Below, piece after piece: positions 1 through 64,000 of a stretch of DNA of 64,000 bases. This stretch comes from Saxibacter everestensis (GTDB taxonomy: Bacteria; Actinomycetota; Actinomycetes; Actinomycetales; Brevibacteriaceae): contig NZ_CP090958.1 of the NCBI RefSeq assembly GCF_025787225.1, forward strand, positions 558,001-622,000. Reading direction: 5' to 3'. The notes beneath the pieces were generated by a model. It saw nothing but the letters and a program-made list of their open reading frames with translations. It ran no database searches and had not been told where the DNA came from. Numbering within the stretch: the first letter of the stretch is position 1; each line of letters begins with the position of its first letter. Both the position numbers and the translations under genes were made by a program.

Positions 1-79
1 CCCGACGCACCTCCGCCGGCATAGCGCGTCGTGCCTGCCGGACAACGCGCCGGATACCTGGCTTTGTTTCAGTTCTCAC
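1..79 (-). CDS. 5-formyltetrahydrofolate cyclo-ligase, N-terminal fragment cut by window edge
   Basis: Reading leftward, an open frame starts at a GTG (77-79) behind an AAGGTGG ribosome-binding site and runs off the window edge. The visible residues include VVRQARRAMPAEVRR, a basic helix like the start of 5-FCL enzymes, which recycle 5-formyl-THF to 5,10-methenyl-THF. A divergent 5-FCL next to galU is the order known in mycobacteria (Rv0992c-Rv0993). Only 26 residues are visible, so the call rests largely on synteny. GTGs at 85 and 88 are alternative starts. Confidence 0.5.
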   Translation of the reverse strand, partial: MRTETKPGIRRVVRQARRAMPAEVRR

Positions 80-190
80 AGTCACCACCTTGGTTCTTCG
101 TCCACAGCGCGCCTGAGTTGGCGGGGCTCCAGCGGCCTGGTTGCGGGACTTCCGTGCGGCTGTCCGCAGGCTAGCTATTAGGGTAAGTAC

Positions 191-1111
191 ATGACAGCTC
201 AATCACACAGCGCATCCACGACGCCGGCATTAGGAGTCCGGAAGGCGGTTATCCCGGTCGCCGGACTCGGCACCCGTTTCCTTCCGGCCACCAAGGCAAC
301 TCCCAAGGAAATGCTCCCGGTCGTCGATAAGCCGGCCATTCAATACGTCGTGGAAGAGGCGGTCTCCGCCGGTCTCGCCGACATCCTGATGGTGACCGGA
401 CGCAACAAGCGACCTCTCGAAGACCACTTTGATCGAGTCGACGGCCTCGAGGCCGCTCTCGAGAAGAAGGGCGATCTGGCTAAACTGCAGGCCGTCCGCG
501 AGTCGTCAGAACTCGGCGACATCCACTATGTCCGCCAAGGCGATCCGCTGGGCCTGGGCCACGCCGTGCTGAAGGCGGCGGAGCATGTCGGTCACGAACC
601 CTTCGCGGTGCTGCTCGGGGATGACCTGATCGATGCCCGGGATCCGCTGCTGACGAAGATGATCGAGGTGCAGCAGGCCACCGGGGGTTCCGTTGTCGCC
701 CTGCTTGAGGTCGACCCTGCGCACATCAATATGTACGGCTGTGCCGCGATGCAGACCACGGACGACGACGATGTCGTTCGGGTGACCGAACTGGTCGAAA
801 AGCCAGCGGTCGAGGACGCACCCAGTAACCTCGCGATCATCGGGCGTTATGTTCTGGCGCCGGAGATCTTTGAGGTGTTGCGCAAGACCGTGCCCGGACG
901 CGGCGGCGAAATCCAGCTGACCGATGCCCTGCAGACCCTCGCCCAGGATCCGTCATCGGGCGGCGTGTACGGCGTGGTGTTCCGAGGACGTCGCTACGAC
1001 ACCGGTGACAAGCTCGATTACCTCAAGGCCGTCATCCAGCTTGCCGTCGACCGGGAGGACCTGGGCCCCGATCTGCGTGACTGGCTGAAGACCTACTCGG
1101 TGAACCTGTAG
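191..1111 (+). CDS. galU: UTP--glucose-1-phosphate uridylyltransferase
   Basis: The 306-residue protein makes UDP-glucose from UTP and glucose-1-phosphate, supplying cell-wall glycan, trehalose and glycolipid synthesis. The nucleotide-binding signature GLGTRFLPATKATPKEMLP is at residues 25-43, followed by the substrate-binding blocks LGDD (about 142) and VEKP (about 203). Length is normal for bacterial GalU. An ATG start follows GGGTAAG. It heads a run of same-strand genes: the next starts 5 bp downstream. Divergence from the cyclo-ligase remnant leaves about 110 bp for promoters. Confidence 0.96.
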   Translation: MTAQSHSASTTPALGVRKAVIPVAGLGTRFLPATKATPKEMLPVVDKPAIQYVVEEAVSAGLADILMVTGRNKRPLEDHFDRVDGLEAALEKKGDLAKLQAVRESSELGDIHYVRQGDPLGLGHAVLKAAEHVGHEPFAVLLGDDLIDARDPLLTKMIEVQQATGGSVVALLEVDPAHINMYGCAAMQTTDDDDVVRVTELVEKPAVEDAPSNLAIIGRYVLAPEIFEVLRKTVPGRGGEIQLTDALQTLAQDPSSGGVYGVVFRGRRYDTGDKLDYLKAVIQLAVDREDLGPDLRDWLKTYSVNL

Positions 1112-1116
1112 TCACC

Positions 1117-2415
1117 ATGCCCACGCAGCCGATCAGCGTCAGCTCCCACCTCGAGCGCGTGCTTTCGCTCGTGCGGCCGTTGCCGCCATCGAGTGTCCCG
1201 CTCGCGGAGGCCCTGGGTTGCCGTCTCGCATCCGACCTGCGCGCCGATATCAATCTGCCGCTGTTCAACAATTCCCAGATGGACGGCTACGCGGTTCGGA
1301 TCGAGGATCTGGCAGCCGTCGGCCAAGCCGTCCGGTTGCAGATTGCCGGCGACCTTCCGGCTGGTTCCGCCGAACCGGTGGCCGTTCCGTCCGGTGGCGC
1401 GGTGCGGATCATGACCGGGGCGCCAGTGCCGGATTCAGCCAGCGCGGTCGTTCCGGTGGAGTGGACGGATCTGCCGGCCGGGTCGGCGCCGCTGGCCGGA
1501 AGCGTCGAGGTGCGCGTTCCGGACGGCGCCAGCCTGGTGGATGGCCTGTTCATCCGCCGGATCGGCGAGGACGTGAGTGCGGGTGACGTGGTCATACCGG
1601 CAGGGACGACGCTCGGGCCGAGGCATATCGGACTGCTGGCGGCGCTTGGCCGGTCAGTGGTGGAAGTATGCCCGATGCCGAGGGTTGCGGTGATAGCCAC
1701 CGGCGACGAGCTGGTCGAGCCGGGCATGCCGCTGCAGCCGGGGCAGATCTATGAGTCCAACGGGCACATGCTCGTGTCCGCGCTGCGCGAGATGGGAGTA
1801 CCGGCCCACCGGGTCGCCCTGGTCGCCGACACCGCGGACGACGTGCGCGAGGCACTCGAGGGTCAACTGTCCCAGGCCGATCTGCTGATCACCACCGGAG
1901 GGGTGTCTGCCGGCGCCTACGACACGGTCAAGGAAGTGCTGTCCGGCTCGCCGTCCATGCGGTTCGGCAAGGTCGCGATGCAGCCCGGCGGCCCGCAGGG
2001 CAGCGGCACGATGCAGGCGCCGGACGGACGGGAGGTGCCCGTGCTGACGTTGCCAGGCAACCCGGTATCGAGCTATGTCTCGTTCGAGGCTTTCGTCCGG
2101 CCCGCGGTGAACCAGATGCTGGGCCGGAGCGAGCTGTTCCGGCCGGTGGTGCGGGCCAGGGTTGTCTCGGGCTTTGCCTCGGTGGCCGGCAAGGAGCAAC
2201 TGGTTCGAGCAGCGCTGCGTTCGGGGCCCGAGGGGTTCACAGTGGAAAGAATCGGCGGACATGGTTCGCATCTGCTGGCAAATCTCGCGAGCGGGAACAC
2301 GCTGCTGCGAGTGCCGGCCGGCCTGGCGGAAGTTTCCGACGGCGCGGAGCTGGAGTGCCTCGTGCTCGACCAGGATTTCTTCGCAGCCCTACACAGTTCG
2401 ACGGAGGTTTCGTAA
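1117..2415 (+). CDS. glp: Gephyrin-like molybdopterin molybdotransferase (Glp/MoeA1 type)
   Basis: This 432-residue protein has MoeA architecture: N-terminal domain with the NSQMDGYAVR motif (about 50-59), then a MogA-like fold with TGDEL and TTGGVSAGAYD, and a C-terminal beta domain. MoeA enzymes insert molybdate into adenylylated molybdopterin. In Corynebacteriales the copy beside galU, rimJ and a long membrane protein is Glp, a gephyrin-like protein that binds FtsZ and the membrane receptor GlpR. Both the receptor gene (4157) and Moco genes are nearby, so it could be catalytic, divisomal or both. TAA is immediately followed by the moaC ATG, implying translational coupling. Confidence 0.9.
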   Translation: MPTQPISVSSHLERVLSLVRPLPPSSVPLAEALGCRLASDLRADINLPLFNNSQMDGYAVRIEDLAAVGQAVRLQIAGDLPAGSAEPVAVPSGGAVRIMTGAPVPDSASAVVPVEWTDLPAGSAPLAGSVEVRVPDGASLVDGLFIRRIGEDVSAGDVVIPAGTTLGPRHIGLLAALGRSVVEVCPMPRVAVIATGDELVEPGMPLQPGQIYESNGHMLVSALREMGVPAHRVALVADTADDVREALEGQLSQADLLITTGGVSAGAYDTVKEVLSGSPSMRFGKVAMQPGGPQGSGTMQAPDGREVPVLTLPGNPVSSYVSFEAFVRPAVNQMLGRSELFRPVVRARVVSGFASVAGKEQLVRAALRSGPEGFTVERIGGHGSHLLANLASGNTLLRVPAGLAEVSDGAELECLVLDQDFFAALHSSTEVS

Positions 2416-2901
2416 ATGTCCGGGTCGGAAAAGAAACTGACACACGTCGATGCGCGGGGCGCGGCGCAGATGGTCGATGTTTCAGCAAAACAGGTCACGG
2501 TGCGTCAGGCAGTGGCGACGGGACTGGTCCGTACTACCCCAGAGGTTGTCGCGTTGCTCCGTGGCGAGGGCGTGCCCAAAGGTGACGCGCTCGCCGTCGC
2601 CCGGCTGGCCGGCATCCAGGGCGTGAAACGGACCCCGGATCTGATCCCGCTGGCACACCCGATCGCGGTGCATGGCGTGGAGATGGACGTCGAGCTCGTG
2701 GACGCTGGAGTAGCGTTGCGCGCCACAGTTCGCACCGCGGATCGCACCGGTGTTGAGATGGAAGCCCTGACCGCTGTCGCGGTAGCCGGCCTGGCCATGA
2801 TCGACATGATCAAAGCGGTCGACCGGGGCGCGAGCATCGTCAACGTGCAGGTCGAATCGAAGTCAGGCGGACGATCGGGAGAGTGGAACCGTGAACAGTG
2901 A
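2416..2901 (+). CDS. moaC: Cyclic pyranopterin monophosphate synthase MoaC
   Basis: MoaC converts the MoaA product to cyclic pyranopterin monophosphate, the second half of step one of molybdenum cofactor synthesis. The 161-residue protein has THVDARGAAQMVDVSAK at the N terminus, the LIPLAHPI block (about 76-83) and GVEMEALTAV (about 113-122), all family hallmarks including the histidine and glutamate of the active site. The start abuts the upstream stop and has GGAGG before it. Its last 11 bases overlap the next gene. Confidence 0.96.
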   Translation: MSGSEKKLTHVDARGAAQMVDVSAKQVTVRQAVATGLVRTTPEVVALLRGEGVPKGDALAVARLAGIQGVKRTPDLIPLAHPIAVHGVEMDVELVDAGVALRATVRTADRTGVEMEALTAVAVAGLAMIDMIKAVDRGASIVNVQVESKSGGRSGEWNREQ

Positions 2902-3451
2902 AGAGAGCCGGCGGACCGCACTTGTCATCGTGGCCTCGACCCGGGCGGCAAACGAAGTTTACGACGACGTGTCCGGACCGGAGTTGGTCAAGGGACTGAG
3001 CAGCTGGGGCTTCGCGGTGACCGGCCCGCAGGTGGTTGCGGACGGCGACCCGGTGGCGCACGCGTTGAAATCGGCGGCCGGCCGGTACGACGTCATCCTG
3101 ACCACGGGAGGCACCGGTATCACCCCGACAGATACGACGCCGGAGGTCACCGAACCACTGCTGGATCGGCAACTGCCCGGCATCCAGGAACTGCTTCGCG
3201 CCGAAGGCGTGCGCAAGGGGATACCCACGGCCGTGCTGTCCCGCGGGCTCGCGGGCGTGGCAAAGGGGTCGCTGGTTATTAATCTGCCCGGCTCCCGGGG
3301 GGCTGTTCGAGACGCGCTCGCGGTGCTAGCCGATGTTATCGAGCACGCCGTCGCGCAGATTGCCGGATCGGATCATGAATCGCGGGCGCCGGGACGGCCG
3401 GAATTCCGGATGCCGACCGTCCAACCGGATGCCCAGCACGGAGAGGCATGA
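2891..3451 (+). CDS. moaB: Molybdopterin adenylyltransferase, MoaB/Mog family
   Basis: MoaB/Mog proteins adenylylate molybdopterin before metal insertion. The 186-residue product has the MogA fold with TTGGTGITPTDTTPE (about 76-90) and NLPGSRGAV (about 134-142). A GTG start lies inside the moaC end (GTGAACAGTGA), the coupled arrangement seen along this operon. The last 30 residues are polar and probably disordered. With glp and moaC it gives three Moco functions in a row. Confidence 0.93.
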   Translation: MNSEESRRTALVIVASTRAANEVYDDVSGPELVKGLSSWGFAVTGPQVVADGDPVAHALKSAAGRYDVILTTGGTGITPTDTTPEVTEPLLDRQLPGIQELLRAEGVRKGIPTAVLSRGLAGVAKGSLVINLPGSRGAVRDALAVLADVIEHAVAQIAGSDHESRAPGRPEFRMPTVQPDAQHGEA

Positions 3452-4068
3452 ACTACTGGCCGGTGACGCTGCGCGAGGACACCTTGGTGCTTCGCCCGTT
3501 GTCGATGCGGGACGCCAAGGCGTTCAAAGAGGTGCGGCAGCGCAATCGACGCTGGCTGGCCCGATGGGAGGCATCAAGCCCGGAGCTGCGCGGCCAGCTT
3601 CCGACATTTCGCCAGATGGTCCGTCATCTGAGCTCGCAGGCACGGTCTGGGTCGGCCTTGCCGTTTGCCATCGAGTTCGAGGGTGAGTTCGCCGGGCAAC
3701 TGACGGTCAGCGGAATCACCTGGGGGTCGCTGCGTTCGGTGTCCATCGGTTATTGGATCGACGAGCGCTGGGCGGGACGTGGGTTGGTGCCTACATCGGT
3801 CGCCCTGGCAACCGACTTCTGTTTCTTCGAGCTGAACTTGCACCGAGCTGAGATCAATATTCGCCCGGAGAACAAGGCCAGCCTTCGAGTGGTGGAGAAG
3901 CTTGGATTCCGTGACGAGGGTGTGCGCGAACAATACCTGCACATCGACGGCGAATGGCGTGATCACAGAAGTTTCGCGCTCGTGGTGGACGACATTCCCG
4001 GTGGCTTGCTGAACTACTGGAAGCACGTGCGGGCAGGAGAACAGGGACTGGCCGGTCCGGGGGCTTGA
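3448..4068 (+). CDS. rimJ: GNAT acetyltransferase, RimJ family
   Basis: This 206-residue GNAT protein resembles RimJ, an N-terminal acetyltransferase for ribosomal protein S5 in E. coli; the mycobacterial equivalent is Rv0995. It has the acetyl-CoA strand and loop YWIDERWAGRGLVPTSVAL and the family tail ENKASLRVVEKLGFRDEGV. The start overlaps the moaB stop (ATGA). Its actinobacterial substrate is unknown, so the name reflects homology and synteny only. Confidence 0.9.
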   Translation: MNYWPVTLREDTLVLRPLSMRDAKAFKEVRQRNRRWLARWEASSPELRGQLPTFRQMVRHLSSQARSGSALPFAIEFEGEFAGQLTVSGITWGSLRSVSIGYWIDERWAGRGLVPTSVALATDFCFFELNLHRAEINIRPENKASLRVVEKLGFRDEGVREQYLHIDGEWRDHRSFALVVDDIPGGLLNYWKHVRAGEQGLAGPGA

Positions 4069-4156
4069 GGTGCCTGGGACTGATATATTTCGTGACGATG
4101 CCGACACACGGCATCTAATGCGCGGTATGGCGGTTCTGCGCTCCTAGGGTTGAACC
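4069..4156. promoter_or_regulatory. rimJ-glpR intergenic space with a small hairpin
   Basis: The 88-bp gap contains a perfect 7-bp stem with a 5-nt loop (GATGCCG 4097-4103, CGGCATC 4109-4115) and no following T run, so it is not a classical terminator. It could sit in the leader of glpR or weaken readthrough from the Moco genes. Confidence 0.35.
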
Positions 4157-5614
4157 GTGGACGCTAGCATCATTCTTCTCGGCATCATGGTGATGTGGCT
4201 CCTTTTCCTGCTTCCACACTGGCTAAGGCGACATGAACAACTCTCGGATGCCGTGATTGTTGATCGGCTGCCCCACACAGTTCAGGTGCTCGGGGAGTCT
4301 GGGGCCGCAGAGTCGGGCGGCGCCGGTCGCTCAACCGGAGCACTACTGCTTGGCAGCCGGCCAGCTCCGGCCGCGCAGCATCAATTGTCGGCAGCAAACA
4401 GCAGCTTAATGAACCAAGTATCGGACGTGAGTGGCATGAAGACGCCAAAGGGACCAGCATTCCTGGACGAACCGATCGAAGAGGTTGTCGTACCGGAGCC
4501 CGAGGTGAGCCCGACGGCACGTCCTGCGCGACCGCGCGGTCGTGGCGTTGCTGCGTCCCCGAGGGCTGCAGCTTCCCAGGGTGCTTCCTCCGCGGCAAGT
4601 TCTGTGGCGGAGGCCAGCAGCCGGGTCAAGGGCCGGATCGCGGAGCAGCGTCTGGCATCCGCGGCTGAGCCTTCCATCATGGCTCGCCGCGGCGCGATGA
4701 AGGCGCGCGTTCGCCTGCTTGGCCTTATCTTTCTTGCGCTGATGGGCACGGGTATTGTCTCGGCTGTGCTGGCGGCGTTCGGCGTGGTTGCCGTGGCGGT
4801 TCCCGTTGTTGCTCTGGTCTGCGCCGTCATCGATTTCGTTGCTCTGCGTGCACTTCGCAGCCGGATTCCGGCACGTCCGCGGGTGGTCCGCCGGGACGAG
4901 GTCGTGACTCGGGTTGTTACCGCGGGACGGACGACGGATTCGGTTGCTGCTTCTAGTGCTGCGCGGTCGAGCGCGACGTCGGCTTCCCGTGCGAGCGCGG
5001 CGGCTGCTGCCCCTGCGCGGCCGAGTGCGGCACCGGCGGCGAAACGTACGGTTGTTTCAGCGCCCGTCTCTGCGGAGCGGGATGGCGCGGAGAATGGCGA
5101 TCGGAACGCGGAGTCGAAGACCGAACGCCGCGAGCGGGGTGATGTCGTTGCTTCGGTTCCTGCGACGGCTTCGGCTCCGGTGACGGCTTCTGCTGCTGGG
5201 TCTCCAGCTGCCAAGTCCAGCACACCCGCGAAGGACGCCGGGCCCGCCAAGAACGCACAGGCTGGCGTTGACGCTGCTGCACCGGCGCGGCCGGTAGCGC
5301 CGAAGGTAGCGCTCAGAGGGTCGGAGTCCGCGAGCTCTGTTTCGTGGTCACCGATTCCGGTGCCGCGACCGACCTACGTGGATGCCGCCAAGGTGGAACG
5401 TGCGGAACCTGCACCGCTTGTCGTCGACGCCTCCGTGCACGACAAGGTCGTCGGAACTCCGACCGAAAAGGAATCTCTGGCCCAGGCCTGGGTTGAAGAG
5501 CCTGGCAAGAAGCCGGAGCTGCAGGATGTCCGTCCGGTGCACGTGAACAAAACGGCGGCTTCGGTCAACCGGCTCAATGACGTACTGCAGCGCCGCCGGG
5601 CCGTCGGCGAGTAG
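4157..5614 (+). CDS. glpR: Divisome membrane protein SepX/GlpR type
   Basis: The 485-residue protein has an N-terminal membrane helix (about residues 3-21), a polar stretch, a hydrophobic hairpin (about 185-225), then a long Ala/Ser/Pro-rich low-complexity region and a conserved C-terminal tail with VHVNKTAASVNRLNDVLQRR. This is the organisation of the actinobacterial SepX/GlpR family, the membrane receptor of the gephyrin-like Glp at the division septum; Rv0996 is the mycobacterial counterpart. Position three genes after glp supports this. The start is GTG. Low complexity limits detailed domain prediction. Confidence 0.85.
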   Translation: MDASIILLGIMVMWLLFLLPHWLRRHEQLSDAVIVDRLPHTVQVLGESGAAESGGAGRSTGALLLGSRPAPAAQHQLSAANSSLMNQVSDVSGMKTPKGPAFLDEPIEEVVVPEPEVSPTARPARPRGRGVAASPRAAASQGASSAASSVAEASSRVKGRIAEQRLASAAEPSIMARRGAMKARVRLLGLIFLALMGTGIVSAVLAAFGVVAVAVPVVALVCAVIDFVALRALRSRIPARPRVVRRDEVVTRVVTAGRTTDSVAASSAARSSATSASRASAAAAAPARPSAAPAAKRTVVSAPVSAERDGAENGDRNAESKTERRERGDVVASVPATASAPVTASAAGSPAAKSSTPAKDAGPAKNAQAGVDAAAPARPVAPKVALRGSESASSVSWSPIPVPRPTYVDAAKVERAEPAPLVVDASVHDKVVGTPTEKESLAQAWVEEPGKKPELQDVRPVHVNKTAASVNRLNDVLQRRRAVGE

Positions 5615-5711
5615 GTTTCGACGGGGGAGACTCGGCTGTCTTCCGGGCGGCTGAGCGTCAGCGAGTAGAGTCGTGGCTCGTCGGCGTGCGCATGCGGTTT
5701 AGCCAGGCCGG

Positions 5712-5740
5712 TTTAGCGGCGAAGTGCTCGCGGTGATAAT
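5712..5740 (+). promoter_or_regulatory. Candidate tRNA-Ala promoter
   Basis: GATAAT at 5735-5740 is a good -10 box 15 bp before the mature tRNA 5' end. The -35 candidate TTTAGC (5712-5717) is weak but correctly spaced at 17 bp. The rest of the 5615-5755 gap shows no gene. Confidence 0.5.
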
Positions 5741-5755
5741 CTCGAATACGCAGTT

Positions 5756-5828
5756 GGGGCTATAGCTCAGTTGGTAGAGCGCTTCGTTCGCAATGAAGAG
5801 GTCTGGGGTTCGATTCCCCATAGCTCCA
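5756..5828 (+). tRNA. tRNA-Ala (anticodon CGC); prophage integration target
   Basis: A complete cloverleaf is visible: acceptor GGGGCTA with TAGCTCC, D stem GCTC/GAGC, anticodon stem CTTCG/TGAAG around loop TTCGCAA (anticodon CGC, codon GCG), and T stem TGGGG/CCCCA. The G3:U70 wobble in the acceptor stem, the alanine identity determinant, is present. CCA is not encoded. The 3' part is shared with the phage att core, so the gene stays intact after integration. Confidence 0.96.
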
Positions 5829-5829
5829 C
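5809..5829 (+). other. attL core (21 bp)
   Basis: The 21 bases covering the T loop, 3' T stem and acceptor 3' strand of the tRNA recur exactly at 53007-53027. The identity ends at both sides of this segment, which defines the crossover core. Integration replaces the tRNA 3' end with an identical phage copy. Confidence 0.93.
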
Positions 5830-5859
5830 CCGTCTGACCTGGGGCGATACAGGTCACTG

Positions 5860-5902
5860 CCCCCTCAGGATGGCGTTTCTGCCCCCTGAGGGGGTATTTT
5901 TA
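5860..5902 (+). terminator. Phage-supplied terminator after the tRNA, overlapping the integrase leader
   Basis: CCCCCTCAG (5860-5868) pairs with CTGAGGGGG (5886-5894), followed by TATTTTTA. It ends the tRNA transcript in the lysogen. The GAGGGGG that could serve as the integrase ribosome-binding site lies in its 3' arm, 14 bp before the integrase ATG. Confidence 0.75.
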
Positions 5903-5908
5903 TGCGTT

Positions 5909-7018
5909 ATGGCGTGGATCGAGGAACGGCCAAGATCAGACGGCAGCACCTCGTACAAGGTGTGCTGGCGTGATCCGGACACGAAACTCCGGGACTCGGA
6001 GACCTTCGATAGTGAGCGTGCCGCTGAGAAGTTCGAGCTGTTCCTCGAAGCCAACGGGCATCGCCGGTCCTTGGCGATCGCCACCGCTCAGCAGGCCTAC
6101 GCTCATGGCCCTACGGTGACTGAACTCGTCAGTGAGCATATCGACCTGCTGACCGCTGCGGGTCCCGACACGGCAGCCCGGTACCGGCGAGACGTTGCCC
6201 GGCACGTCACGCCGACCATCGGCGGATACCGGGTTAGCGATGTGACGTGGCAGGTTGTGACGCAGTGGGTGCAGCACCTCGCCCAGCTGGGGCTGGCGCC
6301 GAAAACCATCGCCAACAAGCAGGGCCTGCTCTCTGCTGCGTTCACCACGGGGATCCGGCTGGGGTATCGTCCCGACAATCCGTGTATCGGCGTCAAGACC
6401 CCGAAGACTGCTGATGTGCGGGAGATGACGATCCTGACCCGCGAGGAGGTGGCCGCGGTCCTCGACGTTATGCCCGAGTATTGGCGGGTCGTCGTGAGAA
6501 CGTTGGTTGGGACGGGGTTGCGGTGGGGTGAGGCGACCGCGTTGACCGCCGCTGACCTCAACACGGTTGGGACGCCGACTGTCCGGGTGACGAAAGCGTG
6601 GAAGTCTGGCGCGGATGGTCGCCCGTATGTGGGGCCGCCGAAAACGCCGCGAGCCCGTCGTACCGTGTCCCTGCCCACCGATCTTGCCGGCACGCTAAAG
6701 GAGCTGCGGCGTGGCCGGGGTGACCTGCTGTTGACGGGTAAGACGGGGGAGGCGGTGCGCAATGCGTCGTTCCGGGCGAACGTGTGGCTTCCGGCGATCG
6801 CTAAGTCCGGTGTCGAACTGTCCCGACCGCCGCGCTTGCACGATCTGCGGCACACGCACGCGTCGTGGATGCTGGCTGGCGGCATGGGCATTTACTCGCT
6901 GCAGTACCGGTTGGGGCACGAGTCGATTAAGACGACGATCGACCGGTATTCGCATATGATGCCGGAGCAGCATCTGGCGGCGGCGAAGATCGCCGAGACA
7001 GCCCTGGCAGGGATCTAG
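5909..7018 (+). CDS. Phage tyrosine site-specific integrase
   Basis: This 369-residue recombinase inserts and, with a directionality factor, excises the prophage. It has an AP2-like arm-binding start (SYKVCWRDPD), a SAM-like core-binding domain (about 65-160) and a C-terminal catalytic domain with R205 (GTGLRWGEA), K245, H311 and R314 (HDLRHTH), H337 (LGHESIKTT) and Y347. All catalytic residues are intact. The ATG at 5909 was chosen because the longer upstream frame runs through the tRNA and terminator. Its TAG stop overlaps the oppositely oriented stop of the next gene at the palindrome CTAG. Confidence 0.97.
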   Translation: MAWIEERPRSDGSTSYKVCWRDPDTKLRDSETFDSERAAEKFELFLEANGHRRSLAIATAQQAYAHGPTVTELVSEHIDLLTAAGPDTAARYRRDVARHVTPTIGGYRVSDVTWQVVTQWVQHLAQLGLAPKTIANKQGLLSAAFTTGIRLGYRPDNPCIGVKTPKTADVREMTILTREEVAAVLDVMPEYWRVVVRTLVGTGLRWGEATALTAADLNTVGTPTVRVTKAWKSGADGRPYVGPPKTPRARRTVSLPTDLAGTLKELRRGRGDLLLTGKTGEAVRNASFRANVWLPAIAKSGVELSRPPRLHDLRHTHASWMLAGGMGIYSLQYRLGHESIKTTIDRYSHMMPEQHLAAAKIAETALAGI

Positions 7019-7428
7019 GCGAGCTGGTCTTTCGCCCGGCACAGCATCGCCCGCACGGCCGGTCGCAGCCCGTCCAGCCGGTCTTCCAGCACGTCCACGG
7101 TCACGGCAAGTTCGATGGCGACCTCCTGCATCGAGCAGCCCCACGACATGGCGTACACCAAGTCGTTCCAGCCGATCAACCGGCGGGCGGTTTCCGCACG
7201 GATCTCTGCCTCGACGTGCGCGGACTGCCGCCCCACGTCACCCCGTTCAAGGTGAATCAGTTCGTGTTGCAGGGCGCAACGGCGCTCCTCGTACAGCAGG
7301 CGGTCGTCCAGCCAAATTGTGTCTACGCCGTTGGTGCAGCCGTGCCGCGTGTCCCCATCAGGCATACGGCACCACGTGAGGATGACATTCTCCATCGCTC
7401 GCAGGTACGCCCAAGGGTTACGGCACAT
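7015..7428 (-). CDS. ImmA/IrrE-family metallopeptidase
   Basis: The protein (137 residues from the ATG at 7428) has the zinc motif HELIH in CALQHELIHLERGD. ImmA-like peptidases cleave phage or ICE repressors after DNA damage, which fits a place directly downstream of the XRE repressor on the same strand. Its C-terminal half looks like a helix-turn-helix segment (WGCSMQEVAIELAVTVDVLEDRL). The frame stays open upstream to 7545, overlapping the repressor end, so a coupled earlier start is possible. Confidence 0.85.
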   Translation of the reverse strand: MCRNPWAYLRAMENVILTWCRMPDGDTRHGCTNGVDTIWLDDRLLYEERRCALQHELIHLERGDVGRQSAHVEAEIRAETARRLIGWNDLVYAMSWGCSMQEVAIELAVTVDVLEDRLDGLRPAVRAMLCRAKDQLA

Positions 7429-7453
7429 ACCCGAAATATAGTTGCCCGTTCCA

Positions 7454-8167
7454 CTAGCGAGGTGGCGTGTCGTCCGATTCGTGTTCGGTTCGTGACTCTG
7501 GGCGCTCACGGTCCCGCGTCGGGTCGTATGCCGCTGCCTTGTCACGGTCAGGCAGCGGCCCTGCGTCGTCGTTGATTACTTGGTGGAAGCTTCTCGCCGG
7601 GCTCAGCTTGGTGTGAGCTATGGCACCGACATCTCGTTGAGCATCGCCCCCCACCTCCGTCTCAATAGTTGCGATTACTTCAATAAGGGCGTCCCGAGCG
7701 ACTCTTAGTTTGTTGAGCAGCTCTTCATCCACGACGTGTGCTGCCGGAACGTCGAGTTCCTCAAGTGCTTGCCGGAGTGAGGTTGAGCCCCCAGGCTCCG
7801 CCTTGATGCGAGCAAGCAGCGATTGGATGTCCGATTCGGTGGCGACTGGCAGGTCTTCGGCCCCGCCATAGTCAACGCGTCTGACGAGGTAGCCAACGAA
7901 CTCTTCGAGACCCCCTTGCCAGCTCCAGTACGGCAGTTCCCCGCTCACTAGTGCAGCGCTAGCGCCGGCTTCCCAACCTAACGCTGCATCCAAAGACTTC
8001 AGCGTTTTGGACCGGAAACCGCCGCTTTTGCCGTTCTCGATGCCGAATAACGATGCGGTGCTAGGGCCACCGCGAGAAGCAATGTCCTGCTGAGTAAGCC
8101 CCAGACGCTCTCGACGTGCCTTAACTGTGCTCCCGAGGAGTGCCCATCCCGCTACGTATTTCGTCAT
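7454..8167 (-). CDS. XRE-family phage repressor
   Basis: The 237-residue protein has an N-terminal helix-turn-helix (about residues 11-66: VKARRERLGLTQQDIAS, then TASLFGIENGK) and a long charged C-terminal part with predicted helices. It is divergent from the Cro-like gene, the classic lysogeny switch. The lack of a LexA-type autoprotease motif and the adjacent ImmA-like peptidase suggest induction by peptidase cleavage rather than RecA-assisted self-cleavage. Confidence 0.85.
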   Translation of the reverse strand: MTKYVAGWALLGSTVKARRERLGLTQQDIASRGGPSTASLFGIENGKSGGFRSKTLKSLDAALGWEAGASAALVSGELPYWSWQGGLEEFVGYLVRRVDYGGAEDLPVATESDIQSLLARIKAEPGGSTSLRQALEELDVPAAHVVDEELLNKLRVARDALIEVIATIETEVGGDAQRDVGAIAHTKLSPARSFHQVINDDAGPLPDRDKAAAYDPTRDRERPESRTEHESDDTPPR

Positions 8168-8344
8168 GGCAACAGCTTGTCGGTTTTTTATTGACAGGTC
8201 TAGCTCAGTTGCGACAAGTCGTAATCGAACGTTGACGCTGGTCAGCGAGTTACATCGATGTACTTCCGCTGATCAGGGCTTGTTTTGTTGAAAATATGTT
8301 GCTGATTCGTTGACATTGTCCCTACTTGTCGTTAACTTAGGGAT
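8168..8344. promoter_or_regulatory. Lysogeny control region between repressor and Cro-like gene
   Basis: CTTGTCG occurs at 8176-8182 and 8325-8331 on the plus strand and inverted (CGACAAG) at 8212-8218, so there are three candidate operator half-sites, one inside the rightward promoter and the others near the leftward start. No gene fits here. The region is AT-richer than its surroundings, as expected for an early control region. Confidence 0.65.
8310..8338 (+). promoter_or_regulatory. Early rightward promoter, predicted leaderless start
   Basis: TTGACA (8310-8315) and TAACTT (8333-8338) are 17 bp apart. The expected start point falls on or one base before the ATG at 8345, and no ribosome-binding site precedes that ATG. 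A CTTGTCG operator candidate sits between the boxes. Confidence 0.65.
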
Positions 8345-8623
8345 ATGCCATCAACAGAACCACTTGGTCCCATGGTGCGAATCCGAGATCTACGTCTCGC
8401 TCATGGTTGGACGATGAACCAGCTGGCGGATCGGATCGCCGAGCAGGGGATCGAGATCACCGAAGCCGGTATCTCGAATGTGGAGAACGGAAACAAAAAG
8501 GCTTCCGATCGTTTACTCACTGCGTGGGCGAAGGCGCTCGCTATTGAGCCGCTGAATGTGTGGCATGGTCCATTGCGGAAGCCGATCCAGCGTGGTGCTC
8601 CGAAGAGCAGGTCAGCAGCATGA
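8345..8623 (+). CDS. Cro-like XRE helix-turn-helix regulator
   Basis: This 92-residue protein is almost entirely a helix-turn-helix domain (IRDLRLAHGWTMNQLADRI, then EAGISNVENGNKKAS). Divergence from the repressor and first place in the rightward operon suggest Cro-like control of the lytic switch. There is no Shine-Dalgarno before the ATG, in line with a leaderless transcript. It overlaps the next gene by ATGA. Confidence 0.85.
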   Translation: MPSTEPLGPMVRIRDLRLAHGWTMNQLADRIAEQGIEITEAGISNVENGNKKASDRLLTAWAKALAIEPLNVWHGPLRKPIQRGAPKSRSAA

Positions 8624-9636
8624 CCACGCTCAAAATCACCGACATCCGGATCGAGGACCGGCACCGTACAGACCTCGGGGATATCAATGCGCTAGCCGAC
8701 TCCATCAAGATCGTTGGCTTACTGCATCCGCCCGTGGTGAACGCGGGATTCCGGCTGATTGCCGGGGAGCGTCGTTTAGCGGCTGTTCGATCGCTCGGCT
8801 GGGCTGAGGTGCCTGTCACCGTCGTTGACCTATCTACTGCTGGCGAAGTGCTGCGCGGTGAGGCTGACGAGAACACGTGCCGGAAAGCGTTCACGCCGTC
8901 TGAGGCTGAGACGATCGCGTCTGCTATCGAAGCCGCGCTGAAACCAGCCGCCAAAGAACGACAGAGTCCAGGACGACCAGCGAAAAACGGTGGAAATTTA
9001 CCACCGTTAAAACAGCCGAAAACTCGTGATGTCGCCGCGATGGGCACTGGCTTCTCAGAGAAGACAATCCGCTCCGTGCGAGAGATTAAAGCCAAGGCCA
9101 GCGACCCCAGCACCCCGGCACCTGTCCGCAAGCAAGCAGAAGCGGCACTTGCTGAGATGGACCGTACCGGGAACGTCAACGGGCCGCATAAGGAATTCAA
9201 GCGGGCCGAGACCGAAGCCGAGCGAGTCATAGCGGCAGTCGCAGAATTTCCCGAACTTCAGTACTACGTCGGTGACGGTCGGATCAAGGATCTTCTCCGA
9301 CTGGCCACGTCGCTCCGTACCTTCCAGGAGCCCGAGCTGTCGATGCGCCGGGAAAACCTGCGGAAGACAATCGCAGCCGAGCAACGCAAGGCATACGAAC
9401 CGGAACCCGACACCGGCCCGGACTACTTCAAGCTGGCCGACGCTATCTTCCAAGCTGCGAACACCGCTGCTCGGCTCATCGGAAAATCCGGTGGCCCAAC
9501 CACCATCAGCGAGGCTATCCCGATCACCGACGCTCTTCTCGTAGAGCAGTGGCGGGAGCAGTTCGAACGCCTCGCCTCCCAGTCGCAGGCTCTTGCCGAC
9601 ACCTGCAAGGCCAACAAACTAAGGATCGTCCGATGA
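8620..9636 (+). CDS. ParB/Srx N-terminal-domain protein
   Basis: The 338-residue protein starts with a ParB-like nuclease/CTPase-type domain: HRTDLGDINALADSI, then LLHPPVV and the core IAGERRLAAVRSLGW. A second helical part (about 100-190) contains a helix-turn-helix-like stretch (KNGGNLPPLKQPKTRDVAAMGTG split by a turn). No ParA partner is nearby, so plasmid-style partition is unlikely; such proteins in phages may act as regulators or nucleases. The ATG overlaps the Cro-like stop, which favours it over the longer frame from 8560. Confidence 0.8.
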   Translation: MTTLKITDIRIEDRHRTDLGDINALADSIKIVGLLHPPVVNAGFRLIAGERRLAAVRSLGWAEVPVTVVDLSTAGEVLRGEADENTCRKAFTPSEAETIASAIEAALKPAAKERQSPGRPAKNGGNLPPLKQPKTRDVAAMGTGFSEKTIRSVREIKAKASDPSTPAPVRKQAEAALAEMDRTGNVNGPHKEFKRAETEAERVIAAVAEFPELQYYVGDGRIKDLLRLATSLRTFQEPELSMRRENLRKTIAAEQRKAYEPEPDTGPDYFKLADAIFQAANTAARLIGKSGGPTTISEAIPITDALLVEQWREQFERLASQSQALADTCKANKLRIVR

Positions 9637-10028
9637 GTGCTTCCGAGAATCAGGAACTGTCCGACCTGTATCAGCGGATTTTTGAGGAGCTGGGAGGTCG
9701 GGCCACCGTCAAAGAGATTGTCGCTCACGCCACCATCACGGCGGGCCAGCACCTCAACGAGTATTTGACGGCGCAGGGCCACAAGACGAAAGTCGGGGCG
9801 TTCCTTCGCCGGAAGGGTACGTCGGGTCTGCCGCAAGCCCCTGAGGTTGACGGGCAGGGCACGCACGTCCAGTTGGAGCTGCTGTCCGTGGAGGAATTCA
9901 AGTATGTCGTTGCCCACCACTTGAAGAGTGCTAGGGCGTCTGCGCAGCAGGCCCGGAATCTCGCTGACTACTGCTACGAGATGCGCGGCGTAGCTCTGGA
10001 CCTGGATGAGCTGGGGCGAGCGGCATGA
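9633..10028 (+). CDS. Conserved small phage protein, unknown
   Basis: The 131-residue product has no family I recognise. The first 70 residues (SDLYQRIFEELGGRATVKEIVAHATITAGQ, interrupted by turns) look like a winged-helix fold; the C-terminal half is helical. The start overlaps the ParB-like stop, placing it in the same early operon. Confidence 0.7.
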   Translation: MSASENQELSDLYQRIFEELGGRATVKEIVAHATITAGQHLNEYLTAQGHKTKVGAFLRRKGTSGLPQAPEVDGQGTHVQLELLSVEEFKYVVAHHLKSARASAQQARNLADYCYEMRGVALDLDELGRAA

Positions 10029-10285
10029 AAGAGACGTACAGCATCGATGAGGCGAACACACTGCTTCGGGGCGAGGGTGCTCCGACGTGGTGGCTGCGTG
10101 AGGGCTGCCGGCAAGGCAAGTTCCCGCACCTGAAGGTCGCCCGGCAGACCCGGTTCACGAGGGCGCACCTGGATGAGATTCAGCGACTGGTGGAGCACCG
10201 CCCGGTCGCCGTCGTGAAACCGCAGCAGCAGCCGGGCATGGAGATTTTCGGCGCCGCGTCGGCGAAGAAGCGGAGAGCGTCGTGA
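10025..10285 (+). CDS. Helix-turn-helix protein, excisionase candidate
   Basis: The 86-residue basic protein resembles MerR/AlpA-type winged helices: YSIDEANTLLRGEGAP then WWLREGCRQGKFPHLKVARQTRF and RAHLDEIQRLV. This plan is typical of recombination directionality factors and small phage regulators. No other excisionase candidate is obvious, so it is the best guess for Xis. Distance from the integrase is a reason for caution. Confidence 0.65.
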   Translation: MKETYSIDEANTLLRGEGAPTWWLREGCRQGKFPHLKVARQTRFTRAHLDEIQRLVEHRPVAVVKPQQQPGMEIFGAASAKKRRAS

Positions 10286-10485
10286 TGACTCTCGATGAGG
10301 CTGACGGGCAGCTGCATGGCATCGTCAAGGTCCGCGGCTCGGACGACTACGGCGTGATCCTCGACGTTGACCGGTCCACAGCTATGGCGTTCGTGGACAT
10401 CGACGGGAACCGGCAGAACATCCCTCCGTGCCTACTCGTGCTGGAAGTGCCGGGTGACCCCCAAACAACGCAGGTGCCGTCATGA
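10285..10485 (+). CDS. Small hypothetical phage protein
   Basis: The 66-residue product (GIVKVRGSDDYGVILDVDRS) looks like a small beta-barrel. It overlaps both neighbours by a few bases; a GTG at 10282 directly before the ATG is an alternative start. Function unknown. Confidence 0.6.
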   Translation: MTLDEADGQLHGIVKVRGSDDYGVILDVDRSTAMAFVDIDGNRQNIPPCLLVLEVPGDPQTTQVPS

Positions 10486-10649
10486 TCTGGGCCGTCTACA
10501 TCCTCCTGATGCTCGCGTGGTTCTCCATCGTCGCGGTCCTGCTGGCGGCGCATCATCGCTGCTGCACGCAACGCCAGCAACTCGAAGCTGACGCCCCGGA
10601 TATCGCGTTCATCGGCTGGGACGAGTACTTGCGAAGCCGGGTGAACTAG
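10482..10649 (+). CDS. Small single-span membrane protein (55 aa)
   Basis: One hydrophobic helix (residues 2-24, VYILLMLAWFSIVAVLLA) is followed by a His/Cys-containing basic turn and a short polar tail. The ATG overlaps the upstream stop and the stop is 2 bp before the next start, so it fits the packed operon. Function unknown. Confidence 0.6.
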   Translation: MIWAVYILLMLAWFSIVAVLLAAHHRCCTQRQQLEADAPDIAFIGWDEYLRSRVN

Positions 10650-10651
10650 CG

Positions 10652-10840
10652 ATGGACCTGGACGCCCTGCGCGTGGCCCTGCTCGACGCACTCGATCACC
10701 CCACCGCCGACAACGCCGCCTGGTACACGAAAGTTTTTAACGCCCAGGCCGCGTACTGCGAGGCCCTGGAAGCCCTGGCTGGCGTGAAAACCCTGAAACA
10801 GCTCGCCGCCGAAACCACTCAACGAGGAGAAGACCTGTGA
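10652..10840 (+). CDS. Small helical phage protein (62 aa)
   Basis: This acidic, mostly helical protein (MDLDALRVALLDALDHP) ends in GEDL. Its coding end contains GAGGAGAAG, which is the ribosome-binding site for the overlapping next gene. Function unknown. Confidence 0.6.
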   Translation: MDLDALRVALLDALDHPTADNAAWYTKVFNAQAAYCEALEALAGVKTLKQLAAETTQRGEDL

Positions 10841-11919
10841 CGTACAACGGCAAACTCACCGACCACGACCTGGCCTTGATCCAGGCAGAGATTGACAGGT
10901 GGGTGCGGGTCGCGCTCTCCACGGAACGCTGCGACCGACCCAAAGCCGAAGCCGCCGTCAATGAGACGTACCGCACCGCCGGGCTGGAGCCACCGAAAGC
11001 CATCATATGGATGGATTCCCCTATGGGCGGGATCTGCGCCCTCGGCGTCCTATCCCAGCTCGGGGGCCAGCTCAGGGGCCAGCTCGGGGGCCAGCTCAGG
11101 GGCCAGCTCAGGGACCAGCTCAGGGGCCAGCTCGGGGGCCAGCTCTGGGGCCAGCTCGGGGGCCAGCTCTGGGGCCAGCTCGGGGGCCAGCTCGGGGGCC
11201 AGCTCAGGGGCCAGCTCGGGGACCAGCTCGGGGACCAGCTCGGGGGCCAGCTCCAAAATGTCTACTACTACGGTCTAGACACCTGGTACGAGGCATTTTG
11301 GATGGCCTACTACGGCCAGGCCCTCCGTGTGGCGGGGCTCCCTGAGAGCGACCGCCTGACAGCGGTCACGTCGGCGGTGGAGGGCATCGGCTGGTGGTAT
11401 GCGACGCCAGAAGTTGCTTTCCTCACCGAGCGGCCCACACGCCTCGCCCGCGACAACCAGGGCAGGCTCCACAACGAGGACGGCCCGGCGCTGCAATACG
11501 CGGACGGTTACAGCTTGAGCGCGTGGCACGGCACCCGGCTACCCGAAGACTTTTTCGCCCACGAGTGGGATGTGGATCGGATCTTCGCCGAGGAGAACAC
11601 CGAGGTCCGGCGGTGCGCGATCGAGCGGTACGGCTGGGACAGGTTCGCGGCCCACATGACCCAGGTCGGTGAGACGGTCCCCGATCCGGGGAACAGTCCA
11701 CACACTCTCACTTTGTATGACCTGCCGGAGCGTCTGCAGGACACGTACGAGGAGAAGGTCCGGATCCTCTTGTGCACTAACGGTTCGCCTGAAGCCGATG
11801 GTACGCGGCACAGATTCGGTCTCGTGTGCAGAGGTCACGAGACGGATGCCTTATCTGCGGCGGCGTCCCTCTATGGGATTCCCCGCGACGAGTACGCAGC
11901 AGCCGAAGTCCGGCGCTGA
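10837..11919 (+). CDS. DUF6745-like protein with 16 tandem xGQL tetrapeptide repeats
   Basis: The 360-residue protein has a helical start (1-65), a run of 16 tetrapeptides of the form (G/R/W)(G/D)QL (about 73-139), then a region with RLHNEDGPALQYADGYSL and AWHGTRLPEDF, which matches my memory of the actinobacterial DUF6745 family. Function is unknown. The repeats come from a 12-bp DNA unit, so copy-number change keeps the frame. Start GTG with AGGAG upstream, overlapping the previous stop. Confidence 0.75.
   Translation: MTYNGKLTDHDLALIQAEIDRWVRVALSTERCDRPKAEAAVNETYRTAGLEPPKAIIWMDSPMGGICALGVLSQLGGQLRGQLGGQLRGQLRDQLRGQLGGQLWGQLGGQLWGQLGGQLGGQLRGQLGDQLGDQLGGQLQNVYYYGLDTWYEAFWMAYYGQALRVAGLPESDRLTAVTSAVEGIGWWYATPEVAFLTERPTRLARDNQGRLHNEDGPALQYADGYSLSAWHGTRLPEDFFAHEWDVDRIFAEENTEVRRCAIERYGWDRFAAHMTQVGETVPDPGNSPHTLTLYDLPERLQDTYEEKVRILLCTNGSPEADGTRHRFGLVCRGHETDALSAAASLYGIPRDEYAAAEVRR
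11055..11253 (+). repeat. 12-bp tandem repeat inside coding sequence
   Basis: About 16.5 copies of the unit GGCCAGCTCGGG occur head to tail, with single-base variants giving Gly, Arg, Trp or Asp at the variable codons. All six frames are open over it because the unit is a multiple of three, which creates artefactual ORFs such as an ELAP repeat on the minus strand. Confidence 0.95.
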
Positions 11920-11945
11920 CCCCCAATAGGAAGGAAACACCAGTA

Positions 11946-12356
11946 ATGAGCACTATCACGCAGGCTGATGCGATCCGCATCACGGGTAAGGAGATCCTCG
12001 ACCATCTGGACCGGGAGGCGTCTATCCCGGTGATCACCAGGCTCGGTTTTCAGGGTGACGTGTCGGTTCGCCGGGTTGAGGGTGTGGTGTCGAAGCCGAT
12101 GCCGAAGACGGTGATGCTCGTGCAGTCGGAGGCGTCCTCGAACACTCACACGTTGCATCCGGACGGGCCGTGTTTCTGGGAGGCCCGCGCCAATGTGTCG
12201 GCGACCCAGCCGATCTTGGGCACGGTGACGATCCCTGAAGGTTCGACGGGGCTCCTCAGCCATCAAGAACACGGAAATCTTGCTCTGGCGCCGGGGTCTT
12301 ATGACATTGGCCGTCAGGTGGAGTACGCGGAGGAACTGCGGCTCGTCGCCGACTAG
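11946..12356 (+). CDS. Hypothetical phage protein (136 aa)
   Basis: The sequence is beta-rich after an N-terminal helix (TITQADAIRITGKEILDHL). The ATG at 11946 follows AGGAAGGAAAC at good spacing, which decides it over the longer frame from 11826. No family recognised. Confidence 0.7.
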   Translation: MSTITQADAIRITGKEILDHLDREASIPVITRLGFQGDVSVRRVEGVVSKPMPKTVMLVQSEASSNTHTLHPDGPCFWEARANVSATQPILGTVTIPEGSTGLLSHQEHGNLALAPGSYDIGRQVEYAEELRLVAD

Positions 12357-12364
12357 AACCCGCT

Positions 12365-12394
12365 CGGTGGGCTGGCCCTCGACGGTCGGCCCAC
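12365..12394 (+). other. Hairpin in the intergenic gap
   Basis: GGTGGGC pairs with GCCCACC across a GC-rich loop, without a T run. It may stabilise the upstream mRNA 3' end or pause transcription. Confidence 0.4.
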
Positions 12395-12421
12395 CGGCAC
12401 CACTTTCAAGGAGAGAACGCC

Positions 12422-12553
12422 ATGAATTTCAGTGATTTCGTCCGCATGGGTGATGTCGGCGAACCGGAGCGGCATATCGAGTTCGAGCCGATCCCGGAGT
12501 CCGTGCCCGTGCCGGAACCAGCCCCCGTACCGGCCGAGCCGGTCCCAGCCTGA
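12422..12553 (+). CDS. Proline-rich micro-protein (43 aa)
   Basis: A strong AAGGAGAGAACGCC leader precedes this frame. The product has a charged start (MNFSDFVRMGDVGEPERH) and a Pro/Glu/Val tail (PVPEPAPVPAEPVPA). I recall similar short R-x-IEFEP / PVPEP proteins in other actinophages. The tail is probably extended and may mediate protein binding. Confidence 0.65.
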   Translation: MNFSDFVRMGDVGEPERHIEFEPIPESVPVPEPAPVPAEPVPA

Positions 12554-12569
12554 ATGCGGTGCAGCAGTC

Positions 12570-13172
12570 ATGCCGATATATCCGATATACCCGGGAGCGT
12601 CATCTCCCGGCCCGAACGGGTTCCGCACTGACGGTTTCGAGTCCTCGGAGAGCATCGATTTCCATCTTGGCACTGCCCGCGGTCTCCGGGTTTTCAAGGT
12701 CACGCCAGAAGGTTGGCTGACGGGGATCTACTACCCGTCGGTGTGGCGTGCCGGGGAGAATACCGCCCAGCATCTCACACAGTCGCCGCACCCGGAGGTT
12801 AAAGAGTGCGGGAAGCCGTGGGGTGCGTGCCGTTGCGGGTTTTACGGCTACTACCTGGGGTCGAACGATTACGCGCAGTCCGGTGACATCAGCGGGTGTG
12901 TGGATGGTTACGGGGAGATCGTGTTGTCGTCGCGTGGTTTCCGTGCGAAGAAGGCGTGGATCAGAGCACTGTTCATCCCGAAGCAGTTCCCGGTGGTGTC
13001 CACGGACGGTGGTGGCGGGGTTTTACGGCCTGATCATCGGTGGGAGTTGGAGCCAGCGAACATCGCCGTCAACTATCCCGGCATCCCGATTTACACGGAT
13101 TTCGCGGCATTCGAACGGGACTACCCCGCGGTGAAGCCGGAGTTTGATGACGGCCCGAAGGAGGCGGCGTGA
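12570..13172 (+). CDS. Hypothetical phage protein with Cys/aromatic core (200 aa)
   Basis: The central part has CGKPWGACRCGFYGYYLG, a compact Cys/aromatic motif, followed by a beta-rich segment (GEIVLSSRGFRAKKAWI). The fold is unknown; a metal-binding or carbohydrate-like jelly fold is possible. The start lies 17 bp after the Pro-rich gene. Confidence 0.65.
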   Translation: MPIYPIYPGASSPGPNGFRTDGFESSESIDFHLGTARGLRVFKVTPEGWLTGIYYPSVWRAGENTAQHLTQSPHPEVKECGKPWGACRCGFYGYYLGSNDYAQSGDISGCVDGYGEIVLSSRGFRAKKAWIRALFIPKQFPVVSTDGGGGVLRPDHRWELEPANIAVNYPGIPIYTDFAAFERDYPAVKPEFDDGPKEAA

Positions 13173-13357
13173 TGATCCAGCAGATACCGGCGGACTTGGC
13201 ACCGGCTGTCCGTGACTTGGATTACGGGACGTGTGAGGAAGCTGCGGCGAGGATTTCCGCTGCCGGGGTGCCGATCCGTCACGTTGAGTCGATGATCCGG
13301 GAACACCGTATTCATGCGGGTATCCCGGTCGAGGGCCTTGAGCGGGTGACGTCATGA
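13172..13357 (+). CDS. Small hypothetical phage protein (61 aa)
   Basis: This mainly helical protein (EEAAARISAAGVPIRHVESMI) may hold a degenerate helix-turn-helix. The ATG at 13172 has GAAGGAGG 7 bp upstream; a GTG at 13169 is in frame. It overlaps the next gene. Confidence 0.6.
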   Translation: MIQQIPADLAPAVRDLDYGTCEEAAARISAAGVPIRHVESMIREHRIHAGIPVEGLERVTS

Positions 13358-13590
13358 AACCGCCGTATTCGATATGTGACCTTGTGGAGCTGCGGGCTGA
13401 GCCGGAGGGCACGGAGGTGGACGCCCACATGGATGCGAACCGTCCCGCCTACACGACCCGGATGCGCAAGGTCGGGCCGGACACGTGGCGGGTGGCGTGG
13501 GCGTCGGACAGCCTCACCTACGACACCGCCGAGCTGTTGGCCTTGTTCCCTGGCGTGACCGTGGTGCATCACCCGAAGGCGGTGGCCTGA
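13354..13590 (+). CDS. Small hypothetical phage protein (78 aa)
   Basis: A beta-strand pattern (TTRMRKVGPDTWRVAWASD) ends in ALFPGVTVVHHP. It is coupled to both neighbours by ATGA-type overlaps. Function unknown. Confidence 0.6.
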   Translation: MKPPYSICDLVELRAEPEGTEVDAHMDANRPAYTTRMRKVGPDTWRVAWASDSLTYDTAELLALFPGVTVVHHPKAVA

Positions 13591-13817
13591 TGTTTGTGCA
13601 CATGGTTGGTGACACGGTCCGTACGGTCGCGGAGCTGGATGATATGGGGCCGGGGTGGACGGTGCGGGTCCGCAATTGGGACTACGTGAAGCGTGCCTGC
13701 TGCGATATGGGCTGTTGGTGGCGGGTGTACGACGACGCCACGATCGGCGGACCGCGGACGCGGGCGTGGCTGCTGCGGCAGGGGTTCCCGACTCTCGTGT
13801 CGATGGGCGGCCAGTGA
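13590..13817 (+). CDS. Small Trp/Cys-rich phage protein (75 aa)
   Basis: The product contains CCDMGCWWRVYDD after GPGWTVRVRNWDYVK. The Cys and Trp content suggests a compact fold. The start overlaps the previous stop (TGATG) and the end overlaps the next start. Confidence 0.6.
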   Translation: MFVHMVGDTVRTVAELDDMGPGWTVRVRNWDYVKRACCDMGCWWRVYDDATIGGPRTRAWLLRQGFPTLVSMGGQ

Positions 13818-14056
13818 TGATGAAGCTACTGCTTAGTCCCGTCGTCCGAGTCCGTATCTTGGCCGGCCTCGCAGGTTTCGGATTCTTCTTGGAACTGGCC
13901 GCTCTCGCTGGTGCTGTCACAGGAGCTTTCACGAGCGACGACCGGTACGGGTTGGCGGCTCTCGCGTGCGGCTTCTTTGGGATACCGGCTCTAGCAGTCG
14001 GGTTCGGTTTTCTCGGTGACGCGCTCAAGGACGTACAGCGGGGTGCATGGCGATGA
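13817..14056 (+). CDS. Small two-span membrane protein (79 aa)
   Basis: Two hydrophobic helices (about 10-35 and 46-66) are separated by the short polar turn TSDDRY, and the C terminus is basic. It could be an early-expressed inner-membrane protein affecting host physiology or exclusion; nothing more specific is supported. Confidence 0.6.
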   Translation: MMKLLLSPVVRVRILAGLAGFGFFLELAALAGAVTGAFTSDDRYGLAALACGFFGIPALAVGFGFLGDALKDVQRGAWR

Positions 14057-14277
14057 ACCTCACTGTCGCTGAGTTGTCACACTGCCACCTGGGTCTCACA
14101 ATCTCCGTCACGATAGACCGGCGCACACGGATCGGGACACTCCTGTCCGTGTGGCATGAGCGGGACCGGAGCCTGGTGAAGCTCGTCCTTGGGGGAACGC
14201 GCATCTTCGCGTTCTACTGCGACGACGCCACCACGTCCTTTGTGAAGATCGTGCAGCGGGATGGCGGTGCCGCATGA
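14053..14277 (+). CDS. Small beta-rich protein, first copy of a tandem pair
   Basis: The 74-residue product shares its plan with the next gene: NLTVAELSHCHLG here, SLTVGALTAEHIG there, and the common core DRRTRIGTLLSV / NRRTRSGVLKSV. The start overlaps the membrane gene stop (ATGA); ATG 14047 is an alternative. Confidence 0.65.
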   Translation: MNLTVAELSHCHLGLTISVTIDRRTRIGTLLSVWHERDRSLVKLVLGGTRIFAFYCDDATTSFVKIVQRDGGAA

Positions 14278-14501
14278 GCCTCACTGTTGGAGCCCTTACC
14301 GCCGAACATATCGGCTCCCAGATCACGTTCACTGCGAACCGGCGTACCCGATCCGGTGTCCTTAAATCTGTTGAACACACGGCTGGCGGCACGCGGGTGA
14401 CGATCACCAACTGGCAGCGCACCTGGCATCTTTCAACCCTCGTCCCAGCTGACACACACATCCGCGTGCAGGAGGTGGAGGAACCATGCCAGACTCACTG
14501 A
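14274..14501 (+). CDS. Small beta-rich protein, second copy of a tandem pair
   Basis: This 75-residue paralogue of the upstream gene keeps the LTV-x-LT start and the (D/N)RRTRxGxL motif but diverges after residue 40. The two genes overlap by 4 bp. The pair probably arose by local duplication. Confidence 0.65.
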   Translation: MSLTVGALTAEHIGSQITFTANRRTRSGVLKSVEHTAGGTRVTITNWQRTWHLSTLVPADTHIRVQEVEEPCQTH

Positions 14502-14659
14502 TCCTCGCATTCCTGGTCGTCGCGACGGTGGCGTTCCTCACCGTCTGCACAGTCGTGGTCATCGCGGCGCAAGGGATTTACCGGCGGCTCGACAGGCACG
14601 CCAACGCCATCACACAAGGCAAACATTTGAGTTCTTTCCAAGGAGATAAAGACCTGTGA
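14486..14659 (+). CDS. Small single-span membrane protein (57 aa)
   Basis: A hydrophobic helix (residues 4-28) precedes a basic amphipathic tail (YRRLDRHANAITQG). It overlaps its neighbours and its end contains AAGGAGATAAAG, the ribosome-binding site of the next gene. Function unknown. Confidence 0.6.
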   Translation: MPDSLILAFLVVATVAFLTVCTVVVIAAQGIYRRLDRHANAITQGKHLSSFQGDKDL

Positions 14660-14859
14660 TCAAAGTGAAAACCCAGGTCCGGCCTGAGCGGCTGACGCTG
14701 GTGCAACACACACGCTTCGGCTGGGTGGTGATCTGCCGAGTCAACATGCAGGTCATCGGGACGTGGCCGACGCTCAAGGCAGCGCATGACGCTGCAACGG
14801 AGCACGCGACGACGGACATTCTGCTGCGGATCGTCAACGTCATCGGGGGGCGAGCCTGA
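14656..14859 (+). CDS. Small hypothetical phage protein (67 aa)
   Basis: A beta hairpin-like start (KVKTQVRPERLTLVQ) is followed by a helix (AAHDAATEHATTDILL). GTG start with a strong AAGGAG. Function unknown. Confidence 0.6.
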   Translation: MIKVKTQVRPERLTLVQHTRFGWVVICRVNMQVIGTWPTLKAAHDAATEHATTDILLRIVNVIGGRA

Positions 14860-15035
14860 TGCCGCGCCTCTTCTTTTACCTGATGGTGGTGACGGGTGTC
14901 GTCGGGGTGGTGCTGGTTGCCGCGTATGACGGCGTGTGGGTGCTCTGCTCGGCTGGGGTGCTGCTGTTCGGGTGGGCGGCGTGGCGTGCGGCGTACGCGG
15001 CCGGACGGGCGATGGGTGGTGGCGACGATGAGTGA
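14859..15035 (+). CDS. Small two-span membrane protein (58 aa)
   Basis: Two hydrophobic helices (4-22 and 26-48) are followed by the acidic end GGGDDE. The ATG overlaps the previous stop. Three small membrane proteins occur within 1.3 kb here, so membrane modification by the early region is plausible. Confidence 0.6.
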   Translation: MPRLFFYLMVVTGVVGVVLVAAYDGVWVLCSAGVLLFGWAAWRAAYAAGRAMGGGDDE

Positions 15036-15315
15036 CTGCTACGACAAGCAGGGTCGCCCGATCACTCTTCAGCAGTGGGTGGAATCCACCGACGACAAGC
15101 GGGTCGCAAGGGACAAAGTCGGGTTCGCGGATGTGTCCACCGTGTGGCTCGGCCTCGACCACAACCATTTCGGCGGACCGAAACCGATCATCTTCGAAAC
15201 GATGATCGGCGGGGGCCGCCACAACCTGGGGTGCTGGCGGTACTCGACCCTTAAGGAAGCTCAGGCTGGACATGAGCGGGTAGTGCGGGCTCTCCGGGCG
15301 GGTGAGCAGCCATGA
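15028..15315 (+). CDS. Conserved phage protein (95 aa)
   Basis: The sequence DKQGRPITLQQWVE, then TVWLGLDHNHFGGPKPIIFETM and GGGRHNLGCWRYSTLKEAQAGH, is a pattern I recognise from many actinophage proteins of unknown role. The start overlaps the previous gene. Confidence 0.75.
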   Translation: MSDCYDKQGRPITLQQWVESTDDKRVARDKVGFADVSTVWLGLDHNHFGGPKPIIFETMIGGGRHNLGCWRYSTLKEAQAGHERVVRALRAGEQP

Positions 15316-15551
15316 GTGGCCGTCCTGTCCCGGCGCGTCAGCGCGCCATCTACCGGCGAGTACTCAAACAGCTCGGCACCGTCGACGGGATCAACCGTGC
15401 GGCGCGGGAGCTGGTGGAAGCCCACGAACCCGACCCCACAGCCCGCCAACGCCTGCTGGCGATGCTGCAGCTCGACCCCCACCAAGGCCTCGTGGACGAG
15501 GTACCGCGCATCCAAACGAACTCGAACCTGTTCGGGCGGGGTGAATGGTGA
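15312..15551 (+). CDS. Hypothetical phage protein (79 aa)
   Basis: The product is helical, with a basic start (SGRPVPARQRAIYRRVLKQL) and a second helix RAARELVEAHEP. Function unknown; it overlaps both neighbours. Confidence 0.65.
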   Translation: MSGRPVPARQRAIYRRVLKQLGTVDGINRAARELVEAHEPDPTARQRLLAMLQLDPHQGLVDEVPRIQTNSNLFGRGEW

Positions 15552-15823
15552 TGAGCACTTGTATCGAGTGTGGGTATCCGACCCGCCGGAACCACACCAC
15601 GGTTCGACAGTTCCCGGGTACGCGTATCGGGACGGGCGGTGTGTGCTCGAAGTGTAAGCAGCGGGAGAACCCTCGGGGACCGTATGAGCGGGGCGAGGGT
15701 GACCGTAAACCCTGCCAGCGGTGCGGCCGGATGCGCACCATCAACGTCAAACGGCCGGCGGACATGTGCCAGGACTGTATCGACGTTGAGTTCGACCTCG
15801 AACAGCTGGGGGTGTCCGCATGA
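15551..15823 (+). CDS. Double zinc-ribbon protein (90 aa)
   Basis: Two four-cysteine sites are visible: CIECG with CSKC, and CQRCG with CQDC. This suggests a small zinc-binding DNA- or protein-binding factor placed just before the recombination module. ATG 15551 was chosen over ATG 15545 because it overlaps the previous stop. Confidence 0.7.
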   Translation: MSTCIECGYPTRRNHTTVRQFPGTRIGTGGVCSKCKQRENPRGPYERGEGDRKPCQRCGRMRTINVKRPADMCQDCIDVEFDLEQLGVSA

Positions 15824-16266
15824 AGTTCACAGTGATAGGGCTCCCAGTATCCCAGGGCAGCAAAAGGCATGTGGGCCGCGGAATCATGGTCGAGTCCTCG
15901 AAGAACCTCCGGCCTTGGCGTGACTCGGTGACCGCTGAAGCGCGGATCGCGAGAGACGGACAAATGGACGGTGCCCTGCTCGTCGCCTGCGACTTCTACC
16001 TGCCCCGCCCGAAAGGCCACTACGGGACAGGCCGTAACCAAGGCGTCCTGAAACCTACAGCGCCACGGCATCCGGCGAAGAAGCCCGACATCGACAAACT
16101 AGCCCGCGCGATCCTCGACGCTCTCTCTGCGGCGGGCGTGTACGGGGACGACGCGCAGGTCGTTCGTCTCGAAGCGACCAAACATTACGTGACCGAGCAC
16201 GAGGCCGATCCGTTGGACGTGCCTGGTGTCATCGTCACCGTCTCACAGACTAGGAGCACCAGATGA
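15820..16266 (+). CDS. RusA-like Holliday junction resolvase
   Basis: This 148-residue endonuclease cuts four-way junctions formed in phage recombination and replication. RusA hallmarks are KKPDIDKLARAILDAL (about 87-102) and the acidic GVYGDDAQVV (about 106-115), which hold the metal-binding aspartates. It starts the recombination cassette and overlaps the exonuclease gene by ATGA. Confidence 0.9.
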   Translation: MKFTVIGLPVSQGSKRHVGRGIMVESSKNLRPWRDSVTAEARIARDGQMDGALLVACDFYLPRPKGHYGTGRNQGVLKPTAPRHPAKKPDIDKLARAILDALSAAGVYGDDAQVVRLEATKHYVTEHEADPLDVPGVIVTVSQTRSTR

Positions 16267-17111
16267 GCTTTTTCGAGTTCGTGTGCCCGTTCTCTGACCG
16301 GGACGCGTGGCTTGCCGCCCGACGAAAGGGGTTGACCGCGACGGACGTGGCACGGCTCGCTTCCGGTGGAGCGGGTGTATGGGCTGCTGTCCGAGCGGAG
16401 AAGGCCGGGCAGGAGACGTTTACGGGAAACGTCTACACAGCTCACGGGCAGGCCCGTGAGCCGATCATCGCGAAGCACGTCGAGGCCGTATGGAACGTTC
16501 CCCCGAACGATCAGCTGGTGCGGATGGTCGAGCGGCCGGAATTCCTCGCGACACCGGACGGCATCGGTGACCGCGCGATCGCGGAAATCAAGACCACGAA
16601 AACCGACTGGCCGGCTGAGGACATCCCGCGGAAGTACATCGATCAGGTGCAGTGGCAGCTGATGGTTACGGGGAAAGATCAGTGCGTTTTCGCTTGGGAG
16701 CCACACGAGAATTTCATCCCCACGGTGATGGAACCTCGGGTGGTTTTGATCGGGCGGGACGGGACCCGGATGGCCGAGCTTGTCGAGGTCGCTGAACGAT
16801 TCCTCGCGCAAGAGTCGGAGACCAGCGAATGGGATGACCTGATAGCCGAGTACGCGACGAAGAAAGACATCGCGGACACCGCGACAGCGGACCTCGACGA
16901 GGTGAAGGCCCGGATCCGTGGGCGGATCGGGGACCGGGACGAACTGAAAGCGGCGACGGCGTTCGGATTGATCACGTTCACGAAAGTCAAGGGCCGGGAC
17001 ACGTTCAACACGTCAGCCTTCAAGAAGGACCACCCGGACACGTATCAGGAGTACGTGCGGCCAGGGAAGCCTTCGGAGCGGTTGTCGATCACACCGAAGG
17101 AAGTGGCGTAA
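16263..17111 (+). CDS. YqaJ-type viral recombination exonuclease
   Basis: This 282-residue lambda-exonuclease-fold protein resects dsDNA ends to give 3' single strands. Active-site residues are E66 (HGQAREPI), D99 (LATPDG) and E108-x-K110 (AEIK). The C-terminal part is helical. It is followed at once by an annealing-protein candidate, the usual two-component recombinase pairing. Confidence 0.93.
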   Translation: MSFFEFVCPFSDRDAWLAARRKGLTATDVARLASGGAGVWAAVRAEKAGQETFTGNVYTAHGQAREPIIAKHVEAVWNVPPNDQLVRMVERPEFLATPDGIGDRAIAEIKTTKTDWPAEDIPRKYIDQVQWQLMVTGKDQCVFAWEPHENFIPTVMEPRVVLIGRDGTRMAELVEVAERFLAQESETSEWDDLIAEYATKKDIADTATADLDEVKARIRGRIGDRDELKAATAFGLITFTKVKGRDTFNTSAFKKDHPDTYQEYVRPGKPSERLSITPKEVA

Positions 17112-17624
17112 ATGGCTTACAAAGGACCACTCGATTACATAGATGTCGCTACCCGGATCGTGGAGTTCAGGACTCAATATCCCGACGGCCGTCTTCGCCA
17201 GAAGGATGTCCAGTTCGTGGACTTCGCCGGGAAGTCGTGGGTGGTGTACACGGCAGAGGCGTGGCGGTCACAGGACGACCCGGCACCGGCACACGGAACG
17301 GCGTGGGAGCCTGTCCCCGGACCAACACAGTTCACCCGCGATTCGGAGCTGCAGAACGCTGAGACGGCGGCGTGGGGCCGGGCGATGGTCGCGGCGCTCG
17401 CGGTGGACACACGGAAGGGTATCGCGTCCTCGGAAGAGGTGCGTAATCGGCAGGCACCGTCAGCGTCGTACGAGCCGTCTCGGGATCATGTGGCGGCTGC
17501 GAGGGCGAGTGGCAGCCCGGATGACGTGATGGCGATCTGGCAGGCCGCTCGGGGTGAGGGTGCCCCGGCAGAGTATCTGGACCGGATCGCCGCTATCGGC
17601 CGTGAACTGAAAGCCGTGTCATGA
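17112..17624 (+). CDS. Putative single-strand annealing recombinase
   Basis: The 170-residue protein carries TRDSELQNAETAAWGRAMVAAL, similar to the ETSAxGRA-type motif of ERF/Rad52-like annealing proteins, and KGIASSEEV. Placement directly after the exonuclease supports this role: such partners anneal resected strands. The motif match is partial, so the family assignment is inference. The C-terminal 50 residues form a separate helical part. Confidence 0.65.
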   Translation: MAYKGPLDYIDVATRIVEFRTQYPDGRLRQKDVQFVDFAGKSWVVYTAEAWRSQDDPAPAHGTAWEPVPGPTQFTRDSELQNAETAAWGRAMVAALAVDTRKGIASSEEVRNRQAPSASYEPSRDHVAAARASGSPDDVMAIWQAARGEGAPAEYLDRIAAIGRELKAVS

Positions 17625-17977
17625 CCGAGATCAAGACGCCCGACTCGATTGTCATGGAGCTGACGGACTTGAAGAACCGGGTGGCGCAGGGACCGAAGCA
17701 CCTCCGTGAGGCGGAGGCGGAGTTCCTTGAGGTTGAGCGGCAGTACCAGCGGGAGTACGCGCTGGCGTACAAGCGTGCGGACGGCCCGGTGGAGGACCGG
17801 AAGCAGCAAGCGATCGTGGACACGGACACTTTCCGGGAAGCGAAGGACGTCGCGCTGATCACCCTGAATTACGTGAAGGGTCTGTCCCGGTCGTATGAGT
17901 CGCAGCAGAGCAATTTGCAGACTCAGGCACGGCTGGTGGAGATCACTTACCGGATGGCTGGGGTGGGTGAGCGATGA
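17621..17977 (+). CDS. Recombination-module helical protein
   Basis: The 118-residue, mostly helical protein (LKNRVAQGPKHLREAEAEFL, VALITLNYVKGLSRSYES) is likely a coiled-coil dimer. It lies between the annealing and HNH-like genes with 4-bp overlaps and may be an accessory factor of the recombination cassette. No family recognised. Confidence 0.65.
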   Translation: MTEIKTPDSIVMELTDLKNRVAQGPKHLREAEAEFLEVERQYQREYALAYKRADGPVEDRKQQAIVDTDTFREAKDVALITLNYVKGLSRSYESQQSNLQTQARLVEITYRMAGVGER

Positions 17978-18321
17978 GCCGGGTACCTGCCGCGATGTGG
18001 AAGCGGGTCAAGGAACGCGACGGGGCCGCCTACTGCTGTGACGCCAGCGAGGAGCTGTGGGTGCCTCAGCACCGTCAGGGCCGAGGGATGGGCGGCTGCA
18101 AGACCGCGCACACCTACCCGAACATCATCGTGTTCTGCTCGTTCTGCAACGGCCTAGCCGAGTCCAACCCGGCGTGGGCAGCGCATTACCGCGACATGGG
18201 CTGGAAAGTGCCCCGGAACAGTATGGACACCCCGGACATGATCCCCGTTACCGACCGGGACCGCCGTCGTTGGTGGTTGTTGTCGGATGGTACCCGGGTT
18301 GCCGTGGACGGTGCAGCATGA
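17974..18321 (+). CDS. HNH-like phage protein
   Basis: The 115-residue protein has EHR-type HNH features: CC-x-ASEELWVPQHRQGRGMGG and NIIVFCSFCNGLAESNP. The first catalytic His is probably in QHRQGRG, and the motif is less canonical than in the other HNH genes here. It may be a nuclease or a degenerate zinc-binding protein; it overlaps the methyltransferase start. Confidence 0.65.
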   Translation: MSRVPAAMWKRVKERDGAAYCCDASEELWVPQHRQGRGMGGCKTAHTYPNIIVFCSFCNGLAESNPAWAAHYRDMGWKVPRNSMDTPDMIPVTDRDRRRWWLLSDGTRVAVDGAA

Positions 18322-20231
18322 GAATCGGCAGCACATGCTCTGGTTACGGCGGGCTCGACTTGGCTGTTGAGGAAGTGTTCGCCGCGAAGACGGCGTGGCA
18401 CGTTGAGTATGAGGCTGGGCCGTCGAAGATCCTCGCGCATCACTGGTCTGACGTTCCGAACCACGGTGATCTCACCATCCTCGACTGGTCGACGGTGGAG
18501 CCGATCGACATTATTACGGCGGGCTATCCGTGCCAGCCGTTCTCTCTCGCTGGGAAGCGGAAAGGACAAGACGATGACCGGCACCTTTGGCCGTACCTCA
18601 CCGAAGCGATTCGCGTTCTACGACCCCGATACGTCGTGCTGGAAAATGTCCGAGGTCACCTCTCTGTGGGGTTCGGAACCGTTCTCGGCGACTTGGCCCG
18701 GCTCGGGTATGACGCGCAATGGATACTCCTTCGAGCTGCCGACATCGGCGCCCCCCACGCCCGCGCCCGGGTCTTCGTCCTTGCTACGGACACCCGAGGC
18801 GAAGCTTGGATCAAGCGGACCGGATTACGCAAGAGTGAACCGGCCGGGTTCGGGGGGGAGCGACTTGGCGACGGCGGCCTCGCTGCTACCGACGCCGCGG
18901 GCGACGCGGGGCGGATCTGCAACCGAGACGGTGGCGCTGCTGCCGACTCCGAGCGTGGCGGACGCTCTCGGTGGTCACGAGCGGAGGGGCGGCAGCCGGT
19001 CGAACGAGCTACTGCTGAACGGGGTAGCGAAAACCCTGTTTCCTACGCCCACGACTCAGCCGGACACGGGAAACGGGCACGCCCGGAACCTCGGGAACGA
19101 AGCGAAACTCCTCCCCACGCCGCAAGCTCACGACGCCCAGAAGGGCAAGACGGCGGAGCAGGTCGCAGCAATGCGGGCGAGAGGGCACGGAGTAGCGAAT
19201 TTGAACGAACTCGCGGAGAACGAGTTGATAAAGCTCCTACCAACACCGAGAGCGCTGGACTCAACCGGCGTGCGGGGTCGGACACCCAACAGGAGCGAGG
19301 AGGCGAACGCCCGGGCTGGAGCGACGTTAACGGACGTGACGGAACACGACCTGCTGTCGACTGGGGGCCGTATCGTCCAGCCGTCGAACCCACAGGACGA
19401 GGCGGAGGACTAGATGCCGTTACCACCGAAAGCCGACCCGGAGAGGTACTGCCTGATCTGCGGCAGCCGACTGGAACGGAAGCGATACGGAAAGCGGTTA
19501 GAGGATCGGACTCGGTTCCTAGCCCGGCGGACGTGCTCCCAGAGCTGCGGGAACACGAGACCGGAAGTTACAAAGGACGCGAATCATTGGCGTGCCCGCA
19601 AACACCGGAAAGCGGTGTGCGAGATGTGCGGAACCCAGGAAATCCTTCACGTTCATCACGTGGACCGGAATCCGGCGAACAACGACCCGAGCAACCTCAG
19701 GACTCTGTGCGCGAGCTGCCACTTGAAGCTCCATTGGATGGAGGATCGGGAGAAGCGGATGCGGAGCCGCCCGCGCCGACCGGACCAGCCGTGCAGGATA
19801 TGCGGCAAATTGTTTCACCCTCGCCACAGCCGCATCCAAACCTGCTCACCGACGTGCAAGGCGGCACTACTCAGTATTCAGAACACCGGGAACGCGAGGA
19901 AACAAACTGGGGACCCTATGCCGCCGCGATAACCCGCTGGGAAGCCGTTCTTGAGAGACCTGCCCCTAGCCCTACCGAGCCAACAGGACGCAACGGTGCT
20001 CATCGTTTATCGCCCAAGTTTTGCGAGTGGATGATGGGCCTCGCCGACGGCTGGGTGACAGACCCCGCTATTTGGAATGACGACCGTGAAGTCATCGAGA
20101 AGATCCGGACAGGGTTTATGCCCGCAACCGCTCGGAATCCCCAGTTGAAAGCGCTCGGTAACGGTGTTGTCCCGCAGCAGGCTGTCGCGGCACTGAGGCA
20201 CCTCCTGAACATGGCGCAGGTGGTGGCATGA
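18318..20231 (+). CDS. Phage C5-cytosine DNA methyltransferase with long overprinted insert
   Basis: The 637-residue frame has motif I (GSTCSGYGGLDLA, 4-16), motif IV (GYPCQPFS, catalytic C72), motif VI (LEN, 108-110), motif VIII (HARARVFVL, about 147-155), then a long charged low-complexity stretch, and C-terminal WGPYAAAITRWE, RLSPKFCEWMMGL and motif X (LKALGNGVVPQQA, about 610-622). It should methylate cytosine to protect phage DNA or mark it. Residues 86-365 are overprinted by the gene at 18574 and 366-539 by the HNH gene. WGPY occurs at 349 and again at 531, so residues 348-529 look inserted. ATG overlaps the upstream stop. Confidence 0.88.
   Translation: MRIGSTCSGYGGLDLAVEEVFAAKTAWHVEYEAGPSKILAHHWSDVPNHGDLTILDWSTVEPIDIITAGYPCQPFSLAGKRKGQDDDRHLWPYLTEAIRVLRPRYVVLENVRGHLSVGFGTVLGDLARLGYDAQWILLRAADIGAPHARARVFVLATDTRGEAWIKRTGLRKSEPAGFGGERLGDGGLAATDAAGDAGRICNRDGGAAADSERGGRSRWSRAEGRQPVERATAERGSENPVSYAHDSAGHGKRARPEPRERSETPPHAASSRRPEGQDGGAGRSNAGERARSSEFERTRGERVDKAPTNTESAGLNRRAGSDTQQERGGERPGWSDVNGRDGTRPAVDWGPYRPAVEPTGRGGGLDAVTTESRPGEVLPDLRQPTGTEAIRKAVRGSDSVPSPADVLPELREHETGSYKGRESLACPQTPESGVRDVRNPGNPSRSSRGPESGEQRPEQPQDSVRELPLEAPLDGGSGEADAEPPAPTGPAVQDMRQIVSPSPQPHPNLLTDVQGGTTQYSEHREREETNWGPYAAAITRWEAVLERPAPSPTEPTGRNGAHRLSPKFCEWMMGLADGWVTDPAIWNDDREVIEKIRTGFMPATARNPQLKALGNGVVPQQAVAALRHLLNMAQVVA
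18574..19413 (+). CDS. Overprinted LLPTP-repeat protein inside the methyltransferase gene
   Basis: Read in a different frame from the methyltransferase, this 279-residue protein has AAAGGA 7 bp before its ATG. The start (FAFYDPDTSCWKM, FSATWPGSGMTRNGYSFELP) matches a conserved actinophage sequence I recognise. Six LLPTP-type repeats follow: LLRTP 70, LLPTP 104, LLPTP 122, LFPTP 155, LLPTP 179, LLPTP 221. Each is followed by small and acidic residues. Function is unknown. It ends TAG, and the HNH ATG follows with no gap. Confidence 0.75.
   Translation: MTGTFGRTSPKRFAFYDPDTSCWKMSEVTSLWGSEPFSATWPGSGMTRNGYSFELPTSAPPTPAPGSSSLLRTPEAKLGSSGPDYARVNRPGSGGSDLATAASLLPTPRATRGGSATETVALLPTPSVADALGGHERRGGSRSNELLLNGVAKTLFPTPTTQPDTGNGHARNLGNEAKLLPTPQAHDAQKGKTAEQVAAMRARGHGVANLNELAENELIKLLPTPRALDSTGVRGRTPNRSEEANARAGATLTDVTEHDLLSTGGRIVQPSNPQDEAED
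19359..19904 (+). repeat. Putative 546-nt frame-preserving insertion carrying the HNH gene
   Basis: The methyltransferase motif DWGPY starts at 19359 and its near copy NWGPY at 19905; only the second continues into the conserved AITRWE segment. The DNA at both points is alike (TGGGGGCCGTAT and TGGGGACCCTAT). The spacing is 182 codons exactly and includes almost all of the HNH gene. I infer an insertion with short target duplication. Confidence 0.55.
19414..19932 (+). CDS. HNH endonuclease overprinted on the methyltransferase gene
   Basis: The 172-residue protein has an N-terminal zinc finger (CLICG with CSQSC), a canonical HNH site (CEMCG, HVHHVDRNPANND, LRTLCASCHLKLH) and a C-terminal zinc finger (CRICGKLF with CSPTC). 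GGCGGAGG 6 bp before the ATG supports translation. It uses a different frame from the methyltransferase and follows the LLPTP gene directly. Its last residues (TGDPMPPR) may derive from that gene's original end. A homing role is inferred from location. Confidence 0.85.
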   Translation: MPLPPKADPERYCLICGSRLERKRYGKRLEDRTRFLARRTCSQSCGNTRPEVTKDANHWRARKHRKAVCEMCGTQEILHVHHVDRNPANNDPSNLRTLCASCHLKLHWMEDREKRMRSRPRRPDQPCRICGKLFHPRHSRIQTCSPTCKAALLSIQNTGNARKQTGDPMPPR

Positions 20232-20422
20232 CGTGGTGTGTGGAGTGGACTAGGCGGGTGAAGCTCGCGGAGTCGATAGCGGGCTGGTGGCCGCCGGGTG
20301 AGGCCACGGAGGCGGCGGTGCACGCGGCACTGGATGGGGCGTCGATGGCGGACCTCGAACGATACAGAAAGGAGGCACAAGATGGCGCGAATCAGAACAA
20401 TAAAACCGAGTTTCTTCACTAG
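20228..20422 (+). CDS. Small hypothetical phage protein (64 aa)
   Basis: The product is helical (TRRVKLAESIAGWWPPGEATEAAV). Its 3' part contains AGAAAGGAGGC, the ribosome-binding site of the next, overlapping gene, so it may mainly couple translation. Function unknown. Confidence 0.55.
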   Translation: MTWCVEWTRRVKLAESIAGWWPPGEATEAAVHAALDGASMADLERYRKEAQDGANQNNKTEFLH

Positions 20423-21131
20423 TCTGACCGTCTCGACTTTGACGTTGCATCAGCGGCTTACTTTTATCGGTCTTTGGACACATTCCGATGATGAGGGCCG
20501 GAGCATTTACGACCCTCGGTTGATTCGGGCGGCATTATGGCCGCTCGATGATCGGTCAGTTGGAGATGTCGAATCGGACATTATCGCGCTCACTGATGCG
20601 TCACTGATTACTCACTACACCGTCAGTGAACGCTCATTCCTACAGGTGAATGGATGGGCTGAGCACCAGAAAATCAACCGGCCGAAGAAGTCGGACTACC
20701 CACCCCCTCCCAAGGGTGGACCAACACCCCTCAAACCCCCTCTGACCTGCAGTGATGAGCCGTCGGTGAACGATCACGGATTGCTCACTGACGAAACACT
20801 GCGGGAAGGGAAGGGAAAGGAAGGGAAAGGAAAGGAAGGGAGTTCGCGCGCGAGCGCACTCCCAAGCATCTTCGAAGTGACCGAGGAAATGGTGGTGTGG
20901 GCTCAGACCAACGCACCGGCTGTGACAAACCTCGAATTCGAAACTGAGAAATTCAAGGATCATCACGCCGCTAAGGGGTCGAAGTTCAAGGACTGGACGC
21001 GTGCGTGGCAAACCTGGATGCGCAACGCCCAGCAGTACGCCGAGGAACGGCAGCCCAAGCTGCGGGCCGTGGCGGGGCTCTCCCCTGAAGAACTGCATCA
21101 GCGCAACATCAACTCGTACCTGTACCAATGA
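20382..21131 (+). CDS. Replisome organiser / replication initiation protein
   Basis: The 249-residue protein starts with MARIRTIKPSFFTSLTVSTL and LTFIGLWTHSDDEGR, the conserved winged-helix start of actinophage replication initiators. A middle linker includes the Lys/Glu/Gly run REGKGKEGKGKEG. The C-terminal part (about 155-230) with FKDHHAAKGSKFKDW resembles a DnaD/DnaT-type domain that recruits helicase. ATG 20382 has a strong ribosome-binding site. It overlaps the ATPase gene. Confidence 0.85.
   Translation: MARIRTIKPSFFTSLTVSTLTLHQRLTFIGLWTHSDDEGRSIYDPRLIRAALWPLDDRSVGDVESDIIALTDASLITHYTVSERSFLQVNGWAEHQKINRPKKSDYPPPPKGGPTPLKPPLTCSDEPSVNDHGLLTDETLREGKGKEGKGKEGSSRASALPSIFEVTEEMVVWAQTNAPAVTNLEFETEKFKDHHAAKGSKFKDWTRAWQTWMRNAQQYAEERQPKLRAVAGLSPEELHQRNINSYLYQ
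20808..20841 (+). repeat. Polypurine GGGAAAGGAA tract in the replication gene
   Basis: About 34 consecutive purines built from GGGAAAGGAA-like units encode the Lys/Glu/Gly linker. Such a tract within a phage initiator gene can mark a replication origin or an easily unwound region. Confidence 0.8.
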
Positions 21132-22357
21132 TCGGGACGGAGGCGGAGCACTCGGTGATTGGGGCGTGCGTGGCTGATAAGAATTCGATCCGGTTCGCGG
21201 TGGAGGTCATCACGCCTGGGGACTTCTCTCACCCGTCGCTCGGTCAGGTGTTCAACATCATCGCCTCGCTACGAGGCATGGGGTCACCGGTCGATGTGGT
21301 CACCGTGGGCCAGGAGGTTAATAAGCGGAAGATTCCGGGTGTCACGGGTAACGACATCGGTCTGTGGCTACAGTCACCGGAGAATTCTGGGTCGGTGACG
21401 CATCACGCAAACATCGTTCGTGATGATTCGATCCGCCGGCAGAGCGTGACAGTTGCGACCCGAGCGGTACAGCGCCTCACTGACCCGGCAGATGAGCCCA
21501 GCGTGGCGATCGCAGATGTGGTGAGGGAGCTGCGGGAGATCAGTGCGGCTGGTGCCGGGAGCACGTTGAGGGCGAAGGTACTGAACGAAGTGCTGGAAGG
21601 CTCAGACGACTACGACTGGGTCGTTCCTGGCCTGCTGGAGCGCCGTGACCGTGTGGTGGTCACTGCGGCCGAGGGTGCCGGGAAGACCACGTTCATCCGC
21701 CAAATGGCCGTGTGTCCGGCATCGGGTATCCACCCGACGGAGTTTTTCGAGATGGACCCTATCCGGGTGCTGGTGGTGGACGCGGAGAACACGGAGACGC
21801 AATGGCGGCGGCAAGTCAGGCGGCTAGTCGTGCAGGGCCGGAATCTTGGTTCAGCTGATCCCGGGTCGAACGTGTGGTTGGCGTGCTCACCGCGGATGAA
21901 TGTTACGAAGGACTCGGACCTCGGGGCGATTCACCGGCTGCTCGATGAGTCTCAGGCCGACATGGTTTGCGTGGGGCCGCTTTACAAGCTCTCGGGCGGT
22001 GATGTGAATACCGAGGAGGGCATCGGCCCAGTCTTGGATGCGTTGGACACGATCCGAGAGCGTGGGGTCGCTCTCGTGGTTGAAGCCCATGCGGGTCATC
22101 AGAAGAACGCTGCAGGATACCGGGATCTCCGTCCGCGTGGGTCGTCGGCGCTGATGGGATGGCCGGAGTTCGGGTTTGGTCTGGCGCGGAACTCCGGTGA
22201 CCCGGAGCGGTTGGTGGATTTAGCGCGGTGGCGTGGTGACCGTGACGAGCGGGCGTGGCCTGAGCAGTTCAGCCGGGGCGGGACATGGCCATGGATGAAC
22301 CCGTTGTTGCTGGATCGTCCAGTGACGACTGATTTCTGGGCGGAGGTCGATCGGTGA
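21128..22357 (+). CDS. DnaB-like / RecA-fold replicative ATPase
   Basis: The first about 100 residues resemble the DnaB helicase N-terminal domain (AEHSVIGACVADKNSI, DFSHPSLGQVFNIIA). A RecA-type ATPase follows: Walker A AAEGAGKTT (180-188) and Walker B VLVVDAENTE. It probably acts as replicative helicase or helicase loader with the preceding initiator. Length (409) is near DnaB but the C-terminal part is closer to AAA_25/RepA-type proteins. Confidence 0.85.
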   Translation: MIGTEAEHSVIGACVADKNSIRFAVEVITPGDFSHPSLGQVFNIIASLRGMGSPVDVVTVGQEVNKRKIPGVTGNDIGLWLQSPENSGSVTHHANIVRDDSIRRQSVTVATRAVQRLTDPADEPSVAIADVVRELREISAAGAGSTLRAKVLNEVLEGSDDYDWVVPGLLERRDRVVVTAAEGAGKTTFIRQMAVCPASGIHPTEFFEMDPIRVLVVDAENTETQWRRQVRRLVVQGRNLGSADPGSNVWLACSPRMNVTKDSDLGAIHRLLDESQADMVCVGPLYKLSGGDVNTEEGIGPVLDALDTIRERGVALVVEAHAGHQKNAAGYRDLRPRGSSALMGWPEFGFGLARNSGDPERLVDLARWRGDRDERAWPEQFSRGGTWPWMNPLLLDRPVTTDFWAEVDR

Positions 22358-22893
22358 GGTCAAGTATCGACGATTTGACGTACTACTACCGGCTACCGGA
22401 ACCGGAGCGACCGGAAGGCCGGATGTTCCGGGAGGCGCTGGCTGATTGGGTGGCCGAGAACAAGCGTCCTCGTCGGCGTTGGCCGGTCCGTAATCGGGAG
22501 CCGCGGACGCCTATCCCGTCGTTGAAGCGCGCTCTGATCCATGCGCGGGACGGGCAGTGGTGCCTACTGTGCGGGAATCGTGTCCGGTTCGCCGTGGATC
22601 ACATCATTCCGCGGTCGGCGTTCCGGAAGGAAGACCTCGTCGCCGCTGACCGGTCGGACAACCTACGCAGCGTGTGCTTCGACTGCAACCAGAAGCGGTC
22701 GAACTACGAGACGGTCGGGTCCAAGCGGCTCGGTGTGGCTGTCGCGTGTTGGTACTGCCAGAATCCGCATCCGGATGAAACCGACTCGGATGTTTACGCG
22801 GAGTACTGCGAGGCGGTCCCGGAGGACGTGTTGCCGGTCTTCTGCGGCCGGTGCGGGGTGTCGTGGGTGCCCTCAGTGACGTGGGTGCTGTGA
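22354..22893 (+). CDS. HNH endonuclease
   Basis: The 179-residue protein has a central HNH domain: [17 protein letters not shown], then [15 protein letters not shown], with zinc cysteines and the DH catalytic pair. Extra Cys pairs (CWYC, CGRCG) form a C-terminal ribbon. GTG start overlapping the ATPase stop. In the replication block it could be a homing or junction-processing enzyme. Confidence 0.85.
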
Positions 22894-22927
22894 AGAGCAA
22901 GTCAGTTCAACGGGAGAGGGGAAAGTA

Positions 22928-23431
22928 ATGGCTGGGGAAACGGTAGTGACGATCGTGGGGAATCTCACGGGTGATCCGGAGTTGAGGTTCACGCCGTCGG
23001 GTAGCGCGGTCGCGAATTTCACGGTGGCGTCCACTCCGAGGACGTTCGATAAGGGCCGGAACGAGTGGGTGGATGGCGAAACGTTGTTCATGCGCTGCTC
23101 GGTGTGGCGTGAGGCTGCGGAGAATGTTGCGGAGTCCCTTGCTCGGGGGGTGCGGGTGGTGGTTCAGGGTCGGTTGAAGTCCCGGAGCTTCGAGAAGGAC
23201 GGGCAGAAGCGGACTGTGATCGAGTTGGACGTGGATGAGGTTGGCCCGTCGTTGCGGTACGCGACGGCGAAGGTCACGAAGAGTGCCCGTGGTGGTCAGC
23301 AGCAGGGTCAGGGCGGGTTCTCCCAGCCTCAACAGGCTCAAACCCCAGTGGATGACCCGTGGGCGGCTTCCAACCCCGCCAGTCAGCAGCAGGCGTTTGG
23401 AGGTGGCAGCGATGCAGCAGCCCCGTTCTAA
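22928..23431 (+). CDS. ssb: Single-stranded DNA-binding protein
   Basis: This 167-residue OB-fold protein has [25 protein letters not shown] (in two strands), [12 protein letters not shown] and [16 protein letters not shown]. It coats single strands in phage replication. The C-terminal tip ends AAAPF with upstream acidic residues, a weakened form of the DDxPF tail that recruits partners. GGGAGAGGGGAAAG precedes the ATG. Confidence 0.94.
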
Positions 23432-23801
23432 TGACGATGTTGTGATCCGCCGCGACGAGCTACCCGGCATCTACCGGGATGGTGACGATGGCTGGCTGAT
23501 GACTACCGGGGGTGACGCGGTGGTGGATAAGAGCGTTGACGCTCCGGAGTGCAGGAAGCTCGCGTTGGCAATGGTGGCTGCTTCCGAGTTCCTGAACGCT
23601 GAGCGGCAGAATACTGCGGATCGTGAGCGTGCCGAGCAGGTCGAGAAGCTGGCGCGCACGCTCTGGGAAGCGACAAGTTCGGGTTTCCGGGGTTACATGC
23701 CGCCGTGGGAGAAAGCGGGTGCCGCGGGGCAACTGTTGCGACGGCGAGAGGCCGAGTGCCTGTATGACGCTGGTGTGCGGGTTGAAGGTGACGGACAGTG
23801 A
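23412..23801 (+). CDS. Hypothetical phage protein (129 aa)
   Basis: The start lies inside the ssb end with GGAGG upstream. It has a beta-rich first part ([20 protein letters not shown]) and a helical C-terminal half rich in Arg/Glu. No family recognised. Confidence 0.65.
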
Positions 23802-24232
23802 GCGGGGACGAGAAAGCACGCGCCGAGGCGTGGCGCTCATGGGCTGAGACGCAGGGTATCGACCTTTCCAGGGAGAGCGTGAACCCTGAGCGGCTGGCAT
23901 TCATGGGTGGTTGGCGGGCGCGAGATTTACCGGCTCGACGCTCAGGGACCGTGAGCATCGAGGAAGTGCTTGAAGGATGGGATGTCCGGGATATGGATGC
24001 GATCGTTCGTCCGGATATGGCTCGCAAGATGGCCGACGCGATACGGGAGCAGCTGCGCACACCGGAAGCCGTGGAACGAGTAGCCAACGTCCTGCACGAT
24101 GCAGACCACGGGGAGACGCTAGCCCGGCACCTTGACCACTGTGAGCGCCCAGACGGCGAATGCGACCGCGCAGAGGTTTACCGGCTCGACGCTGGTGCCG
24201 TGATTGACGCACTGATCGGAGACAAAACATGA
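23798..24232 (+). CDS. Hypothetical phage protein (144 aa)
   Basis: A helical acidic protein (AEAWRSWAETQGIDL, ADAIREQLRTPEAVERVANVL). GTG start, 4-bp overlap on both sides. Function unknown. Confidence 0.65.
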   Translation: MSGDEKARAEAWRSWAETQGIDLSRESVNPERLAFMGGWRARDLPARRSGTVSIEEVLEGWDVRDMDAIVRPDMARKMADAIREQLRTPEAVERVANVLHDADHGETLARHLDHCERPDGECDRAEVYRLDAGAVIDALIGDKT

Positions 24233-24534
24233 ACAGCAACGGTTATGTGGATGCGCCCGTCTACCTGCAGGTCAAGGGCGAGCGAACGCGGTGGAGGGCC
24301 AGCGATGGTAAGTATCCGGTCCAAACCGCGAAGGTCGTTGGCTCGACGCAGGGACGGCCAACCAAACCCCAACCAGACACGGTCCTCGTCAAGGTCACTC
24401 TCCGGATCCCGGTCGGTGCTTTCGACCCGCTAGAGCCCGAAGCGATCGTCGTCGTCCCCGCCGACCTCACCGAAGCCCACCCCGTCGAGGTCGAAGCCGA
24501 CGACCCGCGAGAAGCAGGTGGCAACCAGCCATGA
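24229..24534 (+). CDS. Hypothetical phage protein (101 aa)
   Basis: The beta-rich core VLVKVTLRIPVGAFDPLEPEAIVVVPADL and acidic tail are typical of small actinophage proteins of unknown role. Coupled to both neighbours. Confidence 0.65.
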   Translation: MNSNGYVDAPVYLQVKGERTRWRASDGKYPVQTAKVVGSTQGRPTKPQPDTVLVKVTLRIPVGAFDPLEPEAIVVVPADLTEAHPVEVEADDPREAGGNQP

Positions 24535-24926
24535 GCCTGGACCTCGATTCGATCCGTCGCCGCCGGAAACGAGCCACCGAGAACCACGGTGCAGCGATCA
24601 ACCGGAGCAACGCAGAAAAGTCCTCAGCTGATGTCGACGACCTGGCCGCGGAGGTGGAGCGGCTACGGGACGAAAACGCACGACTCAGGTTGGAACTCGA
24701 CCGGGCATATGCAGAAACCCGGTCTCTGTTCCGGTCGTCGGACGCTGACGGGATCGAGGCCGCGAAGACCCGGCGTATCCAGGATCTCCGCATGGCCAAC
24801 CTGCGGCTCAGATTGGAGCAAAAGGACCAAGCGACAGCGTGGGACGAGGGCTACCACCGCGGCGTCCTTGACCAAGAGGGCGAGCTAGAACAAGCCGACA
24901 ACCCGTACCGGAAGGACGGCCAGTGA
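24531..24926 (+). CDS. Coiled-coil phage protein (131 aa)
   Basis: Heptad-rich segments (DDLAAEVERLRDENARLRLE, RRIQDLRMANLRLRLEQ) predict a long dimeric coiled coil. Function unknown. Confidence 0.65.
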   Translation: MSLDLDSIRRRRKRATENHGAAINRSNAEKSSADVDDLAAEVERLRDENARLRLELDRAYAETRSLFRSSDADGIEAAKTRRIQDLRMANLRLRLEQKDQATAWDEGYHRGVLDQEGELEQADNPYRKDGQ

Positions 24927-25174
24927 TGGCCCCAATGCTCCGCGAGTACTCGACCGCAAAGCCACTGCCGCCGCAGATGATCGAGCCGACATGGCGGCGG
25001 TGCGACCGAGGGCACATCCTGTGCGCGGACGTGTACGACTGCGCGAGGCGAGACCCGCCACCAAGGCTGGTCGGCGTGGCCCGTAGGGGCATTCACGAAA
25101 CCACCGGAAACGTGAACGAGGTACCAGCGGATTCACGTGAGCGGTACGACGACGACGAGGAGACGAAACCATGA
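24926..25174 (+). CDS. Hypothetical Cys-containing phage protein (82 aa)
   Basis: RRCDRGHILCADVYDCARR suggests a single metal site. ATG 24926 overlaps the previous stop; GTG 24923 is possible. Function unknown. Confidence 0.55.
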   Translation: MAPMLREYSTAKPLPPQMIEPTWRRCDRGHILCADVYDCARRDPPPRLVGVARRGIHETTGNVNEVPADSRERYDDDEETKP

Positions 25175-25320
25175 GCGAAAAGTGTGTTGCCTGCGGGAAG
25201 CCGATCCACACCGTTCGCGCCAATCATCCGATTGTCACGCTGAACAGAGTGTGGGTGCACTATTCGATGGTTGCGAATTGGTCGCATTCCGCTATCCCGG
25301 AATCCAAGGTGCAGCGATGA
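25171..25320 (+). CDS. Micro-protein with CxxC (49 aa)
   Basis: Starts MSEKCVACGKPIH, a half zinc-knuckle. It overlaps the genes before and after by four bases, which is the main support for it being real. Confidence 0.55.
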   Translation: MSEKCVACGKPIHTVRANHPIVTLNRVWVHYSMVANWSHSAIPESKVQR

Positions 25321-25655
25321 ATCCGTTGGAGACGCTGGTAGCGGCACGCAACCTACTCGCCGAGCAAATCGAAGCCGCAACTGAAGGGCCGTGGAGCAGG
25401 TTCGGGCACGGCCTCGCTGGCGTCGATTCGGACGGGGACGGAGCGTATGTCACTCAGGGGTTCATGTCGGACCAAGATGCTGCCCTGGTCGTGTCACTGC
25501 GGGCTGCCGCGCCCGCGATCCTCGCCATGCTGGACCTTGCGATTGATGCTTCCACTGACGACGGTGGCTCGCCAGACCCTGTGATGCTGGTTCGTCTCCT
25601 CGCTCTCGCGATAGCGATCCTCGAAGCGAACGGAGAGGGCGAGACCGATGAGTGA
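25317..25655 (+). CDS. Hypothetical phage protein (112 aa)
   Basis: An acidic helical protein with EAATEGPWSRFGHG and DQDAALVVSLRAAAPAILAML. A TEGPW-x followed by ADAALIAxxR-type pattern is common in small actinophage proteins. The ATG overlaps the micro-protein stop. Confidence 0.65.
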   Translation: MNPLETLVAARNLLAEQIEAATEGPWSRFGHGLAGVDSDGDGAYVTQGFMSDQDAALVVSLRAAAPAILAMLDLAIDASTDDGGSPDPVMLVRLLALAIAILEANGEGETDE

Positions 25656-25818
25656 GACCGAGTACCGGATTGACTTCTCGATCCTCAGTCGTGAACCCGG
25701 CGAGGAAGACTTCACCGAGATCGGGTTCGGGTCAACGGCAGCCGAGAGTTCCATCGGCCAGGCCGCCGGGCATATGGCTCATGGCGCGATCCAGAATCAG
25801 GAATGGGATGAAGTGTGA
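25648..25818 (+). CDS. Small acidic phage protein (56 aa)
   Basis: MSETEYRIDFSILSREPGEE looks like a single beta sheet followed by a helix. It overlaps both neighbours. Function unknown. Confidence 0.55.
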   Translation: MSETEYRIDFSILSREPGEEDFTEIGFGSTAAESSIGQAAGHMAHGAIQNQEWDEV

Positions 25819-26213
25819 TGAGTGTTACCGAGGACCGGCTGGCCGAGATCCAAACCCGAGCCGACGCGGCGAGTCCAGAACTTGCCGAACCGCGCGAGGT
25901 ATTCGGCCTAGTTGCCCACACCCAAATTGATGGTTTCGTGTTCCCGGTGGAGCGGAAGAATGCCGAGCAGAGGGCTAAGGCGAACATCGAGTTCGTGGCT
26001 GCTGCCCGGGAGGATGTGCCGTGGCTGCTGGCCCTGGTCCGGGAACAACAAGCGAAGCTCGACGCCGCCCGGGCACTCCACCCCGAGTGTGAGGTTTTCG
26101 TTAGTCCGCATTCGTGCCGCGAAGCGGATTCAGGCCGAGAGCCTGATAATCGATACTCAACCGGCGGCTATTGCCTGTCGTGCAAGGTCCGCCGGGCCCT
26201 GGACGGTGAGTGA
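25818..26213 (+). CDS. Hypothetical phage protein (131 aa)
   Basis: Helical start (VTEDRLAEIQTRADAAS) and NIEFVAAAREDVPWLLALV, a pattern shared with the EAATEGPW-type protein two genes upstream, then a Cys pair CLSCK near the end. Function unknown. Confidence 0.65.
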   Translation: MSVTEDRLAEIQTRADAASPELAEPREVFGLVAHTQIDGFVFPVERKNAEQRAKANIEFVAAAREDVPWLLALVREQQAKLDAARALHPECEVFVSPHSCREADSGREPDNRYSTGGYCLSCKVRRALDGE

Positions 26214-26341
26214 TGGCACTCAAGCTCGTCTTCTGCAAGGACGGCGGAAACGACCATGTGGTGGTCAACGTTTCCGGCAAATGCGTGTACTGCGGGCAGG
26301 ACTTCAGCGACCCGGAAGGGGATGACGATGACGGCGCGTGA
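26213..26341 (+). CDS. Micro-protein with CxxC knuckle (42 aa)
   Basis: The product has KCVYCGQDFSDPEG and a very acidic end (GDDDDGA). Likely a single treble-clef or partial zinc site. Starts at the stop of the previous gene. Confidence 0.5.
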   Translation: MALKLVFCKDGGNDHVVVNVSGKCVYCGQDFSDPEGDDDDGA

Positions 26342-26480
26342 CGACATCGCCACCTGGCTGGACCACGAAGCCGCGCGCGGCCGGCCCGTACCCATGCACC
26401 GCCTGGTGCGGTGGATGATCCGCCGCCATAAACGCCGCCTCGCCCGGACCTGCACCCTGTGCGGGCACAGGAGATGCTGA
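26328..26480 (+). CDS. Small basic CxxC protein (50 aa)
   Basis: A basic helix (MHRLVRWMIRRHKRRLAR) is followed by CTLCGHRRC. GAAGGGG precedes ATG 26328. It could bind nucleic acid. Confidence 0.5.
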   Translation: MTARDDIATWLDHEAARGRPVPMHRLVRWMIRRHKRRLARTCTLCGHRRC

Positions 26481-26575
26481 TGGCGACCCTCACAGCCCGC
26501 CGCGGCATCAAGCCCGCCTTACGCCCACGACAAGCCCGCACCCCGCGCCGCACCAGCTACAGGAGGAAACCATGA
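26480..26575 (+). CDS. Arg-rich micro-protein (31 aa)
   Basis: Eleven of 31 residues are Arg or Lys (RPRQARTPRRTSYRRKP). Its last codons contain AGGAGGAAAC, the ribosome-binding site of the next gene, so coupling may be its main role; a nucleic-acid-binding peptide is possible. Confidence 0.4.
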   Translation: MATLTARRGIKPALRPRQARTPRRTSYRRKP

Positions 26576-26955
26576 CCACTCGTGACGTGATCGCCGCTAT
26601 CGACGGCGCGATCGAAGACTGGGATACGTCGGATGACGCGATGCGCTGGACACCGGAACCACCTGAACAGTTGTCGTCCGGTGGACGGCGGAACCACCTC
26701 CACTGGGCTCCTGTATCGGAGGCCTACTCATCCCACATCCGTCAGTCTTGGGCCGACATGATCGCCTCGAGGAGGGAAGCTACCCGGCTTGTGCAGCGGT
26801 CTATGCGGGTTACCCAAAATGACTTTGCGCTCGATTTCGCACTGGTTGGCCAGCCGGACGTAAAGCCCGATGTTCGTCAGCGTGCCCTCGATGCCCGCCG
26901 TAACCGCAACACCGGACCAGGGAAACCCATCCAGAACCGGAGACGACCACGATGA
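26572..26955 (+). CDS. Hypothetical phage protein (127 aa)
   Basis: Helical acidic start (DVIAAIDGAIEDWDTSDDAM) and a basic Arg-rich C terminus. It has the strongest ribosome-binding site in this stretch (AGGAGGAAAC). Function unknown. Confidence 0.65.
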   Translation: MTTRDVIAAIDGAIEDWDTSDDAMRWTPEPPEQLSSGGRRNHLHWAPVSEAYSSHIRQSWADMIASRREATRLVQRSMRVTQNDFALDFALVGQPDVKPDVRQRALDARRNRNTGPGKPIQNRRRPR

Positions 26956-27626
26956 GCCTGCACTGTATCGTCACTGACTGCGCCGACCCGAACACGGAAA
27001 CCACACGTCTCGCCGAGTATGGGGTGTTGTGCGGCTACCACTGGACGTGGCTGAACCGGGACCTCGCGGACTGCGCCGAATTGGTGGAGAACATCCGCCA
27101 CGAAACGGTGCCGTCGTCCAGCCCGAAAGCGGACGGGATGCCCCGCGCCGGGAAAGCCGACCCACCCGCCCCCATCAACTTGGACGCCGTGGACGTGGCA
27201 GACGAAATCTATACGACCCTCAGAATCGCCTGTGACGCGACAGCGCACCCTATCCAGCAACCACCACCCGTCGAGACGGTTTGGGCGGCCCAGGGCTACA
27301 CGCAGGGCTTGCCAGCGTATACCCAACCTGAGGACGCCGGACGGAAAACCCGTAGCCTTGTCTCGTGGCTCCGCCGTCACCTCCGCGAAATCAGCGAGCT
27401 ACCCGACATTGCCGACCTCGCCGAACAGTTGCGGGCGGTCATCCCGACAGCGAAAGCCCGCTGGCCCATCACCGACCGAGAACGACATTTTCCCGGCGGT
27501 AAATGCCGCAACTGTGCCCGCCTCAACCTGTGGATGCGGCCACCCGAACAGTTTGAGGAACCCGCCCTCGTGTCCTGCCGGTCCTGCGGGTACATCGCCC
27601 ACGACTTCGAGAAGAGGACAGCATGA
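26952..27626 (+). CDS. Zinc-ribbon phage protein (224 aa)
   Basis: Cys/His sites at both ends: CIVTDC, CGYHW at the start and GGKCRNCARLNLW ... SCRSCGYIAHDF at the end, joined by a helical middle. This plan is common in actinophages, function unknown, possibly DNA-binding. Confidence 0.7.
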   Translation: MSLHCIVTDCADPNTETTRLAEYGVLCGYHWTWLNRDLADCAELVENIRHETVPSSSPKADGMPRAGKADPPAPINLDAVDVADEIYTTLRIACDATAHPIQQPPPVETVWAAQGYTQGLPAYTQPEDAGRKTRSLVSWLRRHLREISELPDIADLAEQLRAVIPTAKARWPITDRERHFPGGKCRNCARLNLWMRPPEQFEEPALVSCRSCGYIAHDFEKRTA

Positions 27627-27925
27627 ACCCGTTCGAGTATCCGAGTGTTACCCGCGCTGTGATTGTCATCGAGATGAGCAACGGTGAACGCATGATCCTG
27701 GCATCGGACAGCGTCACCGAAGCAACGTACGAGGTAGAGCGCCGGACGGAGAAGGTGGAACATTTGGTCGGCATCAACCCATACTCGGAGTTCGTGCCCC
27801 GCCCTCATCTGATCACCCTTGAGCTTGAAGTGAACCGCTACACGATGGTCCACAGGCCAGCAGACGAAGAATCCGACAGCACTGAGCTGGTAACAGCGGC
27901 GAACAACGACTTAGTGAAACGATGA
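27623..27925 (+). CDS. Hypothetical phage protein (100 aa)
   Basis: Beta-rich (RAVIVIEMSNGERMILASDS, LITLELEVNRYTMV). Overlaps both neighbours. Function unknown. Confidence 0.65.
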   Translation: MNPFEYPSVTRAVIVIEMSNGERMILASDSVTEATYEVERRTEKVEHLVGINPYSEFVPRPHLITLELEVNRYTMVHRPADEESDSTELVTAANNDLVKR

Positions 27926-28122
27926 CTATGAACCCGGAACACGTACCTACAGAGGAAGAGCTGGCACTTGCCGCCATGGTGGCTAAAGCCAAAGCAGATA
28001 CCCTGCGGGAACTAGCAGACGGGTTCGCCCGAGTGCACACAAGGGGAGTTAGTTTCACGTTCCCGGAAATTATCGGCATCATCCGTGAGACCGCGGATCG
28101 GTATGAAGCGCAATACGGATGA
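27922..28122 (+). CDS. Small helical phage protein (66 aa)
   Basis: An amphipathic helix pair (ELALAAMVAKAKADTLRELA and EIIGIIRETADRYEAQ). ATG 27922 and in-frame ATG 27928 are both possible starts. Function unknown. Confidence 0.6.
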   Translation: MTMNPEHVPTEEELALAAMVAKAKADTLRELADGFARVHTRGVSFTFPEIIGIIRETADRYEAQYG

Positions 28123-28409
28123 CCGTCGAAGACAAGCCTTACCGTAAACTCACCGACCGTGAGAAGCAGGAACGGGTCCAGGAATACCGCGACCAGCACG
28201 GTGACCTGCTCACACTCAGCGAGGCGTGCTGTCGCTACGGTCTCCGTGACAACACCATCCGGAAGTGGATTACTCGCAAACAACTTCCGTGCGTCACGAT
28301 TGACCGCCGCCGCTATGTGTGGAGCGAGGACGTGATGGATTGCATTGCCGCCCGGGAACAATCGAACCGTGGCCCTCGCCGCGTGTTCGTTGACAGAAAC
28401 ACGAAATGA
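28119..28409 (+). CDS. Helix-turn-helix DNA-binding protein, last gene of the early operon
   Basis: The 96-residue protein has LTLSEACCRYGLRDNTIRKWI and QLPCVTIDRRRYVWSEDV, a MerR/excisionase-like winged helix. It is an alternative excisionase candidate or a late-gene activator, since it sits just before the terminator dividing early and late regions. Confidence 0.7.
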   Translation: MTVEDKPYRKLTDREKQERVQEYRDQHGDLLTLSEACCRYGLRDNTIRKWITRKQLPCVTIDRRRYVWSEDVMDCIAAREQSNRGPRRVFVDRNTK

Positions 28410-28451
28410 AACGTACCCTTAGAAATTGCAGGACAGGTCTGCCCACTCAAT

Positions 28452-28480
28452 GCCTCGACCATTAATCGGTCGGGGCGTTT
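28452..28480 (+). terminator. Terminator between early and late regions
   Basis: GCCTCGACC (28452-28460) pairs with GGTCGGGGC (28468-28476) with one G:U pair, then GTTTCT. It closes the long early operon. Confidence 0.75.
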
Positions 28481-28504
28481 CTCATGAGCCGGTGAGGTGA
28501 CTCG

Positions 28505-28735
28505 ATGCGGATCGTCACCGAACCCGAACTGGGAGACCCCACCCGCATCGATGCCACCTGCACCAGGTGCGCCCTCACAACGATGATCGCCTTCCCTGTC
28601 CACGGGATCACCGACACAGGCGTCCTCTACGCTGGTGACCTCGAAGTGTGCCAGCACTGCTGGGCCAGATCCTGGCTATACCGCCGCCGCATCTGGAAAG
28701 CCATCAAGGGTCGCATCGAAGGCATGGTCGCGTAA
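28505..28735 (+). CDS. Small zinc-binding phage protein (76 aa)
   Basis: Two Cys pairs (CTRC and CQHC) in a beta-rich 76-residue protein with a basic C-terminal helix. It is the first gene after the terminator. Function unknown. Confidence 0.65.
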   Translation: MRIVTEPELGDPTRIDATCTRCALTTMIAFPVHGITDTGVLYAGDLEVCQHCWARSWLYRRRIWKAIKGRIEGMVA

Positions 28736-28777
28736 ACGCTGGGTAAGATGCATCTACTGCACCGGCGGGTGAGCAAC

Positions 28778-29068
28778 ATGACCCGGAATAACCAGCAATA
28801 CCAAGACCGAGCCAAAGCCCTCCGGCGCCGGGCACAGAAGAACGGCGAACCCTGCCACATCTGCAAGCGCCCCATCGACTTCGAAGCACACTGGAAACAC
28901 CCACTGTCCTTCACCGCCGACCACGTCACTCCGATAGCCACCGGCGGGAACATCCGCGGCCCGCTCCTCCCAGCACACCGAAGCTGCAACAGCCGCCGCC
29001 AAGCAACACCCATCGACGTACACGCGGCACGCGTCACACAGCGTCCGCACACAACCACCCGATGGTGA
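28778..29068 (+). CDS. HNH endonuclease of the packaging module
   Basis: This 96-residue HNH protein has CHICKRPIDF, TADHVTPIATGG and PAHRSCNSRR. HNH genes next to the terminases are standard in cos phages, where the nuclease works with the terminase during genome end cutting and packaging. ATG 28778 leaves the short upstream extension out. Confidence 0.88.
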   Translation: MTRNNQQYQDRAKALRRRAQKNGEPCHICKRPIDFEAHWKHPLSFTADHVTPIATGGNIRGPLLPAHRSCNSRRQATPIDVHAARVTQRPHTTTRW

Positions 29069-29081
29069 CAGGAGGGACAGT

Positions 29082-29345
29082 ATGAGCGTAGCAACCCTGA
29101 ACGCCATCAAAGAAGCCATCCAAGCCCACATCGAAGCCAAAGACGAGAACGATGATGCTGTCCTCACCGACCACGTCATCGGATACAGCAAAGCCTCATT
29201 CACCGAAGACGGCCTTGTCGGATACTCCTACGGCTACATCGTCTCCGACAACGCCACACCCCACAGCACACTTGGCCTACTCCAGCGAACTACGTGGGAA
29301 CTCGAAACTGACCTGATGACCGACCCCGAAGACGACGAACCCTAA
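29082..29345 (+). CDS. Small phage protein (87 aa)
   Basis: Helical start (NAIKEAIQAHIEAKDENDDA) then a beta-rich part ending in acidic residues. AGGAGGGAC precedes the ATG. Function unknown; placed between HNH and terminase. Confidence 0.65.
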   Translation: MSVATLNAIKEAIQAHIEAKDENDDAVLTDHVIGYSKASFTEDGLVGYSYGYIVSDNATPHSTLGLLQRTTWELETDLMTDPEDDEP

Positions 29346-29458
29346 CCCCCTATACCCCTCCCCCCTATACCCGAAAGCACTCGGGCCGCATAGTGCGATT
29401 TTGTCCACAGGGTGTCAGGGCGGTCTGACACGGGAGGGTTTCTGACATTCCGGGGGTG
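29346..29458. other. Structured gap before the terminase: G4 motif and two hairpins, cos candidate
   Basis: The minus strand of 29346-29372 has four G runs (GGG-TATA-GGGGGG-A-GGGG-TATA-GGGGG), a G-quadruplex pattern. Hairpins follow: CCCGA/TCGGG (29370-29385) and GTGTCAG/CTGACAC (29412-29431). No gene fits. The place directly before the small terminase suits a packaging site, which is inference. Confidence 0.55.
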
Positions 29459-29869
29459 ATGGCGGTGGCCCGGGAGTTGAAGCCTTGTGGGACGTACGCG
29501 GCGTATCGCCGACATCGTCGGAATGGTGAGCCTGTGGATGCGGCGTGTGCTCAGGCTGCTCGGGATCAGAAGACGGTCCGGGTTGACCGTAAGGCGGCGG
29601 AGACGGCGGAGGTTGTGCAGCTCGCGATTGCTGAGGCTCTTGTGTCTGAGGCTCCGGTGGATGAGCTGGTGGAGGCGCGGGAGAACTTGCGGATTGTGAA
29701 GGCGACGATGCGGGCGGGTGTTCCTACGGGGATGGCGGCTTTGTCGAAGCAGTACGCGGATTTGGTGGCGCTGGTGAAACGGCTTGAGAGTCAGTCTGTG
29801 CCGGGGGTGAGCGTCGTTGACCAGCTTGCTCAGCGTCGCGCGGAAAGGCTCGCAGCGTCCTCGGATTGA
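29459..29869 (+). CDS. Terminase small subunit
   Basis: The 136-residue protein begins VARELKPCGTYAAYRRHRRNGE, the DNA-binding start I know from actinophage small terminases, and ends in helical oligomerisation segments. It recognises phage DNA for packaging. It overlaps the large subunit by about 50 bp. GTG 29456 is an alternative start. Confidence 0.82.
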   Translation: MAVARELKPCGTYAAYRRHRRNGEPVDAACAQAARDQKTVRVDRKAAETAEVVQLAIAEALVSEAPVDELVEARENLRIVKATMRAGVPTGMAALSKQYADLVALVKRLESQSVPGVSVVDQLAQRRAERLAASSD

Positions 29870-31331
29870 GTCGGTGCCGTTGTGGCATACGACGGCTGCG
29901 GATGACGCCGTGGATTTGGCTGCGGTCGCTGGGTTGGTTTTGGACCCGTGGCAGGAGTATGTGCTGCGGGGTGCGTTGGGTGAACGCAAAGATGGCAAGT
30001 GGTCGGCGTTCCGGACGTGTTTGGTGGTGCCTCGGCAGAACGGCAAGAACGCGATCCTTGAGGCTAGGGAGCTTGCGGGGTCGCTGCTGTTCGGTGAGGA
30101 ACTGATCGTTCATACGGCGCACCAGTATCGGACGGCGCACAAGTCGATGCTGGCGTTGATGAAGCGGATCAAGCAGGTGCCGGCCCTGGCGGAGTATGTG
30201 GTTGGGTATGACGGCCCGGGGCAGTCGATCCGCGATATCGACGGGTTCAAGACGGGCAACAACCCGGGGATTTACCTGACGAACGGTAACAGCATCGAGT
30301 ATGCGACCCGGTCGGGTGACGCGGGTCGTGGTTTCACCGGGAACCTTGTGGTTCTGGATGAGGCGTACGCGGTGAAGTCCGGGGAGATTGGCGCGCTGCT
30401 GCCGACGTTGTCGTCCACGTCGATGCAGGGCAATCCTCAGGTGTGGTTCACATCGTCGGCGGGGAAGATCGGTTCGGATTATCTGGCGACGTTGCGGGAT
30501 CAGGGCCGGGCTGGATTGTCGGAGCGGTTGGCGTATTTCGAGTGGTCCGCCGATGAGGACGCGACGATCGGCGATGTTGACGCATGGTATGAGGCGAACC
30601 CGGCGTTGGGTTACCGGATCTCTGAGGAGTACGTCCAGGACGAACTGGATTCGCTGATGGATGTGGCCGGTGGCGAGGACGAGTTCAAGCGGGAGCGGCT
30701 GGGGATTTGGGAGAAGCTCGGCGGGGAGCCGTTGTTCCCTCGTTGGCATGACTGTCGTGACGGTGACTTGCATGAGCTGCTGAAATCTGGTGGGACAGCC
30801 GATCAAGGGCTGACCGACATCGCTTTCGCGGTGGATGTCCCACCAGATCGTTCGACGGCGTCGATCGGGGTCGCAGGGTTCCGGGCTGACGGCTCGCTGT
30901 ACATGGAACTTGTGGACCGTGGCGATGGTACGGCGTGGGTCGCACCCCGGCTGCGGGAGATCCTTGATGCTCGCGGTCGCGTGCCTGTGTTCCTGGTTGG
31001 CGATAGTGCTGCTGCCGCGTTGGATCGGGATTTCCGGAAGCACCGTGTGCGGGTGTTGTCGGTGAACAACCGCGTGTACGGGCAGGCGTGCGCGGAACTG
31101 TTCGACCTCATCGACGCGGGGCACGTGGCGCATGCCGGGCAAACGGAACTGGACGACGCTGTTGAGGCTGCGAAGAAGTCGATGATGTCGGACACGTTGT
31201 GGCGGTTGGCGCGGAAAAACCCTGTTACCGATATTTCCCCGCTGGTCGCGGTCACGCTGGCAGTCCACGGGGCGCAAAAACGCCGACCCACAGAGCAGAA
31301 GAAGAAACGCCGCGGATCGGTGTTCGCTTAG
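29817..31331 (+). CDS. Terminase large subunit
   Basis: This 504-residue packaging motor has the ATPase Walker A-type VPRQNGKN (71-78), Walker B VVLDEA (178-183) and a C-terminal RNase H-like nuclease with acidic residues in IAFAVDVPPDRS and VFLVGDSAAAALD. Starts at TTG 29817 inside the small subunit gene. It pumps DNA through the portal and cuts genome ends. Confidence 0.95.
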   Translation: MTSLLSVARKGSQRPRIESVPLWHTTAADDAVDLAAVAGLVLDPWQEYVLRGALGERKDGKWSAFRTCLVVPRQNGKNAILEARELAGSLLFGEELIVHTAHQYRTAHKSMLALMKRIKQVPALAEYVVGYDGPGQSIRDIDGFKTGNNPGIYLTNGNSIEYATRSGDAGRGFTGNLVVLDEAYAVKSGEIGALLPTLSSTSMQGNPQVWFTSSAGKIGSDYLATLRDQGRAGLSERLAYFEWSADEDATIGDVDAWYEANPALGYRISEEYVQDELDSLMDVAGGEDEFKRERLGIWEKLGGEPLFPRWHDCRDGDLHELLKSGGTADQGLTDIAFAVDVPPDRSTASIGVAGFRADGSLYMELVDRGDGTAWVAPRLREILDARGRVPVFLVGDSAAAALDRDFRKHRVRVLSVNNRVYGQACAELFDLIDAGHVAHAGQTELDDAVEAAKKSMMSDTLWRLARKNPVTDISPLVAVTLAVHGAQKRRPTEQKKKRRGSVFA

Positions 31332-31345
31332 AGGGTGGTGGCCGG

Positions 31346-32728
31346 GTGCGTGCTTTGACTGACGACGAGAAGGACGTACTGGCCCGCCTGTATTCGCAAG
31401 TCACGTTACGAGCCCGCATGAACAGGCTCCGTTCGGAGTACGTCGCGGGTGAGAAGCTGGTCACGAAATTAGGGTTCTCGATCCCCCCGGGGATGGAATC
31501 GTTCCAGCTGGTGGTGGGATGGCCTGCGAAAGCTTGCGAGGTTCTTTCAGCCCGTCTGCTCCCGCGAGGGTTCAGCCTCCCGTCCACATCGACGCTGATC
31601 GACGACCTTGACGACGTTTTCGGGTCGAACCAGATGGAGTACGTGGAGCGGACGGCGATCGACGCCGCGGTGAAGCATGGCGTGAGTTTCGTGTTCACCA
31701 GCCGCGGTGACACCACTGTCGGGGAGCCGGAAGAGCTTGTGACAGCGCGCACGGCACTGTCGGCGTCGGCGGAAATGGACCCCAGGTCACGACGGATCAC
31801 GTCGGCGCTGGAGCTGCTGGGCGGCACCCGGGTCAACCTGTATCTGCCGGGCAGGGTGCTGGTGTGTGTCCGCCGGCCGTCGGGCTGGATGGTGGAAGAC
31901 GAGTACGCTACCGCGTCCAGCAGGGTGCTGTGCACCCCGTACGTGCATAACGCGTCGATCGAGAAACCGTTCGGCTCGTCCCGGGTGACACGTCCCCTGA
32001 TGGGGTACACGGACGCCGCGGTGCGGACCCTGCTCCGGGAGGAAGTGTCGGCCGAGTTTTACAGCGCGCCCCGGCAGTCCCTGTTAGGCGCCGACGAGTC
32101 GGTGTTCGTTGACCAGGACGGGAACCTCCGGCCTGCGTGGGCGGCGATCATCGGAGCGGTGTGGGCGATCCCTGATGAAGAGGACGAGCTGACCGGTGAA
32201 CGGCACCGGCCGGACTTGAAAACACTCCCACAAATGACGATGCAGCCGCACAACGACCAGCTGCGGATGATCGCTCAGATGGCGTCCGGAGAGACGGGCA
32301 TCCCACTGTCGTATCTGGGTGTGATGCAGGATTCGAACCCAACGTCGGCTGACGCGATCCACGCCAACGAGATCGATTTGGTGCGGATCGCGAGGGGGCA
32401 GTTCCCGTCGCTGGGTATGGGCCGGGAACAACTGGCGCGTGACGTGTTGACTCTTCGCCACGGTGAGGTACCGGAGCAGGAACTCCGCGGGTTGAAATCC
32501 CGATGGGAGGACCCCCGCTCGCAATCGATCACCGAGCAGTCGCAGTTCGTGGCGCAGCAGGTTTCGTCAGGGAATTTCCAGCCAGGGAGCAGGGCGACGC
32601 TGGATCAGCTGCCGATCACGCCGGAGGAAGCAGAGCGGTTCGCGACCGAAAACGCCCGACTGGCCGGTCAGTCGCAGTTGCAGAACCTCCTAGCTCAAGA
32701 CGCTCCTACTGGATCGGGGGGGCAATGA
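31346..32728 (+). CDS. Portal protein (SPP1 gp6-like)
   Basis: The 460-residue protein shows LRSEYVAGEKLVTKLGFSIP, VVGWPAKACEVLSARL and the C-terminal QMASGETGIPLSYLGV and NPTSADAIHANEIDLV, typical of SPP1-type portals. It forms the dodecameric DNA channel at one capsid vertex. GTG 31346 starts 15 bp after the terminase stop. Confidence 0.9.
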   Translation: MRALTDDEKDVLARLYSQVTLRARMNRLRSEYVAGEKLVTKLGFSIPPGMESFQLVVGWPAKACEVLSARLLPRGFSLPSTSTLIDDLDDVFGSNQMEYVERTAIDAAVKHGVSFVFTSRGDTTVGEPEELVTARTALSASAEMDPRSRRITSALELLGGTRVNLYLPGRVLVCVRRPSGWMVEDEYATASSRVLCTPYVHNASIEKPFGSSRVTRPLMGYTDAAVRTLLREEVSAEFYSAPRQSLLGADESVFVDQDGNLRPAWAAIIGAVWAIPDEEDELTGERHRPDLKTLPQMTMQPHNDQLRMIAQMASGETGIPLSYLGVMQDSNPTSADAIHANEIDLVRIARGQFPSLGMGREQLARDVLTLRHGEVPEQELRGLKSRWEDPRSQSITEQSQFVAQQVSSGNFQPGSRATLDQLPITPEEAERFATENARLAGQSQLQNLLAQDAPTGSGGQ

Positions 32729-32901
32729 CCTCCGATGACCTGAAGGTTCGCTTCGACGCTCTGGGCATTGCCGTACGTGCCGGGGTTGACCCAGCTGACG
32801 CCGCTAACCGGATCAGTCTCCCAGGCGTGAAGTTCACGGGTGCCACCCCGGTAGCCCTGCGGCTCCCTGAGGCCGTCGCCGTGAAGCTTGAGGACCGGTG
32901 A
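32725..32901 (+). CDS. Small head-module protein (58 aa)
   Basis: MTSDDLKVRFDALGIAVRAG, then VDPADAANRISLPGVKFTGA. I recall similar short proteins between portal and MuF-like genes in actinophages. ATG overlaps the portal stop. Confidence 0.7.
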   Translation: MTSDDLKVRFDALGIAVRAGVDPADAANRISLPGVKFTGATPVALRLPEAVAVKLEDR

Positions 32902-33548
32902 TGGCCACCCAAGCCCAGGTCGCGCGGTTCGTGGCAGGCAACCGGCGGATCGAGGAACTACTGGGACGGGACCTACGGCGGCTGTGGGCGGGCCTGGACC
33001 TGGCGAACCCGATCACGGTACGGGATTCGCTCCTCGGGGTGACGCCGCTTCTCGCGGCACGCTACGGGGCGGTCGCAGCCGCGCTCGCGGCAGAGTACTT
33101 CGAAGAGATCATGAGTGTCACCCCTGCCTTGGGCGCGGGCGTGGACGGCTTGAGGGTTCAGGCATCCACCCGCTGGGCTCTCGGTCCTCTCTTCGATGGT
33201 GTGCCGGAGGATGCGCTAGCGCACTTGTCGGGGGCTCTGTCCCGGCACGTGAAGCAGCAGGGCCGGGATGTGATCCACGAGTCCACCCGGGTGACACGTG
33301 GCGCGACGTACGCCCGTGTCCCGTCCGGAATGGACACCTGCGATTTCTGCCTGGACATGGCGTCCCGGGGTGCGGTCTACGCCTCCCGCCGCAACGCTGG
33401 CGGTGAAGGAAACGACTACCACGACCTATGCAACTGTGCCCCGGTTGCCGTGGCGTCGGAAGCGGACCTACCCGACGGATACGACCCCGACGCCCTGTAT
33501 GAGGCGTACGCAGCCCGACAGGCCAAGAAGCAAGGCCTAACCCAGTAA
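32901..33548 (+). CDS. MuF-like minor capsid / capsid maturation-type protein
   Basis: The 215-residue protein resembles the VG15/MuF head proteins: helical first half and a C-terminal Cys/His domain with SGMDTCDFCLDMASRG and YHDLCNCAPV. It likely joins the capsid interior near the portal. I see no clear protease triad, so maturation-protease activity is not claimed. Confidence 0.8.
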   Translation: MATQAQVARFVAGNRRIEELLGRDLRRLWAGLDLANPITVRDSLLGVTPLLAARYGAVAAALAAEYFEEIMSVTPALGAGVDGLRVQASTRWALGPLFDGVPEDALAHLSGALSRHVKQQGRDVIHESTRVTRGATYARVPSGMDTCDFCLDMASRGAVYASRRNAGGEGNDYHDLCNCAPVAVASEADLPDGYDPDALYEAYAARQAKKQGLTQ

Positions 33549-33641
33549 TCTTCCGCGGTTCTCCCGCGAAGCGGCAACGTCCACCGGCTTGGACGGTCAT
33601 CAACGGCCCACAAGAGGCCAACCCATCTTGGAGGAACGGTC

Positions 33642-34172
33642 ATGCCTGAAAAAGGTGACGACACCGCTACAGCGGGAGAACACGACGACAACCAGCAGCC
33701 GGAGAAGCAGGAGTTCAACGCTCCTGAATCGCAGGAAGAGCTGGACCGGATCATCCAGAAACGGATCGAGAGGGAACGGGCCAAGTTCTCGGATTACGAC
33801 GACCTCGCCGCTAAGGCCAGGAAGCTCGAAGAGCTTGAAGAGTCGAAGAAAACCGACGAACAGCGGCGCGACGAGGAACGCGAGACGCTGCGCAAGCAGC
33901 TGGCGGACCTCGAAGAAAAGTTGTCCCTCAAGGACCGCGAGGTTCTGAAGACCCGGATCGCCAGCTCGAAGGGCGTCCCCGTGAGCGCGTTGACCGGGAC
34001 CACCGAAGACGAACTGTTGGCGTCTGCTGACGAACTCCTGGATTGGCGAGGGAAACAGGACCGGCTGCCCGGCTATGTCCCAACAGCCGGTACCGGCAAC
34101 CCCAACCCTCAAGTGTCGTCGCTCGACTCAGGGCGTGAGCGTGCTCGCGCCACCCAAAAACAAGTTTCGTAA
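33642..34172 (+). CDS. Scaffolding protein
   Basis: The 176-residue acidic protein is nearly all helix, with a coiled coil (about 40-105: QKRIERERAKFSDYDDLAAK, LRKQLADLEEKLSLKDREVL) and a Pro/Gly tail. This is the phage scaffold pattern, and it precedes decoration and capsid genes. TTGGAGGAAC gives a strong start. Confidence 0.87.
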   Translation: MPEKGDDTATAGEHDDNQQPEKQEFNAPESQEELDRIIQKRIERERAKFSDYDDLAAKARKLEELEESKKTDEQRRDEERETLRKQLADLEEKLSLKDREVLKTRIASSKGVPVSALTGTTEDELLASADELLDWRGKQDRLPGYVPTAGTGNPNPQVSSLDSGRERARATQKQVS

Positions 34173-34181
34173 GGAGCAATG

Positions 34182-34532
34182 ATGACTAATCTTTCGATTA
34201 GTAGCGAGACGTTCGGCGGCGCTCATGACGCGTGGCTGGGCTCTCGGCGCGGCGTGTCCACCGCGCGAACTGTGACGCTCGACGCGACCGGTTTCGCCGG
34301 TGCAACGGACGGCGTCGTCAAGGGCGGCACACCTGTCGCGAAGTCCGGAGAGAAGTACGTCGCCTACACGGCGGCAGCCGGCCAGACACTGGCTGGTTTC
34401 GTGCTGAACCCGACGAACGTCAGCCGCGGTGACGCTGTCGCCCCGCTGATCGACCATGGCCGGATCATCACATCCCGGCTGCCCGTTGCATTCGCCGTGC
34501 CGGCAAACCCCGGCGCGTTCATCTTCGTCTGA
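34182..34532 (+). CDS. Putative head decoration protein
   Basis: The 116-residue beta-rich protein (DGVVKGGTPVAKSGEKYVAY, TLAGFVLNPTNVSRGDAVAP) sits between scaffold and capsid as decoration proteins do. ATG 34182 has AAGGAG at a 5-bp spacing; ATG 34179 would be too close. Confidence 0.75.
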   Translation: MTNLSISSETFGGAHDAWLGSRRGVSTARTVTLDATGFAGATDGVVKGGTPVAKSGEKYVAYTAAAGQTLAGFVLNPTNVSRGDAVAPLIDHGRIITSRLPVAFAVPANPGAFIFV

Positions 34533-34547
34533 TTGGAGGGCTGACTC

Positions 34548-35522
34548 ATGGAATTGTGGACTGACATAATCAACCCTGCCGATCTGACCGGGTTCGCGAG
34601 GGAAACAGCTGAAACATACGACCAGGGTTCCCTGGCCGCGCTGCTCCCGAACATCCCCGTCGATGACGTGGTGTTCTCGTGGAACGTCGGGGAGAAGGTC
34701 ACCGACGTGGCCGAATACCGTTCGTTCGACGCGGAAACCCCGATTGGGAACGCTCCTGGCGTGGAGCAGAAGACCGCGCGGCTGGCCCCACTCGGCCTGA
34801 AGAAGAGGTTCTCCGAGTACGACCAGCTACGCCGCCGTTCCGCGAATTCACCGGAAACGGTGCAGGCCGCTGCGGATCGTCTCGCCGCTGAGGTGGCGAG
34901 GGCGACTGTGGACCGTGCTGAGCGGGCTCGCGGTGAAGCGCTGGTGACGGGGAAGCTCGCGATCAACGAGAACGGGTTCATCCAGAACGTCGATTTCGGT
35001 CGGCGCGCGGATTTCACCATCACCGCGGTCACTCTGTGGAGCGCGGCGGGCGCTAGCCCGCTGGATGACCTGGAGGCGTGGAACGCAGCGTATATCGAGG
35101 AGAACGGCACAGCGCCGACTTCGATACTCGTGTCGTCCCGGGTGATGTCCGCTCTCGTGAAAAAGCTCCGCGATCAGCTGGGCGCCGGAGCGCCGACCGT
35201 GTTCACGCGGAACAACGCGAACGAGATCATCGCGGGCTACGGCCTGCCGGTCCCGACCGTGTACGACCGTCGCGTGGGCGGTGCGCGGGTTACCGCGGAT
35301 GACCGTGTGATCTTCGCGGGTACCGGTGTTGGCGGCACGGTGTGGGGCACAACCGTGGAAGCGGACGATCCCCGTTACAACCTGACCGGTGGAGACCTGC
35401 CGGGCATGGTCGTCGGTGCCTATAACGCGGACGACCCGGCGACGAAGTGGGTTCGTGCGAACGCGATCGCTCTCCCGATCCTCGGTGACCCGAACCTGTC
35501 GTTGGCAGCGAGGGTCCTTTAA
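34548..35522 (+). CDS. Major capsid protein
   Basis: The 324-residue HK97-fold protein (GpE-like family) has an N-arm, an E-loop region with APGVEQKTARLAPLGLKKRF, and P-domain helices (VQAAADRLAAEVARATVDRA). It forms the icosahedral shell. A hairpin directly after the stop may set expression relative to downstream connector genes. Confidence 0.92.
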   Translation: MELWTDIINPADLTGFARETAETYDQGSLAALLPNIPVDDVVFSWNVGEKVTDVAEYRSFDAETPIGNAPGVEQKTARLAPLGLKKRFSEYDQLRRRSANSPETVQAAADRLAAEVARATVDRAERARGEALVTGKLAINENGFIQNVDFGRRADFTITAVTLWSAAGASPLDDLEAWNAAYIEENGTAPTSILVSSRVMSALVKKLRDQLGAGAPTVFTRNNANEIIAGYGLPVPTVYDRRVGGARVTADDRVIFAGTGVGGTVWGTTVEADDPRYNLTGGDLPGMVVGAYNADDPATKWVRANAIALPILGDPNLSLAARVL

Positions 35523-35528
35523 GGATCA

Positions 35529-35567
35529 GCGTGGGGACCGGCTGATTTAACCGGCTGGTCCCCACGC
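35529..35567 (+). terminator. Partial terminator after the capsid gene
   Basis: An 11-bp perfect stem (GCGTGGGGACC with GGTCCCCACGC) lies just after the capsid stop, but only CCTTCTACCTCTT follows, so partial termination is likely. Confidence 0.6.
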
Positions 35568-35596
35568 CCTTCTACCTCTTCGAGGGAGTTTCTGTT

Positions 35597-35752
35597 GTGG
35601 CGAAAATACGTGAAGACCTGATCGGCGCAGTGTATGTGGGTAACCATGTTCTGTACGCCGGGGACGAGATACCTGACGAAGTTACGGTCGGCCCGCACCT
35701 GGTCGAGTCAGCTGAGCCAGCGAAGCGCCGGCGTTCCCGTAAAGAGGAATAG
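35597..35752 (+). CDS. Small basic head protein (51 aa)
   Basis: The protein begins MAKIREDLIGAVYVGNHVLYAGDE and ends in a basic KRRRSRKEE tail. GAGGGAG precedes the GTG. Such short genes between capsid and connector are common in actinophages; role unknown. Confidence 0.6.
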   Translation: MAKIREDLIGAVYVGNHVLYAGDEIPDEVTVGPHLVESAEPAKRRRSRKEE

Positions 35753-35754
35753 CC

Positions 35755-36144
35755 GTGGCGTGGGCGGAACCGGGGGATGTCAAAGCCCGCTGGATCGGGG
35801 GCGACCCGCTACCTGTCACCGACCAGCAGCTCACGACCCTGATCGAGGACGCGGAGGACGTGATCCTCGGTGAGTTCCCGACGATGAACACTCTGGTCCC
35901 TGACACGGTCCCGAAGAACCGTGTGGTGCGGGTGATCGCTCGGATGGTCATTAGGGTGATCCGCAACCCGGAAGGTATCCGGCAAGTGCAGGAAACGACG
36001 GGCCCGTATTCCCAGTCGGAAACGTACGGCGGGGACAACCCGGGGGAACTGTATTTGACGGACGCCGACCGGCGTGACCTTTCCGGGCGTAAGACCGCTG
36101 GGAAGGCTTACACGGTTTCGACTGTGCCGGGTGGTTGGCCGTGA
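35755..36144 (+). CDS. Head-tail connector, Gp19/Gp15/Gp42 family
   Basis: The 129-residue helical protein (LTTLIEDAEDVILGEFP, VVRVIARMVIRVIRNPEG) matches the adaptor family that docks beneath the portal. GTG start 2 bp after the previous stop. Confidence 0.85.
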   Translation: MAWAEPGDVKARWIGGDPLPVTDQQLTTLIEDAEDVILGEFPTMNTLVPDTVPKNRVVRVIARMVIRVIRNPEGIRQVQETTGPYSQSETYGGDNPGELYLTDADRRDLSGRKTAGKAYTVSTVPGGWP

Positions 36145-36476
36145 GCCGCTTCCGGCATCCGATCACGGTAACTCGGATCAGATCGGGTGGCACGGACAAC
36201 AAAGGCAACCCGCGCCCTGACGTGGAAGCCCCGATTAAGGGGTGCGCGTTCGCGCCTCGCGCGTCGTCGGAGCTGAACGATTACCGGCAGGCGACGATCA
36301 GCGGCGGCACCCTGTACGCCCCGTACGGTTCCGATGTGCAGCCGACCGACCGTATCCGTGTTCCAGCCCCGTGGGCCGGCGTATATGGCGTGGAGGGTGA
36401 CATCGGCGTGTGGGTGAACCCGCACACGGGAGACACGCCTGGCGTAGAGATCAACCTTGAGAAGAGGGCCGGCTAA
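36141..36476 (+). CDS. Head closure protein
   Basis: The 111-residue beta-barrel-like protein (RHPITVTRIRSGGTDNKGNP, VPAPWAGVYGVEGDI) sits second in the connector series as stopper proteins do. GTG 36141 overlaps the previous stop. Confidence 0.75.
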   Translation: MSRFRHPITVTRIRSGGTDNKGNPRPDVEAPIKGCAFAPRASSELNDYRQATISGGTLYAPYGSDVQPTDRIRVPAPWAGVYGVEGDIGVWVNPHTGDTPGVEINLEKRAG

Positions 36477-36566
36477 ATGAGCATCGGAATAAGCATCGCC
36501 ACCAACCTGTCGGGACGCCCGGCCCTGATCCTGACGCAGGAGCAGTGGGAGAGGATCGATCCGTGA
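36477..36566 (+). CDS. Micro-protein in the connector cluster (29 aa)
   Basis: MSIGISIATNLSGRPALILT then a short acidic end. AGAAGAGGGCC precedes the ATG and the next ATG overlaps its stop, so it may be real; it could simply couple translation. Confidence 0.4.
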   Translation: MSIGISIATNLSGRPALILTQEQWERIDP

Positions 36567-36883
36567 TGGCGAAGATCCGGTACGTCCCTGACCGCCACGG
36601 TATGCGGGATCTGGCACAGTCGAAACCGGTTGGTGACGCGTGCGTCCGTGCCGCAGAACACGGAGCGGCGTGGGCCAAATCTGCCCCCCTGAAGGGTGGT
36701 CCCTCGGATCGGATTAGTGAGTACCGGGCGGGGTTCAAAGCCATGCCGGCGAAAGTCGTCGTTGGCGGAGAGACTCGTGCGGGCGCGATCCTGATCAACG
36801 ACTCCGACGTGGAGCGGATCTTCGGCGGTAGGAACCGAACCCTGTACCGGGCGATCAACGCCATCGAAGGAGTGTCGCTGTAA
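36566..36883 (+). CDS. Neck protein, HK97 gp10-like
   Basis: The 105-residue basic protein (KIRYVPDRHGMRDLAQSKPV, MPAKVVVGGETRAGAILIND) has the gp10 plan and order: connector, stopper, gp10, tail terminator. Start overlaps the micro-protein stop. Confidence 0.75.
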   Translation: MAKIRYVPDRHGMRDLAQSKPVGDACVRAAEHGAAWAKSAPLKGGPSDRISEYRAGFKAMPAKVVVGGETRAGAILINDSDVERIFGGRNRTLYRAINAIEGVSL

Positions 36884-37254
36884 TGCACCCTTCGGTCGAA
36901 GACGCGGTCTGGGAGGCTATTGCCGTGCTGGTCGCGGAAGACCACCTGTACTTCCGGTTGACCGCGAACTTCCAAGAGTCACTGCCAGCGGTACTGATCC
37001 GAGCGGAACAACCCTCAGCTGGGGACGTACTTGCCACGTCCCGCCTGCAAATCGAGATCTACCACCAGACCCGGAACGACGCGAAAACGTTGGCGCGGGT
37101 GCTCGACGCGCATCTGCTGTCCGGCCCGCACGATACGTCGCACGGCCTGCTGGACCGGATTTGGGCGGACACCCCGCCCAACGAAGTCCCTTACTACGAC
37201 GGCCAAATTTCGCAATTCAACGCCGTGTACCGGGTTGACACTCGCGCTGTCTAA
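36883..37254 (+). CDS. Tail terminator protein
   Basis: The 123-residue protein (VEDAVWEAIAVLVAED, SRLQIEIYHQTRNDAKTLAR) matches the alpha/beta tail-terminator fold that caps the tail tube, directly before the tube gene. Confidence 0.78.
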   Translation: MHPSVEDAVWEAIAVLVAEDHLYFRLTANFQESLPAVLIRAEQPSAGDVLATSRLQIEIYHQTRNDAKTLARVLDAHLLSGPHDTSHGLLDRIWADTPPNEVPYYDGQISQFNAVYRVDTRAV

Positions 37255-37337
37255 ACATTCCTGCACGTCCCACATTCCCGGGAACAGTTAATAGCCCCTG
37301 CGTGGGCGTAACCCCTTTGTGGAAGGAACGAACCGTT

Positions 37338-37994
37338 ATGCCCACTATGGCAGAACTGAAGACTGCTGCGGACAGCTCGAACCTTGTCCGGAAAATCCTC
37401 GAATCCGTTATCTACGTGGCACCGGAAACCGCCGCCCCGATCGACAACATTCTTGACGCCGGCGGCGCTTTGATCGCGAAGCCCGCCGATTACAAGTTCG
37501 TGGGGATGATCGGCAAGGACTCGGGTATCACGTTTGGGTCGGATATGGACTCGGAAACCGTGGAGGCTCACGGCTACAACTCGCCGGTCCGCACTGATAT
37601 CACCGGGTCTGAGAAGACGGTCCAGTTTACTGCGATCGAAACGAACAAGACCACGCTGGAGCTGCATTACGGCCTGGACTTGTCGGCCGTCACTGCGGCT
37701 GCGACGACGGGGATGGTGAAGTTCAAGGAGCCGAACCTGGAGAATCGTCCGATTTGTCGGATGCTGCTTCTCGGCGTGGATGGTATCGGTGCGAATCAGC
37801 ACATTTACGGGAAGTTTTACCCACGTGTCCAGGTCACTGAGGCGTCGGAAACCACTTGGTCGGCGTCGGACTCTCTGGCGTACGAGCTGACGTTCTCCGC
37901 CTACCCTGACCCGGTCCTGGGTTACCCCGTGCAGCACTTCCTGAAGTTCCCGGCACCGGCGCTTGCCCGGTCGGGCTTCACGTCTGCACCTTGA
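37338..37994 (+). CDS. Major tail tube protein
   Basis: The 218-residue protein (AKPADYKFVGMIGKDSGITF, VQFTAIETNKTTLELHYGL) has the beta-rich tube plan of siphophages and stands between terminator and chaperone genes. GGAAGGAAC precedes ATG 37338. A strong hairpin follows, as expected for a gene needing high expression. Confidence 0.88.
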   Translation: MPTMAELKTAADSSNLVRKILESVIYVAPETAAPIDNILDAGGALIAKPADYKFVGMIGKDSGITFGSDMDSETVEAHGYNSPVRTDITGSEKTVQFTAIETNKTTLELHYGLDLSAVTAAATTGMVKFKEPNLENRPICRMLLLGVDGIGANQHIYGKFYPRVQVTEASETTWSASDSLAYELTFSAYPDPVLGYPVQHFLKFPAPALARSGFTSAP

Positions 37995-37997
37995 TCC

Positions 37998-38039
37998 CCT
38001 TGGCCGGGGTGGTTCCGGGAATGTCTGCCCCGGCCAAGG
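37998..38039 (+). terminator. Partial terminator after the tail tube gene
   Basis: A 12-bp perfect stem (CCTTGGCCGGGG with CCCCGGCCAAGG) surrounds an 18-nt loop; only TTCAAT follows. It probably reduces transcription into low-copy tail genes. Confidence 0.65.
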
Positions 38040-38079
38040 TTCAATCCCCACATTCCCACCCATTGAAGGAGCATGACCG

Positions 38080-38214
38080 ATGGCAACACTTGTTAAAGGC
38101 ACCGGGAAAGACAAGCACACCGTGGAAACGGAAAATGCTGCGGAGATCGTGGATCTCGAAGCACGTGGGTACGCCCGGCAGGAACAGGGTAAGGCTGTGG
38201 AGAAGAAGAGTTAA
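38080..38214 (+). CDS. Small protein after tail tube (44 aa)
   Basis: MATLVKGTGKDKHTVETENA, then AAEIVDLEARGYA and a basic tail. GAAGGAGCATG gives a strong start. I recall equivalent small ORFs after tail tube genes in actinophages. It converges on the leftward moron. Confidence 0.6.
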   Translation: MATLVKGTGKDKHTVETENAAEIVDLEARGYARQEQGKAVEKKS

Positions 38215-38999
38215 CGGAATTCGGGATGTATGAACGCTGGCGTGTCTGACAGGTCCCAAATGTTGGACGCTAGAACGTTGTCGAAGTTGATTTTCTTCAC
38301 CGTGTCCTGCGTATAACTGACCGACAGGACCAGCGCGTCGTCTTGCTCGTTCCCATACTGATCGACCATCGGAAACGTCCCGTCGATCATCACCTCATCG
38401 AATTTCACGCCCGACTCTTTCACCGTTTTCAGGATCGCGACCGTATCGGCTTGCGCGCCGGCGCGGATCAGGTTGTTGGTGAGGTTGTCGCCGAGAGGGA
38501 ATTCGACGCGGATGATCCCGCCGCTGGTGAACTCGGTGAGTTTCGTGCCCTCAACTGCCGTGCTGAGTCCTTTCCGGAGTTTGTCCTCATCGGACACCTT
38601 TGGAGCTGCCTTGGTTTCCGGTTTCTGAGGCTCCGTCTTCTGAGGCTCAGCCTTCTTTTCGGGCGTGGTTGTCTTCGCCGGTTTCGGTGTTTCTTTCGGA
38701 GCTTCGGTTGTCGGCGGTGCTGTTGTTTTTGCGGCTGCTACGGGTTCGTCTGGGACACCGCCGACCGCAGCACCGATTACGCCGAGCAGCACGAGGCCCA
38801 CGAACAGTACGCCTACAGCCGCCAACACGACCGTTAAGACGATGTGCCGCCCGAACCAGCTCTTCGACGGCTCATCCACGACGGCCTGCCAGCCGTCAGG
38901 CGCTTTCGGCCACGACGGGTCAGGTTCCCACCCTTCAGGCGGTAGCCAGCCTTTCGGGACGGGAGGCCAGCCGGGGGCGGGATTGAACCTTTTACTCAT
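38211..38999 (-). CDS. Membrane-anchored moron protein opposing the tail operon
   Basis: The 262-residue protein starts with Pro/Trp repeats (PGWPPVPKGW, PPEGWEPDPSWP), then one membrane helix (about 53-80), a Pro/Thr/Lys/Glu linker and a C-terminal domain with RVEFPLGDNLTNNLIRAGAQ and DNVLASNIWDLSDTP facing outward. It is the only leftward gene in the structural region, so it is probably expressed in the lysogen. Superinfection exclusion or a surface change is plausible. ATG 38999 has TTTGGAG upstream. Confidence 0.75.
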   Translation of the reverse strand: MSKRFNPAPGWPPVPKGWLPPEGWEPDPSWPKAPDGWQAVVDEPSKSWFGRHIVLTVVLAAVGVLFVGLVLLGVIGAAVGGVPDEPVAAAKTTAPPTTEAPKETPKPAKTTTPEKKAEPQKTEPQKPETKAAPKVSDEDKLRKGLSTAVEGTKLTEFTSGGIIRVEFPLGDNLTNNLIRAGAQADTVAILKTVKESGVKFDEVMIDGTFPMVDQYGNEQDDALVLSVSYTQDTVKKINFDNVLASNIWDLSDTPAFIHPEFR

Positions 39000-39065
39000 T
39001 ACGCGCTCCAAAGTCGGGATGTAGCCCGAATTTTATCTGCAAAACAAAACACCCGGAGGTAACAA

Positions 39066-39389
39066 ATGGCTAACGACAAGCCTAAAGTCAATCTGAATCT
39101 GGACACCCTTGAGCGGGAAAACACGCCAGCACCTTTCGCTTTCGTCCTCAAAGGCAAACGTTACGTGACCGTCGATCCGATGGAACTTGGGATTTCCACG
39201 GCTGCGAAAGCCATGGGCGACGAGGGCCTGGAGCTGCAACTGAAATGCCTCCTCGGTGACCAGTACGACGAATTCTGGGCGCTGGACCTTCCCACGTGGA
39301 AAGTCCTGAAACTCGCGGAAGACGCCGGAGCGCATTACACAAGCATCCTGGGGACGCCGGGGGAATCCATCGCCTCGCCGAAACCGTAG
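39066..39389 (+). CDS. Tail assembly chaperone, short form
   Basis: The 107-residue acidic/helical protein (VNLNLDTLERENTPAPFAFV, LGISTAAKAMGDEGLELQL) binds the tape measure during tail assembly, as gpG does in lambda. Near its end GGGGGAA (39359-39365) in the frame G-GGG-GAA could direct a -1 shift into the overlapping frame. Confidence 0.85.
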   Translation: MANDKPKVNLNLDTLERENTPAPFAFVLKGKRYVTVDPMELGISTAAKAMGDEGLELQLKCLLGDQYDEFWALDLPTWKVLKLAEDAGAHYTSILGTPGESIASPKP

Positions 39390-39814
39390 GACGGTACCGC
39401 GGGGCTATCCGGTGTGACCTCGCCGAGCGGTATGGCGTGGACCTGGGTGAGTTGTGGCGGGGCCGGCAGTGGCCGGCGCTGCTTGAGTACATCGACGGGC
39501 TTCCCAGCGCGTCCAGGACGAGGCAGGCGCAAGCCGACGACCCTGACTTCGCTCGGATGGTCGTGGACGACGAGGAGACGAAACCGTCCTCGGGCCGCTG
39601 GTCACCGCCTCTAGCTGAATGGGACACGACAGCGATCATCCTGTCCGGCCTGCGCACCGACATCAAGTCGCTGCTTTCCACGGTCGCGGCTATGGGCGGC
39701 GGCAAGGGCAAGCAGGAACCGGTCCCGTCCCCTCGGACGGCGATCGACGCGGAACGCGACGTGAGGCACGTGCAACGGTCTCAGGCTTTGGTGGATCTCT
39801 TCGAACGTAACTGA
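39066..39814 (+). CDS. Tail assembly chaperone, -1 frameshift extended form
   Basis: The overlapping frame has no good start but continues in the -1 frame after the slippery-like GGGGGAA: IHRLAETVGRYRGAIRCDL then a basic, disordered end. A shift at that heptamer gives about 249 residues, the gpGT equivalent. The two-frame arrangement before the tape measure is conserved in siphophages. The exact slip codon needs protein data. Confidence 0.75.
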
Positions 39815-39833
39815 TTCGGGCCGGGGGTGTCTC

Positions 39834-42800
39834 GTGGCATCTCCGATCGGCGCAGCGTATGTCGAGGTCAAGCCGTCGTTCCGCGGTACCCAGTCGGCGG
39901 TGCGGCGGGAGTTCGGGAAGCTGAACCCACTGGCCGCGCAGGCTGGCAGCCAGTCGGGGCAGCAGTTCAGCACCCAGTTCCAGGCGCGCACGTCCCGTGT
40001 CGGGCAGCGACTGTCATCGGCGTTGAAGATCGGTGTCGTCGCTGCCGGTACCGCTATCGCGGCGGCGGGCATGGTGGGCCTGAAAACGGCGGCGCAGATG
40101 GAAACCGCCCAGATCGCGTTCACTACCATGCTCGGCAGCGCGGAGAAGGCGCAGGCGTTCCTCGCGAAGCTCGCCGATTTCGCTGCGAAAACACCGTTCG
40201 ATTTGCCCGGGCTGCAGAAGTCGGCGCAGTCGCTGATTTCAATCGGGATCGACGCTGACCGGGTCATTCCGATCATGACCACCCTGGGCAATGTGACCTC
40301 CGGCATGGGAACCGGGGCGGAGGGTGTGCAGCGGGCGACGGTCGCCATCCAGCAGATGAACGCTGCGGGGAGGATCACCGCTGAGGACCTAAACCAGCTG
40401 AGGGACGCCGGGATTCCGGTGTTCGACCTGCTGACCGCTGCGACGGGTCGGAGCACCGAAGAGATCGCCAAGATGGCGCAGACCGGGAAGCTCGGTCGCA
40501 CCGAACTCACCCAGCTCATGTCCGCTCTCGAGTCCGGTAAGGGTCTCGAAAGATTTGACGGGATGATGGAGAAGCAGTCCGCTTCCCTCGCCGGACTGTG
40601 GTCCACCCTGAAAGACGCGTTCTCGGTCGGCCTGGCGAAAGCCATCCAGCCGGTCATCCCGATGCTCAAGACCGGGTTGCAGGGCGCAATCAGCGGCATC
40701 AACACGGTGCTGCCTGCCCTAGTGGCGGGGTTCAAGGGCATCGTTGAGGCCGGGGTGGCGTTCACGCAGTGGGCTGCCGCGAACCAAGGCCTACTCACCG
40801 GGCTCGGCACTGTGATCGCGGGTCTCGCCGCGGGGATCGTCGCGTACACGATCGCCACACGTGTCGCCAGTGCTGTCACGATCACTTGGAACGCGATCCA
40901 GACTCTCGCGAAGTTCGCGACCGCCGGCTGGGCCGTGCAGCAGCGCTTGCTAAACGTGGCGATGCGAGCCAACCCGATCGGTCTCATCGTCACCGCCCTC
41001 ACCCTGCTGGTGACTGGTGTCGTCCTCGCCTACAACAAAGTGTCGTGGTTCCGCGACGGACTGAACGTGGTCTGGGCTGGGATTAAGATCGCCGTGGGCG
41101 CCGTCGTCGGATGGTTCCAGACGTACGTCGCCCCGACTCTCGCCGCCGTGTGGACGGGTATCTCCACCGCCGCGATGTGGCTGTGGCAAAACGTCTTCAC
41201 CCCAGTGTTCGCTGGTATCGCTGCGGTCGTTTCACTCTGGTGGAACTACTACGTGAAGCCGATATTCAACGCGGTCATGTTCGTGGTCCGGAACATTCTG
41301 GCACCCGTGTTCACGTGGCTGTGGAACTCGATCATCAAACCGGTGTTCGGGTTTATCGGGCTGTTGATTCGCACGTGGTGGGCTGGCGCGAAAATCGTGT
41401 TCGGCTGGGTTGCCGGGTTTATCCGGACGGTCCTCGCGCCGGTTTTCAACTTCCTGTGGACTGTCGTGAAAATCGCGTTCCAAGCGATCCGCGCCATCAT
41501 TCAAATCTGGTGGAACGTTGCCGTGAAACCGATCCTGAACGGTGCGGTGTGGTTCTTCAAGAACGTCCTCGGCCCGGTGTTCACCTGGCTGTGGCGCAAC
41601 ATCGTCACGCCCGTATTCAACGGCATCAAGGCCATTATCTCAGGCGTGTGGAACAACGGGATTAAGCCGATCTTCAACGCGGTCAAGGCTGGTATCAAAA
41701 CGGTCGCGGACGCATTCAACGTCGCGAAGGACGCGATCGGGCGGGCTTGGGACGGGATCAAAGAGAAGGCTAAGAAGCCGATCAAGTTCGTATTGGAAAC
41801 GATCATCCAAAAAGGGATCATCGACAACTTCAACAAGATCGCCGAGAAGTTCAAGGTTGACCCGATCTCGTTTAAGGCGTGGCCGGTTAAGGGTTTCGAC
41901 GTGGGCGGCTGGACGGGTCCCGGCTCCCGGTTGAAGCCTGCCGGTGTGGTCCACGCCGACGAGTTCGTCGTGAACAAGAAGTCGCGCCGCCGGATCGAAT
42001 CCCAGATACCGGGCCTGCTCGACCACATGAACCGCACCGGCAGTGTGCCGGGCTACGCGAAGGGCGGGAAGGTCGGCACCCTGATGGATGCCGCCGACTG
42101 GTGGATCGGTAAAGGCGCTCGTGCTTCGGAGCATCCGAGGTTCGGCAGCGTCGGTCGGCACTCGAAGAATTCGCTGCACTACTCGGGTAATGCGGTGGAC
42201 CTAAATGCTGGCCCGGGTGGGCAGAATTCCACGGAGATGCGGTTTTTCGACAAGTGGATGGGCGCATTCAAGAAAGCGTTTCCCGGTATTCGTGTCATTT
42301 GGCGTGCTGCAGGCCACTTCAATCACGCCCACATCGACACGTCGAACGGCGCCGATATCGGCAATGTCGCGGGCGGCGGCGGTGGCGGTGGTGGCGGGTT
42401 CAACCTGCTGGACACGTTGCTGAAACCGTTTACTGGGCTTAAGAAGAAGCTCAGTGAGGTCGGTTCGTCGCCTTTCGCGCAGGTCGCTAAGAGCGCGGCG
42501 AAACAGATCATCGGTATGCCTATTGACTGGATTAAGAAGAACAATCCGGTCGCTGATGTGGGCGAGAAGATCAAGGACGTTGCTGGCCGGGTTTCGAATG
42601 CCGCGGCTCAGGGTAAGGGCCGCGCGTGGGCGCTCGCGAAGGGCGTCAACTGGGACGACTTGAATTATATCGTTTCCAGGGAGTCAGGCTGGAATCCGCG
42701 GGCGAAGAATCCGCGGTCGTCGGCTGCCGGTTTGCCGCAGTTTATTGCCGCGAATCAGAAGCATTACGGCGTGTATCCGATCCGGTCGAAGGGTGTGTGG

Positions 42801-43160
42801 GCGCAGCTCGACGCGATGAAGCGGTATGTGAATGACCGGTTCGACGGGTTCGCTAATGCCCGCCGGTATTGGGAGCGTCACAACCATTACGCGTCTGGTG
42901 GTCGTGTGGCCCCGGTGAAGTACGACCAGGGCGGTTTCCTGCCGCCGGGGTTGACGACGGTGCTGAACGCGACGGGTCGGCCGGAGCCGGTGTTCACGGC
43001 GAAGCAGTTCCAGTCGTTTGGGTCGGATGTGCGGATGCCGGAAACCCTCGTGGTGCAGGACGTGAACGGGCAGCTGATCGGAACCATGAAGGTCGTCGCG
43101 AAGGGTGAGGCGAAGTCTGTGGTTGCTGGTGCGGCGTTTGACGCGGAGAGGGGGCACTAG
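39834..43160 (+). CDS. Tape measure protein with cell-wall hydrolase domains
   Basis: The 1108-residue protein sets tail length. It starts with helical segments, then hydrophobic Trp/Phe-rich repeats (about 450-620, recurring APVFTWLW and KPIFNAV). The C-terminal third has an M15-like zinc peptidase pattern (H782, D789 in HYSGNAVD; H831, H833 in HFNHAHID) and a lytic-transglycosylase-like SRESGWNP (E950) with AAGLPQF. These would breach peptidoglycan during DNA entry. GTG start. Confidence 0.9.
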   Translation: MASPIGAAYVEVKPSFRGTQSAVRREFGKLNPLAAQAGSQSGQQFSTQFQARTSRVGQRLSSALKIGVVAAGTAIAAAGMVGLKTAAQMETAQIAFTTMLGSAEKAQAFLAKLADFAAKTPFDLPGLQKSAQSLISIGIDADRVIPIMTTLGNVTSGMGTGAEGVQRATVAIQQMNAAGRITAEDLNQLRDAGIPVFDLLTAATGRSTEEIAKMAQTGKLGRTELTQLMSALESGKGLERFDGMMEKQSASLAGLWSTLKDAFSVGLAKAIQPVIPMLKTGLQGAISGINTVLPALVAGFKGIVEAGVAFTQWAAANQGLLTGLGTVIAGLAAGIVAYTIATRVASAVTITWNAIQTLAKFATAGWAVQQRLLNVAMRANPIGLIVTALTLLVTGVVLAYNKVSWFRDGLNVVWAGIKIAVGAVVGWFQTYVAPTLAAVWTGISTAAMWLWQNVFTPVFAGIAAVVSLWWNYYVKPIFNAVMFVVRNILAPVFTWLWNSIIKPVFGFIGLLIRTWWAGAKIVFGWVAGFIRTVLAPVFNFLWTVVKIAFQAIRAIIQIWWNVAVKPILNGAVWFFKNVLGPVFTWLWRNIVTPVFNGIKAIISGVWNNGIKPIFNAVKAGIKTVADAFNVAKDAIGRAWDGIKEKAKKPIKFVLETIIQKGIIDNFNKIAEKFKVDPISFKAWPVKGFDVGGWTGPGSRLKPAGVVHADEFVVNKKSRRRIESQIPGLLDHMNRTGSVPGYAKGGKVGTLMDAADWWIGKGARASEHPRFGSVGRHSKNSLHYSGNAVDLNAGPGGQNSTEMRFFDKWMGAFKKAFPGIRVIWRAAGHFNHAHIDTSNGADIGNVAGGGGGGGGGFNLLDTLLKPFTGLKKKLSEVGSSPFAQVAKSAAKQIIGMPIDWIKKNNPVADVGEKIKDVAGRVSNAAAQGKGRAWALAKGVNWDDLNYIVSRESGWNPRAKNPRSSAAGLPQFIAANQKHYGVYPIRSKGVWAQLDAMKRYVNDRFDGFANARRYWERHNHYASGGRVAPVKYDQGGFLPPGLTTVLNATGRPEPVFTAKQFQSFGSDVRMPETLVVQDVNGQLIGTMKVVAKGEAKSVVAGAAFDAERGH

Positions 43161-45263
43161 ATGCCGATCGTAGTGGACCCCGGTTTTGTTCCGGTGCCGT
43201 CGTTGGCTCCTGTCGTGTCGCCTGACGGTGTGTTGTCGGTGGAGGTTGACCGCGTGAACGCGGGCGCGCTGCTGCACGCCGCGTTCGACCCGTACCGGCC
43301 CGAGAAGGTGTTGCGCCGAAACCTTGTCTCGAATCCGTCGTTTGAGACGGGCACTGCAGGGTGGTCCGCTGACAGTGGTGTGACGCTGGCCCCAACCACG
43401 GTTTTTGCCGGTCAGATGAACGGAACTGTGGGTTCGTCAATAGCGCTTCTAACTGTCGGATCGGGTTACGCATCTCCTTACGCCAAGCTCGAAACGCATG
43501 CAGACAATGCCATGCCTGTGACTCCTGGCGGGTGGGTCGCTGTCCGGTTCTGGGCGGCAACCGAGAGTACTGGTGAGCAGATTCGAGTGCAACTTCGATT
43601 CGGCACGCCGAGTGAAGGTTATGCCTACTACGCGGGCAGCTTCGCCCCAGCCGGGTTCTATACGGGGAAGTTCTTCACTTTTGCCGCCCGGATCCCGACA
43701 GGTAAGACCGTAGTTAGAGTGCAATCCCAACTGTTTTCCGGGTCAACTACGGTGAACCTCGCGGCGGGTAAACGCATGTGGGCGGATCAAATCATCGCAT
43801 GTACTGGATCGACTCAAGCGGATGTGCTCGCGGCTGTTGCGGCCTATTTCGACGGCGACACACCGGACACACCGAACCTGGCGTACCGGTTCACAGCCGC
43901 ACCCCACGCCTCACCATCTGAAGAGTATATTCCGGCTGTCCCGCACGCCGAGCCGGGAAGGACGGAGGAAATACTCCGCACCAACTACGCCCGGAATCCG
44001 GGTTTCTCTGGTGCGAGTGTCGGCGACATCGGCACGTGGGACGACTCCTCGACGTGGTTCACCACGTCCCAGCCGGCCACTCGGGTCGCACGGTTCACGT
44101 ATACGGGCGCGACAGCGACCGGGAACTACTATTTCGTGAACCTCCCAGCAGGTTTGACGCCGATCCGGAAGGGCCAACGGTTCACGTTCGGCCTGACGGT
44201 GAAGAACGCGGGCACCGTGGCGATCAAGGCGTTCATCCGGTCGGCGTTCAACGCCGACGAGTCGGGCGACGCGAGGACCACGCCGGTTACTATCGCGGCT
44301 GGGGCGCAGCAGCGTCTCACCGTCACATCCACCGCGTCACCGAGCGACGGGTCCACTGTCCGCGTGTGGGCGGCGTTGTTCGACCCTGCCGCGGGGTCGT
44401 TGGTGGACGTGTCGGAGCCGCAAATCGAATGGGGCACAGTCGCCACCCCGTTTTTCGGTGACTGGTTCGTGGATGGTCCGGACCTCTCCTACCGGTGGGT
44501 GCCAGACAACCCGTACCGGATCGAAGAGTACCGGCCAGCACGCGCCAGCACCCTACCCCAGAAAGTCAGGTTTGAGCGGGGCGACGGCACACCCGTCCGC
44601 TCCGGCAACCCGGCGTGGGCTCCCGGCGGGTACGCCACCGCCTACGACCACGAAGCCCCGTTAGGCGTGGGAGCGTCATGGCGGGCTGTCCCGATCTACG
44701 CGGACGGGACGGAAGGCCAACCCACAGCGGGCGTGTCCACCCTCATCCCGGAACCGCCCCGGCAGACGGTGTGGATCAAATCCACCACCGACCCGAACGA
44801 GTCGATGAAAATCGACCCGACCGAATGGTTCCAACCGTCATACGCCGACCGAACATCGTCCACATCAATCCAGGGCGACCGGTTCCCGGCCATGACCTGG
44901 GATATGCACGCCTCCCTCACGGGGACGCTGAAATTCAAAACCCGCTCCAAGGCTGAGACGGGCAGGCTGGCGACCCTTCTCGATTCGGGTCCGCTACTCA
45001 TCCAGTGGAACCGGATCGCAGGGATCGAGGACTTCTATTTCCTGCCGGGCGCGATCTCGAAACGGATCGTCACCTACACGGAGCAGGGACCAGTGTTTGA
45101 GTTCACGATCCCGGTGACTGAGTGCCGACGGCCCGCGACGGTGGATGCGCCACTCCGCATTCCGGGCTTGTCGTGGAACACGGTGGCCGAGAACTATGCG
45201 TCGTGGACGGAACTCAGCACGCAGGTGCCGTCGTGGCGTGCCCTGCTCGGCGTCCACCGATAG
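43161..45263 (+). CDS. Minor tail protein with carbohydrate-binding-like modules
   Basis: The 700-residue protein has two jelly-roll-like modules: NLVSNPSFETGTAGW (about 56-70) and NYARNPGFSG (about 276-285), resembling CBM4/9 folds, then a C-terminal part (about 530-690) with MTWDMHASLTGTLKFKTRSK. Position after the tape measure suggests distal tail or adsorption function. It starts one base after the tape-measure stop. Confidence 0.75.
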   Translation: MPIVVDPGFVPVPSLAPVVSPDGVLSVEVDRVNAGALLHAAFDPYRPEKVLRRNLVSNPSFETGTAGWSADSGVTLAPTTVFAGQMNGTVGSSIALLTVGSGYASPYAKLETHADNAMPVTPGGWVAVRFWAATESTGEQIRVQLRFGTPSEGYAYYAGSFAPAGFYTGKFFTFAARIPTGKTVVRVQSQLFSGSTTVNLAAGKRMWADQIIACTGSTQADVLAAVAAYFDGDTPDTPNLAYRFTAAPHASPSEEYIPAVPHAEPGRTEEILRTNYARNPGFSGASVGDIGTWDDSSTWFTTSQPATRVARFTYTGATATGNYYFVNLPAGLTPIRKGQRFTFGLTVKNAGTVAIKAFIRSAFNADESGDARTTPVTIAAGAQQRLTVTSTASPSDGSTVRVWAALFDPAAGSLVDVSEPQIEWGTVATPFFGDWFVDGPDLSYRWVPDNPYRIEEYRPARASTLPQKVRFERGDGTPVRSGNPAWAPGGYATAYDHEAPLGVGASWRAVPIYADGTEGQPTAGVSTLIPEPPRQTVWIKSTTDPNESMKIDPTEWFQPSYADRTSSTSIQGDRFPAMTWDMHASLTGTLKFKTRSKAETGRLATLLDSGPLLIQWNRIAGIEDFYFLPGAISKRIVTYTEQGPVFEFTIPVTECRRPATVDAPLRIPGLSWNTVAENYASWTELSTQVPSWRALLGVHR

Positions 45264-45272
45264 GAGGCAGCC

Positions 45273-46436
45273 GTGCAGCCTGTCACGGAACGCTGGCTCG
45301 CGTCGCTGGCTTTGGCACGGTGGATACCGCGCGTAGAATGGTCCCCAGACCGGGGCGTCACGTGGCTGCCCCTGACCCTGCATGACGGGTCGGCTACCGC
45401 GGACTCGAAATCGCAGGTCCGCTGGTCCTCCACCCTCACCTGCTCCGGGGCGGACGTCGGTAGGCACGGACTGTCGCCGTTCGGGTCGCGTGTCCGTATC
45501 CACATGGGCCTCGCGTACGACCGGCACACGGTGGAGGAAGTCCGGTTGGGCACGTACCGGGTGGAGGACCTCGACCAGACGGGCGTCCGGCCGGGCCGGT
45601 TCACCATCAAATGCGCGTCTCTCGAAGCGCAGGTTATGGATGCCCGGTTCCAACGCGCCCGCTCCTTCCCTGCCGGGCCGTCACGGTTCCTCCTCGAACA
45701 GCTGATTCGTGAAGTGCTGCCGGAAGCATCCATTCAGTGGCAGGTCGGTGATCTGGACATTCCGCAGCTGACGGAGGAACGGGACCGGTGGGGCCTGATC
45801 GACGGACGCTCCGACGCGGCGTCGATCGCAAAAAGCCTCGGCGCACGAGTGTTCGCGGATGCTCGGGGCGTGTTCACGGTCGCCCCGGTGCCGTCGCTGG
45901 AAGATAAGCCGGCGTGGACGGTGGATGTGGGTCCTGGCGGGATGCTGGTCGAACCGTCGTCGTCGCTGTCCCGGAAAGGCGTGTACAACCAGGTCGTCGC
46001 CAGAGGGTCTCGTGATGACGGCACACCTCCGGTCGGGCCGGTGACGGTGTCCGACACTGACCCCACGAGCCCTACCTACGTCAATACCGACGCCACGAGT
46101 GACGATAAGGGGCCGTTCGGTGAGGTGCCGATGTTCTACACATCCCAGCTCCTGAAAACGATCGCGCAATGTGAGAAAGCCGCGAAAGGGTTGTTGGCTC
46201 CCCGGCTCGGATTGAAGCAGACCGCCTCCATTAAAACGTTGACGAATTTTGCGTTGGAGCCGGATGACGTGATCGACGCACGCCAGCCGGACGGGTCGAT
46301 GGCCCCCACGATCGTGGACTCCATCTCTTACCCGCTGACGGGCGGGGCGATGGACTTGTCCACGCGGGCTACGACAACCCGGCTGGCCGGTCAGGTGACG
46401 GTGGACGCGGCTGAAGAGGGCGGTGACATCCAGTGA
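45273..46436 (+). CDS. Baseplate/minor tail protein (DUF5047-like)
   Basis: The 387-residue protein (RVEWSPDRGVTWLPLTLHDG, RVRIHMGLAYDRHTVEEVRL) matches my memory of the DUF5047 tail family, in the place of the tail-associated hub protein. GTG start. It overlaps the next gene by 4 bp. Confidence 0.75.
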   Translation: MQPVTERWLASLALARWIPRVEWSPDRGVTWLPLTLHDGSATADSKSQVRWSSTLTCSGADVGRHGLSPFGSRVRIHMGLAYDRHTVEEVRLGTYRVEDLDQTGVRPGRFTIKCASLEAQVMDARFQRARSFPAGPSRFLLEQLIREVLPEASIQWQVGDLDIPQLTEERDRWGLIDGRSDAASIAKSLGARVFADARGVFTVAPVPSLEDKPAWTVDVGPGGMLVEPSSSLSRKGVYNQVVARGSRDDGTPPVGPVTVSDTDPTSPTYVNTDATSDDKGPFGEVPMFYTSQLLKTIAQCEKAAKGLLAPRLGLKQTASIKTLTNFALEPDDVIDARQPDGSMAPTIVDSISYPLTGGAMDLSTRATTTRLAGQVTVDAAEEGGDIQ

Positions 46437-47314
46437 CGACCGAATCGGACGCCTTAACCGCCGTTGTCCGCCGCGAAGTCGATAAACGCATCTCGGACCT
46501 GTACGCGCTCATGTCGGTGGATTCCCCGCGCGAGGACGGCACCGTGAACCTGGCAATCGGTGACCAGGTTTTGCCGGGGATCTCCGCCGACACGTCGTAC
46601 ACGGACCGGAAAGACGGCGACACGGTTCTCGTGCTGCGTCACCCTGCCGGGTGGCGTGTCCTCGGGAAAGTCGGGAGCGAGTACGCGCCCCCTGAGGTGG
46701 ATGTGCCGGTCGTGTCGTGGGGTAACCCGCCACCTGCGGGTAACGGCTGGGTCCAGGCCTCGGTGATGTGGGTCCGGGCTGGTGAGGTGTACGCCCAGCG
46801 CGGCGAGGGGCCGCAGCTGCCGGGCGAACCGGGGCCATCCATTCCGGCGCCGAAACCGGTGACGTTCGGGCCAGCATCTACGTCCGGTTACCGGTCGGGT
46901 AACCGTGACGGTGAAACGCCCGCGCAGGGCGCATGGCCGTCCTACCCGAAAGCCTGGTCGGGGGCGTGGTTTTACGGCGACCGGATCGCCGACGAATGCG
47001 TGGGTAAATCGGTGGAGAAGATCGAGGTCCGGGTGGCTCGCACGTCGAAGAACCACGGCGTGTCAGGTAAAGCCACGGCCCGGCTGTACATGCATGAGGA
47101 GCGGAACCGCACTTCGTCCCGTCCTGCGCTCAGCAATGGGTACGGGGCGGCGGAACTCGGGCTGGGACAGTCCAAGTGGGTGTCCCTGCCGGCGGACTGG
47201 ACGACCGCACTGAAGTCCGGGACCAAGAAGGGTATCGGCTGCACCGCGGGTGTGGGTTCCGACTATCTCGTGTTCACGGACGGCTGCGGCGATATTCGCA
47301 TCACCTTTAACTGA
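46433..47314 (+). CDS. Minor tail protein (293 aa)
   Basis: The N-terminal half has an OB-like domain (INLAIGDQVLPG-type: VNLAIGDQVLPGISADTSY and TVLVLRHPAGWRVLGKV), the C-terminal half a beta-rich domain with NGYGAAELGLGQSKWVSLP. Likely a baseplate component. GTG start. Confidence 0.72.
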   Translation: MTTESDALTAVVRREVDKRISDLYALMSVDSPREDGTVNLAIGDQVLPGISADTSYTDRKDGDTVLVLRHPAGWRVLGKVGSEYAPPEVDVPVVSWGNPPPAGNGWVQASVMWVRAGEVYAQRGEGPQLPGEPGPSIPAPKPVTFGPASTSGYRSGNRDGETPAQGAWPSYPKAWSGAWFYGDRIADECVGKSVEKIEVRVARTSKNHGVSGKATARLYMHEERNRTSSRPALSNGYGAAELGLGQSKWVSLPADWTTALKSGTKKGIGCTAGVGSDYLVFTDGCGDIRITFN

Positions 47315-47344
47315 CCTAAACCCTTGGAAGGACGTGCCTGGCTG

Positions 47345-47956
47345 ATGCCTGCCTCCATATTTTCGAGAATCCCGTACCCCTCCGCAGTGGACGCCCCAGA
47401 TGGTGCAGCGCAAATGCACGAGATGGTGGACTGGTTGGACAGCCGTACCGTCCTCCTCGCAGCCAACGCGGCGGACCGGGACGCGAAGTACGGTGAAGCG
47501 CCGCCGGGTGTGATCGTGTCCTCCGGCCTGACGAAACAGGTGTGGCAGAAAGTCGGCACCGGTTCGTCCAACGACGACTGGCTGGACGTTTACTCGGACA
47601 CCGGGTGGGTGACGACCGGTTTCCTTCCGGCGCCGGGATGGTCGATCGGCTCGTACATGAAGGCACGGCGCATCTGCGATTCGATCAACATTCGCGGTGA
47701 ACTGGTCCGGACTGGCGGGACGATCCAGGGGCAGGCGGACGGGAATCTTTCCCCCGATGTCCCGCTAGTAACGATCCCCAGCATCTTCGCTCCGGGATCA
47801 CCGGACCGGGTGGAGGGGTCAATGCGAGCGTCGTACACGTCAGGCGCTGTCGAACTCGGCAACGACGCGATCGTAATGCTCGCGGACATCCACACGAACT
47901 CGGGCATCGGCGAAGGCCAATACCTCAGGTTCACCTTTCCGTTCTTCGCGAACTAA
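47345..47956 (+). CDS. Minor tail protein (203 aa)
   Basis: Starts MPASIFSRIPYPSAVDAPDG then a segment LDSRTVLLAANAADRDAKYG and a beta-rich end. Placed between baseplate and spike genes. Specific role unknown. Confidence 0.65.
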   Translation: MPASIFSRIPYPSAVDAPDGAAQMHEMVDWLDSRTVLLAANAADRDAKYGEAPPGVIVSSGLTKQVWQKVGTGSSNDDWLDVYSDTGWVTTGFLPAPGWSIGSYMKARRICDSINIRGELVRTGGTIQGQADGNLSPDVPLVTIPSIFAPGSPDRVEGSMRASYTSGAVELGNDAIVMLADIHTNSGIGEGQYLRFTFPFFAN

Positions 47957-47967
47957 GGGGGCCACTG

Positions 47968-49746
47968 ATGCCATATCGTCTTTTCGGCGGGACGCCCTCC
48001 GACGTGACCACCGACAGTTCCGGGAACGTGGTGGGTGGCGTGCAGCTGCCCGTCTGGGACAGCTTTACTGGTGGCGCTCAGGTCACCGACTTGAAGAAAC
48101 TGGATGGCACACCCCTGCCGGGTGTCGCATCCTCCCTCACCGCGCAAGAGGCCAGCAACCCTGCCGATGTGGGCAGGATCGTGTTTCAGGCTCCCGACCA
48201 GTTCACGACCCTGTACCTGGACCGCGGGTACGGCTCCCGGTGGGCCGTCTCGACACTGGATATTGGGACGCTGTTACCCACAGCCATACAAAAGGCCGAC
48301 CTCGCGATGGTCCAATCCACGGCAGCCGTGGACACCGCCGATGAAGCCTTAGCTGTGGCGGAGCAGAAAGTGTCCGGCCAGGTCGTGTCCGTGCTCGACT
48401 ATGGCGCTAAAGGTGACGGGGTGACTGACGACTATGACGCCTTCGTGGCCGCATTCCAGGCTGGTAAACGTGTGTTCGTCCCCGCGGGTATATATCGAAT
48501 CAGGACAGCTATTCTCGTCCCTTCCGGCTGCGAGTTGTTCGGTGAGGGCATGGACCGAACGATCATCCGGCTCACCGACACCGCCGACCCAGACACGTGG
48601 GTGGTAACGAACGCGAACCGTGCGGGTGGGGACGCGCACATTTACCTGCACGATTTCACTGCCGATTGGAACTGTGACCGTCCCGGCGGTTTGAACGGTA
48701 CCGGAGGTAGCCGGGGGTCGTGTGTGACGTTCGGGCAGGTGCAGTACGGGTACATCGACCGGGTGAAGGCGATCAACGCGGGCTTGCACGGTTTCGACGT
48801 GTGCCAGGGCACCTTGGAGTACCCGTACATGGGCGACGGGTACGTCGCGCCGGACCGGTCCCAGCATGTGTGGATCAGTAACTGTATCGCCCACAATTGG
48901 GGCGACGACGGTTTCACCACCCACCATTCGGATTACATCCACATCACGAACTGCTACGCCGAAGGGCCCAGACAGCGAGGAAATAATAACGGGTTCGAGG
49001 TGGACGACGGCAGCCGGTTCGTGACTTTGACCGCGAACACTTCCGAGAATTGCTACGGCGGCGTTGAGATTAAGGCTCACCATAATGCGTCCGCCGGGCA
49101 GGGTGTGACGATCAACGGGCACATGAGCATCCGGGACGTCCGTTCCTATAATTGGCGGCACATCGGCCACCATGTGGCGGCTGACCCGCTGTCGGTGTCG
49201 GCGTTCTCGATCACCGCGACCAACCTCACGTCGCTGCATGCGGGGAACAGGACTGGTTTCTATGAGGATGCGTCCGCCCGATGCATGTCGATTAGCGCGT
49301 TCGTCAACGTGAACGTTAACGGTTTGTTGTGCATCGGCGACCCTTTGTACGACTACGCGGACGGGCCTCTCGTGGCGCTGCAGTACAAGGCCCGGAACGT
49401 GAACATCTCGAATGTGACCGCCCGCGGGTTCAACTCGGCGTCAACCGTCATTTACTGCACTGGCGGGGACCAAAAAGTGGACTCCATCAACATCTCGAAT
49501 ATCGCCGCTGACGCGTGTACGAAACGCATGGTGCAGATCGGGTCCGACGTGAAAGGCGTCAACGTAACCAACGTCACGGGGAAAGCCGCTACCACGGGTG
49601 CCCTGTACACGGTGGACGCCGCGAGCAACTCCACCATCACAGTGCAGGGTGTCCTGTGCACCGGGTTCCCGACCGCGGTCCGCCACAACTCCACGAACTA
49701 CGCCACCGTGAAGCTGTGGGCCGCTTCCGCCAACAACACGGCCTAG
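47968..49746 (+). CDS. Tail spike with pectate-lyase-like beta helix
   Basis: The 592-residue protein has an N-terminal adaptor (1-135) and a right-handed parallel beta helix beginning VSVLDYGAKGDGVTDDYDAF (about 137-156), followed by repeating strands (HVWISNCIAHNWGDDGF, DYIHITNCYAEGP, VNISNVTARGF). Such spikes bind and may cut host surface glycans, so this is the best candidate for receptor recognition. Confidence 0.88.
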   Translation: MPYRLFGGTPSDVTTDSSGNVVGGVQLPVWDSFTGGAQVTDLKKLDGTPLPGVASSLTAQEASNPADVGRIVFQAPDQFTTLYLDRGYGSRWAVSTLDIGTLLPTAIQKADLAMVQSTAAVDTADEALAVAEQKVSGQVVSVLDYGAKGDGVTDDYDAFVAAFQAGKRVFVPAGIYRIRTAILVPSGCELFGEGMDRTIIRLTDTADPDTWVVTNANRAGGDAHIYLHDFTADWNCDRPGGLNGTGGSRGSCVTFGQVQYGYIDRVKAINAGLHGFDVCQGTLEYPYMGDGYVAPDRSQHVWISNCIAHNWGDDGFTTHHSDYIHITNCYAEGPRQRGNNNGFEVDDGSRFVTLTANTSENCYGGVEIKAHHNASAGQGVTINGHMSIRDVRSYNWRHIGHHVAADPLSVSAFSITATNLTSLHAGNRTGFYEDASARCMSISAFVNVNVNGLLCIGDPLYDYADGPLVALQYKARNVNISNVTARGFNSASTVIYCTGGDQKVDSINISNIAADACTKRMVQIGSDVKGVNVTNVTGKAATTGALYTVDAASNSTITVQGVLCTGFPTAVRHNSTNYATVKLWAASANNTA

Positions 49747-49756
49747 GAGAACTTCC

Positions 49757-50170
49757 ATGCCAAGACTCAACGGACGACGAGGCGCATTCCAGCTACTGTT
49801 TTCGCTCACCTATCTGGCTCTGGGGGTGTCGTATCTGCTGGTTGAGCCGTCGAGGGCCAGAGCGAACGCGCTGGATTGGTTGACCGCGTTCGTTGATGTC
49901 AACGACTTGGGGTGGCCGTGGCTGATCGCAGCGATGGTGGCCGCTATGTCCGCGTTCCAAGTGGAACCGCTGGATCGGTATGGTTTCGGGGCGCTTGCCG
50001 CTATCCCGGCCGCGTGGGGCTGCCTGTACCTGATCCCCACTTTCACGGGGGAAGCCCGTACAGGCTGGATCACAACCTGCCTGTACTGGTCCCTCGCGGT
50101 TGCTGTGATGGTCGTCGCGGGAATGCGGAATCCCGTTAAGCCGGTCAATGTTGTGCGGGTCGATCAGTAA
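49757..50170 (+). CDS. Phage membrane protein, four predicted helices
   Basis: The 137-residue protein has four hydrophobic helices (about 13-28, 50-65, 75-95, 103-121). Similar proteins follow tail spikes in actinophages. It could take part in lysis as a second holin-like protein; direct evidence is lacking. Confidence 0.7.
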   Translation: MPRLNGRRGAFQLLFSLTYLALGVSYLLVEPSRARANALDWLTAFVDVNDLGWPWLIAAMVAAMSAFQVEPLDRYGFGALAAIPAAWGCLYLIPTFTGEARTGWITTCLYWSLAVAVMVVAGMRNPVKPVNVVRVDQ

Positions 50171-50508
50171 TGGGGCTGCAAGGGTGGGTCACCCTGGCGT
50201 CCCTGATCATCATTCCGTTCCTGTCGTACGCAGCGGCACGGTTTGCCGGTAAGTCCACGGTTCGGGCCGCGCAGATCAGCGCAGACGAGGGCGCGTACAC
50301 GCGGGCTCAGGACATCACGGACGGCCTGATCGACAACCTCCGGACGGAACTGGACCGGGCGAAACACGACATTGAAGAGTTCAAGGCCACGTTGAAAGTG
50401 GAACGCGCCGAGTCCACGCGCCTTCGCCGGCACATCACTGAGCTGGAATCGACTATGGCACGGATGGAATCCCAGATTTCGGCGCTGTCTCGCGACAACC
50501 ACAGCTAG
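50170..50508 (+). CDS. Membrane-anchored coiled-coil protein (112 aa)
   Basis: One N-terminal helix (WVTLASLIIIPFLSYAAA) precedes a long coiled coil (about 55-105: LRTELDRAKHDIEEFKATLK). The plan resembles small spanin-like or phage membrane proteins linked to lysis. Starts at the previous stop. Confidence 0.7.
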   Translation: MGLQGWVTLASLIIIPFLSYAAARFAGKSTVRAAQISADEGAYTRAQDITDGLIDNLRTELDRAKHDIEEFKATLKVERAESTRLRRHITELESTMARMESQISALSRDNHS

Positions 50509-50517
50509 GGATGACTG

Positions 50518-50892
50518 TCAGTTTGTCAGCTGGGAGACCCGCCCTGGGGTGACGTGGAGTAGCGCGGCCGCGTCCCGCACGGAGTACCCGTTAGCCTGCA
50601 GGGCGGTGATCGCTTCACGTGTTTCGACGTGTAGGGCCGCTTCCTTTTCAGCCAGTGCAACCCGCTCAGAACCGACATGCGCGGCAGTGAGTACGGCGTC
50701 ATCATCCACCTGAAAGTCATAGGTCAAGGCGATCTTCGCATCGTCGTCTAGGTCATCCATCAGCACAATGACTTCTCGGACCGCCTTATCTAGAGCGGGT
50801 AGGGTTCGGGCGAAGGTGTGGGCACCGGGAACGTCAGGAACGTCGGCCAGCCACTGACCTTCTTCCCGAGTGACTGTAACTGTGTAGCTCAT
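50518..50892 (-). CDS. hicB: HicB-family antitoxin
   Basis: The 124-residue protein has the partial RNase H fold typical of HicB (YTVTVTREEGQWLADVPDVP, TLPALDKAVREVIVLM) and a C-terminal helix-turn-helix (SVRDAAALLHVTPGRVSQLT). It neutralises HicA and probably represses the pair. ATG 50892 overlaps the hicA stop (ATGA); ATG 50904 is an alternative. Confidence 0.88.
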   Translation of the reverse strand: MSYTVTVTREEGQWLADVPDVPGAHTFARTLPALDKAVREVIVLMDDLDDDAKIALTYDFQVDDDAVLTAAHVGSERVALAEKEAALHVETREAITALQANGYSVRDAAALLHVTPGRVSQLTN

Positions 50893-51101
50893 TTCCTGAG
50901 CCATCCTTTCCCTAGTGCGGGTTCGAGGTCTTTCTCGATCTTGTGGAGCGTCCCGGTCGGGATATCGCCCGAGTGCTGCGGTACGGCGGTCGATGCTGTC
51001 ACGTCGTTGGCGGTGATTCGGAACCGCTTGTGCGATCCGACGGTGCGCGTGTGCTCGCCGCCTAGCTTCCTGATCCGCTGCTCAACTTCTCTCGCTCTCA
51101 T
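50889..51101 (-). CDS. hicA: HicA-family mRNA interferase toxin
   Basis: The 70-residue dsRBD-like protein (EVEQRIRKLGGEHTRTVGSH, KRFRI, IPTGTLHKIEKDL) has the HicA plan with the catalytic His in GSHKRF. HicA cleaves mRNA and is held by HicB. The pair is leftward, opposite to the lysis genes, so it is likely active in the lysogen. Confidence 0.87.
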   Translation of the reverse strand: MRAREVEQRIRKLGGEHTRTVGSHKRFRITANDVTASTAVPQHSGDIPTGTLHKIEKDLEPALGKGWLRK

Positions 51102-51150
51102 AGTCTAAGTTTAACGGCTAAACAGTGCAAGTGTCAAGCGGCTAAACACC
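51102..51150 (-). promoter_or_regulatory. hicAB promoter with operator repeats, predicted leaderless
   Basis: On the minus strand TTGACA (51137-51132) and TAAACT (51113-51108) are 18 bp apart; the ATG starts 6 bp after the -10 box, so the hicA mRNA should be leaderless. CGGCTAAAC occurs at 51115-51123 and 51139-51147, the first within an inverted GTTTA/TAAAC pair over the -10 region, a likely HicB operator. Confidence 0.65.
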
Positions 51151-51186
51151 TTTAAGAACTGGCTTGTTTTGAGGGGGCGCATTGTC

Positions 51187-51390
51187 GTGCCGAGAGAGAT
51201 ACCCGACCGGGACATCAAGTGCGAGGTGTGCGGGCTCGTGATCGGGGTACCGCAGATCCTCGTCCAAACGGACGAGGGAGCCTACATTTACCGGCTCCCC
51301 GTCGAAATGGATCTCCACCTGCTGGGGCACGCGAACCACGCCCGCCGTCTAGACAAACAGAAGCAACAGCAGCCACCACCAAGCCCCTGA
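51187..51390 (+). CDS. Small CxxC phage protein (67 aa)
   Basis: The product has IKCEVCGLVIGVPQI and a Gln/Pro tail. GTG 51187 has GAGGGGG 9 bp upstream. Its stop lies in the next terminator. Function unknown. Confidence 0.6.
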   Translation: MPREIPDRDIKCEVCGLVIGVPQILVQTDEGAYIYRLPVEMDLHLLGHANHARRLDKQKQQQPPPSP

Positions 51391-51403
51391 CCGGGGCTTT
51401 TTT
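51381..51403 (+). terminator. Terminator before the endolysin gene
   Basis: AAGCCCC (51381-51387) pairs with GGGGCTT (51393-51399) and the T run continues to 51403. It separates the CxxC gene from lysis genes. Confidence 0.8.
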
Positions 51404-51429
51404 ATGCCCACACCAGAGGGGAAACACTC

Positions 51430-52485
51430 ATGGCCAAAATGCCAGGAGCGAAACAACGGCCGCTGGGCCGACAGACACAGCCACGCATGTCCGCCTACCG
51501 CGTCGTCTGCATTCACACGATGGTCGGATCGTTAGCGGGTACGGACGGAATGTTCAAACGCAACGGGTTCACCGGCACCGAATCTCACTTCGGGACTGGT
51601 GGGGACGGCACCATCTATCAGTGGCAGGACACCGCCTACTCGGCTGACGCCAACTACCTCGGTTCCCGCACCGTCATCAGCATCGAGAACGCGGATCACG
51701 GTCCAGGCTTCAAACCGTGGAACACGAGCGGTGACAACGTGCCGCCTTTTACTGCCGCGCAGATCGAAGCAAACGCTCAGATCATCGCGTGGGCGCACAA
51801 GACGCACGGCATCCCTATAGTCCTGATTCCGAACACCCGGCCTGAACACCGCGGCGTTGGCTATCACGCTCAGGGTGTGCCCGGTAATGGTCTCGTGTCC
51901 GGCGGTGTCACATGGTCGAAGGCTCGCGGGAAAGTGTGCCCTGGTCGGCGCAGGATCGCGCAGATACCGCAGATCATCGCACGCGCAAAACAAATAGCCG
52001 GCGGGGCTTCTGCCGGTGGCGGACCGGCACCCACCCCTGCACCAGCAGCACCGAAAGGAATCCTCGGCATGTCCAAGAGAATCGACTTCAAGCGCAGCGT
52101 GGATATCGCGATCCCGTCGAACGGTGAGATCAAGCAGCTACCGATCGGCGACCCCGACAAGAAGGACGACGAGGCGCATTCGATCGTTTCCGGTAAAGCG
52201 ACGTTCGGCGTCGGCGTCCGCGTCGAGCTGGCGGGTCTCGGTGTGGGTGAGACTGCTGAGCTGGCCTTGTTCGAGTGGATGGACAAGCCGAACGATACGG
52301 CCCGGTTCCTCGACGCCGTGACCTTGCACGGTGTGGCTCAGGGCCCGTCGAAGGGGTCCGTTCATGGCTTGTGGACGCTGCCTGACGAGTACAAGGGCTC
52401 TCCGATGCGTCTCCGCGCCGGTGTGAGCACGCGGACGGCTGGCGTGTCGGTGACGTGGATCGAAACCACGGGCCTGCGCGACTAA
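51430..52485 (+). CDS. Endolysin: amidase_2 with C-terminal wall-binding-like domain
   Basis: The 351-residue lysin has an N-acetylmuramoyl-L-alanine amidase domain (about 20-175) with likely zinc ligands H29 (CIHTM), H146 (GVGYHAQ) and C170 (KVCPGRR). A Gly/Ala/Pro linker (192-208) joins a C-terminal beta domain (about 214-351). An internal ATG at 52069 (M214), 8 bp after AAAGGAA, could give the C-terminal domain alone. It degrades host peptidoglycan at the end of infection. Confidence 0.92.
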   Translation: MAKMPGAKQRPLGRQTQPRMSAYRVVCIHTMVGSLAGTDGMFKRNGFTGTESHFGTGGDGTIYQWQDTAYSADANYLGSRTVISIENADHGPGFKPWNTSGDNVPPFTAAQIEANAQIIAWAHKTHGIPIVLIPNTRPEHRGVGYHAQGVPGNGLVSGGVTWSKARGKVCPGRRRIAQIPQIIARAKQIAGGASAGGGPAPTPAPAAPKGILGMSKRIDFKRSVDIAIPSNGEIKQLPIGDPDKKDDEAHSIVSGKATFGVGVRVELAGLGVGETAELALFEWMDKPNDTARFLDAVTLHGVAQGPSKGSVHGLWTLPDEYKGSPMRLRAGVSTRTAGVSVTWIETTGLRD

Positions 52486-52512
52486 ACGCAACAAACGAAA
52501 GGGAAAACCATC

Positions 52513-52740
52513 ATGGCAACGAACACCAGCATTTCACCGAAGGTCATCGCGACCGCGGGGACCACGATCGGCCTCACTGTTCTCGTGGCGATGCTCGAAG
52601 CGATCACCCCGGAACTGTTGAGCTTCGCGGGGCCGTGGGCGACGGTCCTGTACATGGGCGTCATCGCGCTCGCGGGCACCTTGGCCGGGTATGTGACGCG
52701 TGACCCTGACCGGGAGACGGGGCATGTGCCCGACGTGTGA
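52513..52740 (+). CDS. Holin
   Basis: The 75-residue protein has two membrane helices (about 9-30 and 39-61) with a charged, short C terminus, next to the endolysin. Holins open the membrane so the lysin reaches the wall. AAAGGGAAAACC precedes the ATG. Confidence 0.85.
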   Translation: MATNTSISPKVIATAGTTIGLTVLVAMLEAITPELLSFAGPWATVLYMGVIALAGTLAGYVTRDPDRETGHVPDV

Positions 52741-52843
52741 CCCGCCGGACGACCATTGCGTAGCGGACGGCTGCCATGTCTGCGAGGCCTGCGGGACCCC
52801 GTGGACCTCGCCGACCGCTGCGAAAGCCTGCTGCTGGGACTAG
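52724..52843 (+). CDS. Cys-rich micro-protein overlapping the holin end (39 aa)
   Basis: The frame encodes 39 residues with eight Cys (MCPTCDPPDDHC, CHVCEACG, KACCWD), consistent with two zinc sites or disulfides. ATG 52724 is inside the holin gene, after GGGAGACGGGG. It ends just before the terminator. Confidence 0.5.
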   Translation: MCPTCDPPDDHCVADGCHVCEACGTPWTSPTAAKACCWD

Positions 52844-52853
52844 CACAAGCGTC

Positions 52854-52890
52854 GAGGCCCTCACCCTTAACCGGGTGGGGGCCTCTTTTT
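52854..52890 (+). terminator. Terminator of the phage late operon
   Basis: GAGGCCCTCACCC (52854-52866) pairs with GGGTGGGGGCCTC (52873-52885), 13 bp with one G:U, then TTTTT. A classical strong terminator. Confidence 0.9.
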
Positions 52891-52904
52891 CTGTTGCCCC
52901 CCGA

Positions 52905-52925
52905 GGGGGCATATGCCCCCTTTTT
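52905..52925. terminator. Second hairpin with T run at the phage right end
   Basis: The palindrome GGGGGCATATGCCCCC (52905-52920) is followed by TTTTT. Its surroundings (GCCCCCCGAGGGGGCA) resemble the left-end terminator (GCCCCCTGAGGGGGTA), so the two phage ends carry related hairpins. Confidence 0.6.
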
Positions 52926-52943
52926 GGCACCAATTGGCACCAA
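52924..52943. repeat. Two tandem TTGGCACCAA decamers near attR
   Basis: The self-complementary-ended decamer TTGGCACCAA occurs twice without a gap, 63 bp before the attR core. Short direct repeats beside a core are typical integrase arm sites; I did not find the motif beside attL. Confidence 0.6.
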
Positions 52944-53006
52944 CGCAAACCCCGACAACCCGCGTAGAATCAACGATCACGGCACCGTGAATACGCTTAA
53001 ATCGGT

Positions 53007-53027
53007 TTCGATTCCCCATAGCTCCAC
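53007..53027 (+). other. attR core (21 bp)
   Basis: An exact copy of the tRNA 3' end (5809-5829). It is not preceded by the rest of a tRNA, so it is the displaced bacterial half of the target. Confidence 0.93.
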
Positions 53028-53076
53028 AATATGGTGAGGGGTCGGACACGTACTTCGTCCGACCCCTCACCATATT
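53028..53076. terminator. 20-bp perfect inverted repeat directly after attR
   Basis: The arms 53028-53047 and 53057-53076 are perfect reverse complements around a 9-nt loop (ACGTACTTC) and begin at the first base after the core. Before integration this hairpin would directly follow the tRNA, so it is probably the host tRNA terminator. Confidence 0.75.
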
Positions 53077-53078
53077 AT

Positions 53079-53480
53079 GCGGTAGAGCGAATCGAACCCT
53101 GCAGGTGGGCCCCCGCTGCGAGCGCCAGCGAGCAGTAGGAATCGATTCCCCATAGCTCCACAAACGTGTCGAGCCCTTTCTGCGCATCAGCGGGGATGGG
53201 CTTGCACGGTTAATCAGTATGGTGAATCGAATGGGCCCCCGCTGCGAGTTCTGCGCGCAGTAGGGGCTTCCCCATAGTTCCACGTAAAGTAGACCGTTCG
53301 AACCTTGCCTCGCGTGATCGCGGGGCAAGGTTTTCGTAGTGTGGCCTGGTGCTGGTGGCGATCACGGGGGTCGGTCGAGGGCCGCGTAGGCCCCGTCGTC
53401 GATGGGCACGCGGTCGAACAGCGAACGTTTCTGTTGCCGAGACGTCGACCATGAGGGTACATCCCCGGTATTCTGAAGAC
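53079..53480. repeat. Repeat region with two decayed att-like copies
   Basis: No gene is seen. Two related repeat units share GGGCCCCCGCTGCGAG and end in copies of the tRNA 3' end: 53142-53161 (intact for TCGATTCCCCATAGCTCCAC) and 53266-53283 (altered, CCCCATAGTTCCAC). Each holds a small GC hairpin (CTGCG/CGCAG type). Confidence 0.7.
53212..53283 (+). repeat. 72-bp direct repeat, left copy
   Basis: It aligns without gaps to 54198-54269 (AATCAGTATGGTGAATCG against AGTCAGCATGGCGAATCG at the start), with scattered substitutions, and ends in an att-like segment. The pair brackets mntA-hepT. Confidence 0.7.
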
Positions 53481-53810
53481 ATGCCGAAGAACGCCGTGAC
53501 GCCCGAGACGCTCGCCCTGCACGAGCTCATCGATGCGCGTCGCGACGAGTTCTTGGCCCTCCTGGCCAAGTACGCAGCGACCAAACCGAAGCTGTTCGGC
53601 TCCGTCGCACGCGGCACTGCGCACGCCGGTAGCGACATCGACATCCTCGTCGAAATGGATCCCACGGACGGAAACCTGCTCATGCGGGCCTCCGGACTCA
53701 TGGAAGAGACGCGGGCACTCTTCGGCCGCGATGACATCGACGTGTTCCCGGTGCAGCTGCTCAAGCGGCCGATCTCGGAGTCGGCGCTCGAGGACGCCAT
53801 CGCGCTGTGA
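53481..53810 (+). CDS. mntA: MntA-type nucleotidyltransferase antitoxin
   Basis: The 109-residue minimal nucleotidyltransferase has the GSX10DXD site from G40-S41 (LFGSVARGTAHAGSDIDIL) to D52/D54. MntA antitoxins inactivate HepT by adding AMP to a tyrosine. It overlaps hepT by 4 bp. It lies outside attR, so it belongs to the host or to an older element. Confidence 0.9.
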   Translation: MPKNAVTPETLALHELIDARRDEFLALLAKYAATKPKLFGSVARGTAHAGSDIDILVEMDPTDGNLLMRASGLMEETRALFGRDDIDVFPVQLLKRPISESALEDAIAL

Positions 53811-54151
53811 GTCGCGATGCTGGTCAGCGCATCGCCGATCTCCTCGATGCCATCGAACGGTGCCAGCGGTACGCCACCGCTCTCGCGAGTGAAGGCGAAA
53901 GTCTCGCGGACATGGCCGAGGACGCCATAGAACGGAACCTGCAGATCATCGGCGAGGCAGCGAACCACCTTCCGGCGGAGATCATCGATGCGCATCCGGA
54001 GATCGCGTGGCCGCAGATCCGAGGTTTTCGCAACATCCTCGTTCACCAGTATTTCGGGGTTGACGTGGAGGTCGTCCGCGACGTCGTCGAGAGCTATCTT
54101 CCGCCGTTAGCTGCGGCGCTCCGTCAGCAGCGACGGAACGGCCAACTGTAG
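53807..54151 (+). CDS. hepT: HepT-type HEPN toxin
   Basis: The 114-residue helical protein has the HEPN RNase motif RX4H with following Tyr (R75-NILV-H80-Q-Y82). Known HepT toxins cut RNA, and the Tyr next to the His is the AMP acceptor for MntA. GTG start coupled to mntA. Confidence 0.9.
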   Translation: MSRDAGQRIADLLDAIERCQRYATALASEGESLADMAEDAIERNLQIIGEAANHLPAEIIDAHPEIAWPQIRGFRNILVHQYFGVDVEVVRDVVESYLPPLAAALRQQRRNGQL

Positions 54152-54197
54152 GGACGAGGCACGGTTCGAACACTGTCGCGCTACCTCGACGCGTTTT

Positions 54198-54269
54198 AGT
54201 CAGCATGGCGAATCGCATCGGCCGCCGCTGCAAGTTCTGCGTGCAGCAGGGGTTTCCCCACAGCACCAC
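54198..54269 (+). repeat. 72-bp direct repeat, right copy with decayed att-like end
   Basis: Counterpart of 53212-53283. The end reads GGTTTCCCCACAGCACCAC, a more altered version of the tRNA 3' end. It contains the hairpin GCTGCA/TGCAGC. Confidence 0.7.
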
Positions 54270-54302
54270 CTAGAACCGCGCCGGACTCAGCCTGGCAGTG
54301 AC

Positions 54303-54782
54303 CTACTTGTAAAAGCCTTCACGCAAGTTGACGCCGTGCTCGATCCAGGCCTTCAACGCAGAGAGCATGCTAGTCCAGCCCTCGCAGTTGTCGAAGGCGT
54401 TCTTTGCTCCGTCCACTGTGGGCCGCCATGAGGATTCCGTGATCGTTACGAGGGTTCGGGTGTCGTCGTCAAGAGGCTCGAACTCGAACGTCGTGGTCGT
54501 GGTGCCCTGGTCATTGGTCGTGGCCTCACCGGCCCACTCGATGACGATTCGCCGTGGCGGATCAGCCTCAAGTACCCTGACCGGAAAAGCGCCGGGGAAA
54601 TCGTGGAAGTCCCAGGTGACATCATTGCCCGGTTCGAGACGACCGCGGGCCCCGCCGGTGGTGAAATACCGGGAAAGCTGCTCGGGGTCGGCAACGGCCT
54701 CGTATACCTGCGCCGATGGCCGCGAAACCCGAACGGAAACCGTGAATGTGAGTTCGGTTAGTTCATCTTCCATCTTGTTCAT
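54303..54782 (-). CDS. SRPBCC (AHSA1-like) domain protein
   Basis: The 159-residue START-like protein (VSVRVSRPSAQVYEAVADPE, WEAGEAT-type hydrophobic strands, CEGWTSMLSALKAWIEHG) binds hydrophobic ligands in this superfamily. Divergent pairing with an ArsR-type regulator is a common bacterial unit. ATG 54773 is an alternative start. Confidence 0.87.
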   Translation of the reverse strand: MNKMEDELTELTFTVSVRVSRPSAQVYEAVADPEQLSRYFTTGGARGRLEPGNDVTWDFHDFPGAFPVRVLEADPPRRIVIEWAGEATTNDQGTTTTTFEFEPLDDDTRTLVTITESSWRPTVDGAKNAFDNCEGWTSMLSALKAWIEHGVNLREGFYK

Positions 54783-54798
54783 GTGATATTTATATAAC
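54783..54798. promoter_or_regulatory. Very short AT-rich divergent spacer
   Basis: Only 16 bp (TGATATTTATATAAC region) separate the two starts. The AT-rich imperfect palindrome could hold both -10 elements and an ArsR operator, giving leaderless or near-leaderless mRNAs. Confidence 0.5.
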
Positions 54799-55125
54799 GT
54801 GTCAGCTGATCACACAATAGGCCCCGATGACGACTCGGTATTCAAGGCGCTTGCATCTCCGACGCGGCGCCGCATGCTCGATGCGCTGAAGGCTGGGTCA
54901 TGTAGCACCGGTGAGCTCTGTCAGCATTTCCCCGAGCTCGATCGCACGACGGTGCTTCAACATCTGCGTGTACTGGAGCGGGCATGCCTCGTGACGGGAA
55001 GGAAGGTCGGGCGGGAACGCTATCTCACGCTGGCGCCGGTCCCGATCAAACGAATCTACGACCGCTGGATCGGTGAGTACGCTCGGGCGGCCGTCGAGTT
55101 GCTCGATGACCTCGAACGTGGATAG
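54799..55125 (+). CDS. ArsR-family transcriptional regulator
   Basis: The 108-residue winged helix (LASPTRRRMLDALKAGSCST, LDRTTVLQHLRVLERACLVT) lacks the CxC metal site of arsenic sensors, so it probably senses another signal and controls the divergent SRPBCC gene. GTG start. Confidence 0.88.
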   Translation: MSADHTIGPDDDSVFKALASPTRRRMLDALKAGSCSTGELCQHFPELDRTTVLQHLRVLERACLVTGRKVGRERYLTLAPVPIKRIYDRWIGEYARAAVELLDDLERG

Positions 55126-55225
55126 GTCTGACTTCCACGAAAGTGACGGCAGAACAGACATGGTTTTGGTCGCCTATGCTGAACGACAGTCAATCGAATC
55201 GACAACGACACGGAGGTCCGGAGAC

Positions 55226-55744
55226 ATGCAGCAACTGGACCACGGCTTACTTGCGGACCGGATTGAACGGATCGAGGCGGTGCTGATCCGGTCCCTGGCT
55301 TTTGCGGCCGGTTTGGGCATTGGACTGGGGCTGCTCCTGCCGTACCTGACTTGGTCGGTCGACCAAAAAGATGTGACCTCGAACATTGTCGCCACGGGGT
55401 TCCTCGGGGTAACCTACCGGACCGAGGACGGTGACATCGACGGCCCTTCCCTGTTCATCGGCATCGCGTTCATCGGACTCAGCCTGGTCGGTGTCCTCGC
55501 TCTCTGTGTTCTCGTCAGGGTGGCCGCCCGTACCGGAAGCATGTCGTTCACGCGCTGGGCGAACGCGATCGCCGCACTTCTGCTCATCGGCGTCGTGGGA
55601 GCCTGGCTCTTCGCAGGCGTCGCGCGTCGTGACAGCAGCTTCGCCCTGCACAGCGGAATTTTCTTCCTGACCGGAGGAGCGATGCTTTTTGCGTTTGTGA
55701 TCTTTACGGACACCGCTCGACGCTGGTGGGTCCTGGACCGCTAG
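55226..55744 (+). CDS. Four-helix membrane protein, unknown
   Basis: The 172-residue protein has hydrophobic helices at about 24-43, 73-98, 110-131 and 140-162. GGAGGTCCGGAG precedes ATG 55226. No family recognised. Confidence 0.7.
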   Translation: MQQLDHGLLADRIERIEAVLIRSLAFAAGLGIGLGLLLPYLTWSVDQKDVTSNIVATGFLGVTYRTEDGDIDGPSLFIGIAFIGLSLVGVLALCVLVRVAARTGSMSFTRWANAIAALLLIGVVGAWLFAGVARRDSSFALHSGIFFLTGGAMLFAFVIFTDTARRWWVLDR

Positions 55745-55799
55745 CGCTGCAGGACGCTGCTCGCGGGATTGAACCCACGGCCAAGAGACAATGGACAGC

Positions 55800-56657
55800 A
55801 TGCGCAAGAGTTGGATGCTGGGAGTCGTCGTTGTGCTCGGGCTGGCTGGTTGCCAGGTGGCCCCGGGGGCCATCGAAGGTCCGGTCTCGACGGCGGGCGG
55901 CGTGGTTCTGCCACCAGTCTCCGGGGTGTTCGACTATCAGCTCGGCGGCGCCTACGATCTGTCTCCCGGCGTGGATGTGGTGGTGCGGGATGCGAGCGAC
56001 GCTCCGGCCCGCGGCGCATACAACATCTGCTACGTCAACGGGTTCCAGACTCAGCCAGGCGAAAAAGACGCCTGGGCGGGGGACCGCGAAGACCTTCTGC
56101 TGCACGATGCCGATGGCGAGCTTGTGCTCGATCCGGATTGGCCGGACGAGTACATCCTCGACCCGTCGTCCGCATCCCAACGAGACGGGATCCTCAAGGT
56201 GATCGGGCCGGTAATCACCGGGTGCGCAGACGACGGCTACGACGCGGTCGAGATCGACAATCTGGACACCTGGATCAGATTCACCGACCCTGCCGACGGA
56301 GTGATCAGCGAAAGCGGCGCGATGGCGTTGGCGCGCGCGTATGTCGCACTGGCACACCAACACGGCCTTGCGATCGGGCAGAAGAACGCCGCCGAAATTG
56401 CCGAGACCGGCCACGCCGACATTGGCTTCGATTTCGCAGTCACCGAGGAATGCGCCGCCTACGACGAGTGCTCCGCCTACACGAGTGTCTACGGCAAGCA
56501 AGTGTTGCAAATCGAGTACACCGACAACCTCCCGGCGCCCTTCACAGCGGTATGTGAACGCGGAGACAGGGCGCCGCTGACCATTTTGCGTGACCGCGAC
56601 CTGGCCACCGCTGATAACAGTGACTACGCCTACGAGCAGTGCCCGGCCGACGGGTAG
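55800..56657 (+). CDS. GH114-like secreted lipoprotein (endo-alpha-1,4-polygalactosaminidase type)
   Basis: From ATG 55800 the protein has a lipoprotein signal ending LGLAGC (lipid Cys about 18). The mature part matches the GH114 TIM-barrel pattern: FDYQLGGAY, NICYVNGFQTQP, DGYDAVEIDNLD, IGQKNAAEIA and FDFAVTEECAAYDEC. GH114 enzymes cut galactosaminogalactan-like polymers. ATG 55791 is in frame and possible. Confidence 0.85.
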   Translation: MRKSWMLGVVVVLGLAGCQVAPGAIEGPVSTAGGVVLPPVSGVFDYQLGGAYDLSPGVDVVVRDASDAPARGAYNICYVNGFQTQPGEKDAWAGDREDLLLHDADGELVLDPDWPDEYILDPSSASQRDGILKVIGPVITGCADDGYDAVEIDNLDTWIRFTDPADGVISESGAMALARAYVALAHQHGLAIGQKNAAEIAETGHADIGFDFAVTEECAAYDECSAYTSVYGKQVLQIEYTDNLPAPFTAVCERGDRAPLTILRDRDLATADNSDYAYEQCPADG

Positions 56658-56696
56658 CGGCCCGATACTGGTGCTAATCGCCGGTTTTGAATATCA

Positions 56697-56940
56697 GTGG
56701 CAGCAAAGAATGCCGCGGCGAAGTTCGCGATCGGCCTGTTCCAGATCGGGATTGCCTGCTTCTACATCCTGCTCGTCTCGAGCGTGACGGGCGACGGGAT
56801 GATCCCAGCTCTTCACTGCCATTCCCAGCCCGGCGTACTTCACGATCGTCGCGGTGTCGGCGATCGTCTTGGGCTTGGTGTTGCTCATCTCGCGTAAACC
56901 ACTGAATCGGCGGCTGTACGCCAACTCCAGCGGCAGCTGA
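56697..56940 (+). pseudogene. Frameshifted C-terminal remnant of a POT/MFS transporter
   Basis: One frame encodes KFAIGLFQIGIACFYILLVSS and stops making sense near 56810; another then reads IPSPAYFTIVAVSAIVLGLV, LLISRKPLNRRLY and ends TGA 56938-56940. Together they look like the last two membrane helices of a peptide/H+ symporter with an internal deletion and shift. Nothing upstream supplies the rest of the gene. Confidence 0.6.
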
Positions 56941-56981
56941 ATCGCGGTGCCTGGCTGAGCCGCGGCCCAGGCGGCGAACAG

Positions 56982-58010
56982 CTAACTAGCCGCCCTGGAC
57001 CATTCGAGCAGTCGGTCCACTGGCCATGTGGTCACGATCCGGTCGATCGGCACGCCGTTTCTCTGGGCGCGCTCGGCGCCGTAGCTGAGAAAGTCGAGAT
57101 GGCCGGGCGCGTGCGCGTCGCTGTCGATACTGAACAGGCAGCCGACGTCGAGTGCCAGACGAATCAGGTCGTCGGGTGGGTCCTGTCGTTCCGGCCGGGA
57201 GTTGATCTCAATCGCGACATCGTTCGCCGCGCAGGCCGCGAAGACCCGCTCGGCATCGAATGTCGATGGCGGACGAGTGCCGCGCGATCCCTTTACCAAG
57301 CGCCCGGTGCAGTGGCCGAGTACGTTCGTGCGGGGATGCGCGATGCCGCGGAGCATTCGTTCGGTCATTGTCTTTTCGTCGGCTCGGAGTTTCGAGTGCA
57401 CGCTCGCCACGACCACATTCAGCCGGTCCAACATCTCCGGTGTCTGATCGAGCTCGCCGCTCTCCAGGATGTCGACTTCGATACCTGAAAGAACCTGGAT
57501 ATCGTCGTGCTGCTTGTTGAGCTGCGCGACGACGTAGAGCTGGTCCGTCAGCCGTGCGGCACTGAGCCCGTTCGCGATGGTGAGGTTCGGGGAATGATCG
57601 GTGAGCGCGATGTATTCCCGGCCGAGCCAGCGTGCCGCATCCACCATCTTGTCGATCGGCGTCGTCCCGTCCGTCCACTCGCTGTGGGTGTGCAGGTCGC
57701 CGCGGATCGCCGATCCCACGTCGTCGGGCGCTCCGGCCTGTGACCCGAGCAGCGGCTCGGCTCGGTCGCGTACTTTCTGCAAATAGCCGGGCACCTGGCC
57801 GGAAATTGCCTCGTTGATCACATCGAACGTGGAGTTGCCGATCCCCTTCGTGCGGCGAAGGCTCCCGTCCCTGACCTGTTCGGGCAGCGTGGACGCCGGT
57901 ATGCCGGCAAGTGCGTCGGCGGCACGGCGAAACGCCTTGACCTTGAACGACGGCGCAAGCTCTCGCTCGAGCCGGAATGCAATTTCGTCGAGGGCGGCGA
58001 TAGGTTCCAT
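56982..58010 (-). CDS. PHP-domain phosphoesterase with HhH-like N terminus
   Basis: The 342-residue protein has a PolX-like helical/HhH start (FRRAADALAGIP, RTKGIGNSTFDVI, about 25-65), then the PHP metal site: GDLHTHSEWTDG, ALTDHS, GIEVDIL, VASVHS, NVLGHCTGR, EINSRPER and IDSDAHAPGH. It resembles the C-terminal half of bacterial PolX without the polymerase domain. ATG 58010 was chosen; the frame runs open upstream but into another gene's sequence. Confidence 0.85.
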   Translation of the reverse strand: MEPIAALDEIAFRLERELAPSFKVKAFRRAADALAGIPASTLPEQVRDGSLRRTKGIGNSTFDVINEAISGQVPGYLQKVRDRAEPLLGSQAGAPDDVGSAIRGDLHTHSEWTDGTTPIDKMVDAARWLGREYIALTDHSPNLTIANGLSAARLTDQLYVVAQLNKQHDDIQVLSGIEVDILESGELDQTPEMLDRLNVVVASVHSKLRADEKTMTERMLRGIAHPRTNVLGHCTGRLVKGSRGTRPPSTFDAERVFAACAANDVAIEINSRPERQDPPDDLIRLALDVGCLFSIDSDAHAPGHLDFLSYGAERAQRNGVPIDRIVTTWPVDRLLEWSRAAS

Positions 58011-58067
58011 GCATCTATCTTGGGCCATGGGGCCTGCTACCGCCGGATATTCTCCGCCGACGGGAAA

Positions 58068-58077
58068 TGGTATACCG
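58068..58077. promoter_or_regulatory. GntR operator candidate upstream of its own gene
   Basis: TGGTATACCG differs by one base from the palindrome TGGTATACCA at 59407. It lies about 30 bp before the regulator start, consistent with autoregulation. Confidence 0.65.
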
Positions 58078-58106
58078 AAGTCGGAAAGCTGGAGCCTGAT
58101 GCGAGA

Positions 58107-58763
58107 ATGGCGGATATGACAGAACCAGACCGGTTTGCGCCGGAGTCGGACCGGGTTACCCGGCGGCTGCGAGACGACATTCTTGATGGCGTTCGTCAGC
58201 CCGGCAGCAAACTTGTCGAGCGCGAACTCGCCGCGGAACTCGGCGTCAGCAGGCTGCCGGTCCGAGATGCACTGAAGACACTTGTTGCCGAAGGCCTGGT
58301 GACCCCGAGGCCACGCACCTGGGCTGTCGTCCGCGAATTCACACCAACGGACGTAGCAGATCTCGGCGAGGTCCGTTCGGCGCTTGAAGTACTCACGTTT
58401 CGGCTCGCCGCCCAGCGGCATACCCGGCCTGGTCTGCAGAAACTCCGGGCAAACGTCGACGCCGAGCTGGCAGCGGCCCGCGGAGGAGATGCGGTCCGGG
58501 CCAGGCGCGCGGCGGCCGATTTCCATGAGACCGTGACCTCGCTGGCTGCCAATGAACTCCTGATCGAGCTCGAAGGCACGCTTCGAAGCAGGATGCGCTG
58601 GCTGCTGGCTCAGCACGACGACCTGGTGGGAATCGCCAAAGAGCACGAAGATCTCTATGCCGCGATCGCGGATCGCGATGTAGTCCGAGTTGAAGACCTG
58701 GTCGTGAAGCACCTGGAGAACAGTCGTAATGCGGCAGCGGCGCGAAGGCGGGCAAGGACCTGA
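58107..58763 (+). CDS. GntR-family regulator (FCD type)
   Basis: The 218-residue protein has a winged helix (VTRRLRDDILDGVRQPGSKL, ERELAAELGVSRLPVRDALK) and a helical FCD-like ligand domain (LGEVRSALEVLTFRLAA, DFHETVTSLAANELL). It probably senses a nucleobase-related metabolite and controls the next two genes. ATG 58116 is an alternative start. Confidence 0.87.
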   Translation: MADMTEPDRFAPESDRVTRRLRDDILDGVRQPGSKLVERELAAELGVSRLPVRDALKTLVAEGLVTPRPRTWAVVREFTPTDVADLGEVRSALEVLTFRLAAQRHTRPGLQKLRANVDAELAAARGGDAVRARRAAADFHETVTSLAANELLIELEGTLRSRMRWLLAQHDDLVGIAKEHEDLYAAIADRDVVRVEDLVVKHLENSRNAAAARRRART

Positions 58764-58786
58764 CCGCGTAGCGTGGTCGGCCGGGC

Positions 58787-59299
58787 CTAATCCGCGTCTG
58801 CTACCCCGTGCAAGCGGGCATGCAGCGAACGCATCTCGGCCGCGAGCGACAACTCCGGGCCCGCCACCGGAACCTGCGGGGCAATAGAATTGATCGGAAG
58901 CGCATTGACGGGCCCAGCCGCAATGCCCCACTCCTGCCGCCATGTCGACAGTTGTTCGGTGCTTGAGGCGTACACGATCCGTCCCAGGCCAACCCAGGCG
59001 TGGGCGGCGCTGCACATCGGGCAATGCTCTCCCGAGGTGTACACCACGCTGGTCCGACGCTCCTCAGGCGAGAGGTTCTCCGCTGCCCATCTGGCGATCT
59101 CGAACTCCGGGTGGCGGGTTGCGTCGCCGTCCTTGACCCGGTTGCGATCCTGGAACCGGACGGTGCCGACGTCATCGACGAGTAGGGAGCCAAATGGCTC
59201 ATCGCCTGCATCGAGCGCCTCGCGGGCAAGATCGACGCAACGACGAAGGAACTCCCGATCCTGCTCTGTAACGGCATTTATCCCGCTTACTGAAGGCAT
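58787..59299 (-). CDS. Nucleoside/guanine deaminase-like enzyme
   Basis: The 170-residue zinc deaminase has HPE (in RHPEFEIARW) and CPMCSAAHAW, the zinc motif of cytidine/guanine deaminases with Pro in place of the usual Ala in HAE. It should hydrolyse an exocyclic amino group of a base. An operator half is in its promoter region. Confidence 0.82.
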   Translation of the reverse strand: MPSVSGINAVTEQDREFLRRCVDLAREALDAGDEPFGSLLVDDVGTVRFQDRNRVKDGDATRHPEFEIARWAAENLSPEERRTSVVYTSGEHCPMCSAAHAWVGLGRIVYASSTEQLSTWRQEWGIAAGPVNALPINSIAPQVPVAGPELSLAAEMRSLHARLHGVADAD

Positions 59300-59423
59300 G
59301 CCGGCAGGCTATCACGGCGGTATACCATTTCGTGCCCAGTTGTGCGCGCCGAATCTTATTGAGTCTCCCGATCGACCGTTCATCTGGTCGCAGTCTGCGA
59401 GTGCTTTGGTATACCATCGCCAC
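59300..59423. promoter_or_regulatory. Divergent promoter region with two GntR operator candidates
   Basis: CGGTATACCA (59318-59327) lies 19 bp from the leftward deaminase start and the perfect palindrome TGGTATACCA (59407-59416) 7 bp before the rightward amidohydrolase ATG. Both positions would block transcription when bound. Confidence 0.7.
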
Positions 59424-60611
59424 ATGCAGAAGCTGATCCTGACAAACGTCCGTCCGTACGGAGCGGAAGCCGTTGATATCGTGACGTCCGGCGCCGAAAT
59501 CCTCACGGTCGTGGCCGCCGGTACCGCGAGAGAACAGGGAGAGCGCATCGATGGCTCCGGTGCCCTTGCCTTGCCTGGCTTCATCAACGCACACGCGCAC
59601 GTGGACAAAAGTTGGTGGGGCCAACGGTGGGTCTCGTACGGGGGAGAGGCCACGACTCAGGGACGAATCGCTCACGAGCGCGCCGAACGGGACCAGCTCG
59701 GCATCCCCAGTGTCGCATCGAGCACCGCTGTGCTGCGTGAATTCCTGCGGCACGGCACGACTGCGATGCGAAGTCATGTAGATGTCGACCTTGGCGTAGG
59801 GCTGCGCGGAATCCACGCCGTCCGGGAAGCTGTCGACGCACTCGAGGGCACAATCGAGGTCGAAATCGTCGCGTTCCCGCAGGATGGCGTGATTCGCCGG
59901 CCGGGTGTACTTGAACTTCTCGATCAGGCGGCCGCGGCGGGAGCTACCAGCATCGGTGGAATCGACCCGGCGTCGATTGATCGTGACCCTGTAGCGCAGC
60001 TCGATGGGCTGTTCGACATCGCGGAGCGACGGGGCGTCGGAATAGACATCCATATCCATGACGGGGGTGAGCTCGGCGCGTTCCAGTTCGAGCTCGTTGC
60101 CGATCGCACCCGTAGGGCAGGTCTGCAGGGCAAGGTGACTGTCTCGCACGGTTTCGCGCTTGGAGAGTTGCCGGCCGCCCGGCAGGCAGACCTTCTCGAT
60201 GACCTTGCGGATGCCGGCATCGGTTGGGCAACCGTGGCTCCGGTGCGTTCGGCTCCGCTGCCCTGGCGTGAGATGCGGGAGCGCGGCATCCCGGCGGGCC
60301 TCGGCACAGACGGGATCCGCGATCTTTGGTCACCCTACGGCGACGGCGATCTGCTGCGCATCGCGCTCAACTTCGCCAGGCTCCACGGACTGCGGACCGA
60401 CGAGGACCTTGGTTACGCTGTCGAACTCGCCACCACCCGGGCAGCCGGCTTCGTGCATCGTCCGGTCCACGATCTGGTGGCTGGTGCACGCGCGGACATC
60501 GTCCTGATCGATGCGGAGAACGTACAGGACGCCCTTGTTCGGGCGCCTCGGCGAAAGCTGGTGGTTGCTGGCGGCCGCGTGGTCACCAGAGACGGTGAGC
60601 TTCAGATCTGA
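59424..60611 (+). CDS. Cytosine deaminase-like amidohydrolase
   Basis: The 395-residue TIM-barrel metal hydrolase has HAHVDKSWW (metal site, about 53-61), HIHDGGELGAF, VSHGFALG and GLGTDGIRD, the CodA-type pattern. Cytosine, creatinine or another cyclic amidine may be the substrate. The ATG lies directly after the operator, so the longer frame starting at 58890 is not real. Confidence 0.87.
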   Translation: MQKLILTNVRPYGAEAVDIVTSGAEILTVVAAGTAREQGERIDGSGALALPGFINAHAHVDKSWWGQRWVSYGGEATTQGRIAHERAERDQLGIPSVASSTAVLREFLRHGTTAMRSHVDVDLGVGLRGIHAVREAVDALEGTIEVEIVAFPQDGVIRRPGVLELLDQAAAAGATSIGGIDPASIDRDPVAQLDGLFDIAERRGVGIDIHIHDGGELGAFQFELVADRTRRAGLQGKVTVSHGFALGELPAARQADLLDDLADAGIGWATVAPVRSAPLPWREMRERGIPAGLGTDGIRDLWSPYGDGDLLRIALNFARLHGLRTDEDLGYAVELATTRAAGFVHRPVHDLVAGARADIVLIDAENVQDALVRAPRRKLVVAGGRVVTRDGELQI

Positions 60612-60642
60612 GGGGTTGGCGAGGACACCGGATGGTCGGCAG

Positions 60643-61734
60643 TCACTGGGCGCCGGCAGCTATTAGCTCTGCGGCATCCTGCACGGATTCGACCAGGTGC
60701 ACGTGACCCTCCATCGGCCGGCCGGCCGCTAGTGCCTTAAGCAGTGGCCACGCCGGGTATTCATTGGTCCAGTAGTCGGTCCCGATGAGCACCATCGGGG
60801 CGACCGCGCTCTCGTCCGCGTAGTAGTTCTCACAGGCGTCCTGGAAGATCTCCTGCACGGTGCCACCCGCTCCGGGGAGGAACACGATGCCGGCCTGGCA
60901 CACCTCGAGCAGGATTGCCTCACGCTGCGCGTTGTGGAAGTACTTGGCGATTGCCGACGCGAACAGGTTCGGCGGTTCATGGCCGTAGTGCCAGGTCGGG
61001 ATGCCCAGGGACTCGGCGCCTTGCGGATGCCGTTCACGAACCTCGAACGCGGCCTCGGCCCAGGCGCCGATGTCGGGGCGAAACCCCGGCACTCGGCCGA
61101 GCGTCGACAGTGCGTCCCGCAGGTCATCCTCGTCGCCCCCGGAGAGATAACCGCCAAGGTTCGCCGCCTCCATCGCACCCGGTCCGCCACCTGTGGCGAC
61201 AGTGAGGTGTGCCCCGAGCAGGAAGCCGAGCTGGGCGGCATCCGCATACTTTCGCTGGTCTCGGGTCAGGGCATGGCCACCCATGATCCCGACAAGGCGA
61301 CGACCGCTGATCCAGGCCGCGAGCGCGCCATCGACGGCATGATCGTGCAGTGCCGCGGCAAGGGTGGCGTCGATCGAGTGGTCCTTTTGCGACCAGGCGT
61401 AGGTGCGGGCGTCCAGTGTCTTTTCGTAGTCGCGCTGGTCATACAGTTCGTCCGGCCGGTAGAGCGTGGTGCGGTAGGTGTCGACGGGTACGCTCGGCAC
61501 CTCAGGAAAGACGACTGCGCCACGCGCCCGAACCGAATCCTCGTCGTGGTCGGCGAAGGTGCAGCCGAGGAACAGGGCGCCACCGACATCCGACCCGCGT
61601 AGTTCCCGGCTGCGCTGAGACAGGTCAATCGCCATCAGCCGCCAGCCCGACAGCCTGCGGGCACCGCTCCTCAGCCGGTGGTCAAACTCTTCAAGTGTGT
61701 CGATTTGCACGATCCGGCCGCGGTTGCGCTTCAT
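60643..61734 (-). CDS. LOG-family (Rossmann-fold) nucleotide phosphoribohydrolase-like protein
   Basis: The 363-residue protein has GGGPGAMEAAN (about 208-218) and LPGAGGTVQEIF (about 300-311), the PGGxGTxxE signature of LONELY GUY proteins, which release cytokinin-like bases from nucleotides. It is longer than plain LOG enzymes, with an extra N-terminal 120 residues. Base chemistry fits the neighbouring deaminases. Confidence 0.85.
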   Translation of the reverse strand: MKRNRGRIVQIDTLEEFDHRLRSGARRLSGWRLMAIDLSQRSRELRGSDVGGALFLGCTFADHDEDSVRARGAVVFPEVPSVPVDTYRTTLYRPDELYDQRDYEKTLDARTYAWSQKDHSIDATLAAALHDHAVDGALAAWISGRRLVGIMGGHALTRDQRKYADAAQLGFLLGAHLTVATGGGPGAMEAANLGGYLSGGDEDDLRDALSTLGRVPGFRPDIGAWAEAAFEVRERHPQGAESLGIPTWHYGHEPPNLFASAIAKYFHNAQREAILLEVCQAGIVFLPGAGGTVQEIFQDACENYYADESAVAPMVLIGTDYWTNEYPAWPLLKALAAGRPMEGHVHLVESVQDAAELIAAGAQ

Positions 61735-61865
61735 GCTTCGAGCCTACGGTCTGGGCTGGCACAGGGTGGCAAGTTACAGGCGTGAAAGACTTTCCTGGTG
61801 CCGCGTTGACGGCATCTCCCACAGCATGCGCTGCCTTTTCTGCGCCCTACCTCGAACAGGCCTTA

Positions 61866-62693
61866 ATGAACGCCCCCGCTCCGTCTGCCAGCACCGCCAG
61901 AAACGTGAAACAACTCCGGCGGAGTGTCCGCAGGTGTCGCCTGATCCTTGCCTTCAGCCTCACCGCAGCACTCGGACTCGGCACGGCGGGGTGTGATGTC
62001 GCGGCAGGGTGGGTCGCTCAACCCGTGCCGCAGACCGCTGGGGCGTCGAGCCAGACGCCAACGGCCTCCACCGACAAGCGGTCGGCGCAGGATGTACTCG
62101 GTTCGCTGCCGGTTAAGGGACGGGCGCCGAAGGCGGGTTACGACCGAGAAGAATTCGGCGCTGCCTGGAGCGATGTCGATCGGAACGGATGCGATACCCG
62201 CAACGACATCCTGAAGCGGGACTTGGAGAACGAGAAGTTCAAGTCGGGCACCCACGATTGCGTCATCCTGACCGGCGTTCTCAGTGACGCGTACACGGCG
62301 AAGACGATCGACTTCACCCGGGGCCAGCGCACCAGTACGGCGGTGCAGATCGATCATGTCGTGGCGTTGCTGGATGCCTGGCAGTCCGGGGCGCTGCAGC
62401 TGTCCGCGGAGCGGCGGAGGGTGCTGGCGAACGATCCGCTGAATCTACAGGCGGTCGATGGCCCGACGAATGGCCAGAAGCAGGCCTCGAATGCCGCCTC
62501 CTGGCTTCCGCCGAACAAGGCATACCGGTGTGTGTATGTCGCGCGCCAGATCAGCGTGAAGGCGGCCTATGGTTTGTGGGTCACCAAGCCTGAAAAATCG
62601 GCGATGGAGCGAGTGCTCGACAGTTGCGCCGGGCAGAAGGCGTTCGTCACGACGGTGCCCACCCTCCCGCCGCGGACACCCAAGCATCCTTGA
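61866..62693 (+). CDS. Secreted HNH nuclease, DUF1524 type
   Basis: The 275-residue protein has a lipoprotein-like signal (about 24-47, LGTAGC) and the DUF1524 nuclease core: QIDHVVALLDAWQSGA and NDPLNLQAVDGPTNGQK, with conserved Cys pairs. It likely degrades extracellular nucleic acid. The frame is open upstream but ATG 61866 places the signal correctly. Confidence 0.85.
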   Translation: MNAPAPSASTARNVKQLRRSVRRCRLILAFSLTAALGLGTAGCDVAAGWVAQPVPQTAGASSQTPTASTDKRSAQDVLGSLPVKGRAPKAGYDREEFGAAWSDVDRNGCDTRNDILKRDLENEKFKSGTHDCVILTGVLSDAYTAKTIDFTRGQRTSTAVQIDHVVALLDAWQSGALQLSAERRRVLANDPLNLQAVDGPTNGQKQASNAASWLPPNKAYRCVYVARQISVKAAYGLWVTKPEKSAMERVLDSCAGQKAFVTTVPTLPPRTPKHP

Positions 62694-62825
62694 GCGCCAG
62701 GTGGTCGGAGCGCAGCAGAATCGCCCGTTGATGAGGAGCGAGTCCCTGTTGTCCTGTCCACCCTCGGCACTAGCTTGGCCACGGCGCCACGAGCGATCGG
62801 ATCAAGCTCATGGTGCCGCGGCCTA

Positions 62826-64000
62826 CTATCGGATGTTGATTCGGCCGAGTTCTTGAGTCGATCGGGTGAGTGCGACGTAGAGCCGGTTCCGGCCGCGGGG
62901 TTCGGCCGCGATGCCATCCGGATCGATCACGAGAGTGGCGTCCCATTCCAGGCCCTTGGACTGAGTCGCGGTGATCACGGGAATGCCATCCATGGCTGCG
63001 CTTAGGGCAGGGATCCGTCCAGCGGCAGCGATGATGCCTACGGTGCCACCAGGCCAGCGTTCGGTCAGTTCCTGGAACGCCCGCGTAGCCTCGACCACCA
63101 GCTCCGCTTCGTCTACGTCGCGCTCCCACGGGTCAATTCCTGACAACCGGACAGCATGCGGTGGTTCGTTGAGGCTGCCAGCCCTTTGCAGGACGGGCCC
63201 GGTCAGTGCCATGACTTCCGCGGGGGTGCGGTAGCCGATGGTCAGCTTGGCTTGAGTCCAGCGTTCGCCGAATACCGCGTTGACGGCTTGGGCCCATGTT
63301 GTGTGCTGGTGCGGAGTTTCGGCTTGGTCGATATCCCCGACTGCTGTGATCGACAGTTGCGGGCTGCGGCGGGCCACCATGTGCCATTGCATTTCAGACA
63401 GCTCCTGGGCTTCGTCAACAATGACGTGTCCGTAGATCCAGTCCCGGCGTGACGCAGCCCGCTCGGAGAGGAACTCTTCTACTGCCGGGTGAATGACGGT
63501 GTCTCCGAGCAAATCAGACATTGCGTCGAGCAGCGGGATGTCGCTAGTCGCCCATCCGGTCTTCCTGGCCGAGACTGCTTCTCGCTCGGCGTCGCTCAGT
63601 TCCGGGGCGAACTGGCGTAGGGATGCGTCGTCACCCAGGAAGCGCTGCAGTTCCTCTTCAGGGTCCAGGATGGGCCACACAGTGCGGATGGTTGAGGCAA
63701 CTTGTGGGTCCTCTGCGATCTTTTCGCGTAGCCTGTCGAGTTCCTCTTCGGAGAGCACTCCATCGGCCTCGCTGCCTTCACCGCCGCCTACCTCCGGGAA
63801 TTCCACGCGCATATGCACGACGTCTTCGAGGCCATCATCGATTCGAGCGAAGAGGTCTTCGTTGCGATCGGCGATGGCCTGGGCGAGTCGGTCGTGCATT
63901 TGGTCGGCGAACACTATGCCCGCACCGTGGTAGGTGCGCCCAGAGATCGCGGCAGCTATGAGACGACCGACGGTGGTAGACGGAATCTCATATCGTTCCC
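62826..64000 (-). CDS. UvrD/HelD-like helicase (HelR type), cut by window edge
   Basis: The visible 391 residues are the C-terminal part of a superfamily 1 ATPase: VIVDEAQELSEMQWHM (Walker B), TAVGDIDQAE, LTIGYRTPAEVM, ITATQSKGLEWD and RLYVALTRSTQEL. The order and GDIDQ form resemble HelD/HelR, which recycle RNA polymerase and can confer rifampicin tolerance. The frame is open to 64000, so the start is outside the window. Confidence 0.82.
   Translation of the reverse strand, partial: ERYEIPSTTVGRLIAAAISGRTYHGAGIVFADQMHDRLAQAIADRNEDLFARIDDGLEDVVHMRVEFPEVGGGEGSEADGVLSEEELDRLREKIAEDPQVASTIRTVWPILDPEEELQRFLGDDASLRQFAPELSDAEREAVSARKTGWATSDIPLLDAMSDLLGDTVIHPAVEEFLSERAASRRDWIYGHVIVDEAQELSEMQWHMVARRSPQLSITAVGDIDQAETPHQHTTWAQAVNAVFGERWTQAKLTIGYRTPAEVMALTGPVLQRAGSLNEPPHAVRLSGIDPWERDVDEAELVVEATRAFQELTERWPGGTVGIIAAAGRIPALSAAMDGIPVITATQSKGLEWDATLVIDPDGIAAEPRGRNRLYVALTRSTQELGRINIR

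Follow-up and report, generated by a model that had tools for sequence, protein, structure and literature searches.

A prophage locus of Saxibacter everestensis probably encodes an overlapping C5-cytosine methyltransferase, presumably made of two polypeptides, with an inserted HNH gene that is probably of the homing type. It lies within the 64,000 nucleotides analysed here (the window). The larger chain, alpha, carries every catalytic motif, its two lobes being connected by a long, probably disordered linker. The second, beta, would be initiated at a start codon within alpha. It is a probable second subunit, and its likeliest contribution is recognition of the DNA target, for which no ordered domain is apparent in alpha. 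The HNH gene sits between beta and the C-lobe as an insertion that follows the beta frame and leaves that of alpha open; it is probably a mobile element whose home is methyltransferase genes.

Layout of the locus and the alpha frame

The original prediction described three genes overprinted on one stretch, and held neither the second-subunit reading of the LPTP protein nor the reading of the HNH gene as a separate insertion. All three ORFs were found as predicted, and recoding tests place their coexistence beyond chance. The computed evidence covers the ORFs, the conserved +1 overlap, the start signals, selection on beta, the openness of alpha, the HNH at a position where relatives have none, and the nesting of the HNH family. 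The features are as follows (evidence in brackets).

18318–20231, plus strand: alpha, C5-cytosine methyltransferase ORF, 637 aa (ORF call, Pfam, M.HhaI fold match)
18318–18797, plus strand: catalytic N-lobe of alpha, residues 1–160 (Pfam PF00145, pLDDT)
18562–18566, plus strand: AAGGA, likely beta ribosome-binding site, within alpha codons (sequence; Shine-Dalgarno count in relatives)
18574–19413, plus strand: beta, LPTP-repeat protein, 279 aa, in the +1 frame of alpha (ORF call, T-block profile, phrog_1008)
18601–18777, plus strand: T-block of beta, W..S..FSATWPGSGMTRNG..ELP, over alpha motifs VI/VIII in +1 (profile matches)
18781–19248, plus strand: six L[LF][PR]TP module starts in the beta frame, at 18781, 18883, 18937, 19036, 19108 and 19234 (profile; module families)
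18828–19892, plus strand: alpha residues 171–525, open, unconserved, low-confidence, probably disordered (pLDDT, openness tests)
19362–19409, plus strand: start of the C-lobe, partial left copy, alpha frame, WGPYRPAV..EPTGRGG (read against the right copy)
19404–19408, plus strand: GGAGG, likely HNH ribosome-binding site (sequence; also in L020 and L246)
19414–19932, plus strand: HNH nuclease of 172 aa in +1 to alpha, its ATG right after the beta stop (ORF call, Pfam)
19893–20228, plus strand: C-lobe of alpha, residues 526–637, with IX-like RLSPKFCEWMMGLADGW and motif X, QLKALGNGVVP (alignment, pLDDT)

Alpha has the make-up of a C5-methyltransferase: motifs I, IV, VI and VIII fall in a PF00145 catalytic domain (DNA_methylase match on residues 1–159, E 1.3e-33), and motif X is in a C-lobe, in line with the predicted open frame and motifs. 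We take the N-lobe motifs to be I, IV (GYPCQPFS), VI (ENV) and VIII (HARAR). The translation has PCQ, ENV and GNG all intact, and the IX-like stretch occupies residues 563–579. A model of residues 1–637 matched M.HhaI with Z 21.4 and rmsd 3.6 across both lobes, but over only 235 of 327 residues. In the AlphaFold model, pLDDT is about 90 or higher over most of the N-lobe (low at residues 71–90 and 111–120) and mostly 71–96 in the C-lobe, where one ten-residue block is at 60; it falls below 50 across nearly all of residues 171–525, which the shallow alignment (24 sequences) may partly explain.

Over the nested genes the alpha frame is open, yet without recognisable conserved sequence. The nested frames were recoded 5000 times at the codon usage found in eight large ORFs of the window, and the methyltransferase frame was open by chance in 0.02% of recodings over the LPTP part and in 0.28% over the HNH part. 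Among the 42 relatives with the C-lobe in alpha's frame (type A), there were no alpha-frame stops at 949 risk sites versus about 87 expected, a zero that is partly by construction because the class is defined by one ORF; a less biased count is that of high-GC pairs with the C-lobe in alpha's frame, where 42 of 43 are open. In nine high-GC loci with beta fused in frame to motifs IX–X (type B), 46 stops were counted versus 38 expected. Third-position GC at 18798–19931 is 0.74–0.76 in the LPTP/HNH frame versus 0.53–0.56 in the methyltransferase frame, with a smaller contrast in the N-lobe overlap (0.77 in the LPTP frame versus 0.68). The prediction that both frames are under selection is supported in the N-lobe overlap only. 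Beyond it, conserved protein is encoded in the LPTP and HNH frames, and the methyltransferase frame stays open but has neither conserved sequence nor confident structure.

Beta and its overlap with alpha in relatives

Beta starts at the ATG at 18574, in a frame that is open upstream as far as 18322, and AAGGA ends 7 nt 5' of this codon. This site and the GGAGG of the HNH gene can be read directly from the DNA, as the prediction of separate ribosome-binding sites had it, and all three proteins are presumably translated. Beta is matched by phrog_1008 (E 5.4e-27), whose positions 62–176 correspond to beta and 221–321 to the alpha C-lobe. Six repeats are present, as was claimed, but not all are LLPTP: four are, one is LLRTP and one LFPTP. 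LPTP modules fall into 24 families, are shared between loci and occur in changing order; families with at least four loci take in five of the six window modules. Multispecific methyltransferases carry several exchangeable recognition modules between motifs VIII and IX, but no link of the LPTP modules to known recognition domains emerged. Within type A, differences between homologous modules fall mainly at the third beta codon position (0.52, versus 0.18 at the first and 0.13 at the second). These shuffled modules are candidate variable recognition parts, and as such would recognise DNA.

Beta matched no PDB sequence up to E 1 and nothing in NCBIfam. A model built from relative L095 was poor (pLDDT 61), and a fold search with it returned nothing at E 0.001 or better; methyltransferases among its top rows, at E 0.6–0.9, were not taken as evidence. 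A tblastn search of plasmids with a proteobacterial beta, for enterobacterial copies like M.EcoHK31I, gave three records, none enterobacterial, and megablast of the whole region against phages gave no match. A literature search, with subscription papers and preprints mostly outside it, showed no description of the overlapping beta family among the titles and abstract starts listed.

The overlap of alpha and beta is not a local feature, and chance does not explain it. Motifs VI and VIII were expected to overlap the second frame, and indeed share nucleotides with the FSETWPxSGMTRNG block. The T-block lies in +1 to the alpha N-lobe in all 108 pairs from homologous loci (103 non-redundant), in 82/82 pairs from 80 loci fetched by the T-block alone, and in ten of ten further annotated records, at GC contents down to 36%. 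The 103-pair and 82-pair counts are not independent because some contigs are common to both, nor are counts across loci, because the loci are related; the 14 sequences behind the T-block profile are themselves among the scored loci. The near-copies removed from the 108 were L010 (two pairs), L081, L090 and L138. L016, L023, L027, L049 and L097–L120 were omitted from the set as duplicates, or because the longer L121–L138 were used. L009 holds two copies and was counted twice; its first copy, with a C-lobe borrowed from the following gene, was classed X.

We considered that the T-block might be a mere by-product of the alpha motifs. The window T-block scores 92.8 bits against the profile, the best of 200 synonymous methyltransferase recodings reaching 45.0, and the real score exceeded all 200 recodings in 101/101 pairs (L032 and L126 were dropped for a stop in the recoded stretch). 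The highest null score overall was 67.8 bits, in L005, where the real score was 113.2. Although nucleotides are shared, the best recoding never reached the real score, and this explanation was rejected. A Shine-Dalgarno match of 5 or more stands beside a beta-frame start in 61 of 91 pairs versus 8.0 expected; 12 of the 103 were dropped because the stretch under test was not spanned by the profile hit or by the codons.

Damaged copies occur. Loci with LPTP stops and a preserved methyltransferase would count against the overprinting claim; across the 103 and 82 partly overlapping pairs, a single stop inside the conserved LPTP-protein block was found, in L137, where the methyltransferase is broken too. 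L032, L126, L205 and L225 have a stop in the alpha N-lobe with the T-block intact, L039 retains alpha and C pieces without a T-block in a locus itself damaged by a stop and a deletion, and in L135r and L026 the C-lobe is in alpha's frame but a stop lies in between.

The HNH gene and its nesting

The predicted HNH site is matched by the Pfam families HNH_3 (3.2e-6) and HNH (7.8e-6), and GGAGG ends 5 nt 5' of the ATG. The gene is an insertion, and relatives have its site empty: it occurs in two of the 42 non-redundant type A loci (the window and L020), while a search at E 0.01 gave no HNH within the gene in the other 40, and none was found there in the rest of the 103 pairs or in the 80 genome loci fetched by the T-block. 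The arrangement is shared by the viral contigs L020 (57% identity) and L246 (67%); both have GGAGG upstream of the HNH, and in neither does the insertion close the alpha frame. The right copy of the C-lobe start begins at 19908 in the alpha frame, and EPTGRGGG 5' of the HNH gene resembles EPTGRNGAH 3' of it, though at no defined border; the stop TAA (19930–19932) is followed by C. Positions 18000–20500 gave no group I or II intron, nor any other Rfam match, up to E 1.

HNH genes of this kind mostly sit out of frame inside C5-methyltransferase genes. Among the best 80 of 122 loci, which reduce to 70 distinct relatives when identical matches are merged, 65 of the 70 lie within an ORF one frame back versus 0.6 expected, and five do not; nesting was judged on the matched HNH stretch and not on the full ORF. 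Of the same best 80 of 122 loci, 72 have a C5-methyltransferase domain upstream of the HNH. The N-lobe ORF itself spans the HNH match in 49, lies two frames back in 19, lies one frame back but ends before the match in two, shares the HNH frame in two, and was not found in eight. Two distant relatives are annotated as separate genes. An apparent in-frame HNH–methyltransferase fusion in a Staphylococcus phage was rejected, as the HNH there is in +1.

The window HNH resembles the 'ShiLan domain', a kind described in PMC11855218, and the available part of that account agrees with ours in an HNH ORF concealed within a phage methylase gene in a different frame, a methylase frame without stops, and a patchy distribution. 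The ShiLan insertion ends in TAAC, TAA being the HNH stop, and its start resembles the C-side flank; the C after the window's TAA and the EPTGRGGG/EPTGRNGAH likeness may correspond to these. It differs in the host methylase (gp65, the window homologue in ShiLan being gp70), in the frame (third, versus second or +1 in the window) and in lacking a detectable ribosome-binding site; a nested beta is not mentioned in that part of the text.

An HNH that was the cognate restriction nuclease would make alpha, beta and HNH a compact restriction-modification unit on one stretch, in which nuclease and protecting methylase would be hard to separate. The upstream methyltransferases in 72 of the best 80 of 122 loci, the one-frame-back position of most of the subfamily and the GGAGG of the window, L020 and L246 are compatible with this reading, which we nevertheless hold to be rather unlikely. 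The HNH is dispensable and patchy, being confined to the window and L020 among the 103 pairs and missing from the 80 genome loci; the partial duplication at the window junction fits insertion; and related HNHs sit inside quite different methyltransferases in phiKX1 and a Staphylococcus phage. The HNH is instead probably a homing-type element.

Division of motifs and alternative readings

The genes of M.EcoHK31I overlap out of frame. According to the part of PMC3404938 available to us, this enzyme (YGGCCR) is a two-polypeptide C5-methyltransferase whose large polypeptide has motifs I–VIII and X and only motif IX is on the small one, and in M.AquI motifs I–VIII are on one chain and IX–X on the other, with the variable region divided between them. 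By that partial published description, window alpha resembles M.EcoHK31I in holding I–VIII and X, and differs in that the IX-like motif is in alpha and not in the small polypeptide, beta has an LPTP array and an HNH gene is nested. The M.EcoHK31I division itself is found in seven displayed relatives (six proteobacterial, one planctomycete: L172, L185, L187, L165, L183, L210 and L198), in which beta ends in an IX-like motif and alpha carries X. Type B, 51 of the 103 pairs, shares the M.AquI division, which is not that of the window; a long +1 overlap with a conserved T-block is not described for M.AquI in the same part of PMC3404938. The phage pairs Andrew gp43/gp44, PrincessTrina gp81/gp82 and Samy SAMYPH_49/50, overlapping or neighbouring genes annotated as DNA methyltransferases, have the C-lobe in beta's frame (type B), whereas that of the window is in alpha's.

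These divisions bear on whether beta is instead an unrelated small protein, such as a regulator or host-interaction protein, riding in the gene of a methyltransferase that works alone. In the window, alpha indeed lacks no motif, IX and X being present too, and a need for beta is therefore not obvious; the beta model is also poor, with no fold matched. Such independence is unlikely, however, given that the T-block and modules are fused in frame to methyltransferase motifs IX–X in type B, that beta supplies the IX-like motif in the seven loci above, and that T-block-fetched loci overlap an N-lobe without exception. As a second subunit, beta would bind alpha. The predicted recognition domain of M.EcoHK31I is on the large subunit (PMC3404938, available part), which speaks against beta as the sole carrier of recognition and lowered our confidence. 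A three-in-one specificity cassette, in which the linker serves as packaging, phages shuffle the beta modules and the out-of-frame HNH acts with the enzyme as a restriction-modification or site-marking system, seems quite unlikely.

Programmed frameshifting could join the pieces as one chain in place of internal starts; some loci (type X, mixed LPTP frames) also change frame from one module block to the next, which could be bridged in this way. But the T-block and motif VIII use the same nucleotides, so that one chain cannot hold both complete, and well-placed Shine-Dalgarno sequences and start codons are over-represented; we find frameshifting very unlikely. Decay of a methyltransferase inactivated by the HNH insertion would account for the partial C-lobe-start copy on the left flank and for the unconserved linker. 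It is equally hard to uphold against an alpha frame that is open through the insertion (0.28% by chance), likewise in L020 and L246, and against intact PCQ, ENV and GNG motifs. Chance open frames of a high-GC genome, to which the restriction of type A in the 103-pair set to high GC (42 loci, lowest 0.588) might point, can practically be dismissed, as they are contradicted by the recoding and Shine-Dalgarno tests, by the +1 overlap at 36–45% GC and by L229 (GC 0.37), which has IX and X in alpha and beta nested.

Each component of the overlapping two-polypeptide methyltransferase resembles a known kind; the combination, its breadth and the HNH nesting are new. That 65 of 70 distinct HNH relatives from the best 80 of 122 loci are nested points to a general way for nuclease genes to enter a host gene and leave it intact. 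If the reading is correct, many phage and prophage C5-methyltransferases would consist of two parts encoded by overlapping genes, the second of which may be missing from the annotation, as in Synechococcus and Vibrio phage records and a Bacteroides plasmid (with an incomplete gene table). At present such loci are recorded either as a single gene whose middle looks strange or as a methylase next to a hypothetical protein. Expressing the annotated gene alone in recoded form would destroy its partner and could give false negatives. The overlap is also unusually deep for a natural one: Actinomycetota, Proteobacteria, Bacteroidota and cyanobacterial phages all have loci in which two conserved proteins share nucleotides.

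Overlapping genes in a prophage methyltransferase locus

The window comes from a single-contig genome of 4.05 Mb and is prophage DNA, in which the methyltransferase gene (alpha) lies among recombination and replication genes, with portal and tape measure genes located farther along. The features discussed here are as follows.

16263: RecE/YqaJ exonuclease gene
17974-18321: small HNH-like gene directly upstream of the methyltransferase gene (phrog_740, 6.4e-17)
18318-20231: alpha, C5-cytosine methyltransferase, 637 residues
18574-19413: beta, 279 residues, in alpha's +1 frame
19414-19932: nested HNH gene, in the same frame as beta
20070-20132: C-lobe stretch (alpha residues 585-605) with extra residues
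from about 20382: replication initiation protein gene
21128: DnaB-like helicase gene
22354-22893: another HNH gene

Beta starts with a conserved block (T-block, WKM..SLWGSEPFSATWPGSGMTRNGYSFELP), followed by six modules beginning L[LF][PR]TP, and had no match in Pfam or NCBIfam. The HNH ATG comes immediately after the TAG stop of beta; as read from the sequence, AAGGA lies 7 nt upstream of the beta ATG and GGAGG 5 nt upstream of the nested HNH ATG. The phrog_740 gene, whose 3' end is 4 nt inside alpha, the nested HNH gene and the one at 22354-22893 thus make three HNH genes in this module. Between motifs IX and X, the C-lobe of alpha is longer, around WNDDREVIEKIRTGFMPA, by approximately 17 residues than the other 13 sequences of C-lobe alignment A2. 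An Rfam search of the methyltransferase region matched no family.

Conservation of the overlap and selection on beta

Beta matched 156 phage records in tblastn. Loci fetched with beta, with the C-lobe and from the genomes of relatives, plus four phage records, were searched with profiles of the alpha N-lobe, the T-block and the C-lobe, and the T-block overlapped the N-lobe in +1 in 108/108 pairs of the two, 103 of them non-redundant. The overlap was present in 82/82 pairs when loci were retrieved with the T-block only (80 loci, the best 80 of 126), and in all ten further records chosen from match lists (GC 0.36-0.66; weak T-block matches in two, E 0.002-0.003), which come from phages of Bacteroides, Vibrio, Synechococcus, Microcystis, Microbacterium, Streptomyces and Mycobacterium and from plasmids of Bacteroides and Megaera. 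No T-block lacking an overlapping methyltransferase N-lobe was found in these locus sets.

When the amino acids of alpha were fixed and synonymous codons redrawn 200 times (recoding), the real T-block scored above every redraw in 101/101 pairs; that of the window reached 92.8 bits, versus a null mean of 20.3 and maximum of 45.0. Shine-Dalgarno matches of at least 5 lie beside a beta-frame start in 61/91 pairs (8.0 expected), and of at least 4 in 84/91 (21.2 expected). Right at the beginning of the T-block, 57 of the 103 pairs have a start codon with an upstream AGG or GGG, typically over the codons for ENVRG, motif VI of alpha; the beta start of the window, and of some other loci, lies earlier, over alpha GKRKGQDDD. 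The modules form 24 families, each in at least 4 loci and in varying order, and differences between homologous modules are concentrated at beta codon position 3 (positions 1/2/3: 0.181/0.133/0.520 where the C-lobe is in alpha's frame, type A; 0.255/0.163/0.585 where it is in beta's frame, type B). Among the 103 + 82 pairs, the T-block has an internal stop once, in locus L137, where alpha is broken too, and the N-lobe has a stop with the T-block intact in four cases. Short stretches close to the ends of several betas (NQMDLFS in L012; GQLNLLDAI, near the C-terminus, in L003/L004) appear to resemble sliding-clamp-binding motifs.

Architectures and the open frame of alpha

Type A, with one ORF as in the window, accounts for 42/103 pairs (median GC 0.65) and type B for 51 (median GC 0.48), 10 being mixed or interrupted. 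In type B, alpha stops shortly past motif VIII, and beta comprises the T-block, modules and motifs IX/X. In seven displayed loci (six proteobacterial, one planctomycete) beta ends IX-like and motif X is in alpha. In several phage records both halves are annotated as DNA methyltransferase. Two-polypeptide C5-methyltransferases are known: in PMC3404938, M.AquI is divided into motifs I-VIII and IX-X, as are type B pairs, and M.EcoHK31I into I-VIII plus X and IX, as are the seven loci. The Megaera plasmid locus L229 (GC 0.37) has motifs IX and X in alpha with beta nested within it, so the architecture of the window is not restricted to high GC.

In L040, L053, L062, L070, L074 and L032, the N-lobe, the T-block with modules and the C-lobe occupy three successive +1 frames, the second and third ORFs being 211 nt apart in L032 and overlapping in the others. 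LPTP modules appear able to shift between frames, since in L009, L011, L014 (ShiLan gp70), L025, L075 and L121 they lie initially in beta's frame and, farther along the locus, in alpha's.

Between T-block and C-lobe, we counted risk sites, at which an alpha-frame stop arises if the preceding codon has T as its last base. The 42 type A loci have no stop at 949 such sites, versus approximately 87 expected from T3 use elsewhere, and nine high-GC type B loci, which have no need for an open frame, have 46 versus 38 expected. Because type A is defined by a single ORF, the fairer count is that alpha is open in 42/43 high-GC pairs with the C-lobe in its frame, the 42 open pairs having a mean chance of openness of 0.20 each under recoding. 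The corresponding chance for the window is 0.0002 over the LPTP part and 0.0028 over the HNH part.

The AlphaFold model of the window alpha is confident in two lobes, at residues 1-165 (except loop 76-86) and at about 526-637; nearly all of 171-525 stays under pLDDT 50. The lobes match M.HhaI (Z 21.4, rmsd 3.6, 235/327 residues aligned), and alpha as modeled therefore has a catalytic fold of two lobes but no confident recognition domain. The position and fusion partners of beta suggest that it contributes recognition, although PMC3404938 assigns the predicted recognition domain of M.EcoHK31I to its large chain. A beta model (relative L095) was weak (pLDDT 61), and its fold search gave no significant match.

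The nested HNH gene and known systems

The window HNH is 57% identical to that of viral contig L020 (beta stop at 3138, HNH from 3139, alpha ORF 2070-3785) and 67% to that of contig L246, whose layout is as in the window. At the left HNH junction of the window, the start of the C-lobe is repeated in shortened form. A scan with six HNHs found 122 loci, of which the best 80 were kept; 72/80 have a C5-methyltransferase N-lobe no more than 2.5 kb upstream, and in 49/80 the ORF of that N-lobe itself extends, one frame back, over the HNH match. Among 70 distinct matches in these loci, 65 lie inside an ORF one frame back (0.6 expected under recoding); the remaining frame is open in 5 (2.2 expected). 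Locus L258 uses three successive frames, the first for the N-lobe, the second for beta as far as motif X and the third for the HNH. Related HNHs are nested in phage phiKX1 and Staphylococcus phage CUB-EPI_14, and the annotation of phiPsa397 and of an Escherichia phage gives two more distant ones as genes of their own.

Arsenault, Gosselin and Gogarten (PMC11855218) describe an out-of-frame HNH element with a TAAC end within the open frame of phage methylase ShiLan gp65, and similar elements elsewhere. The window HNH is an element of this kind that lies in another methyltransferase and another frame, and has a recognisable ribosome-binding site. The two match weakly (27%, E 0.006). The ShiLan homologue of the window methyltransferase is gp70, which has no HNH match inside the gene. 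The ShiLan-domain HNH is located in the third frame of gp65 (L014 510-839).

Among the titles and abstract openings listed by the literature searches, none described the overlapping alpha/beta family, the LPTP arrays of beta or an HNH family nested almost regularly in C5-methyltransferase genes. That the genes are translated, that alpha and beta assemble as subunits, that the modules recognise DNA and that the HNH homes are predictions. The three overprinted genes of the original prediction form a real, conserved and unusual overlapping locus, best read as a variant of already known kinds.
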